Shown here: piece after piece, positions 1 through 64,000 of the stretch
Layout of the letters: the number at the start of each line of letters is the position of its first letter
How positions within the stretch are numbered: position 1 is the first letter of the stretch
From: Halorientalis sp. IM1011
Lineage (GTDB): Archaea; Halobacteriota; Halobacteria; Halobacteriales; Haloarculaceae
NCBI RefSeq assembly: GCF_001989615.1
Contig: NZ_CP019067.1
Span: 2,356,001 to 2,420,000, forward strand
Length of the DNA stretch: 64,000 nucleotides
Direction of reading: 5' to 3'
Position numbers and translations under genes: made by a program
Notes under the pieces: model-generated
Told to the model about the DNA's origin: nothing
What the model saw: the letters and a program-made list of their open reading frames with translations, nothing else
The model's database searches: none

Positions 1-172
1 CCACGTCGACGGCCGCCGTGGCGAGCACCTCGGGAGAGTGGCGGCTCTCACGAATCGCGTCGAGAACGTCGGCACACATCGTGCGGGCGAAATCCGCCCG
101 TTCAGACGAAGCAAGTGTCCCCGCGAGCCGGGTCTTGGGCTCGTCGACGGCCAGGGGGACGAGAACGTCCAT
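1..172 (-). CDS. cofC: 2-phospho-L-lactate guanylyltransferase, N-terminal part (cut by window edge)
   Basis: About 57 residues are visible, beginning MDVLVPLAVDEPKTRLAG, the typical start of archaeal CofC, which charges 2-phospho-L-lactate (or a related acid) with a guanylyl group in coenzyme F420 synthesis. The basic Lys-Thr-Arg near residue 13 fits the nucleotide-binding loop of this fold. The start codon shares one base with the TGA of the upstream membrane-protein gene (TGATG), so the genes are probably translationally coupled. The cetZ1 - membrane protein - cofC order also occurs in Haloferax, from memory. The rest of the gene lies left of the window. Confidence 0.82.
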   Translation of the reverse strand, partial: MDVLVPLAVDEPKTRLAGTLASSERADFARTMCADVLDAIRESRHSPEVLATAAVDV

Positions 173-948
173 CAGCGCAGTTTGTCGTAGTCGTCGCCGC
201 GGTTGCGCCAGTAGTAGACACCGCCGCCGATCACTGCGATGGCGACGACGGCGACCGCACCGAAGAGCACGAGCTGACTCGTCTGCTGTGACGAGGTAGC
301 CTTCTGTTCGGCCTCGTTGGCCAGGTCCATCGCGTTCTCGAAGTTCCCGCTGTTGTACGAGGAGATAGCGTTGTCGATGGTGCTCTCGACACCGTCCGGG
401 TTGCCGGCGGAGTCGCTGGCTGCTCTGGCGGCGTCGATGGCCTCCCGGGCGTTCTTGCTCTCGTTGGTGTAGACGTGGACGGAGTAGGTCTCGAGCGTCT
501 GGGTGTTGTCGCCGGACGTGCTCGTGACTGCGACGAAGGTCACGTTCTCGGCTGCGGGGTTGCTGTAGTTGTACTCCGGAACCGCGGGGACTTCACCGCG
601 GATCTGGAGGCGGAGTTCGTCACCCGAGGGGTCGCTGGAGACGTCCTGACTGATCGACTGGCCGCCCAGGTCGCTCCACTGCTCGACCCGGGAGCCCTGG
701 TCGTACTCCTCGAGTGTCCAGCTGACGTTGTTCAGCTCCGTCTCCGCGCCGACGGTCCACTGGCTGTTCTCGGTAAACGCGTCGTCGATCGTGACCGTGG
801 TGTTGATCTCGGAACCCGCCTGGGCCTCACGAGCCGGGTCGTCGGCGGTAACGGTCAGCGCCGCGGCTGTCCCGACGGCCCCGAGACAGACCACGAACAG
901 TGCGACTACGATCGTGCCCTTAGAAGAGCGGATCCAGTTCATCATCAT
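172..948 (-). CDS. membrane-anchored protein of the cetZ1-cofC cluster, function unknown
   Basis: A 258-residue protein with an N-terminal hydrophobic segment (about residues 11-30, signal peptide or anchor), an external acidic domain rich in Ser/Thr with several N-glycosylation sequons, a helical stretch (about 165-220) with a TPR-like feel, and a C-terminal transmembrane helix (about 225-247) followed by a short charged tail. The topology predicts most of the chain outside the cell. Its start overlaps the end of cetZ1 by up to 29 bases and its stop overlaps the cofC start. Three Met codons in a row make the exact start uncertain by 3-6 bases. I recognise no enzymatic domain. Confidence 0.8.
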   Translation of the reverse strand: MMMNWIRSSKGTIVVALFVVCLGAVGTAAALTVTADDPAREAQAGSEINTTVTIDDAFTENSQWTVGAETELNNVSWTLEEYDQGSRVEQWSDLGGQSISQDVSSDPSGDELRLQIRGEVPAVPEYNYSNPAAENVTFVAVTSTSGDNTQTLETYSVHVYTNESKNAREAIDAARAASDSAGNPDGVESTIDNAISSYNSGNFENAMDLANEAEQKATSSQQTSQLVLFGAVAVVAIAVIGGGVYYWRNRGDDYDKLR

Positions 949-2101
949 CGTCCTCGACTAACTCCTCTAAATTCTCTTTGCTTTCCTGTCGAATCTCGTC
1001 GATGTTGTCCTGTGCCTCGATGGCGACCTGCTGGAGCTCCTTGATCCGGGGCACGTTGTGGACGCCCGACAGGAGGATGACGCTCGCGACGTATCCCGAC
1101 TCGGGGACGGGGTAGTCGCCACCGCGAACCTCCATGCTGCCGGTCTGCTCTTCGAGCCACTTCCGACCGCGTTCGATACCTTTCCGGTTGAGGTGTTTCG
1201 GCGGGCCGCTCAACACGAGCAGCGCCCGCTCGGCCCCGTCGATCTCACAGGGGAGGGTCAACCGGCCAAGCGCCGCCTTGCGGACGAGGCTGGTGATGCG
1301 GTTGGTCGTGTTGGCGGTGTCCATGCCGTCGTCGCTGTCGTCGCCTTTGAACCGCGAGAGCAACCCGCCACCGCCCTCCTCGGGTTCGACCTCCTCGGCG
1401 GCGTAGCCGACCGTCGAGACGCCGCCGCCCGCGAGCGTGTTGATGATCTCGCTGGAGTCGACGACGCTCTCGGCGACCGCGCCGCCCTGATCGACCTCGC
1501 CCGCGCCGAAGAGGATGCCGAAGCGCTTGACGATCTCGTCGTTGATCTCGTCGTAGCCGCCCTGGACGCTCTCCCCGGATTTCCGCCAGGCGTCGTTGTC
1601 GAACACGAGCAGGTTGTCGACCTCCCGGACGAACGTCTGGAAGGAGCGAGCGGCGTTCAGGGTGTAGATACCCCCCTCGTCGCCGCCGGGCAGGACGCCC
1701 AGCCCGTACACCGGCTCGGTGTAGATGCGTTTCAGATGCTTCGCCAGGACGGGGGAGCCCCCCGACCCGGTCCCGCCGCCGAGACCGGCGACGATGAGGA
1801 AGGCGTCGACTTCGTGGACGGGGATGTTGTCGATCGCCCCCTGCACTTCGTCGATGTCTTCCTCGGCGATCTCGGCACCGAGTTCGTTGTCGGCACCGAC
1901 ACCGTGTCCTTTCACTCGTGCCTGTCCGATCAGCACGCGGTTGTCTTCCGGTACGCGTTCGAGGCCCAGTAGGTCGGCTTTGGCGGTGTTGACGGCGACC
2001 GCAGAGCGGACGATCCCGCTCCCGGTTCGCTCGTCGTACTCCAGGAACTTGTCGACGATTTTCCCGCCCGCTTGGCCGAACCCGATCATCGCGAGTTTCA
2101 T
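920..2101 (-). CDS. cetZ1: CetZ1 tubulin/FtsZ-superfamily cell-shape GTPase
   Basis: 393 residues. The N-terminal nucleotide-binding fold begins MKLAMIGFGQAGGK. The tubulin signature loop GGGTGSG lies at about 108-114, and the T7-loop acidic residue is Glu218 (in DSSE), the position studied in Haloferax CetZ1. The acidic C-terminal tail is typical of CetZ. Family knowledge: CetZ1 polymerises with GTP and controls rod formation and motility; it is not the division FtsZ, whose sequences start differently. The first gene of an operon with the membrane protein and cofC. The start is supported by an AT-rich promoter about 45 bases upstream. Confidence 0.95.
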   Translation of the reverse strand: MKLAMIGFGQAGGKIVDKFLEYDERTGSGIVRSAVAVNTAKADLLGLERVPEDNRVLIGQARVKGHGVGADNELGAEIAEEDIDEVQGAIDNIPVHEVDAFLIVAGLGGGTGSGGSPVLAKHLKRIYTEPVYGLGVLPGGDEGGIYTLNAARSFQTFVREVDNLLVFDNDAWRKSGESVQGGYDEINDEIVKRFGILFGAGEVDQGGAVAESVVDSSEIINTLAGGGVSTVGYAAEEVEPEEGGGGLLSRFKGDDSDDGMDTANTTNRITSLVRKAALGRLTLPCEIDGAERALLVLSGPPKHLNRKGIERGRKWLEEQTGSMEVRGGDYPVPESGYVASVILLSGVHNVPRIKELQQVAIEAQDNIDEIRQESKENLEELVEDDDDELDPLF

Positions 2102-2140
2102 GACTCGTCTCCGTGTGTGAGGAAACAGTCACATAATGGC

Positions 2141-2150
2141 TATAAGTTTT
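2141..2150 (-). promoter_or_regulatory. TATA-like box for cetZ1
   Basis: On the minus strand this reads AAAACTTATA, the usual haloarchaeal BRE/TATA pattern. Its centre is about 45 bases before the cetZ1 ATG, giving a short leader. Confidence 0.55.
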
Positions 2151-2246
2151 ACCCCCAAATATCAGCAAATAGAATGCCGGATGCGACACACAACCGCGTG
2201 CAAGCAGTCCGGTTAATCGGGGCTTAGCACCGCGAAAAAGGAGCGC

Positions 2247-3125
2247 TTACGGTCTGGAATCGAGGTATTCGGAGAGCGTCGTCATCTCCGCGGGGTCGAC
2301 GCCGAAGGCCGCGACGTCGTTGTCGCTGGTCGTGTTGTCGAACTTCAACGAGCGGAACTGATCCCCGCCCATCGGGAATCCAGGGATCACGCCCGCGACC
2401 TTGAGGCCGACGCCGGCCAGCCCCATCGGCACCGGGACGATCACGCTGTCCCGGACCAGCTCGGCGATCTCCCGGAGCGAGAGCACTTCGGGGCCGCCGA
2501 TCTCGTAGGTCTCGCCGACGTGATCGTCGTCTTCCACCGCATCCGCGAGCATGGGCACCAGATCGCCGACCCAGACGGGCTGGAAGTTCGTCTTCTTCCC
2601 GCCGCCGGGCAACGGCGCGAGTCCGGGCGGGGTGAGTTTCTTCGTGAAGGAGACGAACTCCCCACCCTCGCCGAACACCACGGAGGGCCGGAACATCACC
2701 CAGTCCAGACCCGAGGCGGTGACGACGTCCTCGGCCTGCCCCTTCGCCCGGATGTACGCCGTCGGCCCGTCCGGGTCGGCTCCCAGTGCGCTCATGTGAA
2801 CCAGCCGGTCGACGCCGTGTTCCTCGGCCGCCTGCACGACGTTGCGTGCGCCCTCGGTGTGGATCTCGAAGTGTTTCTCGTTGCCGCCCGTCGGTTTGAA
2901 AAGCGGCGAGAGCGCGACCAGATACACCACCGCGTCCTGCCCCTCGAAGGCTCCCTCGATGGAGTCGTAGGCCGTCACGTCGCCCCGAACCGTGTCGACG
3001 CCTGCCGGGAGCGGTTCGCTCTCTGGAGCGCGGGAGAGGACCGTCACGTCGTGGCCGCGGTCCAACAGTTCCTCGCTCAGGTTCGTCCCGATGAAGCCGC
3101 TGCCGCCGACGACGAGAACGTTCAT
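2247..3125 (-). CDS. atypical short-chain dehydrogenase/reductase (NDUFA9-like, NAD(P)-binding)
   Basis: About 292 residues with an N-terminal Rossmann motif VGGSGFIG, followed by the SDR pattern of nucleoside-diphosphate-sugar epimerase relatives (YIRAKGQAE in place of the classical YxxxK, HMSALGA before it). Such proteins bind NAD(P)H; some associate with complex I, but the substrate here is unknown. I chose the Met at 3125 over one at 3137 because the Rossmann strand begins directly after it and the upstream TATA-like sequence places transcription start near 3128. Single gene, divergent from the stress protein at 3260. Confidence 0.8.
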   Translation of the reverse strand: MNVLVVGGSGFIGTNLSEELLDRGHDVTVLSRAPESEPLPAGVDTVRGDVTAYDSIEGAFEGQDAVVYLVALSPLFKPTGGNEKHFEIHTEGARNVVQAAEEHGVDRLVHMSALGADPDGPTAYIRAKGQAEDVVTASGLDWVMFRPSVVFGEGGEFVSFTKKLTPPGLAPLPGGGKKTNFQPVWVGDLVPMLADAVEDDDHVGETYEIGGPEVLSLREIAELVRDSVIVPVPMGLAGVGLKVAGVIPGFPMGGDQFRSLKFDNTTSDNDVAAFGVDPAEMTTLSEYLDSRP

Positions 3126-3140
3126 ACGGGTTACCATTCG

Positions 3141-3160
3141 GTTTATATGGGGTTAAAACT
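3141..3160 (-). promoter_or_regulatory. AT-rich promoter of the SDR gene
   Basis: On the minus strand an AGTTTTAA box lies about 27-30 bases before the ATG at 3125, with a second ATATAAAC block next to it. It supports the 3125 start and a nearly leaderless transcript. Confidence 0.5.
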
Positions 3161-3229
3161 ACCGTGCCACTAGTCAGGTATCCGGCGGTACTCGCCCGTC
3201 GTGTTTCGCGGACCGAGAACTGTCAGGGG

Positions 3230-3238
3230 ATATATCCC
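3230..3238 (+). promoter_or_regulatory. TATA box of the universal stress protein gene
   Basis: GATATATCC is centred 26 bases before the ATG at 3260, which predicts a leaderless mRNA and rules out the in-frame ATG at 3164. Confidence 0.65.
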
Positions 3239-3259
3239 CGCTGCCGACCGAGTTCCGGT

Positions 3260-3769
3260 ATGACGCTAGTCGTCCCCTTCGACGGGTCGGAACTGGCGGA
3301 GGCGGCCCTGGTCCGCGCGACGGAGTTCGGGATCGTCTTCGAGGAGGACGTGCTCGCGGTGAGCGTGATTCCGAAGGGAAACGCCGAGTACGCTCGCGAG
3401 CACGGGTGGATCGAATCGAACGAGGACGCCAGCGTGGAGTCGGTCGTCTCGCGACTCCACCGGCAGGTGACCGACCTGTGTCCGTCCGCGAACTTCCGGC
3501 ACCGCGTCGTCGACAAACACGCGCCCACCGGCGCCATCGCGAAGGAACTGCGCAAGATGGCCGAGCGCGAGGACGCCTCGATGGTGTTCATCGGGAGCGA
3601 GAACGCGGGCCACCTGGTCACCTCGATCTCGAGTGTCGGCAGCAGCGTCGCCGCCGAGGAGTCCTACGACGTGGTGATCGTCCGGGACCGCAGTCCGGCC
3701 AAGATCGCGAAGCTCAAGGACGCCTCCCCGCACCGCAGGGGGAAGTCAGACTTCTACCTCCCGGACTGA
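3260..3769 (+). CDS. UspA-family universal stress protein
   Basis: 169 residues with a single Usp fold: [17 protein letters not shown] at the start is the canonical beta-1/helix-1, and residues about 108-140 ([20 protein letters not shown]) match the second half. The usual ATP-binding GxxGxG-x9-GS motif is only partly kept (GSENAGHLV...SVGSSVA), so nucleotide binding is uncertain. A short basic tail follows the fold. Cytoplasmic; many haloarchaea carry dozens of such proteins, so no specific role can be assigned. Followed by tmk after 43 bases but with its own promoter. Confidence 0.85.
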
Positions 3770-3780
3770 TCGGGAACGGC

Positions 3781-3790
3781 CGATTTACAA
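3781..3790 (+). promoter_or_regulatory. TATA-like box for tmk
   Basis: CGATTTACAA is centred 27 bases before the tmk ATG, consistent with a leaderless transcript independent of the stress protein gene. Confidence 0.5.
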
Positions 3791-3812
3791 GCACCGCCCG
3801 CGGAGTACCGCC

Positions 3813-4397
3813 ATGCTCGTCACGCTGGAGGGGATCGACGGCAGCGGCAAGACCACCGTCTGGGACGGTCTGCGTGGGGAACTCGACGGCTCGGTCACCT
3901 TTACGCGGGAACCGACCGACTCCTGGTACGGCGAGGCCGTCGACAGGTCGATCCGCGACGACGACGCCGACTCACTCGCGGAGCTGTTCCTCTACACCGC
4001 CGACCACGCCGACCACCTCTCGCGAGTCGTCCGCCCCGCGCTGGCGGCCGGCGACCTCGTGATCTCCGACCGCTATTCTGATTCGCGGTACGCCTATCAG
4101 GGCGCGACGCTTCGGGGGGAGATCGACGACCCGATGGCCTACGTCCAGCGCGTCCACGAACCGTTCACGCGTGCGCCAGATCTGACGCTGTACTTCGACG
4201 TCCCACCGGAGACGGGGGCCGAGCGCAGCGGTGCCACCAACAAGTTCGAGGCCGCGGACTATCTCGCCCGCGTGCGGGACAACTACGAGCGGTTGATCGA
4301 GGCCGACCCCGACCGGTTCGTCCGGATCGACGCGACACAGGCTCCCGAAACCGTGCTCTCGACCGCCGTCGACGAGATCGAGCGCCGTCGCCCCTAG
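3813..4397 (+). CDS. tmk: thymidylate kinase
   Basis: 194 residues. P-loop [11 protein letters not shown] at about 5-15, the DR(Y/H) motif in [13 protein letters not shown] (about 88-100) that contacts dTMP, and a lid segment near residue 135. It phosphorylates dTMP to dTDP with ATP for DNA synthesis. Length matches the archaeal family. Its last four bases overlap the end of the convergent membrane-protein gene. Confidence 0.93.
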
Positions 4398-4717
4398 GTG
4401 CGCTGGCGGCGGTTGTCCGGGACGGGGACGTCGTCGGGTGCGGGCATCCAGAAGAAGTCGAAGGCGATTCCGATAGCTAGCGGGACCAGCACCGTGAGCG
4501 CGAGGACGGTACTCGCACTTCCCAGGTTCGGCCCGAGGACCGTCCCGAACAGGATCGTCGTCCCCACCAGCGGGATCGGCGTGAGGACGACGGCGTAGAG
4601 CGCGCTGCCCCACTGGGTGTTCAGTCGGACGCGGAAAAACCGGGTCGCGAGCGCCGCGATGGCGGTGTTGAGGCCGACGATGACCAGCAACCCGGCGATG
4701 TCGACGGCGGAGACCAT
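4394..4717 (-). CDS. small integral membrane protein, function unknown
   Basis: 107 residues with three predicted membrane helices (about 8-26, 40-62 and 72-92) separated by short loops; the C-terminus is polar ([11 protein letters not shown]) and probably cytoplasmic. It resembles conserved haloarchaeal hypothetical proteins but I recognise no named domain. Convergent with tmk and overlapping it by four bases. Confidence 0.7.
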
Positions 4718-4799
4718 ACCCCGCGTACGGGCCGGGACTCCTTGGGGGTGTCGGAACCGACGCGAGCACCCGGGATGGAGAGTGAGGCCGCCGCGCCGC

Positions 4800-5030
4800 T
4801 CACTCCAGACAGATGTACGTACGCGTGTCCGCGACGCCGTCTAAGTTCCGCACGTCCGTCGCGACCGAGTGCATCACATCGTAGACCTCCTCGCCCTGGG
4901 CCTCGATGATGATGTCGTACTTCCCGGCGACGATGTGCGCCTCGGTGACTCCCGATTGCGCCCGTGTCGCTTCGAGTAACGCCTCCGATTTGCCCGCCGC
5001 CGTCTTCACCATGATGTAGGCCCGGACCAT
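4800..5030 (-). CDS. stand-alone RAM domain protein (Lrp/AsnC ligand-binding fold, no HTH)
   Basis: 76 residues beginning MVRAYIMVKTAAGK, containing only the alpha-beta RAM fold that in Lrp/AsnC regulators binds amino acids and forms oligomers (core VAGKYDIIIEAQG). No DNA-binding helix-turn-helix is present. I chose the Met at 5030, not the one at 5057, because the fold starts there and the promoter fits. It is divergent from trkA, and a paralogue lies just after trkA, so a role as a small-molecule sensor for the K+ regulator is a reasonable inference. Confidence 0.82.
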   Translation of the reverse strand: MVRAYIMVKTAAGKSEALLEATRAQSGVTEAHIVAGKYDIIIEAQGEEVYDVMHSVATDVRNLDGVADTRTYICLE

Positions 5031-5061
5031 GGCCCTTGCTACTCTACCACACATCAAAAGT

Positions 5062-5069
5062 GTTTATCC
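5062..5069 (-). promoter_or_regulatory. TATA-like box for the RAM gene
   Basis: On the minus strand GGATAAAC lies about 35 bases before the ATG at 5030, in the divergent region shared with trkA. Confidence 0.45.
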
Positions 5070-5107
5070 GGTCGCTCCCCCGGGGGTCGCGTCGGCCCGG
5101 TCGGGAT

Positions 5108-5116
5108 AGTTTTAAG
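5108..5116 (+). promoter_or_regulatory. TATA-like box for trkA
   Basis: AGTTTTAAG is centred about 29 bases before the trkA ATG at 5141. This excludes the longer in-frame start at 5036 and predicts a nearly leaderless mRNA. Confidence 0.55.
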
Positions 5117-5140
5117 CCTTCCCGTGGCAGAATGTGGCAT

Positions 5141-5830
5141 ATGAGATTCGTTATCGTGGGTGCCGGACGTGTCGGCCTCCGGACCGCCCGCGTCCTGCAG
5201 GAGAGCGGCCACGAGGTCGTCGTCGTCGAGCGCGACCCGACCTCGGTCGACCGCGCTCGCAAGGAAGGGTTCGACGTGATCGAGGGCGACGGCTCGACCG
5301 AGGAGGTCCTCGCGAAGGCCGATCTGGCCACCGCGGACGCCCTCGGCGCGCTGTCGGGCGACCTGAACGACAACTTCATCGCCTGTATGATCGCGAAACA
5401 CCACGGCTGTCGAACAGTCTTGAGAATCGACGAGGACTACCGCGAGGACATCTACCGGAAGTACGCCTCCGAGGTCGACGAGGTGATCTACCCCGAACGG
5501 CTGGGTGCCATCGCCGCCAAGAACGCCCTGATGGGCGGGTCCATCCGTGCCGTCGCCGACATCGCCCGCAACCTCCAGATGGTCGAGTTGACCGTGACCC
5601 AGGACGCGCCGATGCGTGGCTACACCCTCAGCGAACTCGAACTGCCCGCCAAATCGAGAGTGCTGGCCTTCGGCAAGCAGGACGCCTCCTACGGCCTCCC
5701 CGACGCCGACGCGTCGCTGGAGGCCGGTGACCGGATGGTCGTCCTCGCCGACTTCGGCGTGCTGGACGACGTGCGCCGCATCGTCGTCGGCGACGCACAG
5801 GGCCGGGCCGCCGCCGCAGGAGGTGTCTGA
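5141..5830 (+). CDS. trkA: TrkA-family K+ transport regulator (RCK N + RCK C domains)
   Basis: 229 residues. An N-terminal Rossmann RCK domain carries VGAGRVG (6-12) and an acidic residue ending beta-2 (Glu30), the pattern for NAD(H). A TrkA-C domain covers about 145-225 (MRGYTLSELELPAKSRV). The protein is cytoplasmic and gates a membrane K+ channel or Trk/Ktr transporter; no transporter gene is next to it, so the partner must be elsewhere. The following RAM gene starts two bases after its stop and is probably co-transcribed. Confidence 0.9.
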   Translation: MRFVIVGAGRVGLRTARVLQESGHEVVVVERDPTSVDRARKEGFDVIEGDGSTEEVLAKADLATADALGALSGDLNDNFIACMIAKHHGCRTVLRIDEDYREDIYRKYASEVDEVIYPERLGAIAAKNALMGGSIRAVADIARNLQMVELTVTQDAPMRGYTLSELELPAKSRVLAFGKQDASYGLPDADASLEAGDRMVVLADFGVLDDVRRIVVGDAQGRAAAAGGV

Positions 5831-5832
5831 CC

Positions 5833-6063
5833 GTGGTCGTCGCCTACGTCATGGTGAAGGCCCACACTGGTGACGCCGACCGCATCAAGGCCGACATCGA
5901 CGCCGTCTCCGGCGTCGTCGAGTGCTCCATCGTCGCCGGCGACGTGGACTTCATCGCCAAAGTGGACGTGGACTCCCCCGCCGCCGTCAAGGACGTCGCC
6001 GCCTCCGGCATTCAGGAAATCGACGGCGTCGAGTCCACGCAGACGTACATCGCGATGGACTAG
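5833..6063 (+). CDS. stand-alone RAM domain protein, paralogue of the gene at 4800-5030
   Basis: 76 residues (GTG start) with the same layout as the divergent paralogue: VVAYVMVKAHTGD at the start, then IVAGDVDFIAKV. Only the ligand-binding fold is present. A GGAGGTG ribosome-binding sequence at 5819-5825, inside the end of trkA, precedes the GTG by seven bases and supports this start and coupling to trkA. The amino-acid or nucleotide ligand is unknown. Confidence 0.85.
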   Translation: MVVAYVMVKAHTGDADRIKADIDAVSGVVECSIVAGDVDFIAKVDVDSPAAVKDVAASGIQEIDGVESTQTYIAMD

Positions 6064-6264
6064 CACCTTTTTACTGCAGGGGGATTCCTCGGGTGCCGAA
6101 GGCACCCTGCGGAACCCCCTTCTGCTCACGGGCGCATAGCGCCCGTTCGCATGGTATGAGGGACCTCCGGTCCCTCACTATTGCAAAAACGTGCGTGAAA
6201 AACTCCCTCCGCGCTCGGCTTCGCCTCGCGCGGAGTGAACCGCGGCGCTTCGCGCCGCGGATGC
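6064..6264 (+). repeat. modular hairpin element, copy E1 (about 200 bases)
   Basis: Begins directly at the stop of the RAM gene with CACCTTTTTACTGC and carries the box TTGCAAAAACGTGCGTGAAA at 6181-6200. Between and after the boxes lie at least five perfect or near-perfect hairpins (for example GGGTGCCGAAGGCACCC, GGGCGCATAGCGCCC, and a palindrome at 6240-6260 flanked by GTGAAC and ATGC). It occupies most of the 304-base gap before the next gene. The boxes recur in four other copies in this window; no coding sequence is apparent. Confidence 0.75.
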
Positions 6265-6367
6265 TGGCCATACCGCACAGTCACCGGGAACGCACGACAA
6301 CTGCACGGCGACCGCGACCCGCACCGCTCCGGTACACACTTGTCTCCGACAGCCGACACCACCCCCA

Positions 6368-6790
6368 ATGGCTCGGTCGCTGAACCACCTCGACACCGTC
6401 AGCGTCGGACTGGCCGCCGTCACCGCGCTGGCCGGCCTCGCCGTCTACCCCGAACTCCCCGCCGAGATGGCGATCCACTTCTCCGCGTCGGGCCAACCCG
6501 ACAACTTCGTCCCGAAGGCGGTCGGCGTCGCCGCCGTTCCCGCGGGGATGGTCCTGACCCATCTCGTCCTGAAGTGGGCCGTCCGCGTCGATCCCCCTGA
6601 CGATCCTCGCACTATCGTGTTCGTCACCGTCGCCACGATGCTCCTGCTGGCGGCGATCCAGGGGCTCGTCCTCGCGTGGAATCTCGGCTATGCCGTCCCG
6701 TTCGATCTCGTCCTGCTCGGCGTCCTCGCGTGGGGTGCCCTGGTCGTCGCCTACACCGCCGTCCGCGAGTACGGACTCGGAATCCCCTGA
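6368..6790 (+). CDS. DUF1648-type membrane protein
   Basis: 140 residues with four hydrophobic segments. The N-terminal half (YPELPAEMAIHFSASGQPDNF, read as a motif around residues 27-47) is the DUF1648 pattern found at the start of SdpI-like immunity/signalling membrane proteins. The SdpI C-terminal part is absent, so this is a short stand-alone version. Function unknown. Its TGA touches the stop of the convergent gene with no gap. Confidence 0.75.
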   Translation: MARSLNHLDTVSVGLAAVTALAGLAVYPELPAEMAIHFSASGQPDNFVPKAVGVAAVPAGMVLTHLVLKWAVRVDPPDDPRTIVFVTVATMLLLAAIQGLVLAWNLGYAVPFDLVLLGVLAWGALVVAYTAVREYGLGIP

Positions 6791-7309
6791 TTACAGCGGC
6801 GTGCCGCCGCGCTGACCGCCCTCGCCGCCGCCAGTCGCGGCCTCGCCCAGCAGATCCGCGACGACGCCCTCGTAGTCGTAGCCCGGCACGACGCCCTCGA
6901 CGTAGGTCCCTTCCACGTACTCCGCGAAGGCCTTCACGACGTCGGGCGCGTGGTCGGCGTTCCCGAACTCGAAGTCGAATTCGGCGACCGCCTCGCCGTC
7001 GTCCTCGGTGAGCGTCACCGAATCCAGTTCCACGTCGGTTCGAGTGACCGACGACACGTCTTCGAGACGACGCTCGAACGTGTCGAACCAGCCCGACTCT
7101 ACCGCGTCGCCGACCTCGCCGTCCACGGCCGAAGACAGCATCGGTGTCCGGACGACCAGCCGGTAGGAAAGCGCCCAGTCGTCGGTCTCGCTCGCGGTCA
7201 CGCGCCCCTCGAACCGCGTCGTCGTCACGACGAACTCGTCACCGTCGCGCTCGAAGGCCCCGTGGCCCTCGAACGCTCGTTCCGCCCGCTCCGGAATCCC
7301 GTCTGTCAT
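6791..7309 (-). CDS. conserved haloarchaeal protein (DUF5813-like), function unknown
   Basis: 172 residues, acidic and soluble, with alternating strands in the first half (FVVTTTRFEGRV, LSYRLVVRTP) and a C-terminal Gly-rich tail. It looks like the haloarchaeal family I know as DUF5813, though I cannot confirm this. The reading frame continues upstream to 7552 through tRNA-like repeats, but the conserved sequence starts at the Met at 7309 (MTDGIPERAERAFEGHG), so I chose that start. Confidence 0.75.
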   Translation of the reverse strand: MTDGIPERAERAFEGHGAFERDGDEFVVTTTRFEGRVTASETDDWALSYRLVVRTPMLSSAVDGEVGDAVESGWFDTFERRLEDVSSVTRTDVELDSVTLTEDDGEAVAEFDFEFGNADHAPDVVKAFAEYVEGTYVEGVVPGYDYEGVVADLLGEAATGGGEGGQRGGTPL

Positions 7310-7378
7310 GCCACCCAGTACGCGAGCAGCCGGCAAAAGCCCGTTGTGTCGGTGCTCGATTCTACGTGAGAGAAGTCC

Positions 7379-7867
7379 TGCGAGGGAGGGGATCTGAACT
7401 ACGTCCAGACGGTCGCTCCCTTCGGTCGCGCTGCGTCTGGCCTCATTCAAATCCTCCGACGATTCCGTCGCGCTGCGGATTGCAGCGCGACTCCATGCGA
7501 GGGAGGGGATTTGAACCACGGTCGTTCCCGTTCGCTCGCTTCGCTCACTCACCTCTCACTCCCTGATTCAAATCCCACAACGATTCGCCCGCGCCACGGA
7601 ATGTGGCGCGGTCTCATGCGAGGGAGGGGATTTGAACCGGAGCCAGAGGTTCCTGCTCGCTCGCTTCGCTCGCTGTGCGGGCTGCCACTGGCAGGGTTCA
7701 AACCCTCCGACGATTCCGTCGCGCCACGGAATGTGGCGCGACTCCATGCGAGGGAGGGGATTTGAACCACGGTCGTTCCCGTTCGCTCGCTTCGCTCACT
7801 CACCTCTCACTCCCTGATTCAAATCCCACAACGATTCGCCCGCGCCACGGAATGTGGCGCGGTCTCA
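7379..7867 (-). repeat. tandem array of tRNA-Leu 3'-end copies (four units, 117-130 bases each)
   Basis: Units start at 7379, 7496, 7617 and 7747, immediately downstream of tRNA-Leu(UAA). Each begins with the sequence of the tRNA's T-arm and 3' acceptor strand (on the plus strand TGCGAGGGAGGGGATTTGAA, one base changed in the outermost unit), continues with a variable stretch and an inverted copy of the T-arm (TTCAAATCC), and ends with a GC-rich hairpin (GCGCCAC...GTGGCGC in three units). Units at 7496 and 7747 are nearly identical. None can form a full tRNA, since the 5' half is missing. Confidence 0.85.
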
Positions 7868-7951
7868 TGCGAGGGAGGGGATTTGAACCCCTGGACCCCT
7901 ACGGGAGCGGATCTTAAGTCCGCCGCCGTTTCCAGGCTTGGCTACCCTCGC
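7868..7951 (-). tRNA. tRNA-Leu (anticodon UAA)
   Basis: An 84-base class II tRNA. Acceptor GCGAGGG pairs with CCCUCGC plus discriminator A; D-arm GCC/GGC; anticodon stem GCGGA/UCCGC with loop CUUAAGA, so the anticodon is UAA; a long variable arm (UCCCGUAGGGG) typical of Leu tRNA; T-stem AGGGG/CCCCU with loop UUCAAAU. CCA is not encoded and no intron is seen. Confidence 0.95.
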
Positions 7952-8112
7952 ACAGTTCCCCCTCCATCCGTGAGGGGTTTGTCGGTTTCGGTCCGCAATC
8001 TCCCCCAGTTCACGGTCGCGGCTGGACTGACACGAACCTGAAACCGGAACAACAGGTATGTGCGTCGATGTGCAATGACAGTCATCAATTACCATTTTAG
8101 GCACTCGAATGT

Positions 8113-8121
8113 GGTATAAAC
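8113..8121 (+). promoter_or_regulatory. TATA-like box of the peptide transporter operon
   Basis: GGTATAAAC is about 59 bases before the ATG at 8176, predicting a leader of about 30 bases; a T-rich CTTTTTGAC block at 8131-8139 is an alternative closer element. The 224 bases between tRNA-Leu and this gene hold nothing else I recognise. Confidence 0.45.
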
Positions 8122-8175
8122 TAACACAATCTTTTTGACGGGGTCAAGTCACGTTCGTGTGTTCGGAGTAACACA

Positions 8176-9762
8176 ATGAACGCTGGAAACGATGGAATTA
8201 TCGACTCGATCACCCGACGAAAGCTCCTGGGAGGTGCCGGTGCAACGCTCGCACTCGGCAGTCTCGCAGGGTGTTCCGGGAACACCGAGAGTAGTTCGAA
8301 ACTGAAGTTCGCACAGGCGAAAGGGCCGATCGAGTTCGACCCGATCGTCCTCAACGACGTCCCGTCGGCGGAGATCGCCCAGTTGATCTTCGACTCGCTG
8401 TACACGTACGGCGCGGAGACGGAGCTGAACCCGTCCATCGCCAAATCGATGCCGGAGGTCGAACGCGGCGGCCAACGCTGGATCGTCGAACTCAAAGACG
8501 ATGCCACGTTCCAGAACGGCGACACCGTCACCGCCGAGGACGTGACGTACACCTTCCGCCAGCCGGTCAAAGAGAGCACCGAGAACGCGGGGGAGTTCAA
8601 CATGATCGAGTCGGCGACGGCCGTCGACGAGAAGACCGTACAGTTCGACCTGAAGTACCAGTTCGGGGCCTTCAAACACTATCTCCCCTTCGAGATCGTC
8701 TCCAAGTCCGCGCGTGAAGGGAACAAGCAGTCGTTCAACAAGGAAAACCCCGTGGGCGCCGGCCCGTACGAGTTCGACGAGTGGAAGCAAGGGGAGTACG
8801 TCCGCCTCAAGAAGTGGGGCGATTACTGGGCCGATCCGACGCCGAACGTCGAGACCATCGAGTTCAAGCCAGTTACCGAGGGCACGACGCGCGTCACGAC
8901 GCTCAAGACCGGCAAGAACGACGTCATCAAGACCGTCCCGCCGAACTCCTGGAGTACCGTCGAGAACATGGACAAGGCAAGCATCAACGCCGTACCCAGC
9001 GTGAGCTACTTCTACCTCGCGTTCAACTGCAACGAGGGGCCGACCCAGAACGCGGAGGTCCGCGAGGCCATCGACTACCTGGTCTCGATGGACGAAGCCG
9101 TCTCACAGTTCGTCGAACCGTCGGGCGTGCGCCAGTACGCGCCGGTGCCGGAACAGGTGTCCGAGGAGTGGGACTTCCCCGTCGACGACTGGAAGGGGAT
9201 CCGCCACGAGAAGGACATCGACCGGGGCAAGTCCATGCTCGAGTCGAGCGACGCCGTCCCGAGCGACTGGTCGGCGCGGATCATCGTCCCGCCGGACAAC
9301 AAGCGCGAACAGGTCGGCATCTCCGTCGCCAACGGCATCAAGGAAGCCGGGTTCGACGCCACCGTCCAGCGACTCGACTGGGGGAAGTTCACCAACCAGT
9401 ACGTCACCGGTGAGGCCAGCGACTACAACATGTTCACGCTCGGCTGGTCGGGCGCGGCCGACCCCGACACCTTCATGTACTTCCTGTTCTCCCAGGAGAT
9501 GGAAGGCGTCACGAACGGCTCGTACTACGACAACGACACGGTCGACCAGCAGATCATGGACGCTCGCGAGTCGACCGACCGGGACGAGCGGAAACGACTG
9601 TACGAAGAGGCCGTTCCGACGCTGCTCGAAGACCGGGTCCACCTGCCGGCGTACGCGCTGAAGAACAACTTCGGCGTCCGCAATCGCGTCTCGGACTTCG
9701 CGGCCCATCCCATCGACCAGTTCCACTTCACCTCGGGCCACAACAACGTCTCGCTCCAGTGA
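8176..9762 (+). CDS. peptide-type ABC transporter substrate-binding lipoprotein (family 5)
   Basis: 528 residues. The N-terminus has a Tat motif (RRKLLGG, about 14-20) and a lipobox LAGC (Cys about 33), so the mature protein is exported folded and lipid-anchored on the outside. The body matches SBP family 5 (oligopeptide/dipeptide/nickel): FQNGDTVTAEDVTYTF about residue 116 and NPVGAGPYEF about 192. First gene of a five-gene importer operon. Haloarchaeal members may carry peptides or other solutes; the substrate cannot be read from sequence. Confidence 0.92.
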   Translation: MNAGNDGIIDSITRRKLLGGAGATLALGSLAGCSGNTESSSKLKFAQAKGPIEFDPIVLNDVPSAEIAQLIFDSLYTYGAETELNPSIAKSMPEVERGGQRWIVELKDDATFQNGDTVTAEDVTYTFRQPVKESTENAGEFNMIESATAVDEKTVQFDLKYQFGAFKHYLPFEIVSKSAREGNKQSFNKENPVGAGPYEFDEWKQGEYVRLKKWGDYWADPTPNVETIEFKPVTEGTTRVTTLKTGKNDVIKTVPPNSWSTVENMDKASINAVPSVSYFYLAFNCNEGPTQNAEVREAIDYLVSMDEAVSQFVEPSGVRQYAPVPEQVSEEWDFPVDDWKGIRHEKDIDRGKSMLESSDAVPSDWSARIIVPPDNKREQVGISVANGIKEAGFDATVQRLDWGKFTNQYVTGEASDYNMFTLGWSGAADPDTFMYFLFSQEMEGVTNGSYYDNDTVDQQIMDARESTDRDERKRLYEEAVPTLLEDRVHLPAYALKNNFGVRNRVSDFAAHPIDQFHFTSGHNNVSLQ

Positions 9763-9784
9763 GCTATGCAGGAACGAGACTCAT

Positions 9785-9792
9785 GGAGGTGA
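9785..9792 (+). promoter_or_regulatory. Shine-Dalgarno sequence deciding the permease GTG start
   Basis: GGAGGTGA lies six bases before the GTG at 9799. It supports this non-ATG start. Confidence 0.6.
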
Positions 9793-9798
9793 CGAGAC

Positions 9799-10824
9799 GT
9801 GGGGATCTACCGCTATACGCTGCGTCGTCTGCTGCAGGCCGTCCCGGTCTTGCTCGGCGTCGTGACGATCACGTTCTTCCTCTCGAACGCCATTCCCGGG
9901 AACCCGGTGGATATCATGCTCGGACCGTCACCGAGTCAGACCGCCGCCGAGGCCATCAAGGCGAAGTACGGCCTCAACCAGCCACTGCCGGTCCGGTACG
10001 TCAACTACGTGGCCGGCGTCCTGCAGGGCGACCTGGGGACCAGCCTCGAGTACGGCGTGCCCGTCACCCAGAAGATCATGGAACGGCTCCCGCCGACGAT
10101 GCTGCTCATCGTCTCCAGTTTCGTCTTCGCGATCGCCACCGCCGTGCCCCTGGGCGTCATCTCGGCCAAGCGACGGAACGAGCCAACGGACCACGCCGCC
10201 CGCGTCGTCTCGCTGATCGGCGTGAGCACGCCCTCCTTTTGGATCGGGCTGATGCTCATCCTGATCTTCGCCTACCACCTCGGCTGGTTGCCCGCGACGA
10301 ACCTCGTCATGCCGTGGGCGGACCCGGCCGAATTCGGACTGACGGCCGGTCCCGGACTGCTCGACCGGATCGTCGCACGGGCCCGCGTGCTGGGTATCGC
10401 CGGGACGAACCTCCTGCTCCCCATGCTGACGCTCGGCACCCTCCAGATGGCCGCCATCACGCGCATCGAGCGCTCCTCGATGCTGGAAGTCCTCTCGGAG
10501 GACTACGTGCGCCTGGCGCGAGCCTACGGCGTGCCGGAACGAACCATCCTCCGGAAACACGCCTTCCGGAACGCCCAGTTGCCGGTCATCACGATCATCG
10601 GACTGCAGCTGTCGGCGGCGTTCAGCGGCGCGGTCCTGACCGAGACGGTGTTCGAGATCAACGGCATGGGCCGGCTGATCGTCCAGTCTATCTACTCGCT
10701 CGATTACCCCGTGATCATGGGGACGACGCTCGTGGTGAGCTTCATCTTCGTCGTGGGCGTCATCCTCACCGACATCTCGTACGCCTACGTCGATCCGCGG
10801 GTCAGCTACGGGGAGCGTGAGTGA
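9799..10824 (+). CDS. peptide-type ABC transporter permease (DppB class)
   Basis: 341 residues with GTG start. N-terminal MGIYRYTLRRLLQAVPVLLGV is the classic DppB opening, followed by about six membrane helices and the EAA cytoplasmic loop (EDYVRLARAYGVPERTILRKHAF, around 234-256) that docks to the ATPases. Lies 36 bases after the lipoprotein gene and 3 bases before the second permease; clearly one operon. Confidence 0.92.
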   Translation: MGIYRYTLRRLLQAVPVLLGVVTITFFLSNAIPGNPVDIMLGPSPSQTAAEAIKAKYGLNQPLPVRYVNYVAGVLQGDLGTSLEYGVPVTQKIMERLPPTMLLIVSSFVFAIATAVPLGVISAKRRNEPTDHAARVVSLIGVSTPSFWIGLMLILIFAYHLGWLPATNLVMPWADPAEFGLTAGPGLLDRIVARARVLGIAGTNLLLPMLTLGTLQMAAITRIERSSMLEVLSEDYVRLARAYGVPERTILRKHAFRNAQLPVITIIGLQLSAAFSGAVLTETVFEINGMGRLIVQSIYSLDYPVIMGTTLVVSFIFVVGVILTDISYAYVDPRVSYGERE

Positions 10825-10827
10825 TCC

Positions 10828-11841
10828 ATGGCGACCCCGACTGACGATTCCACGACGGCAATCAGATCGGACGACAAGATAACAGACACCGAGGACGACG
10901 AGGAGGACTTCGAGGCCCGCGTCGGCTGGCGATACACCGTCGGCCAGATCAAACGCGATCCGACGGCGCTGCTCGGGCTCGGAATCATCCTCGTCGTGAC
11001 CACGATGGCGACGGTCTCGTTCGTGGACGGCGTGGTGCTCCCGTGGCTCGGATTCGAGAAGTACGTGATCGCCAAATCGGTCTGGATGAGTCCGCTGGCC
11101 GAACCCGCGAACACGCCCCAGTTTCTCCCCCCAGTCGGGTTGGAGAACACCGCCGGGGAAGGGACGTGGGCCCACCCGCTCGGGACCGACAACCGCGGCC
11201 GGGACATCCTGCTGCGGATAATCTACGGCTCCCGCATCGCCATTCAGGTGGCCGTCATCGCGACGGCCGTCGGGATGGTCGGCGGGACGCTCGTCGGCGC
11301 GGTCGCGGGCTACTACGGCGGCGTCGTCGACGACGTGTTGATGCGCCTGGTCGAGACGCTGTACGCTATCCCCTTCCTCGTGCTGGTGCTCGCGTTCATG
11401 GCGGCACTCGGCCGCGACCTGACCTTCGCCATGATCGGCGTCGGGATCGTCTCCATCCCGGAGTTCGCCCGCCTCATCCGCTCGCGGGTCGTCAGCGTGC
11501 GCGAGGAGGAGTACATCGACGCGGCGCGCGCGGCCGGCGTCCGCGACCGGAACATCATCCGTCGCCACGTCATCCCGAACAGTTTCGCGCCGGTACTGGT
11601 CCAGGGGACGCTGCGCATCGGCAGCGCCATCCTGATCGTCGCCGGCCTCTCGTTCCTCGGGTTCGGCGTCCAGCCACCGACGCCGTCCTGGGGCGCGATG
11701 CTGTCCCAGTCGCGCAATTCGATGATCGCCAGTCCGTTCTACAGCATCTGGCCCGGACTGGCCATCCTGATCACCGTCGTCGGGTTCAACCTCTTCGGCG
11801 ACGGCCTGCGAGACGCACTCGATCCACGACTCGACAACTGA
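10828..11841 (+). CDS. peptide-type ABC transporter permease (DppC class)
   Basis: 337 residues. An acidic cytoplasmic N-terminus (about 1-45) precedes the first helix; the segment GTDNRGRDILLRIIYGSRIA (around 117-136) is the DppC hallmark, and the EAA loop YIDAARAAGVRDRNIIRRH lies at about 230-248. Forms the membrane channel with the preceding permease. One base separates its stop from the next gene. Confidence 0.92.
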   Translation: MATPTDDSTTAIRSDDKITDTEDDEEDFEARVGWRYTVGQIKRDPTALLGLGIILVVTTMATVSFVDGVVLPWLGFEKYVIAKSVWMSPLAEPANTPQFLPPVGLENTAGEGTWAHPLGTDNRGRDILLRIIYGSRIAIQVAVIATAVGMVGGTLVGAVAGYYGGVVDDVLMRLVETLYAIPFLVLVLAFMAALGRDLTFAMIGVGIVSIPEFARLIRSRVVSVREEEYIDAARAAGVRDRNIIRRHVIPNSFAPVLVQGTLRIGSAILIVAGLSFLGFGVQPPTPSWGAMLSQSRNSMIASPFYSIWPGLAILITVVGFNLFGDGLRDALDPRLDN

Positions 11842-11842
11842 C

Positions 11843-12958
11843 ATGACCACGGAACCACTCCTACGCGTCGAAGACCTGCGAACGCACTTTGTCACCGCCG
11901 ACGGCGTCGTCCAGGCGGTCGACGGCATCTCCTTCGAGGTCCACGAGGGCGAGATCGTCGGCCTCGTGGGCGAATCCGGGGCCGGCAAGAGCGTCGCCAC
12001 CGCCTCGATCCTGCGACTCGTCGAGTCGCCCGGCGAGATCGTCGGCGGTCGCGTCGAGTTTCGGGGTGAGACGATCCTGGAGGTAGAGCACGACGACGAC
12101 GGCGACCCGGTCCGGACCGACGAGACGCTCTCGGACGCCGAGATGCGCTCACGGATCCGCGGCCGGGAGATCGCCATCGTCTTCCAGGACCCGATGGAGT
12201 CGCTCAACCCCGTCTACTCCGTCGGCGGGCAGTTACGCGAGTTCGTCGAGCGCAACCGCGACATGTCGAGCGCGGCCGCCAGAGACGAGGCCATCGCGAT
12301 GCTCGAAGAGGTCGGCATCCCCGAACCCGCGGCGCGGTTCGACGACTACCCCCACCAGTTCTCCGGCGGGATGCGCCAGCGCGTGCTCATCGCCATGGCG
12401 CTGGCCTGTGAACCCTCGCTGGTCGTCGCCGACGAACCGACGACGGCGCTGGACGTCACCGTCGAGGGACAGATCCTCGAACTCGTCTCGGACCTGCAGG
12501 ACCGCTACGACACCAGTTTCCTGTGGGTCACCCACGACATGGGCGTCGTCTCCGAGATCTGTGACCGTGTGAACGTCATGTACCTCGGCGAAATCGTCGA
12601 GCAGGCCGACGTCGACGACCTGTTCTACGACACCCACCACCCCTACACCGAGGCGCTCCTGAACTCGATCCCGCGACCGGACGAGACGGTCGCCGAACTC
12701 GATCCCATCGAGGGCGTCATGCCGGAAGCCATCGACCCGCCGTCTGGCTGTCGGTTCCACACCCGCTGTCCCGACGCTCGCGAGGTCTGTCGCCAGACGG
12801 AGCCGGACTGTCGCACCGTCGCCGACGACGGCGACCGACCCCACCGGTCGGCCTGCCTCAAACACGACGTCTTCGGGGCCGACTACGAGTCGAGCCGTCC
12901 GCTCACGGACCGGACGGAGGGCGGCTTCGACGTCGACCTCGCCGGAGGTGACCGATGA
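11843..12958 (+). CDS. peptide-type ABC transporter ATP-binding protein (DppD class)
   Basis: 371 residues. Walker A GESGAGKS (about 45-52), signature FSGGMRQR, Walker B VVADEP, and the C-terminal oligopeptide-transporter motif [11 protein letters not shown] with paired cysteines. The two DppD/DppF ATPases form a heterodimer powering import; the C-terminal Cys motif can bind an Fe-S cluster in bacterial DppD (family knowledge). Overlaps the next gene by four bases. Confidence 0.92.
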
Positions 12959-14748
12959 GCCGACAGGTGGAACCCGAACGGGGCTCGGAGAATGACGGCG
13001 AGGCGTCCGACGACGCTCCGCTCCTGGAACTCGACGGGGTGACAAAACACTTCTCGAACGACGACGGCCTCCTCTCCCGGCTCTCCTACGACCCCGAGTC
13101 GGACGGCCTGCCCTTCGGGCTGGAGTCCGAGCAGGTCCGCGCCGTCGAAGACGTCTCCCTGACCATCGAGGAGGGCGAGACTCTGGGACTGGTCGGCGAG
13201 TCCGGGTGCGGGAAGAGCACGCTCGCCCGGACCGTCCTCCAGTTGCTCGAACCGACCGCGGGCGACGTCTACTACCGGGGCGAGAACCTGGCCGAGATGG
13301 ACGGCGACCGACTCCGCGAGGTCCGCAAGGACGTCCAGATGATCTTCCAGGCGTCGAAGTCCTCGCTCGACCCGCGGATGAAAGTCGGGACGATCGTCGA
13401 GGAACCGATGCAGGCCCACGACCTGCCCGAGTCGAACCCCGACGTGACCACGACCGCCACCGTCACCGACGAGACGCGCTACGAGACGACCGTCGACGTG
13501 GACGACGACGTCGATATGGCCGTGGCCACGACCGACGGGGTCGCGACGGCCCACGTCACGGTCCGCGACGGCGACGGCGAGGACCCGGTCGCCGTGACGG
13601 TCGAGAATCCCCACCTCGGGACCGAGGTCACGGTCGACGAGGCGTCGGAGACCGTCGCGGTGCGCGTGCTGGTGACGGCCTCGAAAGACGACCTCAGACG
13701 GTCGCGAGCGCGCGAACTCCTCGAGAAGGTCGGCCTGGATCCACAGCACTACAACCGCTACCCGCACGCGTTCTCCGGGGGCCAGCGCCAGCGCATCAAC
13801 CTCGCTCGCGCGCTCTCGGTCGACCCGGACTTCGTCGTCTGTGACGAACCCGTGTCGGCGCTGGACGTGTCCATTCAGGCGCAGGTGCTCAACACCATGC
13901 GGGACCTCCAGGAGGAGTTCGGGCTGACCTACCTGTTCATCGCCCACGACCTGAGCGTCATCCGGCACATCTCCGACCGCGTCGCGGTGATGTACCTCGG
14001 GCAACTCGCCGAGGTGGCCCACCGCGAGGAACTGTTCGAGAACCCCAAACACCCCTACACGGAGGCGCTGCTCGACGCCATCCCGGTGCCGGACCCGCGG
14101 GCGGATGGCGCGCGGAGCGTCCTCGAAGGCGAGGTGCCCAGTCCCATCGACCCGCCGTCTGGCTGTCGGTTCCGCACGCGCTGTCCGGTCCTCATCGCCC
14201 CCGAGGCGTACGACCTCGACGCGGAGCGGTGGGACGAGGTCCGGACGTTCATGCGCCAGGTGGACCGCCGGCAGGTCGGGGTCACCCCCGAGCGGTTCGT
14301 CCGCCGGGAGTACTTCCCGGACGGCTTCCCCCGCGGCGAGGCCGGAGACGCCGTGACCGCCGCGGTGCGGCGCGTCTCCAACGGCGAGTGGGACGCGGCC
14401 GCGGACCGCCTCGACGAACTCTCCGAGGCCACGCTCGCCGACCTGCCCGAGCACGACCGGGAGGCGGTCGCCGCCTTCCGCGACGACGTGGAGCGCCAGG
14501 CCGTCAGCCTCGACGCCGCGGAGCGAATCCGGAACAACTGGTTCCCGGATGGCCTCCCCGACGGCGAGGCCGGAGAGCACGTCCGCGCGGCCATCGACGC
14601 CCTCGCGGCCGAGGACTGGGAGCGCGCGAACGACCGCCTCCAGACCGCCTTCGCCGAGCAGAGTCCCTGTGCGACGGCGGAACCGGCCTACGACGTGCCC
14701 ACCGAGTTCGGCGACGACGCGTTCGTGGCCTGCCACCGGCAGGACTAG
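12955..14748 (+). CDS. peptide-type ABC transporter ATP-binding protein (DppF class) with two extra segments
   Basis: 597 residues, against about 320-430 for the family. Core motifs are intact: Walker [10 protein letters not shown] (81-89), signature FSGGQRQR (273-280), Walker B FVVCDEP (293-299), H-loop His331. Two additions stand out. A Thr/Val/Asp-rich, beta-looking insertion (about 158-242) sits between the Q-loop region and the signature. A 150-residue insertion (about 412-570) splits the C-terminal Cys motif (CRFRTRCP from SPCATAEP) and itself contains two related copies of about 46 residues, each with (F/W)FPDGxPxGEAG. The start overlaps the previous gene (ATGA). No sign of frameshift or odd codon use. 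Confidence 0.9.
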
Positions 14749-14838
14749 GGGCCGCTCGGGCGGTCGCCCGGTCTTCTCGCCACCGTCCTTGCCTGTGCGT
14801 GCCGGTGGCTTATGCGGCGTCCGGCGCAAGCCGCCGGC

Positions 14839-15447
14839 ATGGTCACACTCTCCGACGACGCCGTTGCGGAGATCAAACACGAGGGCGAATCGATGACCAC
14901 GATCGACCTGCTGACGCTGATCGAACGCCACCACCCCGAGACGGACGGCCTCGACCGCGAGACGCTCGAGGCGTACGCCGACCGGCTGGCCGAGGAACGC
15001 GATTACGCCTTCGACGCCGAGTCGTTCCTCTCCGCCGTCGACGACGCCCTCACCGACACGAACGAGTTCGACGACGGTCTCCTCTACCGCCTCGGCGACG
15101 ACCGCATCAGCGTCTATCCCCAGTCGTGGCACGACGAACTCGGCGACTCGGCCGACGCCGAAGCCTACGTCGGCTTCCTTCAGGACGTGGATGGCTTCCC
15201 GGCTGCCTCGGCCGATACCGACCTCGGCGTCCCGGAACGGGAACTCGAATCCGTGCTGAGCGTGGTCGGCCGAATCAGCAGGGACGAGGCTCGAACCGTG
15301 ATCGAACGCCAGCGCGAGGACGGCCGACTCGTCGAGGACGCCGACCAGCACCGCAACGCCGGCGTCTACCGCTCCGAAGACGCCGAAGGACTCCGGGACG
15401 TGACCGATCACTCGGAACCGCTACACGACGAGAACGCCGAGCGGTAA
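14839..15447 (+). CDS. acidic soluble protein, function unknown
   Basis: 202 residues, helical and acidic, beginning MVTLSDDAVAEIKHEGESM. A later in-frame Met at 14893 (MTTIDLL) is possible. No cysteine cluster, signal or membrane segment is visible. The C-terminal part (SVVGRISRDEARTVIERQREDGRLVEDAD, about 152-180) could be a winged-helix-like segment, but I do not recognise a named family. The 90 bases upstream hold no clear feature. Confidence 0.65.
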   Translation: MVTLSDDAVAEIKHEGESMTTIDLLTLIERHHPETDGLDRETLEAYADRLAEERDYAFDAESFLSAVDDALTDTNEFDDGLLYRLGDDRISVYPQSWHDELGDSADAEAYVGFLQDVDGFPAASADTDLGVPERELESVLSVVGRISRDEARTVIERQREDGRLVEDADQHRNAGVYRSEDAEGLRDVTDHSEPLHDENAER

Positions 15448-15789
15448 CTACCAGTCGACGCTGAGCGTCCCGTCGCCCTCCGGATCGGGCGCGATCTCCT
15501 CGTCGGTCCGGCGGTCGACGACGTGGATGATCCCTCGGTCCTTTTTCGCCGGACAGGCCTCCGCGGCCGCGATATTGTGGTCGAGCTCCTCCTCGCCGAA
15601 GAAGTAGGTCTCGGGCTTTGCGATGCCCGTCGAGATGTCGAGACTCCAGTTGTCGGAGTACTCGGCGCACTTCCCCGCGCCGAAGCACTTGTTCGCCTCG
15701 AAGATGATCTTGTACGGCTTCTCCTCGACCGGCGGCGCGTCCTGCTCGCCGATCTCGCTGGGATCTACGGGTTCCTCCGCCTCGCTCAT
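15448..15789 (-). CDS. small single-cluster ferredoxin
   Basis: 113 residues. Three cysteines fit one iron-sulfur cluster: CFGAGKC (Cys35, Cys41) and a distal CPAKK (Cys79), more like a [3Fe-4S] than a [4Fe-4S] site because the middle cysteine of a CxxCxxC motif is missing. Acidic N-terminal tail. Electron carrier in the cytoplasm; the partner is unknown. I chose the Met at 15789 (MSEAEEP) because the upstream extension is basic and unlike a haloarchaeal N-terminus. Confidence 0.85.
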   Translation of the reverse strand: MSEAEEPVDPSEIGEQDAPPVEEKPYKIIFEANKCFGAGKCAEYSDNWSLDISTGIAKPETYFFGEEELDHNIAAAEACPAKKDRGIIHVVDRRTDEEIAPDPEGDGTLSVDW

Positions 15790-15904
15790 ACCCCCGATTG
15801 GTACTGGGCGGTCTTTCCGTTGTCGCTTCCGGCCGACCACTCGGAAGAGGGCGTCGCAACTCCCCTGTACTCCTCGGTCGGGACGCGGGCCATTACTGCC
15901 CGCC

Positions 15905-15914
15905 TAGTAATATC
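15905..15914 (+). promoter_or_regulatory. TATA-like box of the DsrE-like gene
   Basis: TAGTAATATC is centred 27 bases before the ATG at 15936, predicting a leaderless mRNA. Confidence 0.55.
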
Positions 15915-15935
15915 TCTCGGGCCCGAGGTGTCGGT

Positions 15936-16463
15936 ATGGATCTCGATACGAAGCGACGTCGCGTCCTCCAGGCGGCCGGCGGTCTCGCCGCCGCAGTCGG
16001 TCTGGCCGGGTGTGCCGGCGGCCAGTCGGCGGGCACCTCGCCGTCGGACTCGCCGGCCGCGACGTCGACGACCGATCGCACTTCGGAAGGGACCGACGAT
16101 CGAGAAGCCGAACCGGCCGGCACGAAGACGGTCTTTCACTTCTCCGGCGCGCCCGACGAACAGGGGCACGCGGTCGCGAACGTCCGGAACCTGCTCGCCG
16201 ACGAGACGGTCGAAACGGCCGAGGTCGCCCTGGTCACGAACGGGTCGGGGATCGAGTTGCTGACCGAATCCGGAACGAGTCACGCCGAGGCCGTCGCGAC
16301 GCTGGCCGAACGAGGCGTCTCCCTGCTGGTCTGCTCGAACTCGATGGACGCTCTCGGCGTCGCGGAGTCCGATCTGCTCCCGGACGCGGAGTCGGTCCCC
16401 TCCGGCGTGGGCGAGCTGTCACGCCTACAGTCCGAGGGGTACGGGTACATCAAGACCCCCTGA
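15936..16463 (+). CDS. Tat-exported lipoprotein with a DsrE/F-like domain
   Basis: 175 residues. N-terminal KRRRVLQ (Tat), hydrophobic stretch and lipobox LAGC (Cys about 25), then a Ser/Thr/Asp-rich linker. The domain from about residue 62 (KTVFHFSGAPDEQGHAVANVRNLL) to the end is DsrE-like, with the conserved single cysteine in LLVCSNSMDALG. DsrE proteins handle sulfur or serve as small binding domains; an outward-facing lipid-anchored form is less usual. Function inferred only at fold level. Confidence 0.8.
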   Translation: MDLDTKRRRVLQAAGGLAAAVGLAGCAGGQSAGTSPSDSPAATSTTDRTSEGTDDREAEPAGTKTVFHFSGAPDEQGHAVANVRNLLADETVETAEVALVTNGSGIELLTESGTSHAEAVATLAERGVSLLVCSNSMDALGVAESDLLPDAESVPSGVGELSRLQSEGYGYIKTP

Positions 16464-16482
16464 GGGGGCCGAATGCGGGCTG

Positions 16483-17028
16483 TTACCGGTGGATCGTGAC
16501 GCTTTCGATCTCGACGGGGTCGTGGGGCTTGTCCTGCCCGTCGGTCGGCACGTTGCCGATCTCCTCGACCACGTCCATGCCGTCCGTGACCTCGCCGAAG
16601 ACGGCGTGTTTGTCGTCGAGGTGGGGCTGAGCGTCCAGTGTGATGAAAAACTGCGAGCCGTTCGTGTTGGGACCGCTGTTGGCCATCGAGAGCTTGCCGG
16701 GACCGTCGTGGCGCAGGTCCTCGTGGAACTCGTCGTCGAACTGGTAGCCGGGGCCGCCGCGGCCGGTCCCCGTGGGATCCCCGCCCTGGATCATGAAGTC
16801 CTCGATGATCCGGTGGAAAGTGACGCCCTCGTACAGCGAGTCGCCGCGAACCTCGCCGCTCTCGGGGTCCTCCCACGTCGTCGTCTCGACGGCGGGCTCG
16901 TCGTCTGCCGCCGGATCGTGTTCCGCGAGGTTGACGAAGTTCTCGACCGTCTTGGGTGCGCGCTCGTCGAAGAGGTCGATCTCGATGTCGCCGTGGTTCG
17001 TGTGCAGCGTCACTGCCAGGTCACTCAT
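16483..17028 (-). CDS. peptidyl-prolyl cis-trans isomerase, cyclophilin type
   Basis: 181 residues starting [17 protein letters not shown]. Cyclophilin core with active-site stretches [21 protein letters not shown] (catalytic Arg), [17 protein letters not shown] and HAVFGEV. An acidic insertion (about 36-58) replaces a short loop, as in other haloarchaeal cyclophilins. Cytoplasmic protein folding. The in-frame Met three codons upstream is possible but less like the family. Confidence 0.9.
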
Positions 17029-17065
17029 GGCTCTCACTCCGCTCGGTCCGCGGAAAAGTCTGGTG

Positions 17066-17713
17066 TTAGTCCCGACCCACGGTCGCCGTCACGCCCGCCT
17101 CGTCGAAGGACAGCTCCACCAGCCCGAACGGCGTCCCACCCCGGACCTTCGTGACCGCCAGACAGGTCTTGACCGACCGGTCGACCACGTCCATCCGTAC
17201 GTCCCACACCTGATCCGCCCGGGCAAGGGTCATGTCCCGCCGCAGGACCGAGGGCGTGTTCTCGTGACAGTGAAAGAGGCCGACGCTGTCGGTCATCCGC
17301 AGCGCCCGCTTCGCGGTATCCAGAAACTCCCGATACCGGGTCCGGTCGCCCTGTTCGAGTTCCGTCGTCGGATCGAGGACCAGCAGCGATCCCGCGTCCA
17401 GCCCCCCGAGAAACTCCTCGGGCGATGCCAGCACGTCGTCACCGTCGACGCCCCGCACGTCCACGTCGAGCGCGTCCCTCCCGACCTGGGCCGCCGTCGT
17501 CAACGAGTCGGCCACCTCCTCCGCCGGCCGCAACGCCGAGAGGTAACGCGTCGAGTTCGCCGCCGCCATCGCGTACAGGAGCGGCTCGCTCTGTGCCCGC
17601 GGCAGCGCCGACACCGCCACCAGACTCCCCGCCGGTATCCCGCCGCCGAGCCCGCTGTCGAGCAACTCTACACCGGTCGAGAGCCGCCCGCTCGGCGCCC
17701 TGTCGTCGTCCAT
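17066..17713 (-). CDS. KaiC/RecA-fold protein with a degenerate nucleotide-binding loop
   Basis: 215 residues starting [30 protein letters not shown], the opening of KaiC/GvpD-like ATPases. The place of the P-loop reads [12 protein letters not shown] (about 35-46), with no GKT/GKS, so ATP binding is probably lost. The later [12 protein letters not shown] resembles Walker B. A cytoplasmic adaptor or regulator is plausible. The frame extends upstream to 18289 through a repeat element; the KaiC pattern fixes the start at 17713. Confidence 0.75.
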
Positions 17714-17755
17714 AGCCCAATCGAGGTGACTGGGACCGATAAGGCCTCCGACCAC

Positions 17756-17950
17756 CCACCTTTTTACTGCGGGGGGTGCGCTCACTCCGTTCGCGCACCC
17801 CGCTTGCAAAAACGTGGGCGAAAAACGTTCCGCGAGTCGCGCCGAAGGCGCGCTCGCGGTGTCTTCGTGAGTGACCGCAGGGAACGAACGAAGGCTCGAA
17901 AGACGCTTCGCGTCTTTCGGTGAACCGGCGCGCAGAGCGCGCCGGATGCG
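17756..17950 (+). repeat. modular hairpin element, copy E2
   Basis: CCACCTTTTTACTGC (17756-17770), a hairpin with GGGGTGCG/CGCACCCC arms, the box TTGCAAAAACGTGGGCGAAA (17804-17823), then further hairpins including GAAAGACG/CGTCTTTC (about 17898-17918) and a 21-base palindrome (17925-17945) flanked by GTGAACC and ATGC as in E1. Unlike the other copies it lies between two divergent genes, filling most of the 309-base gap 17714-18022. Confidence 0.75.
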
Positions 17951-18022
17951 AATGGCTCCGCAACCGCACCCGCCCGACCCAGACAGTACCTGTTTTACGT
18001 GCCTGTCCGCAACGCACCCGAC

Positions 18023-18409
18023 ATGAGCAATCGAGAGGCCGACGCGTCGGGTCCGGCGGACTGGTGGACGCCCGAGAAGGCCATCTTCCTCGTCTGTGCC
18101 GCCATCGCGCTGCCGGTCGTCTTCTTCCTGACCGAGCGTCTGGGAACGGTGACCTACCCCGCGATGTTCGCGACACTCGCCATCGTGTTCCTGCCACCCT
18201 TCGTCTATCGGAGCTACTGGCCGAAAACCTACGATACGTCCCGCGCCGCTGGCTGGGGACTCGTCACCGGGATCGCCGTCGCAGCGCAACTGCTCGCCGT
18301 AATAGTCCTCGCGGCCCCTCTCCTCGGTGGCGACGGCGCCGTCCTGCTGGCGTTCGCGGCCGTCGTCGGCGTCGACTACGCTCTCGCTCGCTTCGTGATC
18401 GGGAACTGA
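18023..18409 (+). CDS. four-helix membrane protein, function unknown
   Basis: 128 residues: a short polar N-terminus (MSNREADASGPADWWTPEK) and four predicted membrane helices (about 21-38, 46-63, 78-100, 105-123). No motif recognised. I took the Met at 18023; a start at 17999 in the same frame lacks support. Convergent with the next gene, nine bases apart. Confidence 0.68.
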   Translation: MSNREADASGPADWWTPEKAIFLVCAAIALPVVFFLTERLGTVTYPAMFATLAIVFLPPFVYRSYWPKTYDTSRAAGWGLVTGIAVAAQLLAVIVLAAPLLGGDGAVLLAFAAVVGVDYALARFVIGN

Positions 18410-18418
18410 CGACCTGGT

Positions 18419-19486
18419 TCAGAACGCTCGCAGGTCGTCCAGCACGGCCGCGGCGTCGCCGCTCTCGATGGTCTCGCGCGCGATTTCGAGCCCGTCTTCG
18501 AGACCGTCCACGTCCTCGCGAGCGTACATGCGCAGAGCGGCGTTGACCGCCACCGCGTCGGCGAACTGGTCGTCCCGGTCGCCCGCGAGGACCTCCTCCG
18601 TGATCGTCGCCGAGTCCTCGGCGATGTCATCGACCTCCAGGTCCTCGCCGCTGAAGTCCATGCCGTACTCGGCGGTCTCGATCTCGAAGTCTTCGAGGTC
18701 CTCGCCCTCGGACCATTCGGCGACCACGGTCGATCCCGGTCGGATGTCGTCGTACCCCTCCTGGCCCTGGAACATCAGCACGCGGGACACGTCCTGAGCC
18801 TGGACCTCGCGGAAGGTGTCGACGATCTTCTCGGCGAACGCGAGGTGGTAGAAACTGCCCAGATGCACGTCGGCGTCGGCGGGGTTGGCCAGCGTCTCGA
18901 CGGTGTTGACAAAGGAGCGCACGCCCATCATGTCCCGGCGCTCCCAGAGGTCGTCGACGCCGGGGTTGAACGCGGGCTGGTAGTAGTACCCGAAGCCGGT
19001 CTCGTCGACCATCTCGGCGCTCTCCTCGGGGTCGAGTTCGGTGCGGACGCCGAGTTCGTCCAGCACGTGCTTGTACGCGTCGAGTTTCTGCGTCGGGACG
19101 CGGTCGCCGGAGTGGACGACGACGGGCGTGCCGGCCGCGGCGGCGACGGCACCAGCGGCGACCCCGAGGATCGCCGTCGAGTGTTTCCCGTCGTAGTTGG
19201 CGCCGCAGTCGACGGGGTCGGCGTCGGGCGCGGCCACCTCGACGGATTCCTCGCGCATCACGTCGGTGTAGGCCGCCAGTTCCTCGGGGTTGTTGCGCTT
19301 CCAGCGGTTGGCCAGCCAGAACGCACCCAGCGTGGTGGGATCGGGCTCGCCGGCCAGGATCCGCTGGAACGCCTCGCGGGCCTGCTCGCGGTCCATGTCC
19401 TCGGCGGACTTGTGGCCGGACCCGACGACTTCGGTCATCAACCGCTTGAGCGGCCATTCGCCGAACTGCTGGCTCGCTTGTGTCAT
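18419..19486 (-). CDS. anthranilate phosphoribosyltransferase-like protein (TrpD2-type)
   Basis: 355 residues with the nucleoside-phosphorylase/TrpD fold: an N-terminal helical domain (AREAFQRILAGEPDPTTLGAFWLA) and the alpha/beta domain with NPxDADVHLGSFYHL. The usual PRPP-binding GTGGD motif is replaced by DCGANYDGKHST (about 93-104), so the substrate may differ from that of true TrpD. No tryptophan genes are nearby. Haloarchaea commonly carry this divergent paralogue; its role is unknown. Confidence 0.78.
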   Translation of the reverse strand: MTQASQQFGEWPLKRLMTEVVGSGHKSAEDMDREQAREAFQRILAGEPDPTTLGAFWLANRWKRNNPEELAAYTDVMREESVEVAAPDADPVDCGANYDGKHSTAILGVAAGAVAAAAGTPVVVHSGDRVPTQKLDAYKHVLDELGVRTELDPEESAEMVDETGFGYYYQPAFNPGVDDLWERRDMMGVRSFVNTVETLANPADADVHLGSFYHLAFAEKIVDTFREVQAQDVSRVLMFQGQEGYDDIRPGSTVVAEWSEGEDLEDFEIETAEYGMDFSGEDLEVDDIAEDSATITEEVLAGDRDDQFADAVAVNAALRMYAREDVDGLEDGLEIARETIESGDAAAVLDDLRAF

Positions 19487-19511
19487 ACCGACATGTTCGG
19501 GACGCCACCGC

Positions 19512-19520
19512 GATATATCT
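19512..19520 (-). promoter_or_regulatory. TATA box of the TrpD2-like gene
   Basis: An ATATAT core centred about 30 bases before the ATG at 19486 on the minus strand. The remaining bases up to hicB (19521-19660) hold nothing I recognise. Confidence 0.55.
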
Positions 19521-19660
19521 CACGAAGCCGTCGCTGTCGATCCGTTCGAAAATCGAACAGCGAACTGTGTGACTTGGGTTTGGCCCCCGCTGTCACCTCA
19601 AGGGCGAGAGGCTACGACGCGAGGGAAAGTCCTTTGCGGACGGACTACTGTCGGTAACGT

Positions 19661-19882
19661 ATGGGAACGAAGCCGAGGGACCCGGACGAAGACGAGACCG
19701 TCACCATCTTCGAGAGTGACGGCTACGTCGTCGCTCGCGACGACCAGACGGGTGTCGCGAGCCAGGGAGACACCAAATCCGAGGCTTTGGCGAACCTGGC
19801 TGAAGCCCTCGACCTCCATGCGCGTCCGGAACCCGAAGACGAAAAATTGGAAGAACCGGACGCACCGTGGTTCGACTCCTGA
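19661..19882 (+). CDS. hicB: HicB-like antitoxin
   Basis: 73 residues of the short HicB partial RNase-H-like fold: TVTIFESDGYVVARDDQTGVASQGDTKSEALANLAEAL is the signature region (about 13-50). No C-terminal ribbon-helix-helix DNA-binding domain is present, only an acidic tail. It should neutralise the HicA toxin encoded 48 bases downstream. The antitoxin-first order is the reverse of the common hicA-hicB arrangement but is frequent in archaea. Confidence 0.85.
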   Translation: MGTKPRDPDEDETVTIFESDGYVVARDDQTGVASQGDTKSEALANLAEALDLHARPEPEDEKLEEPDAPWFDS

Positions 19883-19900
19883 CCTCCGGAAAGACGGGAC

Positions 19901-19910
19901 TTTTTAAACG
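19901..19910 (+). promoter_or_regulatory. TATA-like box placing hicA on its own leaderless transcript
   Basis: TTTTTAAACG is centred 27 bases before the hicA GTG at 19931 and lies entirely between hicB and hicA. Confidence 0.6.
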
Positions 19911-19930
19911 GCCGCTCCCTCGGAATATCT

Positions 19931-20176
19931 GTGTCGCGACGGACCTACTCCGGCGAGGAAATTGCGAAAGCCCTCGAAAAGTGGGGATTCACGCCAGTCG
20001 ACCGCGCTGGGAGTCATCTCAAACTTCGCTACGTTCATCCCGAAACTGGTGAAAAGCGGACCGTCGAAGTGCCGATGCATGACGAGATAGCGACGGGAAC
20101 TCTGCGATCCATCGCCTCGCAGGCCGGAGCCAAAGAATTTCAGGAGTTTCTCGACGCAATTGAGGAGCTTCTGTGA
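19931..20176 (+). CDS. hicA: HicA-type mRNA interferase toxin
   Basis: 81 residues, GTG start. Double-stranded-RNA-binding-like fold with the catalytic histidine in RAGSHLKLRY (His29) and the strand pattern TVEVPMHDEIATGTLRSIASQAG typical of HicA/YcfA. Family role: cleaves mRNA or tmRNA when free of HicB. The promoter spacing supports the GTG start directly at the transcript's 5' end. Confidence 0.88.
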   Translation: MSRRTYSGEEIAKALEKWGFTPVDRAGSHLKLRYVHPETGEKRTVEVPMHDEIATGTLRSIASQAGAKEFQEFLDAIEELL

Positions 20177-20183
20177 CCGCTGC

Positions 20184-20636
20184 CTACTCGCCGGCCGCGC
20201 GCTTCTCGATCATCCCGAGCCCGATCCAGGTGATGACGGGGTCGCCGTCCTGATTGTATCCGGTCAGGCGGCTGTCGACCTCGCCGACGCCCGGGCGGTC
20301 GCCCTCGCGTTTCTCGACGACCTCGTACTCGATGGCGAGTTCGTCGCCGGGGCGGACCGGCTTGATCCAGCGGAGTTCGTCCACGCCGCGGGCGCCCTGC
20401 GAGGCCCACTCGGCGTTCTCCATGGTCTCGACGAGCAGGCGCATGCAGACGGCGGCGGTGTGCCAGCCGCTCGCGGCGAGGCCGCCGAACATCGTGTCTT
20501 TCGCGGCTTCGGGGTCGGTATGGAACTCCTGAGGATCGTACTGCTCTGCGAACTCGAGGATCTCCTCCTCGGTGACCTCGTAGCTGCCGTGTTCTTCGGT
20601 GTCGCCGACCTCGATATCCTCGAAATACGTGGGCAT
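20184..20636 (-). CDS. MaoC-like (R)-hydratase / hot-dog fold protein
   Basis: 150 residues starting MPTYFEDIEVGDTEEHGSYEVTEEEILEFAEQYDPQEFHTD, which includes the MaoC hydratase motif with catalytic Asp and His (DPQxFHTD, about 33-40) and the FGGLAASGWHTAA segment. Expected to hydrate a trans-enoyl thioester or act as a related hot-dog enzyme; the substrate is unknown. Divergent from the siroheme decarboxylase gene. Confidence 0.85.
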   Translation of the reverse strand: MPTYFEDIEVGDTEEHGSYEVTEEEILEFAEQYDPQEFHTDPEAAKDTMFGGLAASGWHTAAVCMRLLVETMENAEWASQGARGVDELRWIKPVRPGDELAIEYEVVEKREGDRPGVGEVDSRLTGYNQDGDPVITWIGLGMIEKRAAGE

Positions 20637-20721
20637 TGACGATGGCAACAGCGCCGCCGACTTAGCGGTTTCGTGCCCGGAAAGCGACACCGTTACACTG
20701 TGAAAGCACCAAGCCGTAACA

Positions 20722-21759
20722 ATGAGTCTCCAGTCGGGTGACTGGCGGGCGGAGCTGGACGACGCGGACGCGGCGCTCGTCGACGGCTACCAGAGCGGCT
20801 TCCCGGTGGCGGAACGCCCCTTCGAGATCGTCGGCGACGACCTCGGAATCGACGCCGCCGACGCACTGGCCCGGGTCCGGGACCTCCGTGAGGCCGGTAT
20901 CTTCCGCCGGTTCGGGGCCGTCCTCAATCCGCCGGTGATCGGCTCGTCGACGCTGGCGGCCGTCTCGGCCCCCGCCGACCGCTTCGAGGAGGTGGCCGAG
21001 GTGATCAACGACCACCGGCAGGTCAACCACAACTACCGCCGCGATCACGAGTGGAACATGTGGTTCGTCGTCACGGCAGGGTCGCGAGACAAGCGCGACG
21101 CGATCATCGACGACATCCAGGAGCGGACCGGGCTGGACGTGCTCGTCCTGCCGATGTTGACCGATTACTACATCGACCTGGAGTTCCCGGTGGTCAACGG
21201 CGACCGGTTTGCTCGTGAGTCGATCGCCGAGACCGATGCCTCCGCCACGCGGATCAGCGAGGACGCCGCGGTGGACCTCTCGGCGCTCGATCGTGGAGTC
21301 CTGCTGGAGATCCAGGACGGCTTTCCGCTCACCGAGACGCCCTACCGGGACGTGGCGGCGGCCGTCGACGCGCCCGTCGAGGACGTACTCGACAGCATCC
21401 AGCGCCTGCGCGAGGACGGCTGTATCAAGCGGATCGGCTGTGTCGTCAACCATCTCACGACCGGCTTCGACAACAACTGCATGGTCGTCTGGGACGTGCC
21501 GGACGAGGAACTCGACGCCTGGGGCGAGTCCGTCGGGTCGCTCCCCTACGTCACGCTCTGCTATCACCGCCCGCGCCGACCCGAGCAGGACTGGCCGTAC
21601 AACCTCTTCACGATGATCCACGGCCGGGAGGCCGAGGTCGTCGACGCGAAGATCGACGAACTCGCCGACGAGTACCTCCCGGTCGACCACGAACGGCTCT
21701 ACTCGACGGAGACGCTGAAACAGACGGGCGCGCGGTACGACGAGATCGTCGGCGAGTGA
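20722..21759 (+). CDS. ahb: fused siroheme decarboxylase (AhbA-AhbB type, two Lrp-like modules)
   Basis: 345 residues made of two similar halves, each with an AsnC-type winged helix followed by a RAM-like domain: module 1 about 10-165 (YRRDHEWNMWFVV) and module 2 about 180-345 (CYHRPRRPEQDWPYNLFTMIHG). These RR/W-N motifs mark the Ahb/Nir siroheme decarboxylases that make 12,18-didecarboxysiroheme on the archaeal heme b (and d1) pathway. The fusion replaces the usual AhbA/AhbB heterodimer. It is an enzyme, not a regulator, despite the Lrp similarity. Its last 35 bases are repeated downstream. Confidence 0.85.
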   Translation: MSLQSGDWRAELDDADAALVDGYQSGFPVAERPFEIVGDDLGIDAADALARVRDLREAGIFRRFGAVLNPPVIGSSTLAAVSAPADRFEEVAEVINDHRQVNHNYRRDHEWNMWFVVTAGSRDKRDAIIDDIQERTGLDVLVLPMLTDYYIDLEFPVVNGDRFARESIAETDASATRISEDAAVDLSALDRGVLLEIQDGFPLTETPYRDVAAAVDAPVEDVLDSIQRLREDGCIKRIGCVVNHLTTGFDNNCMVVWDVPDEELDAWGESVGSLPYVTLCYHRPRRPEQDWPYNLFTMIHGREAEVVDAKIDELADEYLPVDHERLYSTETLKQTGARYDEIVGE

Positions 21760-21780
21760 GGCAGACTCCGTTGTTGTTCC

Positions 21781-21866
21781 GGCCGCGAGCGTAGGCGAGC
21801 GGCCGGTTTTTCGCCCACGTTTTTCGAGGAGAGGTCGCCGGAGGCGATCCGACGAGAAAAAGGTGG
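21781..21866 (+). repeat. modular hairpin element, copy E3
   Basis: Hairpin GGCCGC/GCGGCC (21781-21804), box GTTTTTCGCCCACGTTTTT (21806-21824), hairpin GGTCGCC-GGA-GGCGATCC (21833-21850), box GAAAAAGGTGG (21856-21866). Lies 21 bases after the ahb stop. The hairpin followed by T-tracts could terminate ahb transcription. Confidence 0.75.
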
Positions 21867-21867
21867 G

Positions 21868-21909
21868 AAACGGACGGGCGCGCGGTACGACGAGATCGTC
21901 GGCGAGTAG
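21868..21909 (+). repeat. second copy of the ahb 3' end
   Basis: The 35 bases 21873-21907 are identical to 21723-21757 at the end of ahb (encoding TGARYDEIVGE), with a few more matching bases upstream (one mismatch). The frame again ends in a stop (TAG instead of TGA). It directly follows element E3. Confidence 0.85.
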
Positions 21910-21985
21910 GACGATCCGACGTTTGTCCTGTTCGAAGAGAGTAGATATAGACATATAGATACATATCTGGGCCGAAACGCCCGGA

Positions 21986-21995
21986 AGTCTTATCC
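21986..21995 (+). promoter_or_regulatory. TATA-like box of the first HalX regulator gene
   Basis: AGTCTTATCC is centred about 30 bases before the ATG at 22021, which favours that start over the GTG at 22006. Confidence 0.5.
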
Positions 21996-22020
21996 TTCTA
22001 TTGGCGTGTATTGTTCATGG

Positions 22021-22614
22021 ATGAGTACAGGTGACCTCCCCACCGTGTTGGTGGTGGACGACGAACCGGACGTGGCCGACGCGTACGCTGCCCAGTTGGA
22101 GCAGGAGTACCACGTCAGGACGGCCTACAGCGGTGAGGAGGCACTGGAAGCGCTCGGACCGGAGATCGACATCGTCTTGCTCGACCGCCGGATGCCCGAC
22201 GTGTCGGGTGACGACGTTCTCGCCGAGATCCGCGAGGCGGGGTACGACTGCCGGGTCGCGATGGTGACAGCGGTCGATCCGGATTTCGACATCATCGACA
22301 TGCCGTTCGACGACTACATCATCAAACCGGTCTCGCGGGAGGACCTGTTCGACACGATAGACCGCCTGCTGGTCTGTGCCGAGTACGAGGAGAAACTCCA
22401 GCGATACTACTCGCTGACCTCGAAGTACGCGACGCTGCTGGCAAACAAGAGCAACACGGAACTGGAAAACAGCGACGAGTTCGAGGACCTCCGCGTGGAA
22501 CGCGACCGGATCCGACAGGACCTCCAGGACACCGTCGCGCGCTTCGACGACGAAGCCTTCGCCGCCGTGTTCCGCGAACTCCACGAGGGGCCCCCACCCG
22601 TCACTGAAGAGTAA
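22021..22614 (+). CDS. HalX-type response regulator 1
   Basis: 197 residues. A receiver domain (about 8-120) has the acidic pair in VVDDEPDVADAY, phospho-acceptor Asp in VLLDRRMPDVSGDD (about 57), Thr/Lys switch residues (MVTAVD, IIKPVS). The C-terminal HalX region (about 125-190) is a predicted coiled coil (YYSLTSKYATLLANKSNTELENSDEF). No DNA-binding domain is obvious; HalX proteins are thought to relay signals by protein contact or modified binding. A close paralogue follows. Confidence 0.9.
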   Translation: MSTGDLPTVLVVDDEPDVADAYAAQLEQEYHVRTAYSGEEALEALGPEIDIVLLDRRMPDVSGDDVLAEIREAGYDCRVAMVTAVDPDFDIIDMPFDDYIIKPVSREDLFDTIDRLLVCAEYEEKLQRYYSLTSKYATLLANKSNTELENSDEFEDLRVERDRIRQDLQDTVARFDDEAFAAVFRELHEGPPPVTEE

Positions 22615-22834
22615 TATCTGACTGTACGGGGCCACCGCTGCCCGGTTGGCACGACACACCGGACCATGATTCGTCGCTGCCGTGCTGGTTACTGTGTTCG
22701 AAAACGCGACCTGCGAGTGTTCTCGCGTCTTGTTTGCGGGATACTTGGTGAGTGATTTCCTGGTTTTCAGTTTTGAACACCGGGCGGAAACTTTTTTGCT
22801 ACCGTTCACCACTTCCTACAGTGAGTGGATAGGT

Positions 22835-23428
22835 TTGGGCGAAACAACAGTCCTCATCGTCGACGACGAGTCCGCTGTCACGGACGTGTACGCGGCACAC
22901 CTGCAGGACGAGTACGATGTCCGGACGGCGTACAGTGGATCGGAGGCGCTCGAGAAACTCGACGACGATGTCGACGCCGTGTTGCTCGATCGCAGAATGC
23001 CGGGGATGTCGGGGGACGAAGTCCTCGAACACATCCGCGAGGAGGGGTACGACTGTCGGGTCGCGATGGTGACAGCCGTCGATCCCGACTTCGATATCCT
23101 CGATATGGGTTTCGACGAGTACGTCGTCAAGCCCGTCTCGCGGGACGATCTCTACGATACGGTCGAACAGCTCCTGACGTACTCGACGTACGACGACACG
23201 TTCCAGAAGTACTTCTCACTGGTCTCGAAGCGGGCGGCCCTCGAAACGTCGAAGAGCCGGTCGGCGCTAGAGACCAACGAGGAGTACCAGGAGCTGACCG
23301 AGCAGATCGAAGAACTCGAAGCCAACCTCGACGACGCGGTCGGTGACCTCGAAGAAGACGAGTTCGGCGCGCTCTTCCGGATGCCGGAACCCGACCTCGA
23401 CTCGATGGATTCGCCGTCACAGCCGTAG
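22835..23428 (+). CDS. HalX-type response regulator 2 (TTG start proposed)
   Basis: 197 residues if started at the TTG at 22835 (MGETTVLIVDDE). Receiver and HalX coiled-coil regions parallel the preceding regulator almost residue by residue (RVAMVTAVDPDFDILDM), so this is a tandem duplication. An open frame continues back to 22682, but that part is Cys/Phe-rich and unlike the paralogue. T-rich TATA-like sequence near 22790 precedes it. Its stop is 12 bases before the histidine kinase, suggesting one operon. Bases 22615-22834 hold only this promoter region. Confidence 0.82.
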   Translation: MGETTVLIVDDESAVTDVYAAHLQDEYDVRTAYSGSEALEKLDDDVDAVLLDRRMPGMSGDEVLEHIREEGYDCRVAMVTAVDPDFDILDMGFDEYVVKPVSRDDLYDTVEQLLTYSTYDDTFQKYFSLVSKRAALETSKSRSALETNEEYQELTEQIEELEANLDDAVGDLEEDEFGALFRMPEPDLDSMDSPSQP

Positions 23429-23440
23429 AGTGGCCCACAC

Positions 23441-25270
23441 ATGGCCTGGCAATACACTCCGTTTGCACTCCTCTATACAGGTGTCGCCGTAGCCGTTGCC
23501 GGGCTGGGCACGTGGGTGTACCGCAACCGGATGACGGCCGGGTCGGGACCGCTGGCCGGGCTGCTCGCCGCGACCTCGTTCTGGACGCTCTGTGCGGGGC
23601 TGGAACTTGCCCGGACGGACGCCTTCGGCCAGCGAGTACTCGGGAACGCGACGTATCTCGCCATCGCGACGCTCCCGATCCTGTTTCTGTACTTCGCGGA
23701 GTCGTATTCCGGCCACGAGACGCCGCTGACGCGGTACGGGCCGATCCCGCTTTTCGTACTCCCGGCGATCACGCAACTGCTCATCTGGACCAACCCGGTC
23801 CATCACCTCATGTGGCAGCGGTCCGAGCTGTTTCAGGCCGGCCCCGTCGCGACTCCGTCGGTACTCGCGGGGTCGTGGTTCGCCGTCCACACGGTCTACT
23901 CCTACACCATCCTCGTCGTCGGCTCGTATCTCCTCGTGCGGATGCTCGTCGTCTCGGAGAACGTCTACCGGGGACAGGCCGTGGCGATCCTCGTCGGGAC
24001 CTTCACGCCCTGGGTCGCAAACGCGCTGTATCTCGGGGACGTCGTCTCGTTCCCCTTCGATCCCACGCCGGCCGCCTTCTCGGTCACTGCGGCGGCGTTC
24101 GTGCTCGCCATCTATCGCCACCGGCTGCTGGAGATGGTGCCGGTCGCCCGCGAGGTCGCTCGGGACGAACTGATGGACAACCTCGTCGAGGCCGTGTTCG
24201 TCCTCGACGACGACCGGCGGATCATCGACTACAACCAGCGCGCGGTCCGCATCGTCGACGATACCGACGACTCGCTGGTCGGCCGACCGGTCGCTGAAGT
24301 GTGTCCTGATCTGGCGGACGTACTTGTGGACGCGGATACCGTCGAGTCCGATAGCGACGCCGTCAGGACGGAACTGGCGCTGCGACGCGACGGGAAGCTC
24401 CGGTACTACGACGTCCAGGTGACGGTGCTGCGGCGCGCTGGCGGGCTCCTGACTGGGCATCTCCTCTCCCTTCGGGACGTGACCGAGCGCAGACAGCGCG
24501 AACAGCGGCTGAACGTCCTCAATCGGGCGCTCCGGCACGACCTGCGCAACGAGGCCAACGTCGTGCTGGGCTACGCGGAACTGGGCAAGCAGAACAACCC
24601 CGAGGCCGAGTGGGTCGACGCCATCGAGAATCACATCTCGGGGCTGATCGACCTGAGCGAGAAGGCCCGCCAGCTCGAACAGGCGCTGGACAGCGAACAC
24701 GTCGAATCCCGCCGGCTCGACGCCGTCGACGTGATCGAGACCGTCGTCGACGAGTGCGAGGCCGACCGGCCGGACGTGAGCATCGAGACCGACCTCCCGG
24801 AGTGCGCACACGTCTCGGCCATCGAATTCTTCGCCGACGCCGTGGAGAACGCCGTGGAGAACGCCATCGAACACAACGACAACCCGGAGCCGCTGATCGA
24901 GGTCGCCGTCTCCGCGTGGGTCGAAGACGACGCGGTCGCCATCGAGATCGTCGACAACGGGCCGGGCATCCACGAGGAGGAGCGCGCCGTCCTCTTGCGC
25001 GGTCGGGAGACCCAGCTCCAGCACATCAGCGGCCTCGGCCTCTGGATCATCAACTGGATCGTCACGGAGTCCGGTGGCACCGTCCAGTTCGAGGAGAACG
25101 ACCCGCGGGGGTCGATCGTGACGATCCGGCTCCCGGAAGCCGACGGCGAACCGGACGAACAGGAGGCCGCCGAGGCCCTCGGCGAAAGAGCCGGCAGTGA
25201 CGGGACGGAGCGGGACGCCGACGACGCAGGCCCCGCGGTCGGCTCGCAGGCCCAGGACGCACACAGCTGA
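23441..25270 (+). CDS. membrane sensor histidine kinase (7TM - PAS - HisKA - HATPase)
   Basis: 609 residues. N-terminal histKA_7TM-type region (about 5-225, seven hydrophobic helices), a PAS domain (about 240-345), an H-box LRHDLRN with His366, N-box NAIEHN (474-479), G1 DNGPGI (505-510) and a GLGLW lid (531-535). The acidic C-terminal tail beyond residue 568 is disordered. It autophosphorylates on His and should pass phosphate to the two HalX regulators upstream. Convergent with the nitric oxide reductase gene; no direct evidence for the signal. Confidence 0.92.
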   Translation: MAWQYTPFALLYTGVAVAVAGLGTWVYRNRMTAGSGPLAGLLAATSFWTLCAGLELARTDAFGQRVLGNATYLAIATLPILFLYFAESYSGHETPLTRYGPIPLFVLPAITQLLIWTNPVHHLMWQRSELFQAGPVATPSVLAGSWFAVHTVYSYTILVVGSYLLVRMLVVSENVYRGQAVAILVGTFTPWVANALYLGDVVSFPFDPTPAAFSVTAAAFVLAIYRHRLLEMVPVAREVARDELMDNLVEAVFVLDDDRRIIDYNQRAVRIVDDTDDSLVGRPVAEVCPDLADVLVDADTVESDSDAVRTELALRRDGKLRYYDVQVTVLRRAGGLLTGHLLSLRDVTERRQREQRLNVLNRALRHDLRNEANVVLGYAELGKQNNPEAEWVDAIENHISGLIDLSEKARQLEQALDSEHVESRRLDAVDVIETVVDECEADRPDVSIETDLPECAHVSAIEFFADAVENAVENAIEHNDNPEPLIEVAVSAWVEDDAVAIEIVDNGPGIHEEERAVLLRGRETQLQHISGLGLWIINWIVTESGGTVQFEENDPRGSIVTIRLPEADGEPDEQEAAEALGERAGSDGTERDADDAGPAVGSQAQDAHS

Positions 25271-25378
25271 TACTATTCGACTGAGACTGTGTCGAGAGGC
25301 GACGGCGAGAACGAAGCGCAGTCGGGACCCCGGAACCGACGGTGACGGATCTCGACCTGACTGGGGTCGAGTTCCGCC

Positions 25379-27670
25379 TCAGTCGTCGCTCAGCACGCTG
25401 TCGGCGACGGGCTGGCCGGTGTCGTCGGTCGGGGCCTCGGCGGCCGACTGGTTGCGGAGTTTCGCCACCACGTCGGAGGCGAAGATGGCCGTCCCGAGGA
25501 TGATCAGCGTGTCACCCGGGAGGCGTGCCCAGAACAGCGTCTGGATCAGTTCGCTGTTGTAGAAGGCCAGACTCCGGCCGGCGTCGTAGCTCGCCGTGAA
25601 GATCGCTTCCAGCTGGAGGAAGCCCACGGGGAGGACGGAGACGAACACCATCAGCGCCAGGCCGATGTTCCACAGCCAGAACGACCAGCGCAGTCGGCGG
25701 CCGGACCAGGCCGAACTCCGGGTGGTGAGCCGGAGCATGTAGACGGCCATGCCGATGGCGAGGAAACCGAACGCGCCGAACATCGCCGCGTGGGCGTGGC
25801 CGACGGTGAGGTAGGTGCCGTGTTCGTAGTAGTTGATCAGCGGGAGGTTGATGAAGAAGCCCAGCACCCCGGCCCCGACGAAGTTCCACACCCCGCTCGC
25901 GACGATGAACATGAACGGGAGCGTGTAGGGGAACCCCTCGCCGGAGGTGACCATGACGCGGTACTGGCCCAGCGCCTCGTAGAGGATGAACACGAGCGGG
26001 ATGAGTTCGAGCGTCGAGAAGGCGCTGCCGACCGGGACCCAGATGTCGGGCTGGCCGACCCACCAGTAATGGTGGGAGACGCCGATGACGCCCGTCCCCA
26101 TCACGAACAGGGCCTGGAACATGACCGCCTTCTCGGCGCTCTTTTTCTCCAGCAGGTTCATGCTCACCAGCACGAGGCCGACGATGGCGACGATGAAGAA
26201 CTCGAAGGCCCCCTCGACCCACATGTGGACGACCCACCAGCGCCAGAACTCCGTGACGACGATGTTGGTCTGGGGGGTGTAGAACATCCCGGCGGTGAAG
26301 AGCAGGGCGATCGAGCCGCCGGCGTAGAGGATCATGTGAGCCAGTCCGAAGGGCTGTTCGCGGCGCAGGAGCGGGCGGAACCCGCGCCAGACCAGCGCCG
26401 CCCAGATGCCGAAGCCGGCGAGCAGACCGACCTGCCAGAGCCGGCCGACCTCGAGGTATTCGAGCCCCTCGTTGCCGACGATCCACCAGAGTGCGCCGTC
26501 GATGTATCCCTGTGCGCCGAGCCAGATGCCCGCGAGGCCGCCGACGGCGACCACGACGAGCGCCACGAGCAGGCCGTTGACGTAGCGGGCCTGGTTGTCC
26601 GGCTCGTAGCCGGTCAGCAGGGCCGGCAGGAAGATGCCGGCCCCGAGCCACAGCGTCGCGATCCAGAGGATCCCCAGGTCGATGTGCCAGGTCTTGGCCA
26701 GCGCGAAGGGGAGCCACTGGAGGATCTCGAAGCCGAAGAGCTCACCGAGACCGAAGAAGGCGTCGCGCTCGATGTAGAAGTGCGCCAGTAACCCGCCCAG
26801 TAACACCTGGGCCAGGAACAGCAGGGCCCCGATGGCGATAAACCGGGTCGCGGCGATCTGGCTGGGGAGGATCGTGATGTCGTCCGGATCGGGGATGGTG
26901 ACCCCTTCAGTTTCGGGTTCGGTGAGGTCGACCGCCCGGTAGAGCCAGATGGCCCCGCCGGCACCGGCGACGAGCAACACCATGGCGATGACGCTCCAGG
27001 TCATCGCGCTGGCGGGCGGCTGGTTGCCCGCACCGGGGGCGTAGGGCCACTCGTTGGTGAAGGAGTTCTCACCGTTCGGGCGGTCGGTGTGGGCGACCCA
27101 GGCGGTCCACATGGCGAAGTCGGCGAACTGCCGGGCGCGCTCCTCGGAGTCGATCATGTCCGCGGGGACGCCGCGGTGGGGCTCGCCCTCGTGGTAGCGC
27201 TGGACGTACTCCCCGCGGACCTGCTCGTGGGCGTACAGTTCGGCCGCGGAGTACCGGACGACGTCGCTGCCGGACTCACTCTTTTCGAGTTCCGACTGCA
27301 CCGTGGCGTTGACCGACGCCCGGTCGCCGGCGGAGAGGTTCGCGTAGGACGCGTTGTGTCTCTCCTGTGCGTAGTACTCACGCATGTGCCGGACCTTCAG
27401 GTCCAGCGCGTCGGCGGTGTAGTCGGGGCCGTAGTACGCGCCGTTCCCGAGGATCGACCCGTGATTCATCAGTCCGTCCGACTGGAAGACGGTCTTGCCC
27501 GTCTGGACCTGGTCTTTGGTCGTGATCTGCTCGCCGTCGGGACCGACGACTTCCTGCGGGATCGGCGGCGCGTTGGTGGTGGAGTACCACGCACCCGCGC
27601 CCATGACGACGAGGTTGAACACGAAGGCGACGACCAGTGCCATCGCGAGGTGCTTTCGCGTGACTTGCAT
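25379..27670 (-). CDS. norB: quinol-dependent nitric oxide reductase (qNor)
   Basis: 763 residues with about 14 membrane helices. An N-terminal extracytoplasmic domain (about 30-225, starting GAWYSTTNAPPIPQEVVGPDGEQITT) replaces NorC, as in qNor. The heme/FeB residues appear as KTWHIDLG, WVVHMWVEGAFEFF, GVSHHYWW and the C-terminal TVGHAHAAMFG. It reduces two NO to N2O with electrons from quinol (menaquinone in haloarchaea) at the cytoplasmic membrane. Stand-alone gene, divergent from mptA; no nir or nos genes are nearby, so NO detoxification or partial denitrification are both possible. Confidence 0.93.
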   Translation of the reverse strand: MQVTRKHLAMALVVAFVFNLVVMGAGAWYSTTNAPPIPQEVVGPDGEQITTKDQVQTGKTVFQSDGLMNHGSILGNGAYYGPDYTADALDLKVRHMREYYAQERHNASYANLSAGDRASVNATVQSELEKSESGSDVVRYSAAELYAHEQVRGEYVQRYHEGEPHRGVPADMIDSEERARQFADFAMWTAWVAHTDRPNGENSFTNEWPYAPGAGNQPPASAMTWSVIAMVLLVAGAGGAIWLYRAVDLTEPETEGVTIPDPDDITILPSQIAATRFIAIGALLFLAQVLLGGLLAHFYIERDAFFGLGELFGFEILQWLPFALAKTWHIDLGILWIATLWLGAGIFLPALLTGYEPDNQARYVNGLLVALVVVAVGGLAGIWLGAQGYIDGALWWIVGNEGLEYLEVGRLWQVGLLAGFGIWAALVWRGFRPLLRREQPFGLAHMILYAGGSIALLFTAGMFYTPQTNIVVTEFWRWWVVHMWVEGAFEFFIVAIVGLVLVSMNLLEKKSAEKAVMFQALFVMGTGVIGVSHHYWWVGQPDIWVPVGSAFSTLELIPLVFILYEALGQYRVMVTSGEGFPYTLPFMFIVASGVWNFVGAGVLGFFINLPLINYYEHGTYLTVGHAHAAMFGAFGFLAIGMAVYMLRLTTRSSAWSGRRLRWSFWLWNIGLALMVFVSVLPVGFLQLEAIFTASYDAGRSLAFYNSELIQTLFWARLPGDTLIILGTAIFASDVVAKLRNQSAAEAPTDDTGQPVADSVLSDD

Positions 27671-27876
27671 ACAGACGGTCGTCGTTCCAGCGGAGGTATG
27701 AAGGGTCGACGGCAGTCCAAGAATCTGCGAACCCGGGCGAACCCGTTCGGGAAAACAGGGACGACGGCGGGACTCCTCACGTCTCGCAGGCCCTGATTCT
27801 CGCGTCGCAATGGTGGTCCGTCAAAAACGGTCGTTTTCGAAAGCCCTAACGAAGGTTCGGTACTAAGGAAGGCCCA

Positions 27877-28806
27877 ATGAGTCAGCAACTGCCGGACGTC
27901 CAGGCGACCAGTCCGGACGTGTCCGTCGGACTGAATCGCGTCGGGGTCACCGGCGTCGAGAAGCTCGTGAAGCTCGGCCGGGCCGACGACCGACCGATCG
28001 TCCTCATGGCCGAGTTCGACGTGTTCGTCGACCTGCCGTCCTGGCGGAAGGGTGCTGACATGTCCCGGAACATGGAGGTCATCGACGAGACCCTCGAGGC
28101 GGCGGTCGCCGAGGAGGTTCACCGCGTCGAGGACGTCTGCGGCGACGCCGCAGAGCGGCTGATCGACAAACACGAGTACACCACCAAGGCCGAAGTCACG
28201 ATGGAGGCCGAGTACGTCACCCGCGAGCGGACGCCCGAGTCCGACCGGCCCACCCAGTCGACGGCCGACATCATCGCCTCCGCGACGGCCACCGACGAGG
28301 GAACCCACGAGGAGATCGGCGCTCGCGTCACCGGCATGACCGTCTGTCCCTGCTCGCAGGGCATGAGCACGTCCCGCGCCCGCGAGACCCTGCGCGGACT
28401 GGACGTTGAAGACGAGGTCATCGACGAGTTCCTCGAAGAAGTCCCCCAGCCGGGCCACTCACAGCGGGGTCACGCCACGCTGACCGTCGAGAGCGAGGGC
28501 GCGCCCGAGGCCGATCTCAACGACATCATCCGGATCGCCCGCGACTCGATGAGCGCCCGCATCTACAACCTCGCGAAGCGTCCCGACGAGGACCACATGA
28601 CCTACGAGTCCCACAAGGACGCCAAGTTCGTCGAGGACTGCGTGCGCGCGATGGCCGAAGGGGTCGTCGAGGAGTTCCCGGATCTCCCCGACGACGCCAT
28701 CGTGACGATGAAACAGTCCAACGACGAGTCGATCCACCAGCATAACGCCCACGCCGAGCGGGTGGCGGAACTCGCGGATCTGCGGACGGAAGTGAACGGA
28801 AACTAG
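27877..28806 (+). CDS. mptA: GTP cyclohydrolase MptA (type IB)
   Basis: 309 residues of the FolE2/MptA family: [11 protein letters not shown] at the start, HEYTTKAEV, and the metal-site segment [10 protein letters not shown] with Cys and nearby His residues (HSQRGHATL). MptA converts GTP to a cyclic phosphate of dihydroneopterin with Fe2+ as cofactor, feeding tetrahydromethanopterin/folate-type pterins and, in haloarchaea, archaeosine synthesis. The 206 bases upstream, shared with norB, show no strong TATA. The last 63 bases are duplicated 190 bases downstream. Confidence 0.93.
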
Positions 28807-28928
28807 CGTTCGCGCGAACGAAGTGAGCGCGATTCATGGACCGCGAGGCGGAGTCGAGTGGTCCGTTTTTTCGCCCACGTTTTTGCGCCGAGAGGTCGCC
28901 GGAGGCGACCCGAGGCGGAAAAAGGTGG
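28807..28928 (+). repeat. modular hairpin element, copy E4
   Basis: Starts directly at the mptA stop. Palindrome CGTTCGCGCGAACG (28807-28820), hairpin with GGACC/GGTCC arms (28838-28863), box GTTTTTTCGCCCACGTTTTT (28865-28884), hairpin GGTCGCC-GGA-GGCGACC (28894-28910), box GGAAAAAGGTGG (28917-28928). Confidence 0.75.
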
Positions 28929-28933
28929 AGTGC

Positions 28934-28999
28934 AACGCCCACGCCGAGCGGGTGGCGGAGCTGGCCGACCTGCGAGCAGAAGTCAACGGCGAGGAGTAG
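28934..28999 (+). pseudogene. detached second copy of the mptA 3' end
   Basis: 66 bases that encode [21 protein letters not shown] plus a stop, matching the mptA C-terminus at 28744-28806. The first 26 bases are identical; after that the differences fall almost only on third codon positions. It has no start codon of its own and lies between elements E4 and E5. It must have diverged as coding sequence before it came to lie here. Confidence 0.85.
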
Positions 29000-29118
29000 C
29001 ATCCGCGGCGCGAAGCGCCGCGGTTCACCGGACGCGAGCCGACGGCTCGCGTCCGGCCTTTTTCGCCCACGTTTTTCGACGAGCGGTGGCCGGAGGCCAC
29101 CCGAGGAGAAAAAGGTGG
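28999..29118 (+). repeat. modular hairpin element, copy E5
   Basis: Begins with a GC-rich palindrome (29003-29023) flanked by GCAT and TTCAC, the reverse-complement layout of the E1 terminal palindrome. Then come a long hairpin with CCGGACGCGAGCC/GGCTCGCGTCCGG arms (29028-29056), box CCTTTTTCGCCCACGTTTTT (29057-29076), hairpin GTGGCC-GGA-GGCCAC (29086-29100) and box GAGAAAAAGGTGG (29106-29118). It ends five bases before the stop of the convergent TrmB-like gene. With E4 and the mptA copy it fills the 317-base gap. Confidence 0.75.
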
Positions 29119-29123
29119 AGGTG

Positions 29124-29927
29124 CTAAAGGGTGAGCGGCTCCGCGTCCTCCCACCGGGGATCGAACTCCGAGCGGACGTTGGCGGCGAACTCACGATCCT
29201 TGAGGTCGATCACGGCGAAGGTCTCGTCGGCGTTGAGCGGGTGCGGGACCTCGATACACACCTCTGCGTTGTCGATGAGCTCGAAGGTGCCCGAGACGTT
29301 GGGCGAGGTGCGCACGGAGAACCGCTCGTGACGGGCCAGATGGGAGCGGTAGCGTTCGCCGACGCTCTCGGGCAGTTCGTTGACCAGTTCGGGGCGCATC
29401 AACAGAGAGACGTCGACGCCTCGATCGAGCGCGTTCCCGAGTTCCTCGACGATCAGGTCGCCGACGGTGTCCATGTCGAACTGCTGGGACGACGAGGAGG
29501 CGACCATGATGATCCGCTCGTCGGCGGCCGCCAGGCGCTCCACGAGGAGGTCGACGGTCTCGTCGGGGCCGACGGCGGCCGTCCAGAACGTCTCCTCGAC
29601 GGGTTCGGCGCTCTCGAGTTCGCCGACGAGTTCGTCGACGATCCCCTCGTACTGCTGGGCCTTCTCCTCGAGTTCCCGCTTTTTGTCCTCCAGCAGCCTG
29701 TCCAGTGCGGTCTGGGGTTCGACGGCGACGTACTTTTTCGGCCGGCTCGCGCTCTGACTCCGGACGAGGTTGTAGGTCTCGATGCTGTTGAGAACGTCGT
29801 AGATGCGGCCCATCGGCACGTCGCTTACCCGGGACAACTCTTTGGCCGTTGTGGGCCCCGTCTTCAGCAACGCACGGTAGGCTCGGGCCTCGTACTCCGA
29901 CAACCCGAGGTCTCTCAGACTTGCCAT
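29124..29927 (-). CDS. TrmB-family transcriptional regulator
   Basis: 267 residues. An N-terminal winged helix (about 5-75, LSEYEARAYRALLKTGPTTAKELSRVSDVPMGRIYDVL), a coiled-coil dimerisation segment (about 85-110), and a PLD-like effector domain (about 115-200, IIMVASSSSQ). The short C-terminal part lacks the long sugar-binding domain of classical TrmB, so the ligand is unclear. A CGTTTATATC box 27 bases upstream of the ATG fixes the start. Confidence 0.88.
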   Translation of the reverse strand: MASLRDLGLSEYEARAYRALLKTGPTTAKELSRVSDVPMGRIYDVLNSIETYNLVRSQSASRPKKYVAVEPQTALDRLLEDKKRELEEKAQQYEGIVDELVGELESAEPVEETFWTAAVGPDETVDLLVERLAAADERIIMVASSSSQQFDMDTVGDLIVEELGNALDRGVDVSLLMRPELVNELPESVGERYRSHLARHERFSVRTSPNVSGTFELIDNAEVCIEVPHPLNADETFAVIDLKDREFAANVRSEFDPRWEDAEPLTL

Positions 29928-29949
29928 TGTGAGGCAGTCGAACGCCGGG

Positions 29950-29959
29950 GATATAAACG
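29950..29959 (-). promoter_or_regulatory. TATA box of the TrmB-like regulator gene
   Basis: CGTTTATATC on the minus strand, centred about 28 bases before the ATG at 29927; predicts a leaderless mRNA. Confidence 0.65.
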
Positions 29960-29982
29960 CACCGCAGGTTTACCGCAGTGGT

Positions 29983-31605
29983 TTATGAACCTGTCGCCAG
30001 TTCAGCCAGCCCGTCCGGCGTTTTCGCCGTCCCCGTAACTTCGCCGTCGTCGACGACTTCCGCGTCGCCGTCGAGGTCCTCTGCGGCCGGCACGACGACG
30101 GCCTCGTGGTCCGCGACCCGGAGCGCGGCGCGGTGGAGGTCGCTCCCGGCGGGCGCGCCGACGCGGAAGACCCGGAGCGACTGGAGCCGTGAGGCGACCG
30201 TGGCGTAACTGGCCACCTCGACGCCCATGCGCTCGGCCGCGCCGGCGAAGGCCGCGATCGCCTCGCGGGCCCGCTCGCAGTAGCGGTCCTCGCCCGTGAG
30301 CGCCGCCAGATCGACCAGCGCGTCGGCCAGTTCGACGTTCGTGTCGAGGGGGTAGAGCGGCTGATCCAGCAGGCCGGGGCCCTCGGCGGTCCCGTCGCGG
30401 AACGCACCATCGTCGTCCTGGAGTTCGTCGAGCGCGTAGTCGGCGACCGCCGTGGCCGCGTCGCCGTACTCGCCGGTGACCTGCCAGGCCGTCGTCAGGC
30501 CCTGCAGGACGCCGGTCTGGTCGGCGAGCAGTCCGGACTCGCCCGTCTCCTCGCCGGTGCGGTAGTGGGTCACTTCGCCGTCTTCGACCAGGTCGTCGAG
30601 GACGTGATCGAGCGCTCGCTCGGCGTACCGGCGGGCCGGTTCGTCGTCCGTGTACGCGTGGAGCGCGAGCAACGCGCCCGCGGCCATCCCGTTGCGGTCC
30701 GCCAGCACTGTCTCGTCGACGCTCGGCGGGTCGGCGGCCTCGCGGTCGGTCGGACTCATACGGTAGTACTCGTCGTCGCCGGCCTGACTGGCGGCGAAGG
30801 CGTCGCCGGTCCAGAGGTCCGTCGTGAGATACTCGACGGTCGACTCGGCGGTATCCCGATACGAGTCCTCGCCGGTGTAGCGGTACGCGCGGGCGAACGC
30901 CCGGACCAGCGCGGCGTTCTCGTCGAGCAGTTTCTCTCGATGGGGCTCGCTCCAGTCCCGCCCCGTCGCGAAACGGTAGAAGCCGCCGTCGTAGGTGTCC
31001 AGCAGGTGCGTCTGGATCGCCTCCAGCGTCCGGGTGGCCTGGTCGCGGTCCCGGACCAGCGCGAACTCCACGGTTCTGGGCAGCGGGAACTTCGCGTCCG
31101 ACCCCCAGCCCCCGAACTCGTCGTCGAAAGCCCCGAGCAGTTGCTCGACCATGTGCTCCTCGATGCGGGCACGGACCTCGCCGCTCGGGGGCGTCCCGTC
31201 CCGGAGCGCGCGGGGGACGCGGCCGGCCTCCTCACCCTTGCCGTCCCAGGTGCGTCGCACGGAGTCCAGAATCTCGCGGAAGCCGTCGACGCCGAGGTAG
31301 CCCGCACCGGTCAGGATGTCGCCTTCAGGGGTACAGAAGACAGTCGAGGGGAACCCGCCCATGTTGTAGCGCTCGCGGATCCGGGGGTGTCGGTCCACGT
31401 CGACTCGCACCGGCACGAACCCGTCGTTGATGTTGGCCGCGATGCGTGGCTCGGTGTAGGTGGTCGCGTCCATCTCGTGGCAGTGGGTACACCAGGGGGC
31501 CGACAGCGAGAGCAACACGGGCTTTTTCGCCCGCGCGGCCTCGTCGAAGGCGTCCTGGCCCCACTCGCGCCACTCGACGTTGGTCCGCGCCGCGGAATCG
31601 TCCAT
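29983..31605 (-). CDS. YyaL/SSP411-like protein: thioredoxin-fold domain plus alpha/alpha barrel
   Basis: 540 residues. The N-terminal DUF255 thioredoxin-like domain (about 8-125) has SAPWCTHCHEMD with a CxxC pair (WCTHC). The rest is a six-hairpin (N-acylglucosamine 2-epimerase-like) barrel with repeated helical pairs (LLDTYDGGFYRFATGRDWSEPHREKLLDENA). Family members are found in all domains but their reaction is unsettled. It is shorter than bacterial YyaL (about 690), lacking part of the C-terminus. Start at 31605 because MDDSAARTNVEW begins the family pattern. Confidence 0.85.
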   Translation of the reverse strand: MDDSAARTNVEWREWGQDAFDEAARAKKPVLLSLSAPWCTHCHEMDATTYTEPRIAANINDGFVPVRVDVDRHPRIRERYNMGGFPSTVFCTPEGDILTGAGYLGVDGFREILDSVRRTWDGKGEEAGRVPRALRDGTPPSGEVRARIEEHMVEQLLGAFDDEFGGWGSDAKFPLPRTVEFALVRDRDQATRTLEAIQTHLLDTYDGGFYRFATGRDWSEPHREKLLDENAALVRAFARAYRYTGEDSYRDTAESTVEYLTTDLWTGDAFAASQAGDDEYYRMSPTDREAADPPSVDETVLADRNGMAAGALLALHAYTDDEPARRYAERALDHVLDDLVEDGEVTHYRTGEETGESGLLADQTGVLQGLTTAWQVTGEYGDAATAVADYALDELQDDDGAFRDGTAEGPGLLDQPLYPLDTNVELADALVDLAALTGEDRYCERAREAIAAFAGAAERMGVEVASYATVASRLQSLRVFRVGAPAGSDLHRAALRVADHEAVVVPAAEDLDGDAEVVDDGEVTGTAKTPDGLAELATGS

Positions 31606-31673
31606 ACCGAGCCGTAGCGATTGCCGAACAAGTATCCTGCGTCCCACGCCCGTCGAAATCCGGCCGGAAGCGG

Positions 31674-31684
31674 TTCTATTTTGA
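31674..31684 (+). promoter_or_regulatory. TATA-like box of fxsA
   Basis: TTCTATTTTGA is centred about 28 bases before the ATG at 31707 and favours it over the ATG at 31698. Confidence 0.5.
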
Positions 31685-31706
31685 GTCCCGGGCCGCTATG
31701 GCCCCT

Positions 31707-32228
31707 ATGCTCCGCATCATCGGGCTGCTCCTGCTCATCCCGCTTTTGGACATCATGCTGTTGTTCCTGGTTGCGGGCTGGATCGGGCCCCTCTACACCG
31801 TCGCCCTGGTCGTCCTCACCGCGCTGATCGGGATGCTCCTGGTCCGGGCCGAGGGCCGCCACACCCTCCGGAAGATCCAGGGCAAACTCGCCCAGGGCGA
31901 GCCCCCGACCGACGAACTCATCGACGGCGGCCTGCTGCTGGTTTCCGGCGCGATGTTGCTGACGCCCGGTATCGTCACCGACCTCGTGGGTCTCGTGCTG
32001 GTCGTGCCGGTCACGCGCTATCCGGTCCGACTGGCCGCCAAGAAGTGGGTCGTCACGCCCTACGTCGACGCCAAGACCAGCGGCTTCGCCACCGGCAACG
32101 TCTACGTCGGCGGCTTCCCCGGCGGCGAGGGGCAGGGCCAGCCCGGCCCGGGACAGTCCGGACAGGGTTCCCAGGACACCTACGACGTGGACAGCGACTC
32201 CTACGACGTGGACGACGACTCCAAATAG
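31707..32228 (+). CDS. fxsA: FxsA-family membrane protein
   Basis: 173 residues. Typical FxsA opening MLRIIGLLLLIPLLDIMLLF with the second helix and the motif TDELIDGGLLLVSGAMLLTPGIVTD (about 60-84); three to four membrane helices, then a long hydrophilic Gly/Gln/Asp tail with an internal repeat (YDVDSDSYDVDDDS). In E. coli FxsA suppresses phage exclusion when over-expressed; the normal role is unknown. Confidence 0.85.
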   Translation: MLRIIGLLLLIPLLDIMLLFLVAGWIGPLYTVALVVLTALIGMLLVRAEGRHTLRKIQGKLAQGEPPTDELIDGGLLLVSGAMLLTPGIVTDLVGLVLVVPVTRYPVRLAAKKWVVTPYVDAKTSGFATGNVYVGGFPGGEGQGQPGPGQSGQGSQDTYDVDSDSYDVDDDSK

Positions 32229-32308
32229 CGGGTGTGAACGCCCGCCACCCTCTCGGTGAAAAGAAACGCTTAACATAGGCAGGGCGGAACACTCTGATGC
32301 GCTCACCT

Positions 32309-32382
32309 GGGCCAATAGCTCAGTCAGGTTGAGCGCTCGGCTGATAACCGGGAGGTCCACGGTTCAAATCCGTGTTGGCCCA
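32309..32382 (+). tRNA. tRNA-Ile (anticodon GAU)
   Basis: A 74-base tRNA. Acceptor GGGCCAA/UUGGCCC plus A, D-arm GCUC/GAGC, anticodon stem CGG(C/U)/ACCG with loop CUGAUAA (anticodon GAU), T-arm CCACGGUUCAAAUCCGUG. No intron, CCA not encoded. A TnpB gene begins about 100 bases downstream. Confidence 0.94.
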
Positions 32383-32454
32383 CTTTTCGATCGATTCAAC
32401 TGTTCTATAGCCGAATCTACGTCCTCGTGGTACGAGATAGAGAGCGGTCGTCGG

Positions 32455-32464
32455 CCTTATATTC
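32455..32464 (+). promoter_or_regulatory. TATA box of the TnpB gene
   Basis: CCTTATATTC is centred 27 bases before the GTG at 32486, predicting a leaderless tnpB transcript. Confidence 0.6.
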
Positions 32465-32485
32465 ACGACACTCGAACTGAAATCC

Positions 32486-33736
32486 GTGTCGTCGGACGAG
32501 TACCTCCGTCGGACAGCGATCACCCGACTCTCGGTGACCGCCGAGGACGAGCGCTTGCTCCGCGATACTGTGGACGCGTGGCGGCGTGGCTGCCAGATCG
32601 GGGTCGAAAAGGCCTGGAATCGGTGCCACGACAAATCCGACGTCCAATCGCTGGCCTACGACGAGATTCGCGACCGGACCACCCTCGGAAGTCAGCACAC
32701 GATTCTCGCCACGCATCAGGCTGCGGAAAACATCCGATCCTGTCGGTCACGTCGCGAGAACGGTCGGAAGGCGTCCAAACCCATCTACACGAGTCCGACG
32801 GTCAGGTACGACTCGCGGACGATGACAGTCTTCGAGGAAGACGAGCAAGTGTCGCTCACGGTGGCCGGCAAACACTCCCGCGTACGCTGTGACCTCGTGC
32901 TGCCCGAAGACGAGGACGGCTACCAGCGACAGTATCTCGACGGCCAGTGGGAGCCGACCGAGAGTACACTCCACTACCGGGACGGTGACTGGTTCCTCCA
33001 CCTTGGATTTCGGAAACTCAGGCCCGACACCGAGCAGACGACGACCGAGAACGGAACGGTTCTCGGCGTCGACCTCGGTGTCGAACAGATCGCCGTCACC
33101 AGTACCGCCCGGTTCTTTTCGGCCGGTGAATTGAACCACCGACGCCGCGAGTTCGAGCGCGTCCGCGGTGGTCTCCAGAAGTGTGGCTCCCGGAGCGCGC
33201 ACCGTACCCTGGAAACCGTCAGTGGCCGTGAGGACGAGTTCGTGAAACACGTCCTCCACAGCGTGGCGAACGGAATCGTCGCCGAAGCCCGTCGTTTCGA
33301 ATGCGATGGAATCGTTTTCGAGGAGTTATCCGGTATTCGAACTCGACTCCCGAACGTAGCCTGGCACGCCGAGTGGGCCTTCGAACGGCTCTACGCGTAC
33401 GTCGAGTACAAGGCAGAAGCGGCAGGGCTGTTCGTCGATACTGTCGATCCCAGGAATACTTCGCGGCGGTGTGCCGAGTGTGGCCACGTCGACGAGGCGA
33501 ACCGTCCCAGCAGAGAGACCTTCGAGTGCGAGGTCTGTGGGAACCGGAATCACGCCGACTACAATGCGGCCAAGAACGTGGCTGCGGCGTATCTCCGTCG
33601 GGAGCAACAGTCCTCCCGGCGGAGGGGTGTCAGTCGATACGCCCTGAAGTCCGGGACTGTCAGCGAACGCAACGGGTTCGCTCCATACGAGTCCACGGAC
33701 AAGTCGCCCAATCCTGAAGCTACCTCGTCAGGGTGA
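32486..33736 (+). mobile_element. tnpB: TnpB (IS605/IS1341-type OrfB) RNA-guided nuclease, no tnpA
   Basis: 416 residues, GTG start. The split RuvC catalytic residues are intact: Asp196 in LGVDLGVE, Glu279/280 in FEELSG, Asp358 in HADYNAAKN. The zinc ribbon has Cys329/Cys332 and Cys348/Cys351. It is full length with no frameshift. There is no TnpA gene beside it, so it belongs to the lone-TnpB (IS1341-like) group. The element sits just behind tRNA-Ile. A small hairpin (CCTGA..TCAGG) overlaps the end of the gene near 33713-33735, where the guide RNA of such elements usually ends. Confidence 0.9.
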
Positions 33737-33822
33737 GTCGGTGGCGCGACAGTCGACATCCGGTTTGGCCCTTCGTGACGGACGGATAGCTTTTCGTGCC
33801 TGCCCTCCGTCTGCCGAGTGCG

Positions 33823-34128
33823 ATGATCGTCGTACACGCGAGTTTCCCCATCGATCCCGAGTACCGAGAGGAAGCACTGGCCGAGATCGAGGACCTGGCC
33901 GAGCAGTCCCGCGCCGAGGACGGCATGCTCGACTACCGGGCGACGACCGACGTGGAGGACGAGAACGTCGTTCGATTCGTCGAACGGTACGAGGACGAGG
34001 ACGCCTTCGCGGCCCACTCCAAGACCGACCACTTCACCGAGTTCCTCACGGCCCTGAGCGACTGGCTCGCCGGTGACCCCGAGATCCTCCGGTTCGAGGT
34101 CGACTCGATGAGCGAAGTGGAACTCTGA
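33823..34128 (+). CDS. ABM-fold monooxygenase-like protein
   Basis: 101 residues of the antibiotic-biosynthesis-monooxygenase (dimeric alpha-beta barrel) family: MIVVHASFPIDPEYREEAL, AEDGMLDYRATTDVEDEN, and FAAHSKTDHFTEFL with the usual His. Cofactor-free oxygenases, heme-degrading proteins and YgiN-like quinol enzymes share this fold, so the reaction is open. Start at 33823 because the first strand begins there. Confidence 0.83.
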   Translation: MIVVHASFPIDPEYREEALAEIEDLAEQSRAEDGMLDYRATTDVEDENVVRFVERYEDEDAFAAHSKTDHFTEFLTALSDWLAGDPEILRFEVDSMSEVEL

Positions 34129-34174
34129 ACGCCGAGCGGACCTCTCTTATAAAATCCGCTTCACGTCCGTACGA

Positions 34175-34184
34175 ATTTATATAC
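34175..34184 (+). promoter_or_regulatory. TATA box of the ceramidase-like gene
   Basis: ATTTATATAC is centred about 31 bases before the ATG at 34211. A second AT-rich block lies at 34146-34155. Confidence 0.6.
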
Positions 34185-34210
34185 TATAGAGTGAGGTACA
34201 CGGTGACACG

Positions 34211-36502
34211 ATGCGTGATTCGGGTGGTTCGGGGTCGGGGGCCCCGGACCGACGGGGAGCGGACCGTACAGGGGAACTGAATCGACGGCGATTCGTGCAG
34301 GCGGCGGCCATCTCGGGGCTCACGGCGGGCCTTGCCAGCGGCACGGCGACCGGAAAGTCCGGAGCGGACGCGGGCGGACCGCTGACCGCGGGGGTCGCAA
34401 AACGCGACATCACACCGGACAACGGTGGCTCCTTCTTCGGATACGTCCGTCCGGATATCCGCGCGGAGGGCGTGGCGATCCGGCTGTTCGCGCACGCCTT
34501 GGTGCTCTCCGACGGCGAGCGGAAGGTCGCGCTCGTCTCGGCGGATCTGGGGAAGCCGGCGGTCCGGGACGCGGTGATCGAGCACGTCCGGCCGCTGGGA
34601 TTCGACCGCGACTCGGTCCTCTTCGCGGCGACCCACACCCACGCTGGCCCGAACTCGCCGGGCGACTGGATCGCCGGGCAGATCGGCGACGCCATCGCAG
34701 CGGCCGACGCGAACCGCCGGCCTGCACGGGCGGGCTGGGCCACCGGGACGGTCGAGGCGGGCAACTGGAACCGCTCCATCGAGGCTCACCTCGCGAACTT
34801 CGGCCTCGATATTCCGATCGGGGAGGGATCGCCCGAGGATCACCCGATCGACCCGGATCGGGCGCGAGATACCACGGTCAGGATGCTCCGCGTCGAGGGG
34901 ACAGACGGCACGCCGATCTGCGCGTGGACGCTGTTCGGGAACCACCCGACCGCGTTCACGCCGTCGAACACGACCTTCTCGGCGGACTTCCCGGGCGTCG
35001 CGCGCCAGTGGTTCGCGGATCGGTTCGACGGCGACGCGCCGACGACCGTCTACACGACCGGGCGCGTCGGCGACCAAATTCCCCGCTACGACGACTACGG
35101 CCAGTACGCGGTCGCCGAGCGGACAGCCATCCGCACCGAGCGGGCGATGTGGGACGCCTGGCAGTCGGCCGGGGGTGACCTCTCACGAAATCTGTCAGTC
35201 GGTGGTCGCGCGACGCACGACGAGTACCGTGGGCAGGAGGTCGAACCCGGCAAGCCGGTTGACGACGACGCCGTCGTCGGGGTGCCGACACTGGACGGCG
35301 GGGAGAACGGGCCGACGCCGTTCTCGGGGCTGGAACTGGAGGGGAAACGCCGCCCGGAGTGGCTGGCCGACGACGTGCATGGGCGAAAGCTCCCGCTCGC
35401 GCCCGCGCCGTACTCGACGGACGTGGAGGTGCAGGCGATGCGCGTCGGTGACCAGTTGCTCGTGACGGTGCCCGGCGAGCCGACCGTCGAGATGGGCCGG
35501 CGGATGCGGGGAGCGGCAGCCGAGGTCGCACCCGACGCCGTCGACGACGTTGCGGTGGTCGGCATCGCCAACGGGTACAACGGCTACTTCACGACGCCCG
35601 AGGAGTACAACAAACAGGACTACGAGGGTGGCAACACCGCCTTCGGCCAGTACACCTCCCTGTTGATCCGCAACCGCCAGCGCGACCTCGCCGCCGACAT
35701 CGCGGCGGGGCTGGGCGACCCGGCCGAACCCAGCGGATCGCGACCCTCGATCCCCAACGCCCCCGTCGGGGGCGGTGACGCCGACGGCGAGATTACCGAC
35801 CAGCCGGCCCGAACCGTCGAGCGGATGGACGTGGTCACGCTGGACTGGGCGGGCGGCTGGTCCGGGAAGGACCGCCCGGTCGGCCAGCCGTTCGTCCTGC
35901 TGGAACGGGAGTCTGGGAGCGGGTGGGAGACGGTCACCTCGGATCTGGGCCTCGGCTTCGTCTGGACGGAGTGGTTCGGCGACTACACCGTCCGCTACGA
36001 CGTGCCGCCCGATCTCCCCACCGGAACCTACCGGCTCCGGGTGAACGCCGAGAAGTACGAACTGACCAACCGAAGGTTCGATATCGCACCCTCGACCGGC
36101 CTTCGAGTCCGGGGCGTCCGCGCCGAGAACGCCGGCCCCGGCGCCGAGCCGACGCGGTTGACCGTCGTCGCGCAGAACCCGCCGCCGGACCCCGAGGAGA
36201 ACCTGCGCGTGCGTCCGGTCCAGCCCACGGGTGGGACGGTGACGATCGAGGTCGGCGGCGAGGCCCACGAAGCTCAGTGGGACGGCGACGCCGAGGGCTG
36301 GGTCGCCACGGTCGAGGGAGTCGGCGCGGGCGACACCGTGACCGTCCCGGAGAACGGGCTTGTCGACGGCCTCGGCAACCGGAGCGGTGCGGCGGTGGAC
36401 CTGACGGTGGGGTCGGTCGCGACGCTGGACTGGCCCGAGACGATGGGTACCGGTGGGGGCGACCCGCCCGGACTGTTCGGGATCGGGACGTTCCCGACCT
36501 GA
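34211..36502 (+). CDS. Tat-exported neutral/alkaline ceramidase-like protein
   Basis: 763 residues. Tat signal NRRRFVQAAAIS (about 24-35), so the protein is exported folded. The N-terminal catalytic domain shows the family landmarks: THTHAGPNSPG (141-151, zinc ligand region), LFGNHPTAFT (241-250), and NGYNGYFTTPEEY around 445-457. The C-terminal beta domain is present. At the place where family members have GDVSPN with the nucleophilic Ser, this protein reads GDQIPR (287-292). Archaea are not known to make sphingolipids, so the substrate may be external ceramide-like amide lipids or something else. Confidence 0.85.
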   Translation: MRDSGGSGSGAPDRRGADRTGELNRRRFVQAAAISGLTAGLASGTATGKSGADAGGPLTAGVAKRDITPDNGGSFFGYVRPDIRAEGVAIRLFAHALVLSDGERKVALVSADLGKPAVRDAVIEHVRPLGFDRDSVLFAATHTHAGPNSPGDWIAGQIGDAIAAADANRRPARAGWATGTVEAGNWNRSIEAHLANFGLDIPIGEGSPEDHPIDPDRARDTTVRMLRVEGTDGTPICAWTLFGNHPTAFTPSNTTFSADFPGVARQWFADRFDGDAPTTVYTTGRVGDQIPRYDDYGQYAVAERTAIRTERAMWDAWQSAGGDLSRNLSVGGRATHDEYRGQEVEPGKPVDDDAVVGVPTLDGGENGPTPFSGLELEGKRRPEWLADDVHGRKLPLAPAPYSTDVEVQAMRVGDQLLVTVPGEPTVEMGRRMRGAAAEVAPDAVDDVAVVGIANGYNGYFTTPEEYNKQDYEGGNTAFGQYTSLLIRNRQRDLAADIAAGLGDPAEPSGSRPSIPNAPVGGGDADGEITDQPARTVERMDVVTLDWAGGWSGKDRPVGQPFVLLERESGSGWETVTSDLGLGFVWTEWFGDYTVRYDVPPDLPTGTYRLRVNAEKYELTNRRFDIAPSTGLRVRGVRAENAGPGAEPTRLTVVAQNPPPDPEENLRVRPVQPTGGTVTIEVGGEAHEAQWDGDAEGWVATVEGVGAGDTVTVPENGLVDGLGNRSGAAVDLTVGSVATLDWPETMGTGGGDPPGLFGIGTFPT

Positions 36503-36565
36503 CCGGATCGAGTGGGTCGCAACCAACCCACAACTATTCTATCCCGGGCGGTCCACCGATTGGGC

Positions 36566-37336
36566 ATGACCGATATCGAGGTCACGCGCGAAGACGACTA
36601 CGCGACGGTGACGATCAGCAACCCCGACCGGAAAAACGCCATCAGCGCCGAGGCGTCCGGGGAGATGGCCGACGAACTCCGTGCGCTGGAACACGACGCC
36701 GGGATTCGGGCGGTCGTCGTCCAGGGCGACGGCGACGCCTTCTGTTCCGGGATCGACCTCTCGGGCGGGATGGACGGCAAGGGCGTGATCGAGGAACTCG
36801 AGACCGGGCTCAACGCCATCGCGGTCGCGCTCCTGCGGATGGAAAAGCCCACCATCGCCGTCGTCCGCGGCGTCGCCGTGGGCGCGGGGGCGTCGCTGGC
36901 GACGGCCTGTGACTTCGTCTACGCCCGCGACGACGCCGTCTTCGGCTGGGGCTTTACCGACATCGGCCTCGCGCCCGACACCGGCGCGACCTACGTCCTG
37001 CCGCGACTCGTGGGCGTTCGCCGGGCGCTCGATCTCTTGATCACCGCGCGCCGCGTCGACGCCGAGGAGGCGGTCGACATGGGCATCGCCACGGAGACCT
37101 TCAGCGAGGACGAGTTCGAGGACACGGTGGCCGAGCGGATCGCCACCCTCGCATCGCGGCCGACCCTGGCGGTCGGCGAGACCAAGCGCCTGGTCCAGCG
37201 CAACACCCATCGCTCGATGGAGGAGGCGCTCCGCGCGGAGGCCCGCGCACAGGATCGGATCTTCGAGACCGAGGACTTCGCCGAGGGCGTCGGCGCGTTC
37301 TTCGAGGGCCGCGAACCCGAATTTCAGGGGCGCTGA
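36566..37336 (+). CDS. enoyl-CoA hydratase/isomerase family protein
   Basis: 256 residues of the crotonase fold: oxyanion-hole motifs GDAFCSGIDLSGG (about 53-65) and RGVAVGAGASLA (about 102-113), with the active-site region WGFTDIGLAPDTGATYVLPRLVG. One of the two catalytic glutamates of hydratases appears as Asp (APDTG), so hydratase versus isomerase activity is uncertain. Start at 36566; an earlier Met in frame lacks homology. Isolated gene. Confidence 0.87.
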   Translation: MTDIEVTREDDYATVTISNPDRKNAISAEASGEMADELRALEHDAGIRAVVVQGDGDAFCSGIDLSGGMDGKGVIEELETGLNAIAVALLRMEKPTIAVVRGVAVGAGASLATACDFVYARDDAVFGWGFTDIGLAPDTGATYVLPRLVGVRRALDLLITARRVDAEEAVDMGIATETFSEDEFEDTVAERIATLASRPTLAVGETKRLVQRNTHRSMEEALRAEARAQDRIFETEDFAEGVGAFFEGREPEFQGR

Positions 37337-37753
37337 CTACTCCCCATCGTGAGCGGCTCGGACGGCCGCGACGAGTTCGTCCCGATCTTCGCTGAAGTGC
37401 AGGTGCGCTGGACAGTCACAGTCCGATGCGCCGAAGCCGTCGACGGCCACCTCGCCGGTCTCGGCGATCGCCTCGGCGACGGCACACTCGATCTCGGCCT
37501 CGGGCGACCGGGCCACCGTTTCGATTCGAGCGGCGGTGTCGCCCAGCAGGTAATCGACGTGCCAGTGACGCGTCTCGCGCTCGCCGGCGGCCATTTCGTG
37601 GTGGCGGTCGACGCGACCGAACCCGCCGGGCCCGAACGCGCTGCCGGTGTAGGCGTAGGAGCCGGCGGGCAGTTCGTGTCGTCCGAGCGAGCCGACCGTA
37701 AGCGTCTCCGGTTCCGGAAGGTTGACCACTATAGTGTACGTTCCTCCGACCAC
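37337..37753 (-). CDS. DUF123 GIY-YIG-like endonuclease
   Basis: 138 residues of the archaeal DUF123 family, a circular variant of the GIY-YIG fold: GTYTIVVNLPEPETLTVG and GSYAYTGSAFGPGGFGRVDRH, ending with conserved Cys/His (GASDCDCPAHLHF). Expected to cut DNA or bind nucleic acid; the exact role is unknown. The stop abuts that of the convergent hydratase gene. Confidence 0.85.
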   Translation of the reverse strand: MVGGTYTIVVNLPEPETLTVGSLGRHELPAGSYAYTGSAFGPGGFGRVDRHHEMAAGERETRHWHVDYLLGDTAARIETVARSPEAEIECAVAEAIAETGEVAVDGFGASDCDCPAHLHFSEDRDELVAAVRAAHDGE

Positions 37754-37834
37754 GCCGGGACTTCACCTCGCGCCCAAATCGACCTTCCGGATGTGGCCAC
37801 CCGCGTTTACGGTGTCACTTGCTACCATAAATGG

Positions 37835-37844
37835 GTTTAAATAC
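37835..37844 (+). promoter_or_regulatory. TATA-like box of psmA-psmB
   Basis: GTTTAAATAC lies about 46-55 bases before the two possible psmA starts, leaving a leader of about 20-28 bases. Confidence 0.5.
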
Positions 37845-37894
37845 GGGAGGCACTAACCCAGGGTGAAGGCCACCCCCGGCTTTCGATGCAAATC

Positions 37895-38635
37895 ATGCAG
37901 GGACAATCCCAACAGCAGGCCTACGACCGGGGAATCACGATCTTCTCCCCGGACGGACGCCTCTATCAGGTCGAGTACGCCCGTGAGGCCGTCAAGCGCG
38001 GCACCGCAAGCGTCGGTGTTCGCACCGAGGACGGCGTCGTCCTCGCGGCCGACACGCGGGTCCGCTCTCCGCTCTTAGAGCGTGAGAGCGTCGAGAAGCT
38101 GCACAAGATCGACGATCACATCGGTATCGCCAGCGCCGGCCACGTCGCCGACGCCCGTCAGCTGATCGACTTCGCGCGCCGCGACGCGCAGGTCAACCAG
38201 CTCCGGTACGACGAGGCCATCGGCGTGGAGTCGCTGACGAAAGACATCACCGACCAGATCCAGCAGTACACCCAGACGGGCGGTGCGCGCCCGTTCGGCG
38301 TCGCGCTGATCGTCGGCGGGATCGAGAACGGCGAACCGCGCCTGTTCGAGACCGACCCGTCGGGGACGCCCTACGAGTGGCAGGCACTCGCCGTGGGCGG
38401 CAACCGCGAGGACCTCATCGACTTCTTCGAGGAGGAGTACCGCGAGGATCTCGATCTCGACGGCGGGATCGATCTGGCCCTCAGGGGCCTCGACACCGTC
38501 GGCGAGGAGGGCGTCGATCCCGAAGGGGTCGCCCTCGGGACCATCGACGTCGAGACCGAGCAGTACCGCCGCCACGAGACCGAGGAGATCGAAGGGTACG
38601 TCGAGGAGATCGACACCGGAGGTGACGAGGAATGA
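37895..38635 (+). CDS. psmA: 20S proteasome alpha subunit
   Basis: 246 residues starting MQGQSQQQAYDRGITIFSPDGRLYQVEYA, the invariant alpha-subunit N-terminus whose first helix gates the proteasome pore. An in-frame ATG three codons earlier (37886) is possible. The body is the Ntn-hydrolase sandwich without a catalytic Thr; the acidic tail is usual in haloarchaea and the C-terminus may contact PAN. Overlaps psmB by four bases (ATGA). Confidence 0.95.
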   Translation: MQGQSQQQAYDRGITIFSPDGRLYQVEYAREAVKRGTASVGVRTEDGVVLAADTRVRSPLLERESVEKLHKIDDHIGIASAGHVADARQLIDFARRDAQVNQLRYDEAIGVESLTKDITDQIQQYTQTGGARPFGVALIVGGIENGEPRLFETDPSGTPYEWQALAVGGNREDLIDFFEEEYREDLDLDGGIDLALRGLDTVGEEGVDPEGVALGTIDVETEQYRRHETEEIEGYVEEIDTGGDEE

Positions 38636-39345
38636 ACGATATGAACCCAGCGGGCGGCCCGCCGACTCTGGAAGAGGGGCTGCAGAACCCCTACGAGCCG
38701 GAACTCGGCCAGCTGCCCAACACGACCGAGAAGGACAACGAGAAGGTCAACGAGACCGGGACAACCACTATCGGCATCGCCACCGAGAACGGCGTCGTCG
38801 TGGCGACCGACCGCCGCGCGTCGCTGGGCGGCCGCTTCGTCTCGAACAAGAACGTCCAGAAGGTCGAGCAGATCCACCCGACCGCGGCGCTGACGCTGGT
38901 CGGCTCCGTCGGCGGTGCCCAGTCGTTCATCCGCTCGCTGCGCGCGGAAGTCAACCTCTACGAGGCCCGTCGCGGCGAGGACATCAGCATGTCCGCGCTG
39001 GCGACGCTCGCGGGGAACTTCGCCCGCGGCGGCCCCTTCTTCGCGATCAACCCGATCCTCGGGGGCGTCGACGAGGAGGGCAGTCACGTCTTCAGCATCG
39101 ACCCCGCCGGCGGGGTCATGGAAGACGACTACACGGTCACCGGCTCCGGCCTCACGGTCGCGTACGGGACCCTGGAGAGCCAGTACGAGGACGACATGTC
39201 GATGGACGAGGCGACGACGGTCGCCGCCGACGCGGTCAGCGCGGCCGCCGAGCGCGACACCGGTTCCGGTAACGGACTCGTCATCGCCGAAGTCACCGAG
39301 GAAGACGTCGAAATCGACACCTACGAGTACGACGACCTGCTGTAG
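38632..39345 (+). CDS. psmB: 20S proteasome beta subunit
   Basis: 237 residues. A propeptide of 43 residues ends in ETG, and self-cleavage before Thr44 (TTTIGIA) exposes the nucleophile. Catalytic partners are visible in ATDRRAS (Asp), VSNKNVQK (Lys) and GSGSGL-like SGNGLV. Forms the proteolytic rings with PsmA. The alpha-beta overlap makes one operon, with probably fixed stoichiometry. Confidence 0.95.
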   Translation: MNDMNPAGGPPTLEEGLQNPYEPELGQLPNTTEKDNEKVNETGTTTIGIATENGVVVATDRRASLGGRFVSNKNVQKVEQIHPTAALTLVGSVGGAQSFIRSLRAEVNLYEARRGEDISMSALATLAGNFARGGPFFAINPILGGVDEEGSHVFSIDPAGGVMEDDYTVTGSGLTVAYGTLESQYEDDMSMDEATTVAADAVSAAAERDTGSGNGLVIAEVTEEDVEIDTYEYDDLL

Positions 39346-39375
39346 GTCGCCGGCTTTTCTTTCACGGGCGCCGGC

Positions 39376-40677
39376 TCAGGGCCAGAGGCCGCGGTAGCCG
39401 TGGGCCTCGGTCAACCGCGTCAGGGCGACGATGTAGGCCGCGTCCCGCCAGGTCACGTCGCGGGACTCGACTTCAGCCCGCACGTCGTCCCACGCCGACA
39501 GCATCTCCGTCTCGAGTTCACGCTGGACCTCCTCGAGCGACCACGCCCGGCGGTTGATGTCCTGAAGCCACTCGAAGTAGCTGACCGTGACGCCGCCGGC
39601 GTTGGCCAGGATGTCCGGAACGACGGGGATATCGCGTTCGGCGAGGATCGCGTCCGCCGCGAAGGTCGTGGGGCCGTTGGCCCCCTCGACGACGAGGTCC
39701 GCCCTGATCTCGTCGGCGTTGGCTTCGGTGATGACGTCCCCGATAGCGGCCGGGATCAACACGTCCACGTCCAGGGTGAGCAGGTCCTCGTTGGATATCG
39801 GGTCGGAGGCGTACTCGGTCACCGCCTCGGGTTCCTCGTCGTGTTCCGGAATCGCGTGCGGGTCGATACCGTCGGGGTCGTACGCCGCGCCGTTGACGTC
39901 GCTGACGGCCACGACGGTCGCCCCCCAGTCGTCGAGCAGCCGCGCGGCGTTGGCCCCGACGCTCCCGAACCCCTGCACGGCGACGGTGGTCTCCGAGAGC
40001 GGATAGTCGTAGTACTTACACGCCTCACGGGCGATGATGGCGACGCTGCGCCCCGGCGCTGCCTCGCGGCCGTAACTGCCGCCGATCACCGGGGGTTTGC
40101 CGGTCACGACGCCGGGGATCACCTCGCCCTGCTGCATGCTGTAGGCGTCCATGATCCAGGACATCGTCTGGGCGCTGGTCCCCATATCCGGCGCGGGGAT
40201 GTCCCGTTTAGGGCCGATGAAGTCGCGGATCTCCTGGGTAAACCGTCTCGTGAGCTGCTCGTTCTCCGCATCGCTCAGCTCCTTGGGGTCGACGACGACG
40301 CCGCCCTTCGCCCCGCCGAAGGGGAGGTTCATCACCGCACACTTCCATGTCATCCACATCGACAGGCCGATACACTCCTCCCGTGTGACCCCCGGATGGT
40401 AGCGGAGCCCGCCCTTGTAGGGGCCGCGTACGCTGTCGTGGTGGGCGCGATAGCCGGTGAACACGCCCAGCGAGCCGTCGTCCCGCTCTATCGGGACCGT
40501 GACCTCGTGGACCGCGGTGGGGTGTTTGAGTCGCTCGATGAAGTTCGGATCGACATCGAGGTGGGTCGCGGCGTGTTCGAGCTGTCGCCGTGCAGTCGTC
40601 AGTGCCGATTCCGACTGGGGCTCAGCGGCGGCCGCCGCGTCGTAGTCGTCGGTCTCGGCTGGGGGATCTGATGACAT
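39376..40677 (-). CDS. gdhB: glutamate dehydrogenase
   Basis: 433 residues. Catalytic domain with [13 protein letters not shown] (active-site Lys about 123), PAPDMGT (Asp), and a Rossmann domain with [14 protein letters not shown]. Catalyses 2-oxoglutarate + NH4+ to glutamate with NAD(P)H. The N-terminal 40 residues are an acidic/Ala-rich extension. Preceded by a tiny zinc-ribbon gene 18 bases upstream which probably shares its promoter. Confidence 0.93.
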
Positions 40678-40695
40678 TGGTGGAAGGAGAGCCGC

Positions 40696-40845
40696 TCACT
40701 CGAGCGAAAACGCGCGGTTCTGGAACGCTCCCGACTGCCCGCAGCCCGGACACTCGCTCGGTTTCCGGTCTGCCGATACGATCGTCCCACAGAGCAAACA
40801 CTCGTACGTCGGGGTCGTCTCGTCGTCGGTCTGAAGATCGTACAT
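40696..40845 (-). CDS. zinc-ribbon (rubrerythrin-like) microprotein
   Basis: 49 residues: MYDLQTDDETTPTYECLLCG, with two CxxC knuckles (Cys16/Cys19 and Cys32/Cys35) spaced like a rubredoxin/rubrerythrin C-terminal domain. Too small for an enzyme; binds one Zn or Fe. Start supported by the TATA box centred 26 bases upstream. Just before gdhB, so probably the first gene of a two-gene operon. Confidence 0.8.
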   Translation of the reverse strand: MYDLQTDDETTPTYECLLCGTIVSADRKPSECPGCGQSGAFQNRAFSLE

Positions 40846-40865
40846 ACACTCGTCGTTGGATCTGT

Positions 40866-40875
40866 GGTTATATAG
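40866..40875 (-). promoter_or_regulatory. TATA box of the zinc-ribbon-gdhB operon
   Basis: CTATATAACC on the minus strand, centred 26 bases before the ATG at 40845; a clear haloarchaeal core promoter with leaderless geometry. The flanks (40846-40900) are AT-rich. Confidence 0.7.
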
Positions 40876-40970
40876 TATTAACCACATTATGGTATATTAT
40901 TCCATATAAGGTAGTAGCGAGGTTGTTCCGGCAGCTATCGCCGGTCGGTAGCCCACTATCGTCCGGTTCG

Positions 40971-41948
40971 TCAGTCTTCACGCCCGTTTCGCGGCACGTA
41001 CGACCGGCCACCTCGTCGGCCGAGCAGCCACTCTCGGCGGGAGAGTCGCCGTTCGACGCCGTCTTCGCGGGCCACGGCGAGGCGCTGTTCGGTCGTCTGG
41101 AAGTAGTTGACCACCGCGACCAGCACGACGCCGCCCAGCGTGTTCCCGAGCAACACCGGCAGGACGAACTCAGAGAGTCCGGTGAGTAGGCCGATCCGAT
41201 CCCCGACGGTCAGGTAGACCACTTCGGTGAACGAGACGACGACGTGAAAGAGGTTGCCGGTCGGGATGGCGAGGAAGGCAACGTAAACCAGGACGACCCG
41301 GGAGATGGCGTCCCGGACGGCGTAGACGAGCCACACGACGCCCGCGACGATCAGCCCGGCGAACGCGCCCTTGAACAGGAGATCCCAGAACGGGGTCTCG
41401 ATGCCCTCGGTCGCGATGGCCGTCGCCGCGGCGGCGGCCTCCGGCGGGAAGACGCCGGTGGTCGAGAGGACGACGCCGCCGAGACCGCCGCCGGTGAAGT
41501 TGCCGGCCAGGACGACGGCCCAGGTCCAGAACAGGCGGGGGAAACTCGCCAACCGTTCCAGGACGAGCACCACCGGCGGCAGCGTGTTCTCGGTGTACAG
41601 CTGGTAGCCGCCGACGACGATGAAGACGAACCCCAGCGGGTACAACACGGCGCTCCCGATCGGGTCGCCGCCGGTCGAAGCGGTCAGCGACGCGTACAGC
41701 AGAAAGGTGAGCGTGATGGCAAAACCCGCCGCGAGCCCGCTGAAGAACAGTTTTCGAGCGCCGGTCGTCGCCTCCACGTCCGCCGCGGCGATGATCCGCT
41801 GGAACACCTCGTGGGTCTCGAACCTGTCAGGGACGACCGCGCCCGCCGCCGGCGCGCCCGGTCCCGCGTGCCCGTCGGACTTCGTGGAGTCGCTCCATTC
41901 GTCGGCGCCGGCGGTCGATCCGTCCGATCCGGTCGTGGAGTCTCGCAT
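40971..41948 (-). CDS. formate/nitrite transporter (FNT) family protein
   Basis: 325 residues. A hydrophilic 40-residue N-terminus, six membrane helices, and FNT landmarks: GARKLFFSGLAAGFAI (about 63-78), YQLYTENTLPPV, AGNFTGGGLGGV (pore hinge), and GNTLGGVVLVAVVNY near the end. FNT pentamers conduct formate, nitrite or other small anions; the YTENT wording is of the YfdC-like branch, so substrate is uncertain. A basic tail follows. Confidence 0.88.
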   Translation of the reverse strand: MRDSTTGSDGSTAGADEWSDSTKSDGHAGPGAPAAGAVVPDRFETHEVFQRIIAAADVEATTGARKLFFSGLAAGFAITLTFLLYASLTASTGGDPIGSAVLYPLGFVFIVVGGYQLYTENTLPPVVLVLERLASFPRLFWTWAVVLAGNFTGGGLGGVVLSTTGVFPPEAAAAATAIATEGIETPFWDLLFKGAFAGLIVAGVVWLVYAVRDAISRVVLVYVAFLAIPTGNLFHVVVSFTEVVYLTVGDRIGLLTGLSEFVLPVLLGNTLGGVVLVAVVNYFQTTEQRLAVAREDGVERRLSRREWLLGRRGGRSYVPRNGRED

Positions 41949-42017
41949 CCGGGCCTACATCTACGCCGGCCGAAAAAACGCCTCCCTTTCCGTGAGTACC
42001 CCGCAACCGCTCGGCAG

Positions 42018-43070
42018 TTAGACCCCGGGTGGATCCCCCTCGCCGATCCGGATCTCGTGGGCTTCCACGTCCTCGACGGCGGCGACCTGTCCGCCGACCT
42101 CGACGGGGCCGTCGTCGGTCTCGACGACCAGCGTCGCGGTCTGGCGGCCGGCACCGAAGGCGGCCTGATCGACTTTCCCGTCGATCTTCCGGTGGTCGCC
42201 GGTCAGCACGTCCCGGCCCTCGATGGAGGCGTAGAACTCCCCCTCGGCGGTCCGGAGGTCGGAGATGCACCGCCGGATCGTGGCGTACCGGCGCGGGAAC
42301 GGCCGGTCGTCGGCCCCCTCGGCGACGGTCTCGGCGGTCGTCCAGAGGACGGTGTTGAGAAAGCCCGAGACCAGAAACCCCAGTTCCGACCGGTTGAAGA
42401 TCACGCCGTAGCGGTCCCGGTCGCCCTGCAGCGCGTCCTGCGTGGCGTAGATGGAGTAGTTCCCGTCGGCGATGGCGACGACGGGGGTGGTGATGCCGCG
42501 ACGTGCTCGCACCGTCGTGGCCACGTCGAGGTAGTCGAACTCGTCGGCGTCGGGAACGTCGGCGGCCGGCGACAGCAGGAGTTCGATGGCGACGCCGGCC
42601 GCCTGCTGGGCGCGCAGGTCGTCGGCGAACCGGTCCAAGAGTTCGGGATCGAGCGAGAGGATCAGTTCGTACTCGGCGGTGTCGATGATCTCCTCGAGAT
42701 AGCGCAGAATCGTCGAGCGGGACTTGATCAGCGAGACGGCTTCCGTGTCCCGGGCGGGGGCGGTGTACCGCGCCGAGAGCCCGTCGACGAGGTCGTCCAG
42801 CGAGGACTGGAAGTCGGCGAACGCCTCCTGGGGGTCGACCGCGAGCACGCGCATCGGGCGAGACTCCTGGAGTTCCACGAGGCCGAGGTCGGCCAGGTCG
42901 CGGACGGTGTCGTAGACGCGGGGCTGGGGGATGTCCGTCCGGTCGGCGATCTCCGAGGCCGTCAGTTGCCCGTGTTCCAGAATCGTCAGGTAGGCCGCCG
43001 ACTCGTACTCGCCGAAGTCGAACCGCTGGGCGACCCGCGAGAGCGTCGCGTGGAGGTCCTCCTCGCTCAT
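42018..43070 (-). CDS. TrmB-family transcriptional regulator
   Basis: 350 residues with the full TrmB layout: winged helix (about 15-75, YESAAYLTILEHGQLTASEIADRTDIPQPRVYDTV), a coiled-coil/PLD-like middle (about 100-200) and the C-terminal sugar-binding-like domain (about 245-345). It is not close enough to classical TrmB to name its effector, but it neighbours gfcR and the sugar-catabolism block. It ends 69 bases from the FNT gene. Confidence 0.88.
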   Translation of the reverse strand: MSEEDLHATLSRVAQRFDFGEYESAAYLTILEHGQLTASEIADRTDIPQPRVYDTVRDLADLGLVELQESRPMRVLAVDPQEAFADFQSSLDDLVDGLSARYTAPARDTEAVSLIKSRSTILRYLEEIIDTAEYELILSLDPELLDRFADDLRAQQAAGVAIELLLSPAADVPDADEFDYLDVATTVRARRGITTPVVAIADGNYSIYATQDALQGDRDRYGVIFNRSELGFLVSGFLNTVLWTTAETVAEGADDRPFPRRYATIRRCISDLRTAEGEFYASIEGRDVLTGDHRKIDGKVDQAAFGAGRQTATLVVETDDGPVEVGGQVAAVEDVEAHEIRIGEGDPPGV

Positions 43071-43110
43071 TGTCCCCCCAGATGCCGACGATCCAAATCA
43101 GTGTGTCCCT

Positions 43111-43749
43111 TCAATCGTCGTTCCCGACGCGGATGACCTGCACGAGCGAGTACACCGGGACGCCCTCGATATCCGAGACGCCCTGCTTGTCGACGAGGAC
43201 GACGCAGGCGACGGGTTCGCCGCCCTCCTCGCGGATCGCCTGCACCGTCTCGGTCATGGTCGTGCCGCTGGTGATGGTGTCGTCGACGACGTAGCACTCC
43301 CGGTCGCGGATGCCGGCGAAGTTCCGGGAGAAGGTCCCGCCGAGGTCGGCCATGTCGTCGTCGTCCCACTGGTGTTTCCGGGGGGCGTAGGTCGCCAGAT
43401 CGGTGTCGAGTTCCCGCGCGACGGCCGTCGCCAGCGGTGCGCCGGCCTTCTCGATCCCGATAGTGAGGTCGACGTCCTCGCCCTGCTTCGAGAGGAGGTC
43501 GGCCATCGCCGCGCCGGCGTGCCACAGCCGGTTGGAGTCGCGGCCGATGGCGCTCCAGTCGACGTGGATGTCCTCGGGACCGCCGTTGTTCTCCCGCTTG
43601 GCGCTCGGCGTCTGTGGCCCGTCGCTGCGCTCGACCAGCCAGCTCGCGGTCTCGCGGGAGACGTTCAGCTCGTCGGCGATCTCGCCCTTCGAGAGGCCCC
43701 GCTCGGCCAGCTCCGCCGCGCTGGTCATCAGGTCGTCGATGTTCTTCAT
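43111..43749 (-). CDS. gfcR: GfcR-type regulator (HTH + orotate phosphoribosyltransferase-like domain)
   Basis: 212 residues. N-terminal HTH (about 12-40, LSKGEIADELNVSRETASWLV) and a type I phosphoribosyltransferase domain with the PRPP loop CYVVDDTITSGTT (152-164). In Haloferax volcanii this protein activates the semi-phosphorylative Entner-Doudoroff genes, gluconeogenic switch and pyruvate kinase genes in response to fructose/glucose; here many of the same genes lie within 20 kb. Divergent from the HAD gene. Confidence 0.9.
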   Translation of the reverse strand: MKNIDDLMTSAAELAERGLSKGEIADELNVSRETASWLVERSDGPQTPSAKRENNGGPEDIHVDWSAIGRDSNRLWHAGAAMADLLSKQGEDVDLTIGIEKAGAPLATAVARELDTDLATYAPRKHQWDDDDMADLGGTFSRNFAGIRDRECYVVDDTITSGTTMTETVQAIREEGGEPVACVVLVDKQGVSDIEGVPVYSLVQVIRVGNDD

Positions 43750-43852
43750 ACCCGATCAGTTGTCCGCCGTCGGTAATGGCCTTTTCCCGTTCCCGATCGC
43801 TCCCGCTTTCGGGGCCCCGCAGTCTTTTGCCCGTCGCCGGCCCAGTGGGGAC

Positions 43853-45151
43853 ATGGAGCGTTACGACCAGCTGTACCGGCTGTTCGACGAGTTCGACACC
43901 GGACAGTTGCGGGCCTACCAGGACTTCGTCGACCTGTTCCCGCCGGTGGACTCCCGGGTCGCCCTCGAACACTGGCAAAACGCCAGCGAGGAACTCGCCG
44001 CGGGGAAAGACGAGATCCGCGAGGCCTTCCCCGCGACCGGCGAGACCTTCGCCGACATCGCCGCGACCGCTACCCGCGAACAGGCCTTCACCGCGCTGGA
44101 TCTGCTGGCCAGGTACGACCGCGCGGTCAACGCCCTCGTGCTGGACGTCGACGAGACCCTCCGCTCGGCCGGCCGGACCGACAACGAGATTCCCCGAGAT
44201 ACGTTGCACCTCCTGACGGAGTTCCACGAGGCCGGCGTCCCCATCGTGGTCTGTACCGGCCAGACCCTGGAGAACGTCAAGGGCTTCCTGATCCAGGGGC
44301 TGGGCAACGAACTCGTCCACTCCGGGGACGTGAGCGTCGTCTACGAGGCCGGGACGGGCGTGTTCACGCCCGGTCACGGCGGCGACACCAAACAACTGCT
44401 GTACGAGGACCTCGACGCGGAGATCCGGACCGTCTTCGGGGGCGTCCGCTCGCGTGTCCTCTCGGACGCCCCCGAGGCCCTCCGGCGTGGCTGTCACCTC
44501 CAGGGCAACGAGTTCAACGTCACGATGAAGCCAAACTTCGAGACCGGGAGTCCCCGCGCCCGCGAGGTGATCGACGACGCGCTCTGTTACATGCTCGATC
44601 TGCTCGGTGACGCCGTTCTGCGGGAAGTCGATCTCGACGCCGACGCCGCCGACGATACCGCAGACGCCGTCGATGCCGACGCGAACTCCGACACCGCCGC
44701 CGCGTGGGCGAGAGCCTACTACGCCGCACAGGATCCCGAGATCCGGACGGTGCTGGAGGGTGAGGGCGGAACGGCCGACGCCGACCCCGAGGACGTGCCC
44801 GAGGCGGTCGCCGCCGTGTTCGACCGGATCGACGTGGCATACTACGAGGCCGACGCAGCCGAGATCGGGAGCCTCGAACTCAACAAGGTCGCCGGGGTCG
44901 AGGCCGCCTTCGACGTGCTGGGGATCGACGAGCCCTTCTGTGTGGTGATGGGCGATTCGAAGAGCGACCTCCGGGTGATGGAGTGGGTCGCGGAGAACGA
45001 CATCGGGCTCGCGGCCGCGCCCGAACACGCCTCCCGGGACGTACTGGACCACGTGATGGGGACCGACGAACTCGTCTTCGATCCCGGCGACGCGACCGAC
45101 GTGCTGGCGACGATCTACGCGCTAAATCGGCTAGCGAGGATAGAGTCCTGA
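43853..45151 (+). CDS. HAD-superfamily hydrolase, Cof-like, with helical N-terminus
   Basis: 432 residues. A helical N-terminal region (about 1-95) precedes the HAD core: motif I LVLDVDETLRS (about 97-107), motif II VVCTGQT, motif III Lys (LNKVAG), motif IV GDSKSDLRV (about 366-374). A Cof-type cap with Asp/Ala-rich linker (about 264-285) lies between. Likely a Mg-dependent phosphatase of a sugar phosphate or nucleotide; substrate unknown. Starts 103 bases from gfcR on the opposite strand. Confidence 0.8.
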   Translation: MERYDQLYRLFDEFDTGQLRAYQDFVDLFPPVDSRVALEHWQNASEELAAGKDEIREAFPATGETFADIAATATREQAFTALDLLARYDRAVNALVLDVDETLRSAGRTDNEIPRDTLHLLTEFHEAGVPIVVCTGQTLENVKGFLIQGLGNELVHSGDVSVVYEAGTGVFTPGHGGDTKQLLYEDLDAEIRTVFGGVRSRVLSDAPEALRRGCHLQGNEFNVTMKPNFETGSPRAREVIDDALCYMLDLLGDAVLREVDLDADAADDTADAVDADANSDTAAAWARAYYAAQDPEIRTVLEGEGGTADADPEDVPEAVAAVFDRIDVAYYEADAAEIGSLELNKVAGVEAAFDVLGIDEPFCVVMGDSKSDLRVMEWVAENDIGLAAAPEHASRDVLDHVMGTDELVFDPGDATDVLATIYALNRLARIES

Positions 45152-45156
45152 GAGCC

Positions 45157-45178
45157 GTAATACTTTAGCGGTAATACC
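45157..45178 (+). promoter_or_regulatory. vapB promoter with direct repeats
   Basis: TAATACTTTA is a TATA-like box centred 30 bases before the vapB ATG. It lies within two direct GTAATAC copies (45157 and 45171), a possible site for autoregulation by the AbrB-type antitoxin. Confidence 0.5.
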
Positions 45179-45192
45179 GGTTAGGTACGACT

Positions 45193-45411
45193 ATGACGCG
45201 GGTCACCGAGAAGGGTCAGGTCACGATTCCGAAGTCGATCCGAGAGGAACTCGGCATCAGACCCGGCGATGAGATCACCTTCGTCGAGACCGAGGAAGGC
45301 TACGTCGTCAGGAAGGACGTCGACGAGTCACGCTTCGAGAAGTGGCGGGGCGTGGCCGACACGGACCACACTGTGGACGAACGCATGGACGAACTTCGCG
45401 AGACGCGATGA
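45193..45411 (+). CDS. vapB: AbrB/MazE-fold antitoxin (VapB type)
   Basis: 72 residues: MTRVTEKGQVTIPKSIREELGIRPGDEITFVE is the swapped-hairpin AbrB DNA-binding domain, followed by a short acidic tail that would wrap the toxin. The stop overlaps the toxin start (ATGA), the standard VapBC layout. The complex should bind its own promoter. Confidence 0.9.
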   Translation: MTRVTEKGQVTIPKSIREELGIRPGDEITFVETEEGYVVRKDVDESRFEKWRGVADTDHTVDERMDELRETR

Positions 45412-45887
45412 CGACCGTTGTAGACACGAGCGCTCTGCTTGCACTACTCTATCCCGACGATGCGCACAACCAGCGGGCGAAAAGGGCTCTCGTGGCGGCC
45501 GACGAAGCCGGGAAAATCGTGATCAATCCCGTCGTGTACGCCGAGCTCGCCGCCGACGACACGTTCGAGGACCGAGACGCACTCGATTACTTCCTCGACG
45601 ATACCGGCATCGCGGTCGAATCCATTACCCGCGACACCGCGGCACGCGCTGGCGAGTGCTTCCAGACGTACCTGTCCCGTAGAGGTGAGAAGCTACAATG
45701 TTCGACCTGCGGAAGAGAGACCACTTTCGAGTGTCCGGACTGCGAATCGTCGATCACCGCGCGCCAGCACGTCGCCGCGGACTTTCTGATCGGCGCACAC
45801 GCCGAAACCGCCGGTACCCTGCTCACTTTCGACGGCGGCTTCTTCCGGGATTACTTCGACGTCGAGATGCTACAGATAGAAGAGTAG
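45408..45887 (+). CDS. vapC: PIN-domain toxin (VapC type) with a built-in zinc ribbon
   Basis: 159 residues. PIN catalytic acids: Asp6 (VVDTSAL), Glu46 (YAELA), Asp125 (AADFLIGAHA) and Asp142 (TFDGGF). Between the second and third sits a CxxC...CxxC insertion (Cys98, Cys101, Cys109, Cys112) of about 25 residues, absent from ordinary VapC. Family role: Mg-dependent endoribonuclease held by VapB. Start at 45408 because the earlier in-frame Met lies within vapB and lacks PIN homology. Confidence 0.9.
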   Translation: MTTVVDTSALLALLYPDDAHNQRAKRALVAADEAGKIVINPVVYAELAADDTFEDRDALDYFLDDTGIAVESITRDTAARAGECFQTYLSRRGEKLQCSTCGRETTFECPDCESSITARQHVAADFLIGAHAETAGTLLTFDGGFFRDYFDVEMLQIEE

Positions 45888-45892
45888 TGAAA

Positions 45893-46189
45893 TCAGGCCG
45901 AGCCGCTCACTTTCTCGTGTTCGGAGGTCAGGTGGAACTCCAGGGAGTCGCCGGGGTGGAGGGCCGTGTCGGCGGTGACCGGATCGTGGTTCGTGTCGGG
46001 ATTTCGGACTGCGATCACGTCCGAGCGCAGGCGGTTCCCGTCGAGCATCCCGCTCGCGACCTGGGACCCGTACAGGTCCGCGAGTCTGTCGATTACCTCG
46101 TGTACCGTCTCCCCCTCCCGGACGCCGACGTGTGCCTCCTGGGCCCCGACCCGCGCCGCGAGCGAGCGGCTGATTTCGATGTCGCACAT
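45893..46189 (-). CDS. MoaD/ThiS-like beta-grasp protein without C-terminal Gly-Gly
   Basis: 98 residues. The pattern VHEVIDRLADLYGSQVASGMLDGNRLRSDVIAVRN... then TALHPGDSLEFHL fits a ubiquitin-like MoaD fold, where the GD before the last strand is conserved. The chain ends KVSGSA, so it lacks the diglycine needed for sulfur carriage or protein modification. Either a structural relative or a degenerate SAMP. Adjacent to vapC and kdgA. Confidence 0.6.
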   Translation of the reverse strand: MCDIEISRSLAARVGAQEAHVGVREGETVHEVIDRLADLYGSQVASGMLDGNRLRSDVIAVRNPDTNHDPVTADTALHPGDSLEFHLTSEHEKVSGSA

Positions 46190-46298
46190 GGTTACTCGTA
46201 TCTACTGGCTCCACCGACAAAAAGTTAACTCACTCTCGAAAAAGATACTCGACGAACCGGGGGAAGGGCTTACCCGCTCGGGCGTGGAGGGGGAGACG

Positions 46299-47210
46299 AT
46301 GGCAGATCCGACCGCCGGGAGCGCGGATCCGCTCCCTCTGTACGGTGTCGTTCCGCCGACCGTCACGGCCTTCGACGCCGACGAGTCGGTCGACCTCGAC
46401 GCGACCGCGGCCCACGCCCGCTTCGTCGTCGACGCTGGCTGTCACGGCGTCTTCCCGCTCGGAACCAACGGCGAGTTCCCGCTGTTGACCGGCGAGGAAC
46501 GCCGCCGCGTGGTCGAGACCGTCGTCGACGAGATCGAGAGCGTCCCCGTGGTCCCCGGGGTGGGCGCGCCGAGCACGCACGAGACGGTCGCCAACGCCGA
46601 GCACGCGGCCGACGCGGGTGCGGACGGCGTCATCGTCGTCACGCCGTACTACTACCCGCTCGACGACGCGGCGGCCGTCGACCACTACCGGCGGGTCGCC
46701 GAGGCCGTCGACGTGCCGGTCTACGTCTACCACATCCCCTCCCGCACGGGCAACGCGCTCTCGCTGTCCGCGCTCGATCGAATCGCCGAAATCGACGGCA
46801 TCGCGGGGCTGAAGGATTCCAGCAAGGACGTGCCCTGGCTCGGACAGGCCGTCGACCGCCACCCCGAGTTGAGTTTTCTTGTGGGGTCGGACTCGCTTCT
46901 GTTCCCCGGCCTCGAAATCGGTTGTTCCGGGCTGGTGAGCGCCGTCGCCAACGCCTTCCCCGAACTCGTCGTCGACCTCTACGAGGCGTACGCAGCGGGC
47001 GACGAGGACCGCGCCCGCGACCTCCAGAGCCGGGTGTACGACGTACGGGCGGCGATGAAACGCGGGCCGTACATGGCCGGCGTCAAGACCGCACTCTCCC
47101 TGCGGGACCTCGATTTCGACGTGGGTCCGCTCCGGCGACCGCTCCGCCGGATGGACGAGGACGACCGGGCGGCCCTGGAGTCGGACCTCGCCGACCTCGA
47201 CCTCCCGTAA
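46299..47210 (+). CDS. kdgA: DapA-family 2-keto-3-deoxy-(6-phospho)gluconate aldolase
   Basis: 303 residues. DHDPS/NAL fold with the GTN substrate loop PLGTNGEFP (53-61), catalytic Tyr144 in VYVYHIPSRTG, and the Schiff-base Lys172 in GLKDSSKD. Haloarchaeal KDPG aldolase belongs to this family, and the gene lies 345 bases before gluconate dehydratase, so it should split KD(P)G into pyruvate and glyceraldehyde (3-phosphate). Other DapA-family aldolases cannot be excluded without assay. Confidence 0.87.
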   Translation: MADPTAGSADPLPLYGVVPPTVTAFDADESVDLDATAAHARFVVDAGCHGVFPLGTNGEFPLLTGEERRRVVETVVDEIESVPVVPGVGAPSTHETVANAEHAADAGADGVIVVTPYYYPLDDAAAVDHYRRVAEAVDVPVYVYHIPSRTGNALSLSALDRIAEIDGIAGLKDSSKDVPWLGQAVDRHPELSFLVGSDSLLFPGLEIGCSGLVSAVANAFPELVVDLYEAYAAGDEDRARDLQSRVYDVRAAMKRGPYMAGVKTALSLRDLDFDVGPLRRPLRRMDEDDRAALESDLADLDLP

Positions 47211-47224
47211 GACCGGAAAGCTTG

Positions 47225-47515
47225 ATGGCGTTGCCCGAGCCAGTGCGAGGCATGCTGGGGTCGCTCGCTCGGCTGATCGACACGCCGACGGTCGTCGTCC
47301 TGTTGCTGGTCGGGGCCGTGATCGTGGTCGCGACCGGCGTCCAGTCGAACCCGACCCTCCAGGTGCTCGGCGGGTTCGTCGCCGTGCTGGTGGTCGTCGT
47401 CGCCCTCCTCGTCCTCTTTTTCGTCTTCATCAAGCGACTCAACGAGGACATCGACTCCGACCGGCACGACCTCCGCCGGCAACTCGACGACCTCGTCGAG
47501 GACGACGAGGAGTGA
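47225..47515 (+). CDS. small two-helix membrane protein
   Basis: 96 residues (alternative start at 47252). Two membrane helices (about 20-38 and 47-70) and a charged C-terminal tail predicted as a short coiled coil (RLNEDIDSDRHDLRRQLDDLVEDDEE). Lies 14 bases after kdgA and 40 before gad, so it is probably co-transcribed. No known role. Confidence 0.7.
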   Translation: MALPEPVRGMLGSLARLIDTPTVVVLLLVGAVIVVATGVQSNPTLQVLGGFVAVLVVVVALLVLFFVFIKRLNEDIDSDRHDLRRQLDDLVEDDEE

Positions 47516-47555
47516 GCGCCCCCGCGTTTTAGGACTCCCGCGTGGAACGGAGTCC

Positions 47556-48794
47556 ATGGGAATCGACTACGAGAGCCTCCGGGATCCCAACGCCGAGTAC
47601 ACCATGCGGGACCTCTCGGCCGAGACGATGGGCGTCCGGGCGAAACGCGGCGGCGGCCGCGACGTGGAGATCACCGACGTCCAGACGACGATGGTCGACG
47701 GCAACTTCCCGTGGACGCTCGTCCGCGTCTACACCGACGCCGGGGTCGCCGGCACCGGCGAGGCCTACTGGGGCGCGGGCGTCCCCGAGCTGATCGCGCG
47801 GATGAAACCCTTCCTCGTCGGGGAGAACCCCCTCGACATCGACCGGCTCTACGAACACCTGATCCAGAAGATGTCCGGCGAGGGCTCGGTCGAGGGCGTC
47901 ACCGTCACCGCCGTCGCGGGAATCGAGGTCGCGCTACACGACCTCGCGGGGAAGATCCTCGAACTCCCGGCCTACCAGTTGCTCGGCGGCAAATACCGGG
48001 ATTCGATGCGAGTCTACTGCGACTGCCACACCGAGGAAGAGGCCGACCCGGAGGCCTGCGCCGACGAGGCCGAACGCGTCGTCGAGGAGTTGGGCTACGA
48101 CGCCCTGAAATTCGATCTGGACGTGCCCAGCGGCCTCGAGAAGGATCGCGCCAACCGTCACCTCCGGCCCGGTGAGATCCGCCACAAGACCGAGATCGTC
48201 GAGCAGGTCACCGAGCGCGTCCTCGACCGGGCCGACGTGGCCTTCGACTGCCACTGGACCTTCTCGGGCAACTCCGCCGAACGGCTGGCCGACGCCATCG
48301 AGGAGTTCGACGTGTGGTGGCTCGAAGATCCCGTCCCGCCCGAGAATCTCGAGGTACAGGAGCGGGTCACCCGGTCGACGACGACCCCGATCGCGGTCGG
48401 GGAGAACCGGTACCGCGTGACCGAACTCCGCCGGCTGGTCGAACGCGGGGCCGTCGACATCGTCGCCCCGGACCTGCCGAAGGTCGGTGGCATGCGCGAG
48501 ACCCGGAAGATCGCCGACGTGGCCAACCAGCACTACGTCCCAGTCGCGATGCACAACGTCGCCTCGCCCGTCGCCACCGTCGCCGCTGCCCACGTAGGAA
48601 CCGCGATCCCGAACGCGCTGGCCGTCGAGTTCCACTCCTACGAACTGGACTGGTGGGATGATCTGGTCGAGGGGCCGGTGATCGAGGACGGGGAGATCGA
48701 GGTCCCGGAGGAGCCGGGACTCGGGATCACGCTCGATATGGACGCCGTGGCCGAGCACATGGTCGACGGGGAGGAACTCTTTGACCCGGCGTGA
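47556..48794 (+). CDS. gad: gluconate/galactonate dehydratase (enolase superfamily)
   Basis: 412 residues. Enolase-superfamily layout: cap domain with VRVYTDAGVAGTGEAYWG, metal ligands in DCHWTF, WWLEDPVPPEN and VGENRYR, and a catalytic His in AMHNVASPV. Removes water from gluconate to give 2-keto-3-deoxygluconate, the first step unique to the modified Entner-Doudoroff path. Lies with kdgA and close to a sugar dehydrogenase, kinases and gfcR. Confidence 0.92.
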   Translation: MGIDYESLRDPNAEYTMRDLSAETMGVRAKRGGGRDVEITDVQTTMVDGNFPWTLVRVYTDAGVAGTGEAYWGAGVPELIARMKPFLVGENPLDIDRLYEHLIQKMSGEGSVEGVTVTAVAGIEVALHDLAGKILELPAYQLLGGKYRDSMRVYCDCHTEEEADPEACADEAERVVEELGYDALKFDLDVPSGLEKDRANRHLRPGEIRHKTEIVEQVTERVLDRADVAFDCHWTFSGNSAERLADAIEEFDVWWLEDPVPPENLEVQERVTRSTTTPIAVGENRYRVTELRRLVERGAVDIVAPDLPKVGGMRETRKIADVANQHYVPVAMHNVASPVATVAAAHVGTAIPNALAVEFHSYELDWWDDLVEGPVIEDGEIEVPEEPGLGITLDMDAVAEHMVDGEELFDPA

Positions 48795-48803
48795 CCGCGC
48801 GAG

Positions 48804-49883
48804 CTACAGTTCGACGCGCTCACCGCGCTCGCCCGACTCGTAGATCGCCTCGATGATTCGCATGTCGGTCAGCCCGTGTTCACCGTCCCCCTCCGGCTGT
48901 TCCGTCGTGAGGACGCGGTCGGCGAAGTAATCGAACTCCTCGCGCATCTGATCGACCTGCTCGAACTCGATATCGGCGGTCGTCTCGCCTCTGGAGACGG
49001 TCACCTGCCGGGGCTCGCTCGGGAAGAAGGCGGGGTCGATCCGGGCGCGACCCTCGGTGCCGATCACCTCGATGTGACTGGACTGGGCCGCGGCCTGACT
49101 GGCCGTGCAGGTTGCGAACACACCCTCGGGGAATTCGAGGGTGAACGCGGCCCGCTCGTCCGGCACGTCGTCGAAAGCCGCTCCCGAGGAGTCCATCGAG
49201 GCCCGGACGGCGACCGGATCGCCCTCCAGCAGGAAGCGGGCGGTGTTCAGCGGGTAGAGGCCGATATCGGTGACCGAGGCTCCCGGGCCCGCGAGTTCGG
49301 GGTCCAGCCGCCACTGGTCGGGGTTCGGGATCATCTCGAGGAGGGGCTGGGACATGTGCCCGTGGACAGCGACGGGGTCGCCGAGTAGCCCTTCCCGGAG
49401 CAGGTCCCGGACCCGTCGCACGGCGGGCTCGGTGTGCATGCGGTAGGCGACCATGAGGGTGATCCCGGCCTCGTCGGTGGCCGCGACCATCCGTTCGGCC
49501 CGCTCGACGTTCGCTTCCATCGGCTTCTCACAGAGAACGGCCTTCCCGAACTCGGCGGCCGACGCGACGTATTCGAGGTGGGTCGCGTTGGGCGTGGCGA
49601 CGTAGACGGCGTCGTAGGCGTCGGTCGCTGCCCCGTCGTGGAACTGCTCGGCCGAGAGTCCGTGTTCGATCCCTGCGTCGGCGGCGACCTCGCGGGCCTT
49701 TTCGCGGGTGCGGCTGACCGCGACGGTCGTCTCACACAGGGCCGAATCGGCGATGGCGGGGATCGCCTCCTCGCGCGTCCACCAGCCCAGTCCCACCACG
49801 GCCACGCGGAGCGGCCCCGCGTCGTCGCCCGAGACCCGCCAGTCCCGCTCTGTGAACTCGTCGAGAACGGTGGTGAGGTCCAT
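48804..49883 (-). CDS. Gfo/Idh/MocA sugar dehydrogenase (xylose dehydrogenase-like)
   Basis: 359 residues. N-terminal NADP-binding Rossmann domain ([14 protein letters not shown]), the EKP motif in LCEKPMEAN, and the C-terminal alpha/beta domain. It closely resembles, from memory, the NADP-dependent D-xylose 1-dehydrogenase of Haloarcula and Haloferax ([26 protein letters not shown]). In this cluster it could also oxidise glucose; sequence does not decide. Start 49883; longer frame reaching 50642 runs antisense to the histidine kinase and is not real. Confidence 0.87.
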
Positions 49884-50000
49884 ACCCACCGTTCGCTCCC
49901 CACGCGAAAAGGCACCGGGGTCGACCCCCTGACACGTCGCCGTGAGGGGCCGGCGTCGATCCGGCGTGCGGTTATCAGCGCTGATTCCCTCGTGCGTACA

Positions 50001-50010
50001 CTTAACTTGG
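50001..50010 (+). promoter_or_regulatory. TATA-like box of the second histidine kinase gene
   Basis: CTTAACTTGG is centred about 26 bases before the ATG at 50031. Confidence 0.45.
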
Positions 50011-50030
50011 CGTGACGGGTTTGGGAACAC

Positions 50031-51896
50031 ATGCCATTCGGCATCCCTGTACTCACAGGGTTGCTCGTCCTCTCTGGCGCGCTCTCGACGGCGGTCGCGG
50101 CGTTCCTCTGGAACGAGCGCCCGAGGTCGGGAGCGACGCCGCTGATCTTCGTCGAGATCAGTCTGGCGCTGTGGGCGTTCGGACAAGCGCTGGTCGTCGC
50201 CGGCGAGCAGGTATCCCTGACCGCCGGTGCCGCGACGACGCTGTTCGCGATGTCGTTCATCGGCCCGGCGCTGTTTCTGTTCGCACGCCAGTACACGGGC
50301 CACACGGCCGGCGTCTCGAGGCGACTCGTCGCGGGACTGGCGATCGTCCCGCTCGCCGTCTTCGCCGTCGGCGTCCTGAGCGTCGTCGGGGCTGTCGGAC
50401 TCGGCCCCGTCCGTCTCGGCCACGCCGGCCAGTCGACGCTGGCGGCCGAATACGGCCCGGTCTTCTGGGGTGTCGTCGCGTACTCGTACGCGCTGCTCTT
50501 TCTCGGCGACTACTACCTGTTCGGGAAGTTCGTCGGCTCCCGGAACGTCTACCGGAAGCGGACCTTCTTCTTTCTGACCTACAGCCTCCTGCTGACGGGG
50601 TGTCACGCGCTGAGTACCGCAGGTCTGAGCCCGACGCCGCACTACACGCTCGCCCCGCTGGCGAATCTGGTCTTCGGCTCGTTCTCGCTGCTGGTGTTCG
50701 TCGGCTACCGATCCTACGAGTTCCTCCCGCTCCGGCCGATCCTCGAACTGGTCGGGTCACAGTCAAAGAGCCTCGCGCCGGTCGCCCGGACCGCCATGAT
50801 CGAGGAGATGGGCGGCGGGATGCTCGTGACCGACCACCGCAACCGCGTCGTCGACATCAACCCGATGGGCCGGAAGATCGTGGGCGACCCCGACGCACGC
50901 GTCGTCGGTCGCCAGCTCGAGGCGGTCCTCCCGCCCGAGATATTCGTCGACGAGGACGATACGCGCCTCCTCGATCCCCACGTGGCGGGCGAGTTCACTG
51001 GCGTCTGGGTCCGGACGCCGTCGGGTGCGAAGCGCTGTTTCGACGTGACGATCACCGAACTCGACGGCGAGGGGACGACCGGCCGCGTCTCGTTGATCCA
51101 CGACGTGACCGAGCGCGAGCGCCGAAAACAGGCCCTCGAAGAACGGACCGCCGAACTCAGACGACAGAACGAACAGCTGGAGGACTTCGCGGGCATCGTC
51201 TCCCACGACCTCCGGAACCCGCTGAACGTCGCCGACGGAGCCATCGAGTTGGCCCGCCGGAACGAACAGTTCGACTACCTCGACCGCGCGGAGAACGCCC
51301 ACGACCGCATGGAGACGATCATCGAGGACGTGCTGACGCTGGCCCGCCAGGGCCAGACCGTCGACGAGACCGAGTCGGTCTCCCTCCACTCCGTCGCCGC
51401 CGAGGCCTGGGCGAACGTCGACACCCGCGACGCCACCCTGGAGCGTCGTGACGACGTGACCTTCGAGGCCGACCGTACCCGACTGCTCCGACTGTTCGAG
51501 AACCTCTTCCGGAACGCTGTCGAACACGGTTCGACGAGCCCTCCTTCGCAGGCTCAGGAGGACGCTGTCGAACACGGCGGCGACTCGGTGACGGTGACGG
51601 TCGGTACTGTGGGCGAGGAGTCGACGACGGACGAGCCGCTGCGGTCGGGCCCGCGCGGCTTCTACGTCGCCGACGACGGCTCCGGTATCCCCGAGGACGA
51701 GCGCGAGGTCGTGCTGGAGCAGGGCTACTCCACCAGCGAGGAGGGGACCGGACTCGGCCTCTCGATCGTCAACACCGCCGCCGACGCTCACGGCTGGGAG
51801 ATCGCCGTGACCGAGAGCGAGGACGGTGGCGCGAAGTTCGAGATCACGGGGCTGGCCGGCACCGAACCGTCGCTGGAGAGCGAACCGGAGCCCTGA
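50031..51896 (+). CDS. membrane sensor histidine kinase (7TM - PAS - HisKA - HATPase)
   Basis: 621 residues. Seven hydrophobic helices (about 5-225, histKA_7TM type), a PAS domain (about 255-360), H-box [11 protein letters not shown] with His392, N-box NAVEHG (495-500), G1 DDGSGIP (548-554) and GTGLGLS (573-579). Directly after the N-box an insertion repeats its words: DAVEHG (511-516). At DNA level 16 bases recur 48 bases apart around a short inverted repeat. No response regulator is adjacent, so this is an orphan kinase. Confidence 0.92.
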
Positions 51897-51985
51897 CCGA
51901 TACTGCCGGCCGGACGTCTGTCACATCCCGAGCGACGCGAACAATAACCGCTCACAGTAGTTTGGGAACACGCCGTCCGTCGGTA

Positions 51986-52546
51986 TCACTCCATGTGCCG
52001 CACGACGGTGTGGCGACACCGTTCGTGGGGCACGAGATCGTCGGCTCGCTCGGGCGTCCCCGACGGGTGCTCGCTGGCCGCTTCGCGGATGATCGACCGC
52101 AGTTCGTCGAGGTCGACCGGCCCCCGGTCGTCGATTTCGGACCGCACGTCCGCACAGACCTGCGAGTCGTCCTGTCCGACGGAGTCGACCCAGCGGAACC
52201 GCACGTCGCCGCCGGCCTGGTCGGTGAACGTCCGGACGCGGGCCAGGTTCCGGATCGACGCCACTTCCGTGTCGACGATGGTCCGGGCGCGTTCCTCGTC
52301 CATGTCGAGTTCCCGGGCGACACGGTCGGCGATCATCGACCGGGCGTACCCCTCCTCGCGGCCCAACTCGGCAGCGAGAATCTCTGCGACCTGCCGGGCG
52401 TCCTCCCCGGAGAGGCCGTAGTGTTCCAGGATCGACCCGGCGCGGCGCTCCACGTCGACCGCGAGTTCGAGCTCTCCGTCGTCGCCGTCGTCGGTCGCGT
52501 CCCCCTCGCCGCCGAGCAACCCGCTGACCCAGCTACGCAAACCCAT
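51986..52546 (-). CDS. phage minor head (SPP1 gp7)-like domain protein
   Basis: 186 residues. The N-terminal half is acidic and helical; the C-terminal half (TFTDQAGGDVRFRWVDSVGQDDSQVCADVRSEIDDRGPVDLDELRSII, about 105-152) resembles the Arg/Trp-Asp-Cys pattern of SPP1 gp7/Mu gpF minor head proteins. No other phage gene is nearby, so it is either a relic or a domesticated gene. A strong TATA box 27 bases upstream shows it may be expressed. Family assignment is tentative. Confidence 0.65.
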   Translation of the reverse strand: MGLRSWVSGLLGGEGDATDDGDDGELELAVDVERRAGSILEHYGLSGEDARQVAEILAAELGREEGYARSMIADRVARELDMDEERARTIVDTEVASIRNLARVRTFTDQAGGDVRFRWVDSVGQDDSQVCADVRSEIDDRGPVDLDELRSIIREAASEHPSGTPERADDLVPHERCRHTVVRHME

Positions 52547-52568
52547 GTGACTGGATATCTCCCTCTCC

Positions 52569-52578
52569 GATATAAAGT
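52569..52578 (-). promoter_or_regulatory. TATA box of the gp7-like gene
   Basis: ACTTTATATC on the minus strand, centred 27 bases before the ATG at 52546; leaderless geometry. Confidence 0.65.
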
Positions 52579-52634
52579 TCGGCTACATTTCGGTCGGAGA
52601 ACTCCCGACGACGGCCCCGCCCGCCGCCGTCCCA

Positions 52635-54014
52635 TCAGTCCGCGACCAGCGCGTCTTCCAGCAGTTCCAGCGGATGGCGGATCTCGTAGCCCGTGCCGTG
52701 TTCCATCTGCATCGCGCAGGTCGGACACTCCGTCATCCCCGTCTCGCCGTCGGCGTCGGCCATCTCCGCGAACATCTCCTCGCCGATCGCCATGGATGTG
52801 TCGTACTTCTCGGCCTTCCAGCCGTAGGTGCCCGAGATGCCCGAACAGGAGTCGCCCACGTCCTCGACCCCCACGCCGTCCAGATCGCGGAACAGCTCGA
52901 CGGCCTGCCGGTCCAGCCCCTGATTCCGGGCGTGACACGGCGCGTGGTAGGCCAGTTCCTCGCCCTCGCCACCGACCTCCGCCTCGTCGAGCGCCCCTCG
53001 CAGGTCCTCGTGGATGCGCAGGTACTCCAGGGCCTCGTAGGTGTGAGCCGCCACGTCGGCGGTGCCCTCGAAGGTAAATAGCTCGGGGTACTCCTGTCGG
53101 AGCGACATCGAGCAGGAGGTACAGGAGCAGATCACGTCGTAGCCCTCGTCGATCAGGTCCGAGAAATTGCTGACGTTGGTCTCGGCGTCCCGGCGGGCGT
53201 CGTCGAGCATGCCGTTGGCGAACATCGGCGTGCCCGAACAGCCCTGCTCGGGGACGGCGACCTCGTAGCCGAAGTGCTCGAACACCCGGACCATGGCCTT
53301 CGCCACCTCGGGCGTGTTGTAGTTGGCGTAACAGCCGTGGAAGTACGCGACGCGTTTGTCTTCACTCTGCACGTCCGCCCCGCCACGATCGGCTCGCGCC
53401 TCCCGCGCTCGCTTCTTCGAGGTGGCTGCGCCACCTCGCTCTTCCCACCACTCCCTGAACGTCTCCGTGGCGAACTCGGGGAACTCCCGTTCGGCCGTGA
53501 GTCCGAACAGTTTCTCGCCGAGTTTGCGCAGCGGGCCGTTGTTCGCGAGGGCGTTGGTCAGCCGCGGGACCTTGCTCCCGAGCCACGCGCCCTTGCGATA
53601 GTTCGCCAGGACGCGGTTGCGCCAGTACTCGACGGAGAACTTGCTCATCTGTCCGTCGACGTACTCGGCGCGAGCCTCGTTGTGCATCTGGCTGAGGGGC
53701 ACGTCGGCCGGACAGGCGTCGTCACAGCGCATGCAGTTCGAGCAGTCCATGATCGAGGGGTCGATCTCGCTGTCTTCCTTGCGCTTGAGTCGCCACTGCT
53801 CGGGCCCCTGGAACTTCGGCCCGGGGAACTCGTCGTCGACCTCGGCGACGGGGCAGTTCGTATCGCAGGTCGAGCACTTATAACAGGAGTCCGCCCCGCT
53901 CCGGAGGTCGAGGTCGCCCTCGGGGAAGACCTCGACGGGCTCGAAGTCTTCGTTCGCGTCGCCTCGCTCGCCGTCCGGTACGCCTCGGTCGTCGGGGGAG
54001 TCTGCGTCGCTCAC
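52635..54014 (-). CDS. glpC: anaerobic glycerol-3-phosphate dehydrogenase subunit C
   Basis: 459 residues. Two 4Fe-4S clusters near the N-terminus (CYKCSTCDTNCP and CSNCMRCDDACP) and two CCG domains in the C-terminal half (CYANYN...CSGTPM; CSCTSC; CHARNQG...CSGISG; CPTCAMQ). It carries electrons from GlpAB to the quinone pool at the membrane. A 21-base palindrome within codons for the linker (53419-53439) marks a lineage-specific insertion. Start overlaps glpB stop by four bases. Confidence 0.93.
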   Translation of the reverse strand: MSDADSPDDRGVPDGERGDANEDFEPVEVFPEGDLDLRSGADSCYKCSTCDTNCPVAEVDDEFPGPKFQGPEQWRLKRKEDSEIDPSIMDCSNCMRCDDACPADVPLSQMHNEARAEYVDGQMSKFSVEYWRNRVLANYRKGAWLGSKVPRLTNALANNGPLRKLGEKLFGLTAEREFPEFATETFREWWEERGGAATSKKRAREARADRGGADVQSEDKRVAYFHGCYANYNTPEVAKAMVRVFEHFGYEVAVPEQGCSGTPMFANGMLDDARRDAETNVSNFSDLIDEGYDVICSCTSCSMSLRQEYPELFTFEGTADVAAHTYEALEYLRIHEDLRGALDEAEVGGEGEELAYHAPCHARNQGLDRQAVELFRDLDGVGVEDVGDSCSGISGTYGWKAEKYDTSMAIGEEMFAEMADADGETGMTECPTCAMQMEHGTGYEIRHPLELLEDALVAD

Positions 54015-55285
54015 GTGTTCTCACCTGCCAGCCTGCCGGCGTGGGAGCCCGTCGCCAGCGAGACGCCGCTGCCGGACTTCTCCGCCGCAAAGTCGTAGTT
54101 GCCCAGCACGGCACCCGCCGCCCGGAGGTTGTCGAACTCGATCTTTCCATGTGCATCCCGGGGTCGCAGCTCCCGGTCGGGATCGACGCCGAACCGTGCG
54201 AACCGGTGGTCGCCGAACGCGTCGTCCGCGAACCAGTCGTAACGGTCCGATGGATGGGCGACGTGGCAGTCGAAGATCGGCTCTTCGACGCCCGATCGGT
54301 CCGACTCGATCCCCTTCCCGACCAGTCCGCCGGTCGCCAGCACGAACTGCTCGGCCCCGTAGGGAACCGTCGAACCGGTGCGGTCGACGAGGACGGTCTC
54401 GACGCCGTTGCCCCTCGACTTCGACTCGTAGCCGACCACTGGGTTCCCGGTCTCGATGCGGACGCCGGCCTCGTCCAGCGCGTCGTAGAGCCGGTCTTCC
54501 AGCCGAAGGCCGGGGAGGCTCGGCGGCCCCATCGGGATCTCGAACACGGCCGCGCCGAGGTGTGATTCGAGATCGGCTCGAACCTCCTCCGGGTGGTCGT
54601 CGCCGAGGACGGCCGGGAACCCCACGCGATCTTCGCCGTCCATGTGGGTCGTGACCCGCTCTGTGACTTCCCGGCGGACGCCGCGCCCCGCATCGACCCC
54701 CTCGTCCCGGTCGAGCAGTTGTGCGAACCGGGTCACCTTCGGGTCCGCGCTGGAGAGTTCTGGAAACTCGACGGCCGCGCCGCGGGCCGTGAAGGGCACG
54801 CCCGTCGCGTTCAGCCGGGCGGCCGACAGCGACGCGTCGAACCCGGCCAGCCGCTCGAACCCCACCAGCAGGGCGTCCCGCTCGTCGCTCGCGAGCCCCG
54901 CGGACACGCTCGCGGGATACCGCGCCGTGGGTTTGACCCGCCCGCCCTGCGTCGGGATCAGCGCGTTCCGTTCGGTGTGGTTGCCTTCGTAGGTATTACC
55001 CACAATCTCGTCGAACAGTGCCAGTCCCGCCTCGACCGCGTCTCGGCCGACCCGCTCGTAGGGGTGACCCTCGGGGAGGTCGGACAGCGCCGCGAAGGGG
55101 TCGGCCAGCGGCCCCTCGCCGTCGGGGGTGTAACCCAGTACGTCGATCAGGCCGCTGGCGTGGCGTAGCGTCGGCTGTTTGGACGAAACGAGGCGCACGT
55201 CTGCGCCGGTCCGGGCCGCGGAGATCGCGGCGGTCGCCCCGGCCAGTCCGCCGCCGATCACCAGCACGTCCTGCTCAATCGCCAC
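54011..55285 (-). CDS. glpB: anaerobic glycerol-3-phosphate dehydrogenase subunit B
   Basis: 424 residues with GTG start. FAD-binding [14 protein letters not shown] (about 8-21) and a second GTGG-like region near the end ([21 protein letters not shown]). GlpB associates with GlpA and holds a flavin. The GGAGGTG ribosome-binding sequence six bases before the GTG, inside the end of glpA, supports this start; a longer frame to 55357 lies inside glpA. Confidence 0.9.
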
Positions 55286-56981
55286 CAGGAGCACCTCCGT
55301 CGAAGGCCTCGAAGTCGACGGTGCGGTCGTCGGCCTCCGTCCGACTCCCGGCGGCACTCCGCGCCGCCCGATCCCGGTTCATCGTTGCCGCGTGCAGTGC
55401 GTAGGTCAACATTGCCTGTGAGAGCTGTTCGCCCCACAGCGCGTGGCGCTGGCCCTTCCAGCGCTCCTGGTACAGTTCGTCCAGCGCCGCGGTGGCCTGC
55501 TCGGGGTCGTACTCGGGATGGAGTTCGTCTGCCATCGCGTGGGCACAGAAGCCGCCCTGACAGTTGCCCATCGACGCGCGCGTCCGGATGCGGACCGCGT
55601 TGAGGTCCGTCCCCGACTGGCCGATGGCGTCCCGAAGTTCCGCACGGGTGACGCCCTCGCAGGAACAGACCACGGGATTGGGCTCGTCGGTGTCGAGCAC
55701 GTCGGACGCGCGGTCGCCGAGCCGCTGTTTGCTCCGACGAGCGACTGGCGAACTGAGCCCGAACGCGTCCATCGCGTCGTCGAGGACGCGCTCGTCGCGA
55801 CTTCCCGGCAGGGGCACCTCGGCGGTCCGGCAGGTCGCCGAGACACCCAGTCGATCACAGACGTGATCGCTGACGTCCTCGGCCATCATCCGGTAGGTGG
55901 TGAACTTCCCGCCGACGATGGTGGTGAGTCCGGGCAGGCCGTCCCGGTCGGCGTGGTCGAGCAGGAAGAAATCGCGGGTGATATCCTCGGAGTCCGCAGT
56001 TCCCGAGCCCGGCGGTTCGTACAGCGGCCGCACCCCCCAGTAGGATCTGATGGTTCGGGCCTCCTGCAGAACGGGGAGGAGTTTCGACAGTTCCTCGATC
56101 ACGAGGTCGACCTCCCACTGTTCTTCGGGGTAGTCCTCGGGGTCCTCGACCTCTTCGTCGGTCGTCCCGAGGATGCAGGTGGTCTCGTGGGGCACGACGA
56201 TGTCGGCGTTGCCCTTCGGCTTGCACCGATTTATGACGGTGTCGACCTGCCGGACGTTCATCACCGTCATCACGCCTTTCGAGGGGCGAACGTCCACGTC
56301 GACGCCGGCCATCTCGCCGATTCCGCCCGCCCAGGCACCCGTCGCGTTGATCACGTGGTCGGCCTCGATCCGCTCGGTCGCGCCGGGGCTGCGGTGGCTC
56401 CGCGTCCCCGGTCCGCTCCCGTGTTCGATCTCCGCCCCGACGACCTCGCCGGACTCGACGAGCAGGTCGGTCACTTCGGCGTGGGTCTCGATCCGCGCAC
56501 CGTGGTTCTCGGCGCTCGCGGCGTTGGCCACGCAGAGTCTGAAGGGGTCGACTGCCCCGTCGGGCACCGCGATGGCCTTGTCCACGTCCTCGGCGAGGTA
56601 GGGTTCGCGCTGGCGGGCCTCCCGCCCGGAGAGGACTTCGGCGGGGATGCCACACGCCTCACATCCCTGGAGTTTCCGCTCGAAGTACGCCTCGCTGTCT
56701 TCGGGACGCTTGACGAACAGGCCACCGGTCTCCTCGACGCAGTGGCTCGCGATGTCTTCGAGGACGCGGGTCTCGGCGATGCACTCCCGGGCGCTGTCCC
56801 GGTCGGAGACGGCGTAGCGCGCGCCGCTGTGGAGCAGGCCGTGCATCCGGCCGGTCGTCCCGTGAGTCAGGTTCCCCTGCTCGACGAGCGTCACGTCGAG
56901 TCCGCGCATCGCCAGGTCCCGCGCGATGCCACAGCCCGTCGACCCGCCGCCGATCACCAGCACCGTCGGTGCGTCCGGCAT
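55275..56981 (-). CDS. glpA: anaerobic glycerol-3-phosphate dehydrogenase subunit A
   Basis: 568 residues. N-terminal FAD Rossmann motif [35 protein letters not shown] and the C-terminal BFD-like [2Fe-2S] domain ([15 protein letters not shown] and CQGGFCAHA). Oxidises sn-glycerol 3-phosphate to dihydroxyacetone phosphate. Operon order glpA-glpB-glpC with overlaps; divergent from glpK. Typical of haloarchaea growing on glycerol from Dunaliella. Confidence 0.94.
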
Positions 56982-57081
56982 CTATCGCGGGATAGGGCCC
57001 CGGACACAAATGTGCACCGTCGGCGGCGCGGCCGAGGCGTACCTTCAAGGCGAGGGTGGCTGTACATGGCGGCGAGCGACC

Positions 57082-58620
57082 ATGGGAGACACCTACGTCG
57101 GGGCGATCGACCAGGGGACGACCGGGACCCGGTTCATGGTCTTCGATCACGGGGGGCAGGTCGTCGGGAGCGCTTACGAGACGCACGAACAGATCTACCC
57201 CGAACCCGGCTGGGTCGAACACGACCCCGTCGAGATCTGGGAGAACGTGCAGTCCGTGATCGACCGGGCGCTCGACGACGCGACCATCGACGCGTCGCAA
57301 CTGGCGGCGCTCGGCATCACGAACCAGCGCGAGACGACCGTCCTCTGGGACGCCGAGACCGGCGACCCCGTCTACAACGCCATCGTCTGGCAGGACCGGC
57401 GGACCACCGACCGCGTCGAGGAACTGGCGGCCGACGGCACGGCCGAGTGGATTCGCGAGAAGACGGGCCTGCAACCCGACCCCTACTTCTCGGCGACGAA
57501 GGTCGAGTGGCTGCTGGAAAACGCCGATCCGATCAAGATGGAGCGCACCCGGCCCGAGGACGTGCGCGACCGCGCCGAGGCCGGCGAGCTGTGTTTCGGC
57601 ACCGTCGATAGCTGGCTGATCTACAACCTGACCGGGACCCACGTCACCGACGTGACCAACGCCTCGCGGACCATGCTGTACAACATCCACGACCTCGCGT
57701 GGGACGACGACCTGCTCGCGGAGTTCTCCGTCCCCGCCGCCGTCCTGCCGGAGGTCCGTCCCTCCTCGGACGAGGACTGCTACGGCCACACCGACCCCGA
57801 CGGCTTCCTCGACGCCGAGATTCCGGTCGCGGGCGCGCTCGGCGACCAGCAGGCCGCCCTCTTCGGCCAGACCTGCTTCGACGCGGGCGACGCCAAGAAC
57901 ACCTACGGCACCGGCTCCTTCTTCCTGCTCAACACCGGCACCGAGGCGGTCGAGAGCGATCACGGCCTGCTGACGACCGTCGGCTTCCAGCGCTCGGGCG
58001 AACCCGTCCAGTACGCGCTGGAGGGGTCGATCTTCGTCACCGGGGCGGCCATCGAGTGGCTCGAAGACGTGGACCTCATCGACAGCCCCGCCGAGACCGC
58101 GGAACTCGCCCGTTCGGTCGAGGGGACCGACGGCGTCTACGTCGTCCCCGCGTTCACCGGCCTCGGCGCGCCACACTGGGACGGCCGCGCCCGCGGGACC
58201 ATCGTCGGCATGACCCGGGGCACACGCCGCGAACACATCGTCCGCGCGACCCTGGAGGCCATCGCCTACCAGACCCGGGACGTGGCCGAGGCGATGGAAG
58301 CCGACGCCGGCGTCGCGGTGGAGAGTCTGAAAGTCGACGGCGGTGCGGTCAAGAACAACTTCCTCTGTCAGCTCCAGTCCGACATCGTCGGGGTCGACAT
58401 CGTCCGCCCGGAGGTCGACGAGACGACGGCCCTCGGCGCGGCCTACGCCGCCGGCCTCGCGGTCGGCTACTGGGACTCACTCGACGAACTCCGGGCCAAC
58501 TGGCACGTCGACGCCCGGTTCACGCCGGAGATGGATCCGGACGACGCCGACGCGAAGTTCGACCGCTGGCACGACGCCGTCGACCGGTCGATGGACTGGG
58601 CCCGCGACGACGCGGACTGA
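57082..58620 (+). CDS. glpK: glycerol kinase
   Basis: 512 residues of the FGGY family: AIDQGTTGTRFMVF (phosphate-1 motif), WQDRRTTDRVE, GALGDQQAALFGQ (phosphate-2), and VDGGAVKNNFLCQLQSDI near the adenosine site. Phosphorylates glycerol with ATP, supplying GlpABC. The 100 bases between it and glpA hold both promoters, without a strong TATA on either strand. The start at 57082 opens the conserved sequence. Confidence 0.95.
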   Translation: MGDTYVGAIDQGTTGTRFMVFDHGGQVVGSAYETHEQIYPEPGWVEHDPVEIWENVQSVIDRALDDATIDASQLAALGITNQRETTVLWDAETGDPVYNAIVWQDRRTTDRVEELAADGTAEWIREKTGLQPDPYFSATKVEWLLENADPIKMERTRPEDVRDRAEAGELCFGTVDSWLIYNLTGTHVTDVTNASRTMLYNIHDLAWDDDLLAEFSVPAAVLPEVRPSSDEDCYGHTDPDGFLDAEIPVAGALGDQQAALFGQTCFDAGDAKNTYGTGSFFLLNTGTEAVESDHGLLTTVGFQRSGEPVQYALEGSIFVTGAAIEWLEDVDLIDSPAETAELARSVEGTDGVYVVPAFTGLGAPHWDGRARGTIVGMTRGTRREHIVRATLEAIAYQTRDVAEAMEADAGVAVESLKVDGGAVKNNFLCQLQSDIVGVDIVRPEVDETTALGAAYAAGLAVGYWDSLDELRANWHVDARFTPEMDPDDADAKFDRWHDAVDRSMDWARDDAD

Positions 58621-58646
58621 CGGGACGACCGATCAGTTACCGCCGG

Positions 58647-58792
58647 ATTCGCCCCCGATCACCAGTGCCGCCTGCGCCGACACTGCCGCAGGGGCTCATC
58701 TGCGAATTCGCCCCCGATCACCAGTGCCACCTGCGCCGGCACTGCCGCAGGGGCTCATCTGCGAATTCGCCCCCGATCACCAGTGCCGCCGG
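58647..58792 (-). repeat. 59-base tandem repeat made from the ROK kinase 3' end
   Basis: Two full units (58647-58705, 58706-58764) and a 28-base third part (58765-58792) that is the real end of the kinase gene. Each unit carries the last codons (encoding GTGDRGRIRR), the TGA, and an imperfect palindrome CCTGCGGCAGTGCCGGCGCAGG-like hairpin (22 bases, two changes between copies). It occupies the 134 bases between the glpK stop and the kinase stop. Confidence 0.85.
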
Positions 58793-59720
58793 TCATCGCA
58801 CTCGCGACAGCCCCTTTCACCACGATGTCGTCCCCGTACTCGGTCAGCCGGATCTCCGGCACGTTCGAGACCACCAGGTCGGGCAGGCGCTCGCGGACGG
58901 GATCAAGCACCAGTTCGGGGTTGTTCAGCGCGACCGCACCACCCACGGAAATCGTGATCGGGGCGTAGGCGTGGACGATGGTCGCGATCCCGTGGCTGTT
59001 CCAGTGAGCCAGCCGATCCAGCACCCGGTCGGCCAGCGGATCCTCCTCCGCTGCCTCGAACACCGCCGCCGCGTCGAAATCCGGCTCATCGAGCGACAGC
59101 TCGGTCGCCACGTCCCCGCGCTCGTGGAGGATCCGGGCGTATTCGGGGATGTTCTCGCCGGAGCAGAACGCTTCCCAGTGACCGGTGCCGCCACAGCCAC
59201 AGGTCACTGGCCCCTCCGAGTCCAGCGCGACGTGGCCGATTTCGCCGGCGTTGCCGTCCCAGCCCGACAGCAGATGGCCGTCGACGCAGACCCCGGCCCC
59301 GATCCCCGAGGAGATGGTCAGGTAGACCATGTCGTCGGGTGCGCAGTCGGCGTAGAACCGCTCGGCGAGGACGCCGGCGTTGGCGTCGTTGTGGAGGTAG
59401 ACTGCCTCGCTGTCGACGAGGTTCTCCACCGGGCCGACTAGCGGGATGCGGTCCGCGCCCTCGACGTTCACGGGGTTCTCGACGGCTCCGGCGGCCGTAT
59501 CGAGCGGGCCGATGGAGCCGATCCCGACGGCGTTGAGCCGCGTGGTCGTCGTGCCCGCGGCCTCGCAGGCCGACCGCAGCGAGTCGAGGACGGCCTCCGT
59601 GACGGCGATGCCACCCTCGTTCTGGGGCGTCGGCCGCCGATCGCGGCCGAGGATCCGCCCCTCCACGTCCGTCACGACGGCCCGGAGGTTCGTCGCCCCG
59701 AGGTCGACTCCCGCGTACAT
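58755..59720 (-). CDS. ROK-family sugar kinase (glucokinase-like)
   Basis: 321 residues. ATP-binding GVDLGATNLRAVV (about 4-16), substrate region HNDANAGVLAE, and the ROK zinc/signature motif GHVALDSEGPVTCGCGGTGHWEAF. A glucokinase is the best guess, but haloarchaeal glucose degradation proceeds through gluconate and not glucose 6-phosphate, so N-acetylmannosamine-type or other sugars are possible. C-terminus GGTGDRGRIRR lies within the tandem repeat. Confidence 0.85.
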   Translation of the reverse strand: MYAGVDLGATNLRAVVTDVEGRILGRDRRPTPQNEGGIAVTEAVLDSLRSACEAAGTTTTRLNAVGIGSIGPLDTAAGAVENPVNVEGADRIPLVGPVENLVDSEAVYLHNDANAGVLAERFYADCAPDDMVYLTISSGIGAGVCVDGHLLSGWDGNAGEIGHVALDSEGPVTCGCGGTGHWEAFCSGENIPEYARILHERGDVATELSLDEPDFDAAAVFEAAEEDPLADRVLDRLAHWNSHGIATIVHAYAPITISVGGAVALNNPELVLDPVRERLPDLVVSNVPEIRLTEYGDDIVVKGAVASAMTGGTGDRGRIRR

Positions 59721-59810
59721 TCTCGCCTGAACCGTGGCCCGGCGCGCACTTAAGACCGTTCGCTCGCCGCGCTCCCCATCCCATCCCGCAACTACGACGC
59801 AGTCACGGCG

Positions 59811-61556
59811 TCACTCCGATCGGTCCGTGATCCGGTCGGCGTAGACCACACCGCGCTCGCCGTCGAGCGTCACGTCGGTCCCGGCGGCCACGTCGCCGAG
59901 ATCCGCGTCCGCGATGGTCGGGACGCCCAGCTCGCGGGCGACGATGGCGGCGTAGCCAGTGACACCCTCGTGGGCAGTGACGATGCCGCCGATGGCCGAG
60001 AGGTCGCCCTCGAACTCGCCGTCGAAGTCGTCCGGGACGGCGAGGATCGCTCCCTCGGGCATTCCGGCGAGGTCGCCGTCCTCGACGTGGTAGACGGGCC
60101 CCGACATCACGCCGTCGACGACCGGGCGGCCCGAGACGAGCGTCTCGGCAGCGACGTGGACCTTGAGCGTGTTGGCGGTGTCCAGTCCCTCGAGTTCGGT
60201 CATCATCCCCGCGAGGACGACCACCGTCTCCCCTGGTTCGACCACACCTGCGTCGATGGCCGACTGCACTGCGGTCTGGATCACCGCGTTCGCCCCGTCC
60301 TCGGTGTAGCTGGCGAACTCGGGGCGAATCCCCCACGACAGCGAGAGCTGGCGGCGAACGCGCTCGCTCGGCGTGGCGGCGACGATGGGCACGTCCGGGC
60401 GGTACTTGGCGGCCTTCCGGGCGGTGTAGCCCGACTCGGAGGCCGCGACGATGGCGCTGGCTCCTACGTCACGTGCCAGGAAGCGCGCGGACCGGGCCAG
60501 CGCGTCGGTCCGGCTCTCGCCCGCGGGCGGCACGCGCTGCTCGCGGGACTCGTCGTACTCCCCGCTGCCCTCCACGTCCCGGATGATCCGGTCCATCGTT
60601 TCGACCACGGTGGCGGGGTGGTCACCGATGGCGGTCTCGCCCGAGAGCATCACGGCGTCGGTCCCGTCGAGTACGGCGTTGGCCACGTCCGAGGCCTCCG
60701 CGCGGGTCGGCCGGCGCTCGTGGACCATCGAGTCGAGCATCTCCGTCGCGGTGATGACCGGGACGCCCGCGCGGTGACACCGGCGGATGACTCGCTTCTG
60801 GATGAGCGGGACCTCCTCCATCGGGCACTCGACGCCGAGGTCGCCCCGGGCGACCATCACGCCCGCGGCCTCGTCGGCGATGGCGTCGATGTTCGCGACC
60901 GCGTCGGCACGCTCGATCTTGGCGACCACCGGAATATCACCGCCCGCGTCGTCGATGGCTTCGGCCACCTCGTAGACGTCTTCGCCGCTCCGGACGAAAC
61001 TGGCCGCGACGAACTCCACGTCCTGCTCGACGGCGACTTCGATGTCCCGCCGGTCCTGCTCGGTGACCACGGGGAGTCCGAGGTCGACGCCGGGGACGTT
61101 GACGCCCTTGTTCCCGGCGAGGTCGCCGCCGTCCTCGACGCGTGCGACGACAACTTCTCCGTCGCTCTCCTCGACGACCGTCTCGATACGTCCGTCGTCG
61201 AGCAGGACGCGGTCGCCGGGCTGGGCGGCCGCGATCGAATCCGAGAGGCCGATCTCCTCGGGGGTGGCGGTCTCGCCGACCGAAAACCGGACGGTCGAGC
61301 CGGTCTCGACGTGGACCGGTTCGTCGGTGGAGGCCGTCCGGATCTCCGGGCCTGCGAGGTCGTACATGACCGGCACGGGTGCGCCGAGGTCGCCGCTCAC
61401 GTCGCGGATGCGGTCGATCACTTCGCGGCGGTCCTCGGGGGTGCCGTGGCTGGCGTTCAGCCGCGCCACGTCCATCCCCGCCTCGACCAACTCGCGCAGT
61501 CGCTCTCGCGAGTCCGAGGCCGGGCCGATCGTGCAGACGATCTTCGCGTTGCGCAT
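59811..61556 (-). CDS. pykA: pyruvate kinase with C-terminal phosphohistidine-like domain
   Basis: 581 residues. TIM barrel with [19 protein letters not shown] (K+/phosphate site), metal site VARGDLGVE, and ITATEML; effector domain 350-470. The extra C-terminal domain (about 480-575) resembles the swivelling PEP-utiliser domain, but where that has GGxTSHAA with a phospho-His it reads EGVTGYAA, so the His is lost. Converts PEP to pyruvate, last step of the Entner-Doudoroff lower part. Regulated by GfcR in Haloferax. Start 61556. Confidence 0.93.
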
Positions 61557-61650
61557 GGGTTCGATGTGGTCGCTGCCCACGGGTTCTCGTCCGCGGTTCT
61601 CACCGCAGGGGGATAGATTCTGCGGGGGACGGTCGTTTCTCACGGGTCGC

Positions 61651-63138
61651 TCACAGGACGATCGTCTTCGTCGTCGTGAACGCGTCGATGGTGTAGCCGA
61701 TCCCCTCGCGGCCGATGCCCGAGTCCTTGACGCCACCGAAGGGGATGTCCCCGAGACCGTGTGAGGGGGTGCCGTTGATCCGGACCGCGCCGGCCTCGAT
61801 CCGATCGGCCAGCCGCATGGCGCGGTCGTGGTCGGACGTGAACACCGCCGCGTCCAGCCCGAGATCGCCCGCGTTCGCGATGTCGAGGGCCTCCCGTTCG
61901 TCCGCGAACGTCGTCACCACCGCAACGGGGCCGAACTGCTCTTCCTCGATCAGGCGGGCGTCGTGGGGTACGTCGGCCAGCAACGTCGGCTCGAAGAACT
62001 GCCCGTCTCTGTCGCCGTCCCCAGAACTCGGGGAGTTCTGGTGTGCTCGCAGATCCTCCGGGCCGGAGGATCTGCGACCCCCGCGGACCAGTTCTGCACC
62101 TCTCTCCACCGCGTCGTCGACCAGTTCCTCCACGTGGTCGGCCTGCTGTTCGGTGATGAGCGGGCCGAACGTCGTCTCCTCGTCGAAGAGATCGCCCGCG
62201 ATCCAGGTGTCCATCTCGGCGTCGAGGCGGTCGACCACCTCGTCGTGGACGGACTCGTGCGCGAGCACCCGGGAGACCGCCGAGCAGCGCTGGCCGGCGT
62301 ACTTGAAGGAGCCGCGCGCACACTGGCCGACCGCGTCGTCGAGGTCGGCGTCGGGAAAGATCAGAGCCGGCGCGTTCCCGCCCAGTTCCATGTGGAGCGT
62401 GACCATGCCGCTCTCGTCGGCGACGTGGTTTCCGGCCGCCGACGAGCCGGTCATGGCGATCGCGTCGATCCGGTCGTCGCCGGCGAGTGCGTCGCCGATC
62501 TCGCTGGCCCGGCCGGGGACGTAGTTGAACGCGCCCCGTGGCAGGTCGACGGCGTCGACCGCCTCGGCCAGCAGCGCCGCGCTCACCGGCGTCTGGGTGG
62601 CGGGTTTGAGGATGACTGGGTTGCCCGCGGCCAGCGCCGGCGCGACCTGCAGTGCCGTCGTCGACAGGGGGTAGTTGTACGGCGTGAGACAGAGGACGGT
62701 CCCGACGGGTTGGGGCTTGACGATGGCCTCCCAGCCCTCGTGGCCCGTGGTCGTCCCTTCGAGGTACTCGCCCTGCAGGTCGTGGACCTCCTCGACCGCG
62801 CGCCGGAACCGCTCGATTGCCGCCTCGACCTCGCCCCGCGCGCTCGTGATCGGCTTGCCCGCCTCGCGGACGATCACGGTCGCGAGTTCCTCCCGGCGGG
62901 CCGCCAGTTCGTCCGCGATCCGGTCGAGCCACTCGGCGCGCTCGACCAGCGTCGTCTCCCGCATGGGCCGCTCGGCGCTCCCCGCTATCGCGGCCGCTTC
63001 CCTCGCTTCGCCCGGCCCCGCCGCCCGGACGTGGGCGAACACCCCGCCCTCGGCGAGGTCGCGGACGTCGAGCGTTTCGCCGTCGCTCTCCCCCTCCCGG
63101 AGCACGTGATCCGTCGGCGCGTATCGTGTCGTGGCCAT
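61651..63138 (-). CDS. aldehyde dehydrogenase, GAPN-like
   Basis: 495 residues. Catalytic Cys285 (YAGQRCSA) and Glu251 (HMELGGNAP), NAD(P) region TGSSAAGNHVA, and the C-terminal SHGLGDIPFGGVKDSGIGREGI (Pro-Phe-Gly-Gly) that recalls non-phosphorylating glyceraldehyde-3-phosphate dehydrogenase. Next to pykA and KDG kinase, GAPN is a plausible role. Residues 355-376 form an insertion encoded by two DNA palindromes (62020-62041, 62048-62076) before DRDGQFFEPTLL. Start at 63138 (ATG). Confidence 0.88.
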   Translation of the reverse strand: MATTRYAPTDHVLREGESDGETLDVRDLAEGGVFAHVRAAGPGEAREAAAIAGSAERPMRETTLVERAEWLDRIADELAARREELATVIVREAGKPITSARGEVEAAIERFRRAVEEVHDLQGEYLEGTTTGHEGWEAIVKPQPVGTVLCLTPYNYPLSTTALQVAPALAAGNPVILKPATQTPVSAALLAEAVDAVDLPRGAFNYVPGRASEIGDALAGDDRIDAIAMTGSSAAGNHVADESGMVTLHMELGGNAPALIFPDADLDDAVGQCARGSFKYAGQRCSAVSRVLAHESVHDEVVDRLDAEMDTWIAGDLFDEETTFGPLITEQQADHVEELVDDAVERGAELVRGGRRSSGPEDLRAHQNSPSSGDGDRDGQFFEPTLLADVPHDARLIEEEQFGPVAVVTTFADEREALDIANAGDLGLDAAVFTSDHDRAMRLADRIEAGAVRINGTPSHGLGDIPFGGVKDSGIGREGIGYTIDAFTTTKTIVL

Positions 63139-63237
63139 GTCGGGGTCCCTAGCCGACCCCCGCGTAAAGGGTTCACTCGCGGCCGGGTGTCGGGGTCCGT
63201 TCCGGTTGGTTGCGCGCGGGCCGGTCGGCGCTCGCTC

Positions 63238-64000
63238 TCAGCGCTCGATCCCCTCGGTCCCGCCCTCGATCGTGTGCTCGACGGCCTCGGGCGTGACCAC
63301 TGCCGCGTCGCCGGGAATCGTCCGCTTCAGCGCCGCCGTCGCCGCGCCGTAGGTCAGCGCCTCTGGGACGGACCCACTCTGGAGTCGGCTCGCCAGAAAC
63401 CCGCCGACGAAGGCGTCGCCGGTGCCGACCGGGTGGGCGTCACCGGCGGAGATTGCCGGTTGTTCGTGGGTCTCGCCGTCGTGAACCGCGACCGCACCCT
63501 CGTCGCCGCGGGTCACTACGACCGTCTCGAAGTCCCGGTCGGCGGCGAGACGTTCGGCCGTCTCCGTCGGCGATCCCGCAAGCCCCAGCACCGTCTCGGC
63601 GTCCCGGTCGGCGACGACGAACACGTCGACCAGGTCGAGCAGATCGGTGATCGTCTCCCGCGCCCGGTCGGGCTCCCAGAGCTTCGAGCGGTAGTTCAGG
63701 TCGAAGACGGTCGTCGTGTCGGCCTCGCGGGCGATTTCCAGCAGGTCGGCGGTGGTCGTCGCGAGCGTCTCCGAGAGCGCGGGCGTGATCCCGGTCGTGT
63801 GGAAAGCATCCGCACGCTCGATCCGGTCGGTCGGGAGTTCCGCGGCCGTCGCGGTCCGGACGGCCGCGCCCTCGCGGTCGTAGATCACCGTCCGGCCGCG
63901 GGGCTGGTCGGCGCTCTCCAGGTAGTAGGTCCCCTGCCGGCCCTCCTCGGACAGGACGACCGCGGGCTCGACGCCGTGCTGGCGGAGCGCGGAGCGGACG
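63238..64000 (-). CDS. kdgK: 2-keto-3-deoxygluconate kinase (PfkB family), N-terminus cut by window edge
   Basis: 254 residues visible; the frame continues past 64000 (first visible residues VRSALRQHG). PfkB/ribokinase fold with NYRSKLW (substrate Arg), VFVVADRDAETVLGL, and the anion-hole/base motif GTGDAFVGGFLA with catalytic Asp (about 60 residues from the end). Phosphorylates KDG to KDPG in the semi-phosphorylative Entner-Doudoroff pathway. The beginning is outside the window. Confidence 0.9.
   Translation of the reverse strand, partial: VRSALRQHGVEPAVVLSEEGRQGTYYLESADQPRGRTVIYDREGAAVRTATAAELPTDRIERADAFHTTGITPALSETLATTTADLLEIAREADTTTVFDLNYRSKLWEPDRARETITDLLDLVDVFVVADRDAETVLGLAGSPTETAERLAADRDFETVVVTRGDEGAVAVHDGETHEQPAISAGDAHPVGTGDAFVGGFLASRLQSGSVPEALTYGAATAALKRTIPGDAAVVTPEAVEHTIEGGTEGIER

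Follow-up and report, generated by a model that had tools for sequence, protein, structure and literature searches.

Tandem units with copies of the tRNA 3′ end behind haloarchaeal tRNA genes: a family of structured elements that resembles RtT RNA in anatomy

The tRNA-Leu(UAA) gene of Halorientalis sp. IM1011 is followed, on its own strand, by four tandem units, each of which ends in a copy of the 3′ end of that tRNA. These units belong to a widespread family of tRNA-coupled structured elements that carry copies of the tail of their cognate tRNA. The sequence data suggest that haloarchaea possess a widespread and undescribed family of tRNA-linked RNAs, and we hold with fair confidence that the array is one locus of units resembling the RtT RNA of E. 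coli, which would be co-transcribed with the tRNA, cut by tRNase Z and act on their own tRNA. A literature search that reached few subscription journals found no description of such a unit family in haloarchaea, and yielded just prophage-linked partial tRNAs and one remark in PMC7921747.

The array occupies positions 7379-7867 of the window (the whole stretch of 64,000 nucleotides that was analysed), downstream of tRNA-Leu(UAA) on the minus strand, where units of 121, 130, 121 and 117 nt follow each other head to tail. From the tRNA gene outward, the features are:

7868-7951, minus strand: mature tRNA-Leu(UAA) gene, nucleotides 1-73 (ARAGORN; Rfam RF00005, 54.5 bits)
7747-7867, minus strand: unit 1, 121 nt, type B core TTTGAATCAGGGAG...CGACCGTGGTTCAAAT
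7840-7862, minus strand: hairpin H1 of unit 1, CCGCGCCAC-ATTCC-GTGGCGCGG
7747-7827, minus strand: hairpin H2 of unit 1; its left arm is the inverted T-arm at about 7812-7827
7747-7767, minus strand: copy 1 of tRNA nucleotides 53-73, exact
7617-7746, minus strand: unit 2, 130 nt, type A core GAACCCTGCCAG...CTGGCTCCGGTTC
7719-7741, minus strand: hairpin H1 of unit 2
7617-7712, minus strand: hairpin H2 of unit 2
7617-7637, minus strand: copy 2 of tRNA nucleotides 53-73, exact
7496-7616, minus strand: unit 3, 121 nt, identical to unit 1
7589-7611, minus strand: hairpin H1 of unit 3
7496-7576, minus strand: hairpin H2 of unit 3
7496-7516, minus strand: copy 3 of tRNA nucleotides 53-73, exact
7379-7495, minus strand: unit 4, 117 nt, the most diverged, type D core GAATGAGGCC...GGACGTAGTTC
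7468-7490, minus strand: hairpin H1 of unit 4, in which bases differ and pairing is kept (CGCTGC/GCAGCG)
7379-7461, minus strand: hairpin H2 of unit 4
7379-7399, minus strand: copy 4 of tRNA nucleotides 53-73, with one mismatch in the last 20 nt

Each unit begins with the small hairpin H1, placed directly after the preceding tRNA end, and continues with the long hairpin H2, whose 3′ strand is in every case the copy of the tRNA tail from G53 to the discriminator N73. Over 20 nt, the four copies carry 0, 0, 0 and 1 mismatches. The cores differ in units 2 and 4, and the type A core of unit 2 recurs in this genome in the array of tRNA-Lys(UUU). Beyond the array lies a DUF5813 gene (6791-7309) that points the same way. 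A candidate L7Ae k-loop (stem-GA-loop-UGA-stem) was considered for H1, and the H1 hairpins of the window itself do not have it. A preliminary description of this DNA had recognized four tandem units with tRNA-Leu 3′-end copies, the GCGCCAC/GTGGCGC hairpin and the near-identity of the units ending at 7496 and 7747, all of which proved to be real; units 1 and 3 are in fact identical over 121 nt, which supports its proposal that the array grew recently by unit duplication. It had further described the copies as T-arm plus acceptor strand and had noted an inverted T-arm. The tail copy stands, but the 5′ strand of the T-stem is absent and identity starts only at G53; the inverted T-arm is present and is the partner strand of the tail copy within one long hairpin. 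Membership of the array in an Rfam family was rejected.

The extent of the copy is sharply defined. The first copy behind a tRNA gene is 0.89-1.00 identical to its tRNA over G53-N73, and this identity drops abruptly at nucleotide 52 and at nucleotide 74; the copy leaves out the T-stem 5′ strand. The 3′ edge coincides exactly with the mature tRNA terminus, without CCA. In Haloferax volcanii this mature 3′ end is made on tRNAs by tRNase Z (PMC7714728), and the same enzyme probably cleaves at the tail copies. We then asked how closely the copies follow their own tRNA, using the positions within nucleotides 61-73 at which a tRNA differs from the consensus of its isoacceptors. The copy agreed with its own tRNA at 115 of 121 such positions and with the consensus at 1; these positions are non-independent, the species partly sharing ancestry, and the similarity by which the copies had been found lay outside the tested positions. 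The copies thus track their tRNA across species. The left arm of H2 follows its tRNA in only 35 of 63 cases, which indicates that the copy keeps closer to its tRNA than hairpin pairing needs.

Such copies are frequent behind tRNA genes taken regardless of arrays. Requiring 20 nt with at most three mismatches within 700 nt downstream, a copy of the own tail was found for 20 of 44 tRNAs in the window genome (G000) and for 13 of 45 in a genome of another family (G025), while a third genome (G031) had none of these long copies behind its 41 tRNAs. The same search upstream of the tRNAs gave 0, 1 and 0 copies, respectively, and the mean of a swapped-tail control was 0.2, 0.05 and 0. With 20 of 44 downstream, none upstream and 0.2 expected from swapped tails in the window genome, the own-tail copies are not due to chance. 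In haloarchaea, the tRNA genes that bear units have one to four of them. The units are dispensable, since they are missing from the whole of G031 and, in a genus most of whose members bear them, from several species. The count for the window genome leaves out a dense, virus-like cluster of about 31 tRNAs outside the window (C1:2239040-2244716), which has no tail-copy array and showed just scattered partial tail matches in an earlier scan. Two identical tRNA-Lys(CUU) loci with identical arrays lie near both ends of the 3.38 Mb contig (C1:10907-10980 and 3372637-3372710); judged from the coordinates, they probably reflect an untrimmed circular overlap of about 20 kb in the assembly.

The distribution of the core motif was evaluated by scanning 84,980 named genomes for TTTGAATCAGGGAG-N5..35-CGACCGTGGTTCAAAT. 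At least 120 stretches matched, and the titles of the 120 matches listed are nearly all those of haloarchaeal genera or haloarchaeal MAGs, one source being a MAG titled just Euryarchaeota archaeon. Among the 86 matches in the first 80 loci listed, 80 lie 35-382 nt behind a tRNA gene on the same strand, covering 24 tRNA kinds, and in 62 of these 80 matches the bases after the core match the tail of that very tRNA with 0-1 mismatch. Five of the remaining six have no upstream tRNA in the stored locus, and for the sixth the nearest is 3.1 kb away. With 80 of the 86 listed core matches behind tRNA genes, a dispersed mobile repeat of the MITE or REP type was rejected. In 393 genomes of the phylum, the core pattern occurred in 20, all of one order; the sampled genomes of the phylum outside that order gave no match, and the backward-pattern control was empty in the same 393. 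Within the samples searched, the core motif is restricted to haloarchaea. Fragments of the window query matched in 39 of 39 related genomes, the strongest matches including the tRNA gene itself. Queried against its own genome, the array also gives two weak matches (2893612 and 2324991) that fit no listed tRNA.

The units are predicted to fold stably, with a median z of -4.7 and 48 of 58 below -3. The sense fold was more stable than the antisense fold in 41 of 58 unbiased units (p=6.5e-6) and in 146 of 159 units of a set selected by pattern, with the qualification that a control region shows a small strand bias of the same sign (-1.4 kcal/mol). On the sense strand, the internal loops contain 59 G.A mismatches versus 15 C.T. 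Covariation was analyzed after 35 distinct type B cores had been aligned; because the rows of the alignment were picked by an invariant core pattern, only the apical and the outer stems are informative. The apical stem is 97.9% paired and shows 23 two-sided changes versus 4.3 in shuffles, and the outer stem, which includes the tail copy, also covaries. In the unbiased stems G.T pairs are in no excess over A.C (44 versus 39), so that the simple G-U test of selection at the RNA level is negative for this set; an excess of G.T in the pattern-selected set is due at least partly to one fixed wobble pair.

This anatomy recalls that of the E. coli RtT RNA (Rfam RF00391). Behind tyrV, the tyrT/tyrV locus of K-12 MG1655 contains three units of 178 nt, each ending with the last 19 nt of tRNA-Tyr, and the locus as a whole gives four RtT matches. 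The Rfam structure pairs bases of GGGGAAGGAU with bases that belong to AUCCUUCCCC in the tail copy. The haloarchaeal units likewise lie in tandem behind a tRNA gene and end in a copy of the 3′ end of that tRNA, part of which pairs with an earlier complement and so forms the stem that closes a branched hairpin. There are also clear differences. The haloarchaeal copy comprises nucleotides 53-73 without CCA, whereas that of E. coli is made of the last 19 nt including CCA, and the haloarchaeal units, unlike RtT, occur behind tRNAs of many kinds, carry the tail of the respective tRNA and possess the extra hairpin H1. The RtT covariance model found no match in window positions 7300-8000 up to E=10, and none at the gathering score in eight other haloarchaeal loci. 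The haloarchaeal units are thus alike in anatomy and are not filed as RtT members. According to Bosl and Kersten (1991; cited in PMC4986893), tRNA transcripts release RtT as an RNA, and effects of RtT on the stringent response are reported (PMC4986893, PMC8092127).

The cognate identity of the copies suggests that the units act on their own tRNA. In the mechanism that we favour, the units would be transcribed as 3′ extensions of the pre-tRNA, and tRNase Z would cut after the discriminator of the tRNA and likewise after each copy, releasing RNAs with a tRNA-like end. Selection may keep the copy cognate because the released end meets its own tRNA. The most plausible action would be a competition for the 5′ acceptor strand of the tRNA, which would tune its folding or maturation, and the arrays would expand and shrink through recombination between the direct tail repeats. 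Among the readings offered in the preliminary description, a tRNA-processing decoy and a general process of 3′-end duplication come closest: the copies do end exactly at the mature terminus, many tRNAs in different haloarchaeal families carry the same arrangement, and so does E. coli RtT. A bolder version is possible, although we consider it doubtful. The units would be genome-wide decoy RNAs, in which a second acceptor 3′ strand borne by the hairpin competes for the tRNA 5′ strand or for maturation enzymes and provides tRNA-specific control of maturation; RtT would then be a convergent example confined to a single locus. If the favoured mechanism is true, an E. coli-type curiosity of tRNA operons becomes a general RNA architecture linked to tRNAs and shared by two domains of life, and H. 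volcanii, with its published 3′-end data and tools for tRNA processing, is a tractable organism for asking what RtT-like RNAs do.

The layout of a unit (intact tRNA gene, insert, tail copy) looks like that of an integrated element, and haloarchaeal elements do bear partial tRNA 3′ ends (PMC3119063, PMC7921747). The units might accordingly be miniature versions of integrative elements with attachment sites in tRNA 3′ ends, or scars left by such elements; for the array, a scar of serial integration had been suggested from its sequence. We regard an origin of this kind as very improbable. None of the array tRNAs in the window genome, the one in the window included, has an integrase of the PF00589 family within 10 kb; the genome gives seven PF00589 matches, six of them over the cut-off, and one adjoins a tRNA-Tyr gene that is arrayless. 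Phage and plasmid collections queried with the array matched at tRNA genes and nowhere else. The att sites and tRNA remnants of haloarchaeal elements resemble the units in placing a partial tRNA 3′-end copy downstream of an intact gene (PMC3119063, PMC7921747), but those examples bound kilobase islands, usually with an integrase, and the repeats reported for Haloquadratum measure 22, 43 or 57 nt. The units, in contrast, are hairpins of about 75-200 bp with 21-nt copies that lack the 5′ half of the T-arm. Partial tRNAs beside full tRNAs are listed as remnants in the genome paper of Haloferax gibbonsii LR2-5 (PMC7921747), whose main text, in its passages on them, describes no structure, generality or conservation. 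Some archaeal "tRNA remnants" in annotations may be conserved structured elements and not debris.

Comparisons between species bear on the same question. From one genus we gathered 30 tRNA-Leu(CAA) loci with no criterion but the tRNA sequence, and most of these loci have one unit. Alleles without a unit retain either H1a (L306, L320, L322, L325) or H1b (L312, L315), and units have thus been gained and lost. Two unit-less junctions, where a single exact empty site was looked for, fit recombination between direct tail repeats or short matches and not one exact integrase junction. In the pattern-selected Halorubrum tRNA-Leu(CAA) loci and in the tRNA-Val loci of Natrialbaceae, the proximal unit is shared and the distal units vary, which is the opposite of serial insertion beside the tRNA. 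Of the 30 tRNA-Leu(CAA) loci, 18 with a unit adjoining the tRNA were aligned. Mean pairwise identity among them reaches 0.987 in the tRNA and 0.94 in H1a; it is 0.70 in the outer left arm, 0.98-1.00 in the core, 0.973 over nucleotides 62-73 of the copy and only 0.11-0.61 in flanking DNA.

The main rival is a neutral DNA process without RNA function, in which slippage or unequal recombination duplicates tRNA 3′ ends, recombination homogenises the copies, template switching at quasi-palindromes keeps the hairpins and ectopic exchange moves the cores. Several observations fit it: species differ in unit number, alleles without a unit lie between direct repeats, window units 1 and 3 are identical, recombination can also give the concerted evolution by which copies track the tRNA, and G.T pairs are about as frequent as A.C in the unbiased stems. 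We nevertheless consider this process unlikely to be the explanation. Against it stand copy edges placed exactly at G53 and N73, a core and a copy conserved within one genus almost like the tRNA itself, and the asymmetry of the G.A loops toward the sense strand.

A further argument comes from a short form, consisting of a hairpin and then the last 8 nt of the tRNA, which is widespread behind tRNA-Leu(CAA). The hairpin of this short module is often GGAAGA..TCTTCC (loci L328-L397, G000:C1:3016161 onward). The sample comprised 63 intact tRNA-Leu(CAA) genes from genomes drawn across the order. The acceptor reads GCGAGGG in 57 of them, and in 56 of these 57 an exact CCCTCGCA follows the gene within 450 nt, some of the 56 being, or including, long copies. 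A copy with a predicted hairpin before it was present behind 53 of the 63 genes. The single GCGGGGG gene has CCCCCGCA, and one of five GCAAGGG genes has its own CCCTTGCA, inside a long copy; none of these six genes has a copy of the GCGAGGG type within 300 nt. Even G031, which is without long copies, has a short copy behind tRNA-Leu(CAA). Eight nucleotides are too short for ordinary homologous exchange, and the presence of this cognate copy across the order speaks against the neutral process.

Alternatively, the units could be ordinary terminators or 3′-stabilising hairpins of tRNA genes, with incidental tail copies. Many RNA 3′ ends in H. volcanii are preceded by hairpins, one of which terminated transcription in vivo (PMC7237163). 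Termination, however, does not need a cognate acceptor strand, and we judge this explanation improbable. T-runs, used as a terminator test of the units, are rare in the background too.

Several other repeated or tRNA-related sequences were observed. In five loci of the G025 genus (L311, L314, L316, L318, L321), a second, pseudo tRNA-Leu lies about 200 nt downstream; its D and anticodon arms are largely kept, a big hairpin occupies the variable arm, the 5′ acceptor strand has decayed and the 3′ end is mostly intact. The window also contains a dispersed hairpin-rich element at 6063-6275 and at 17806, 21807, 28867 and 29059, with the motif GCAAAAANGTGNGNGAAAAA, which occurs five times in the window versus 0.01 expected. 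The element has 24 matches in the genome, some copies lying close behind tRNA-Pro(UGG) and near tRNA-Ala(CGC). Finally, positions 58647-58787 of the window hold a tandem repeat with a 59-bp unit in 2.4 copies and 97% matches.
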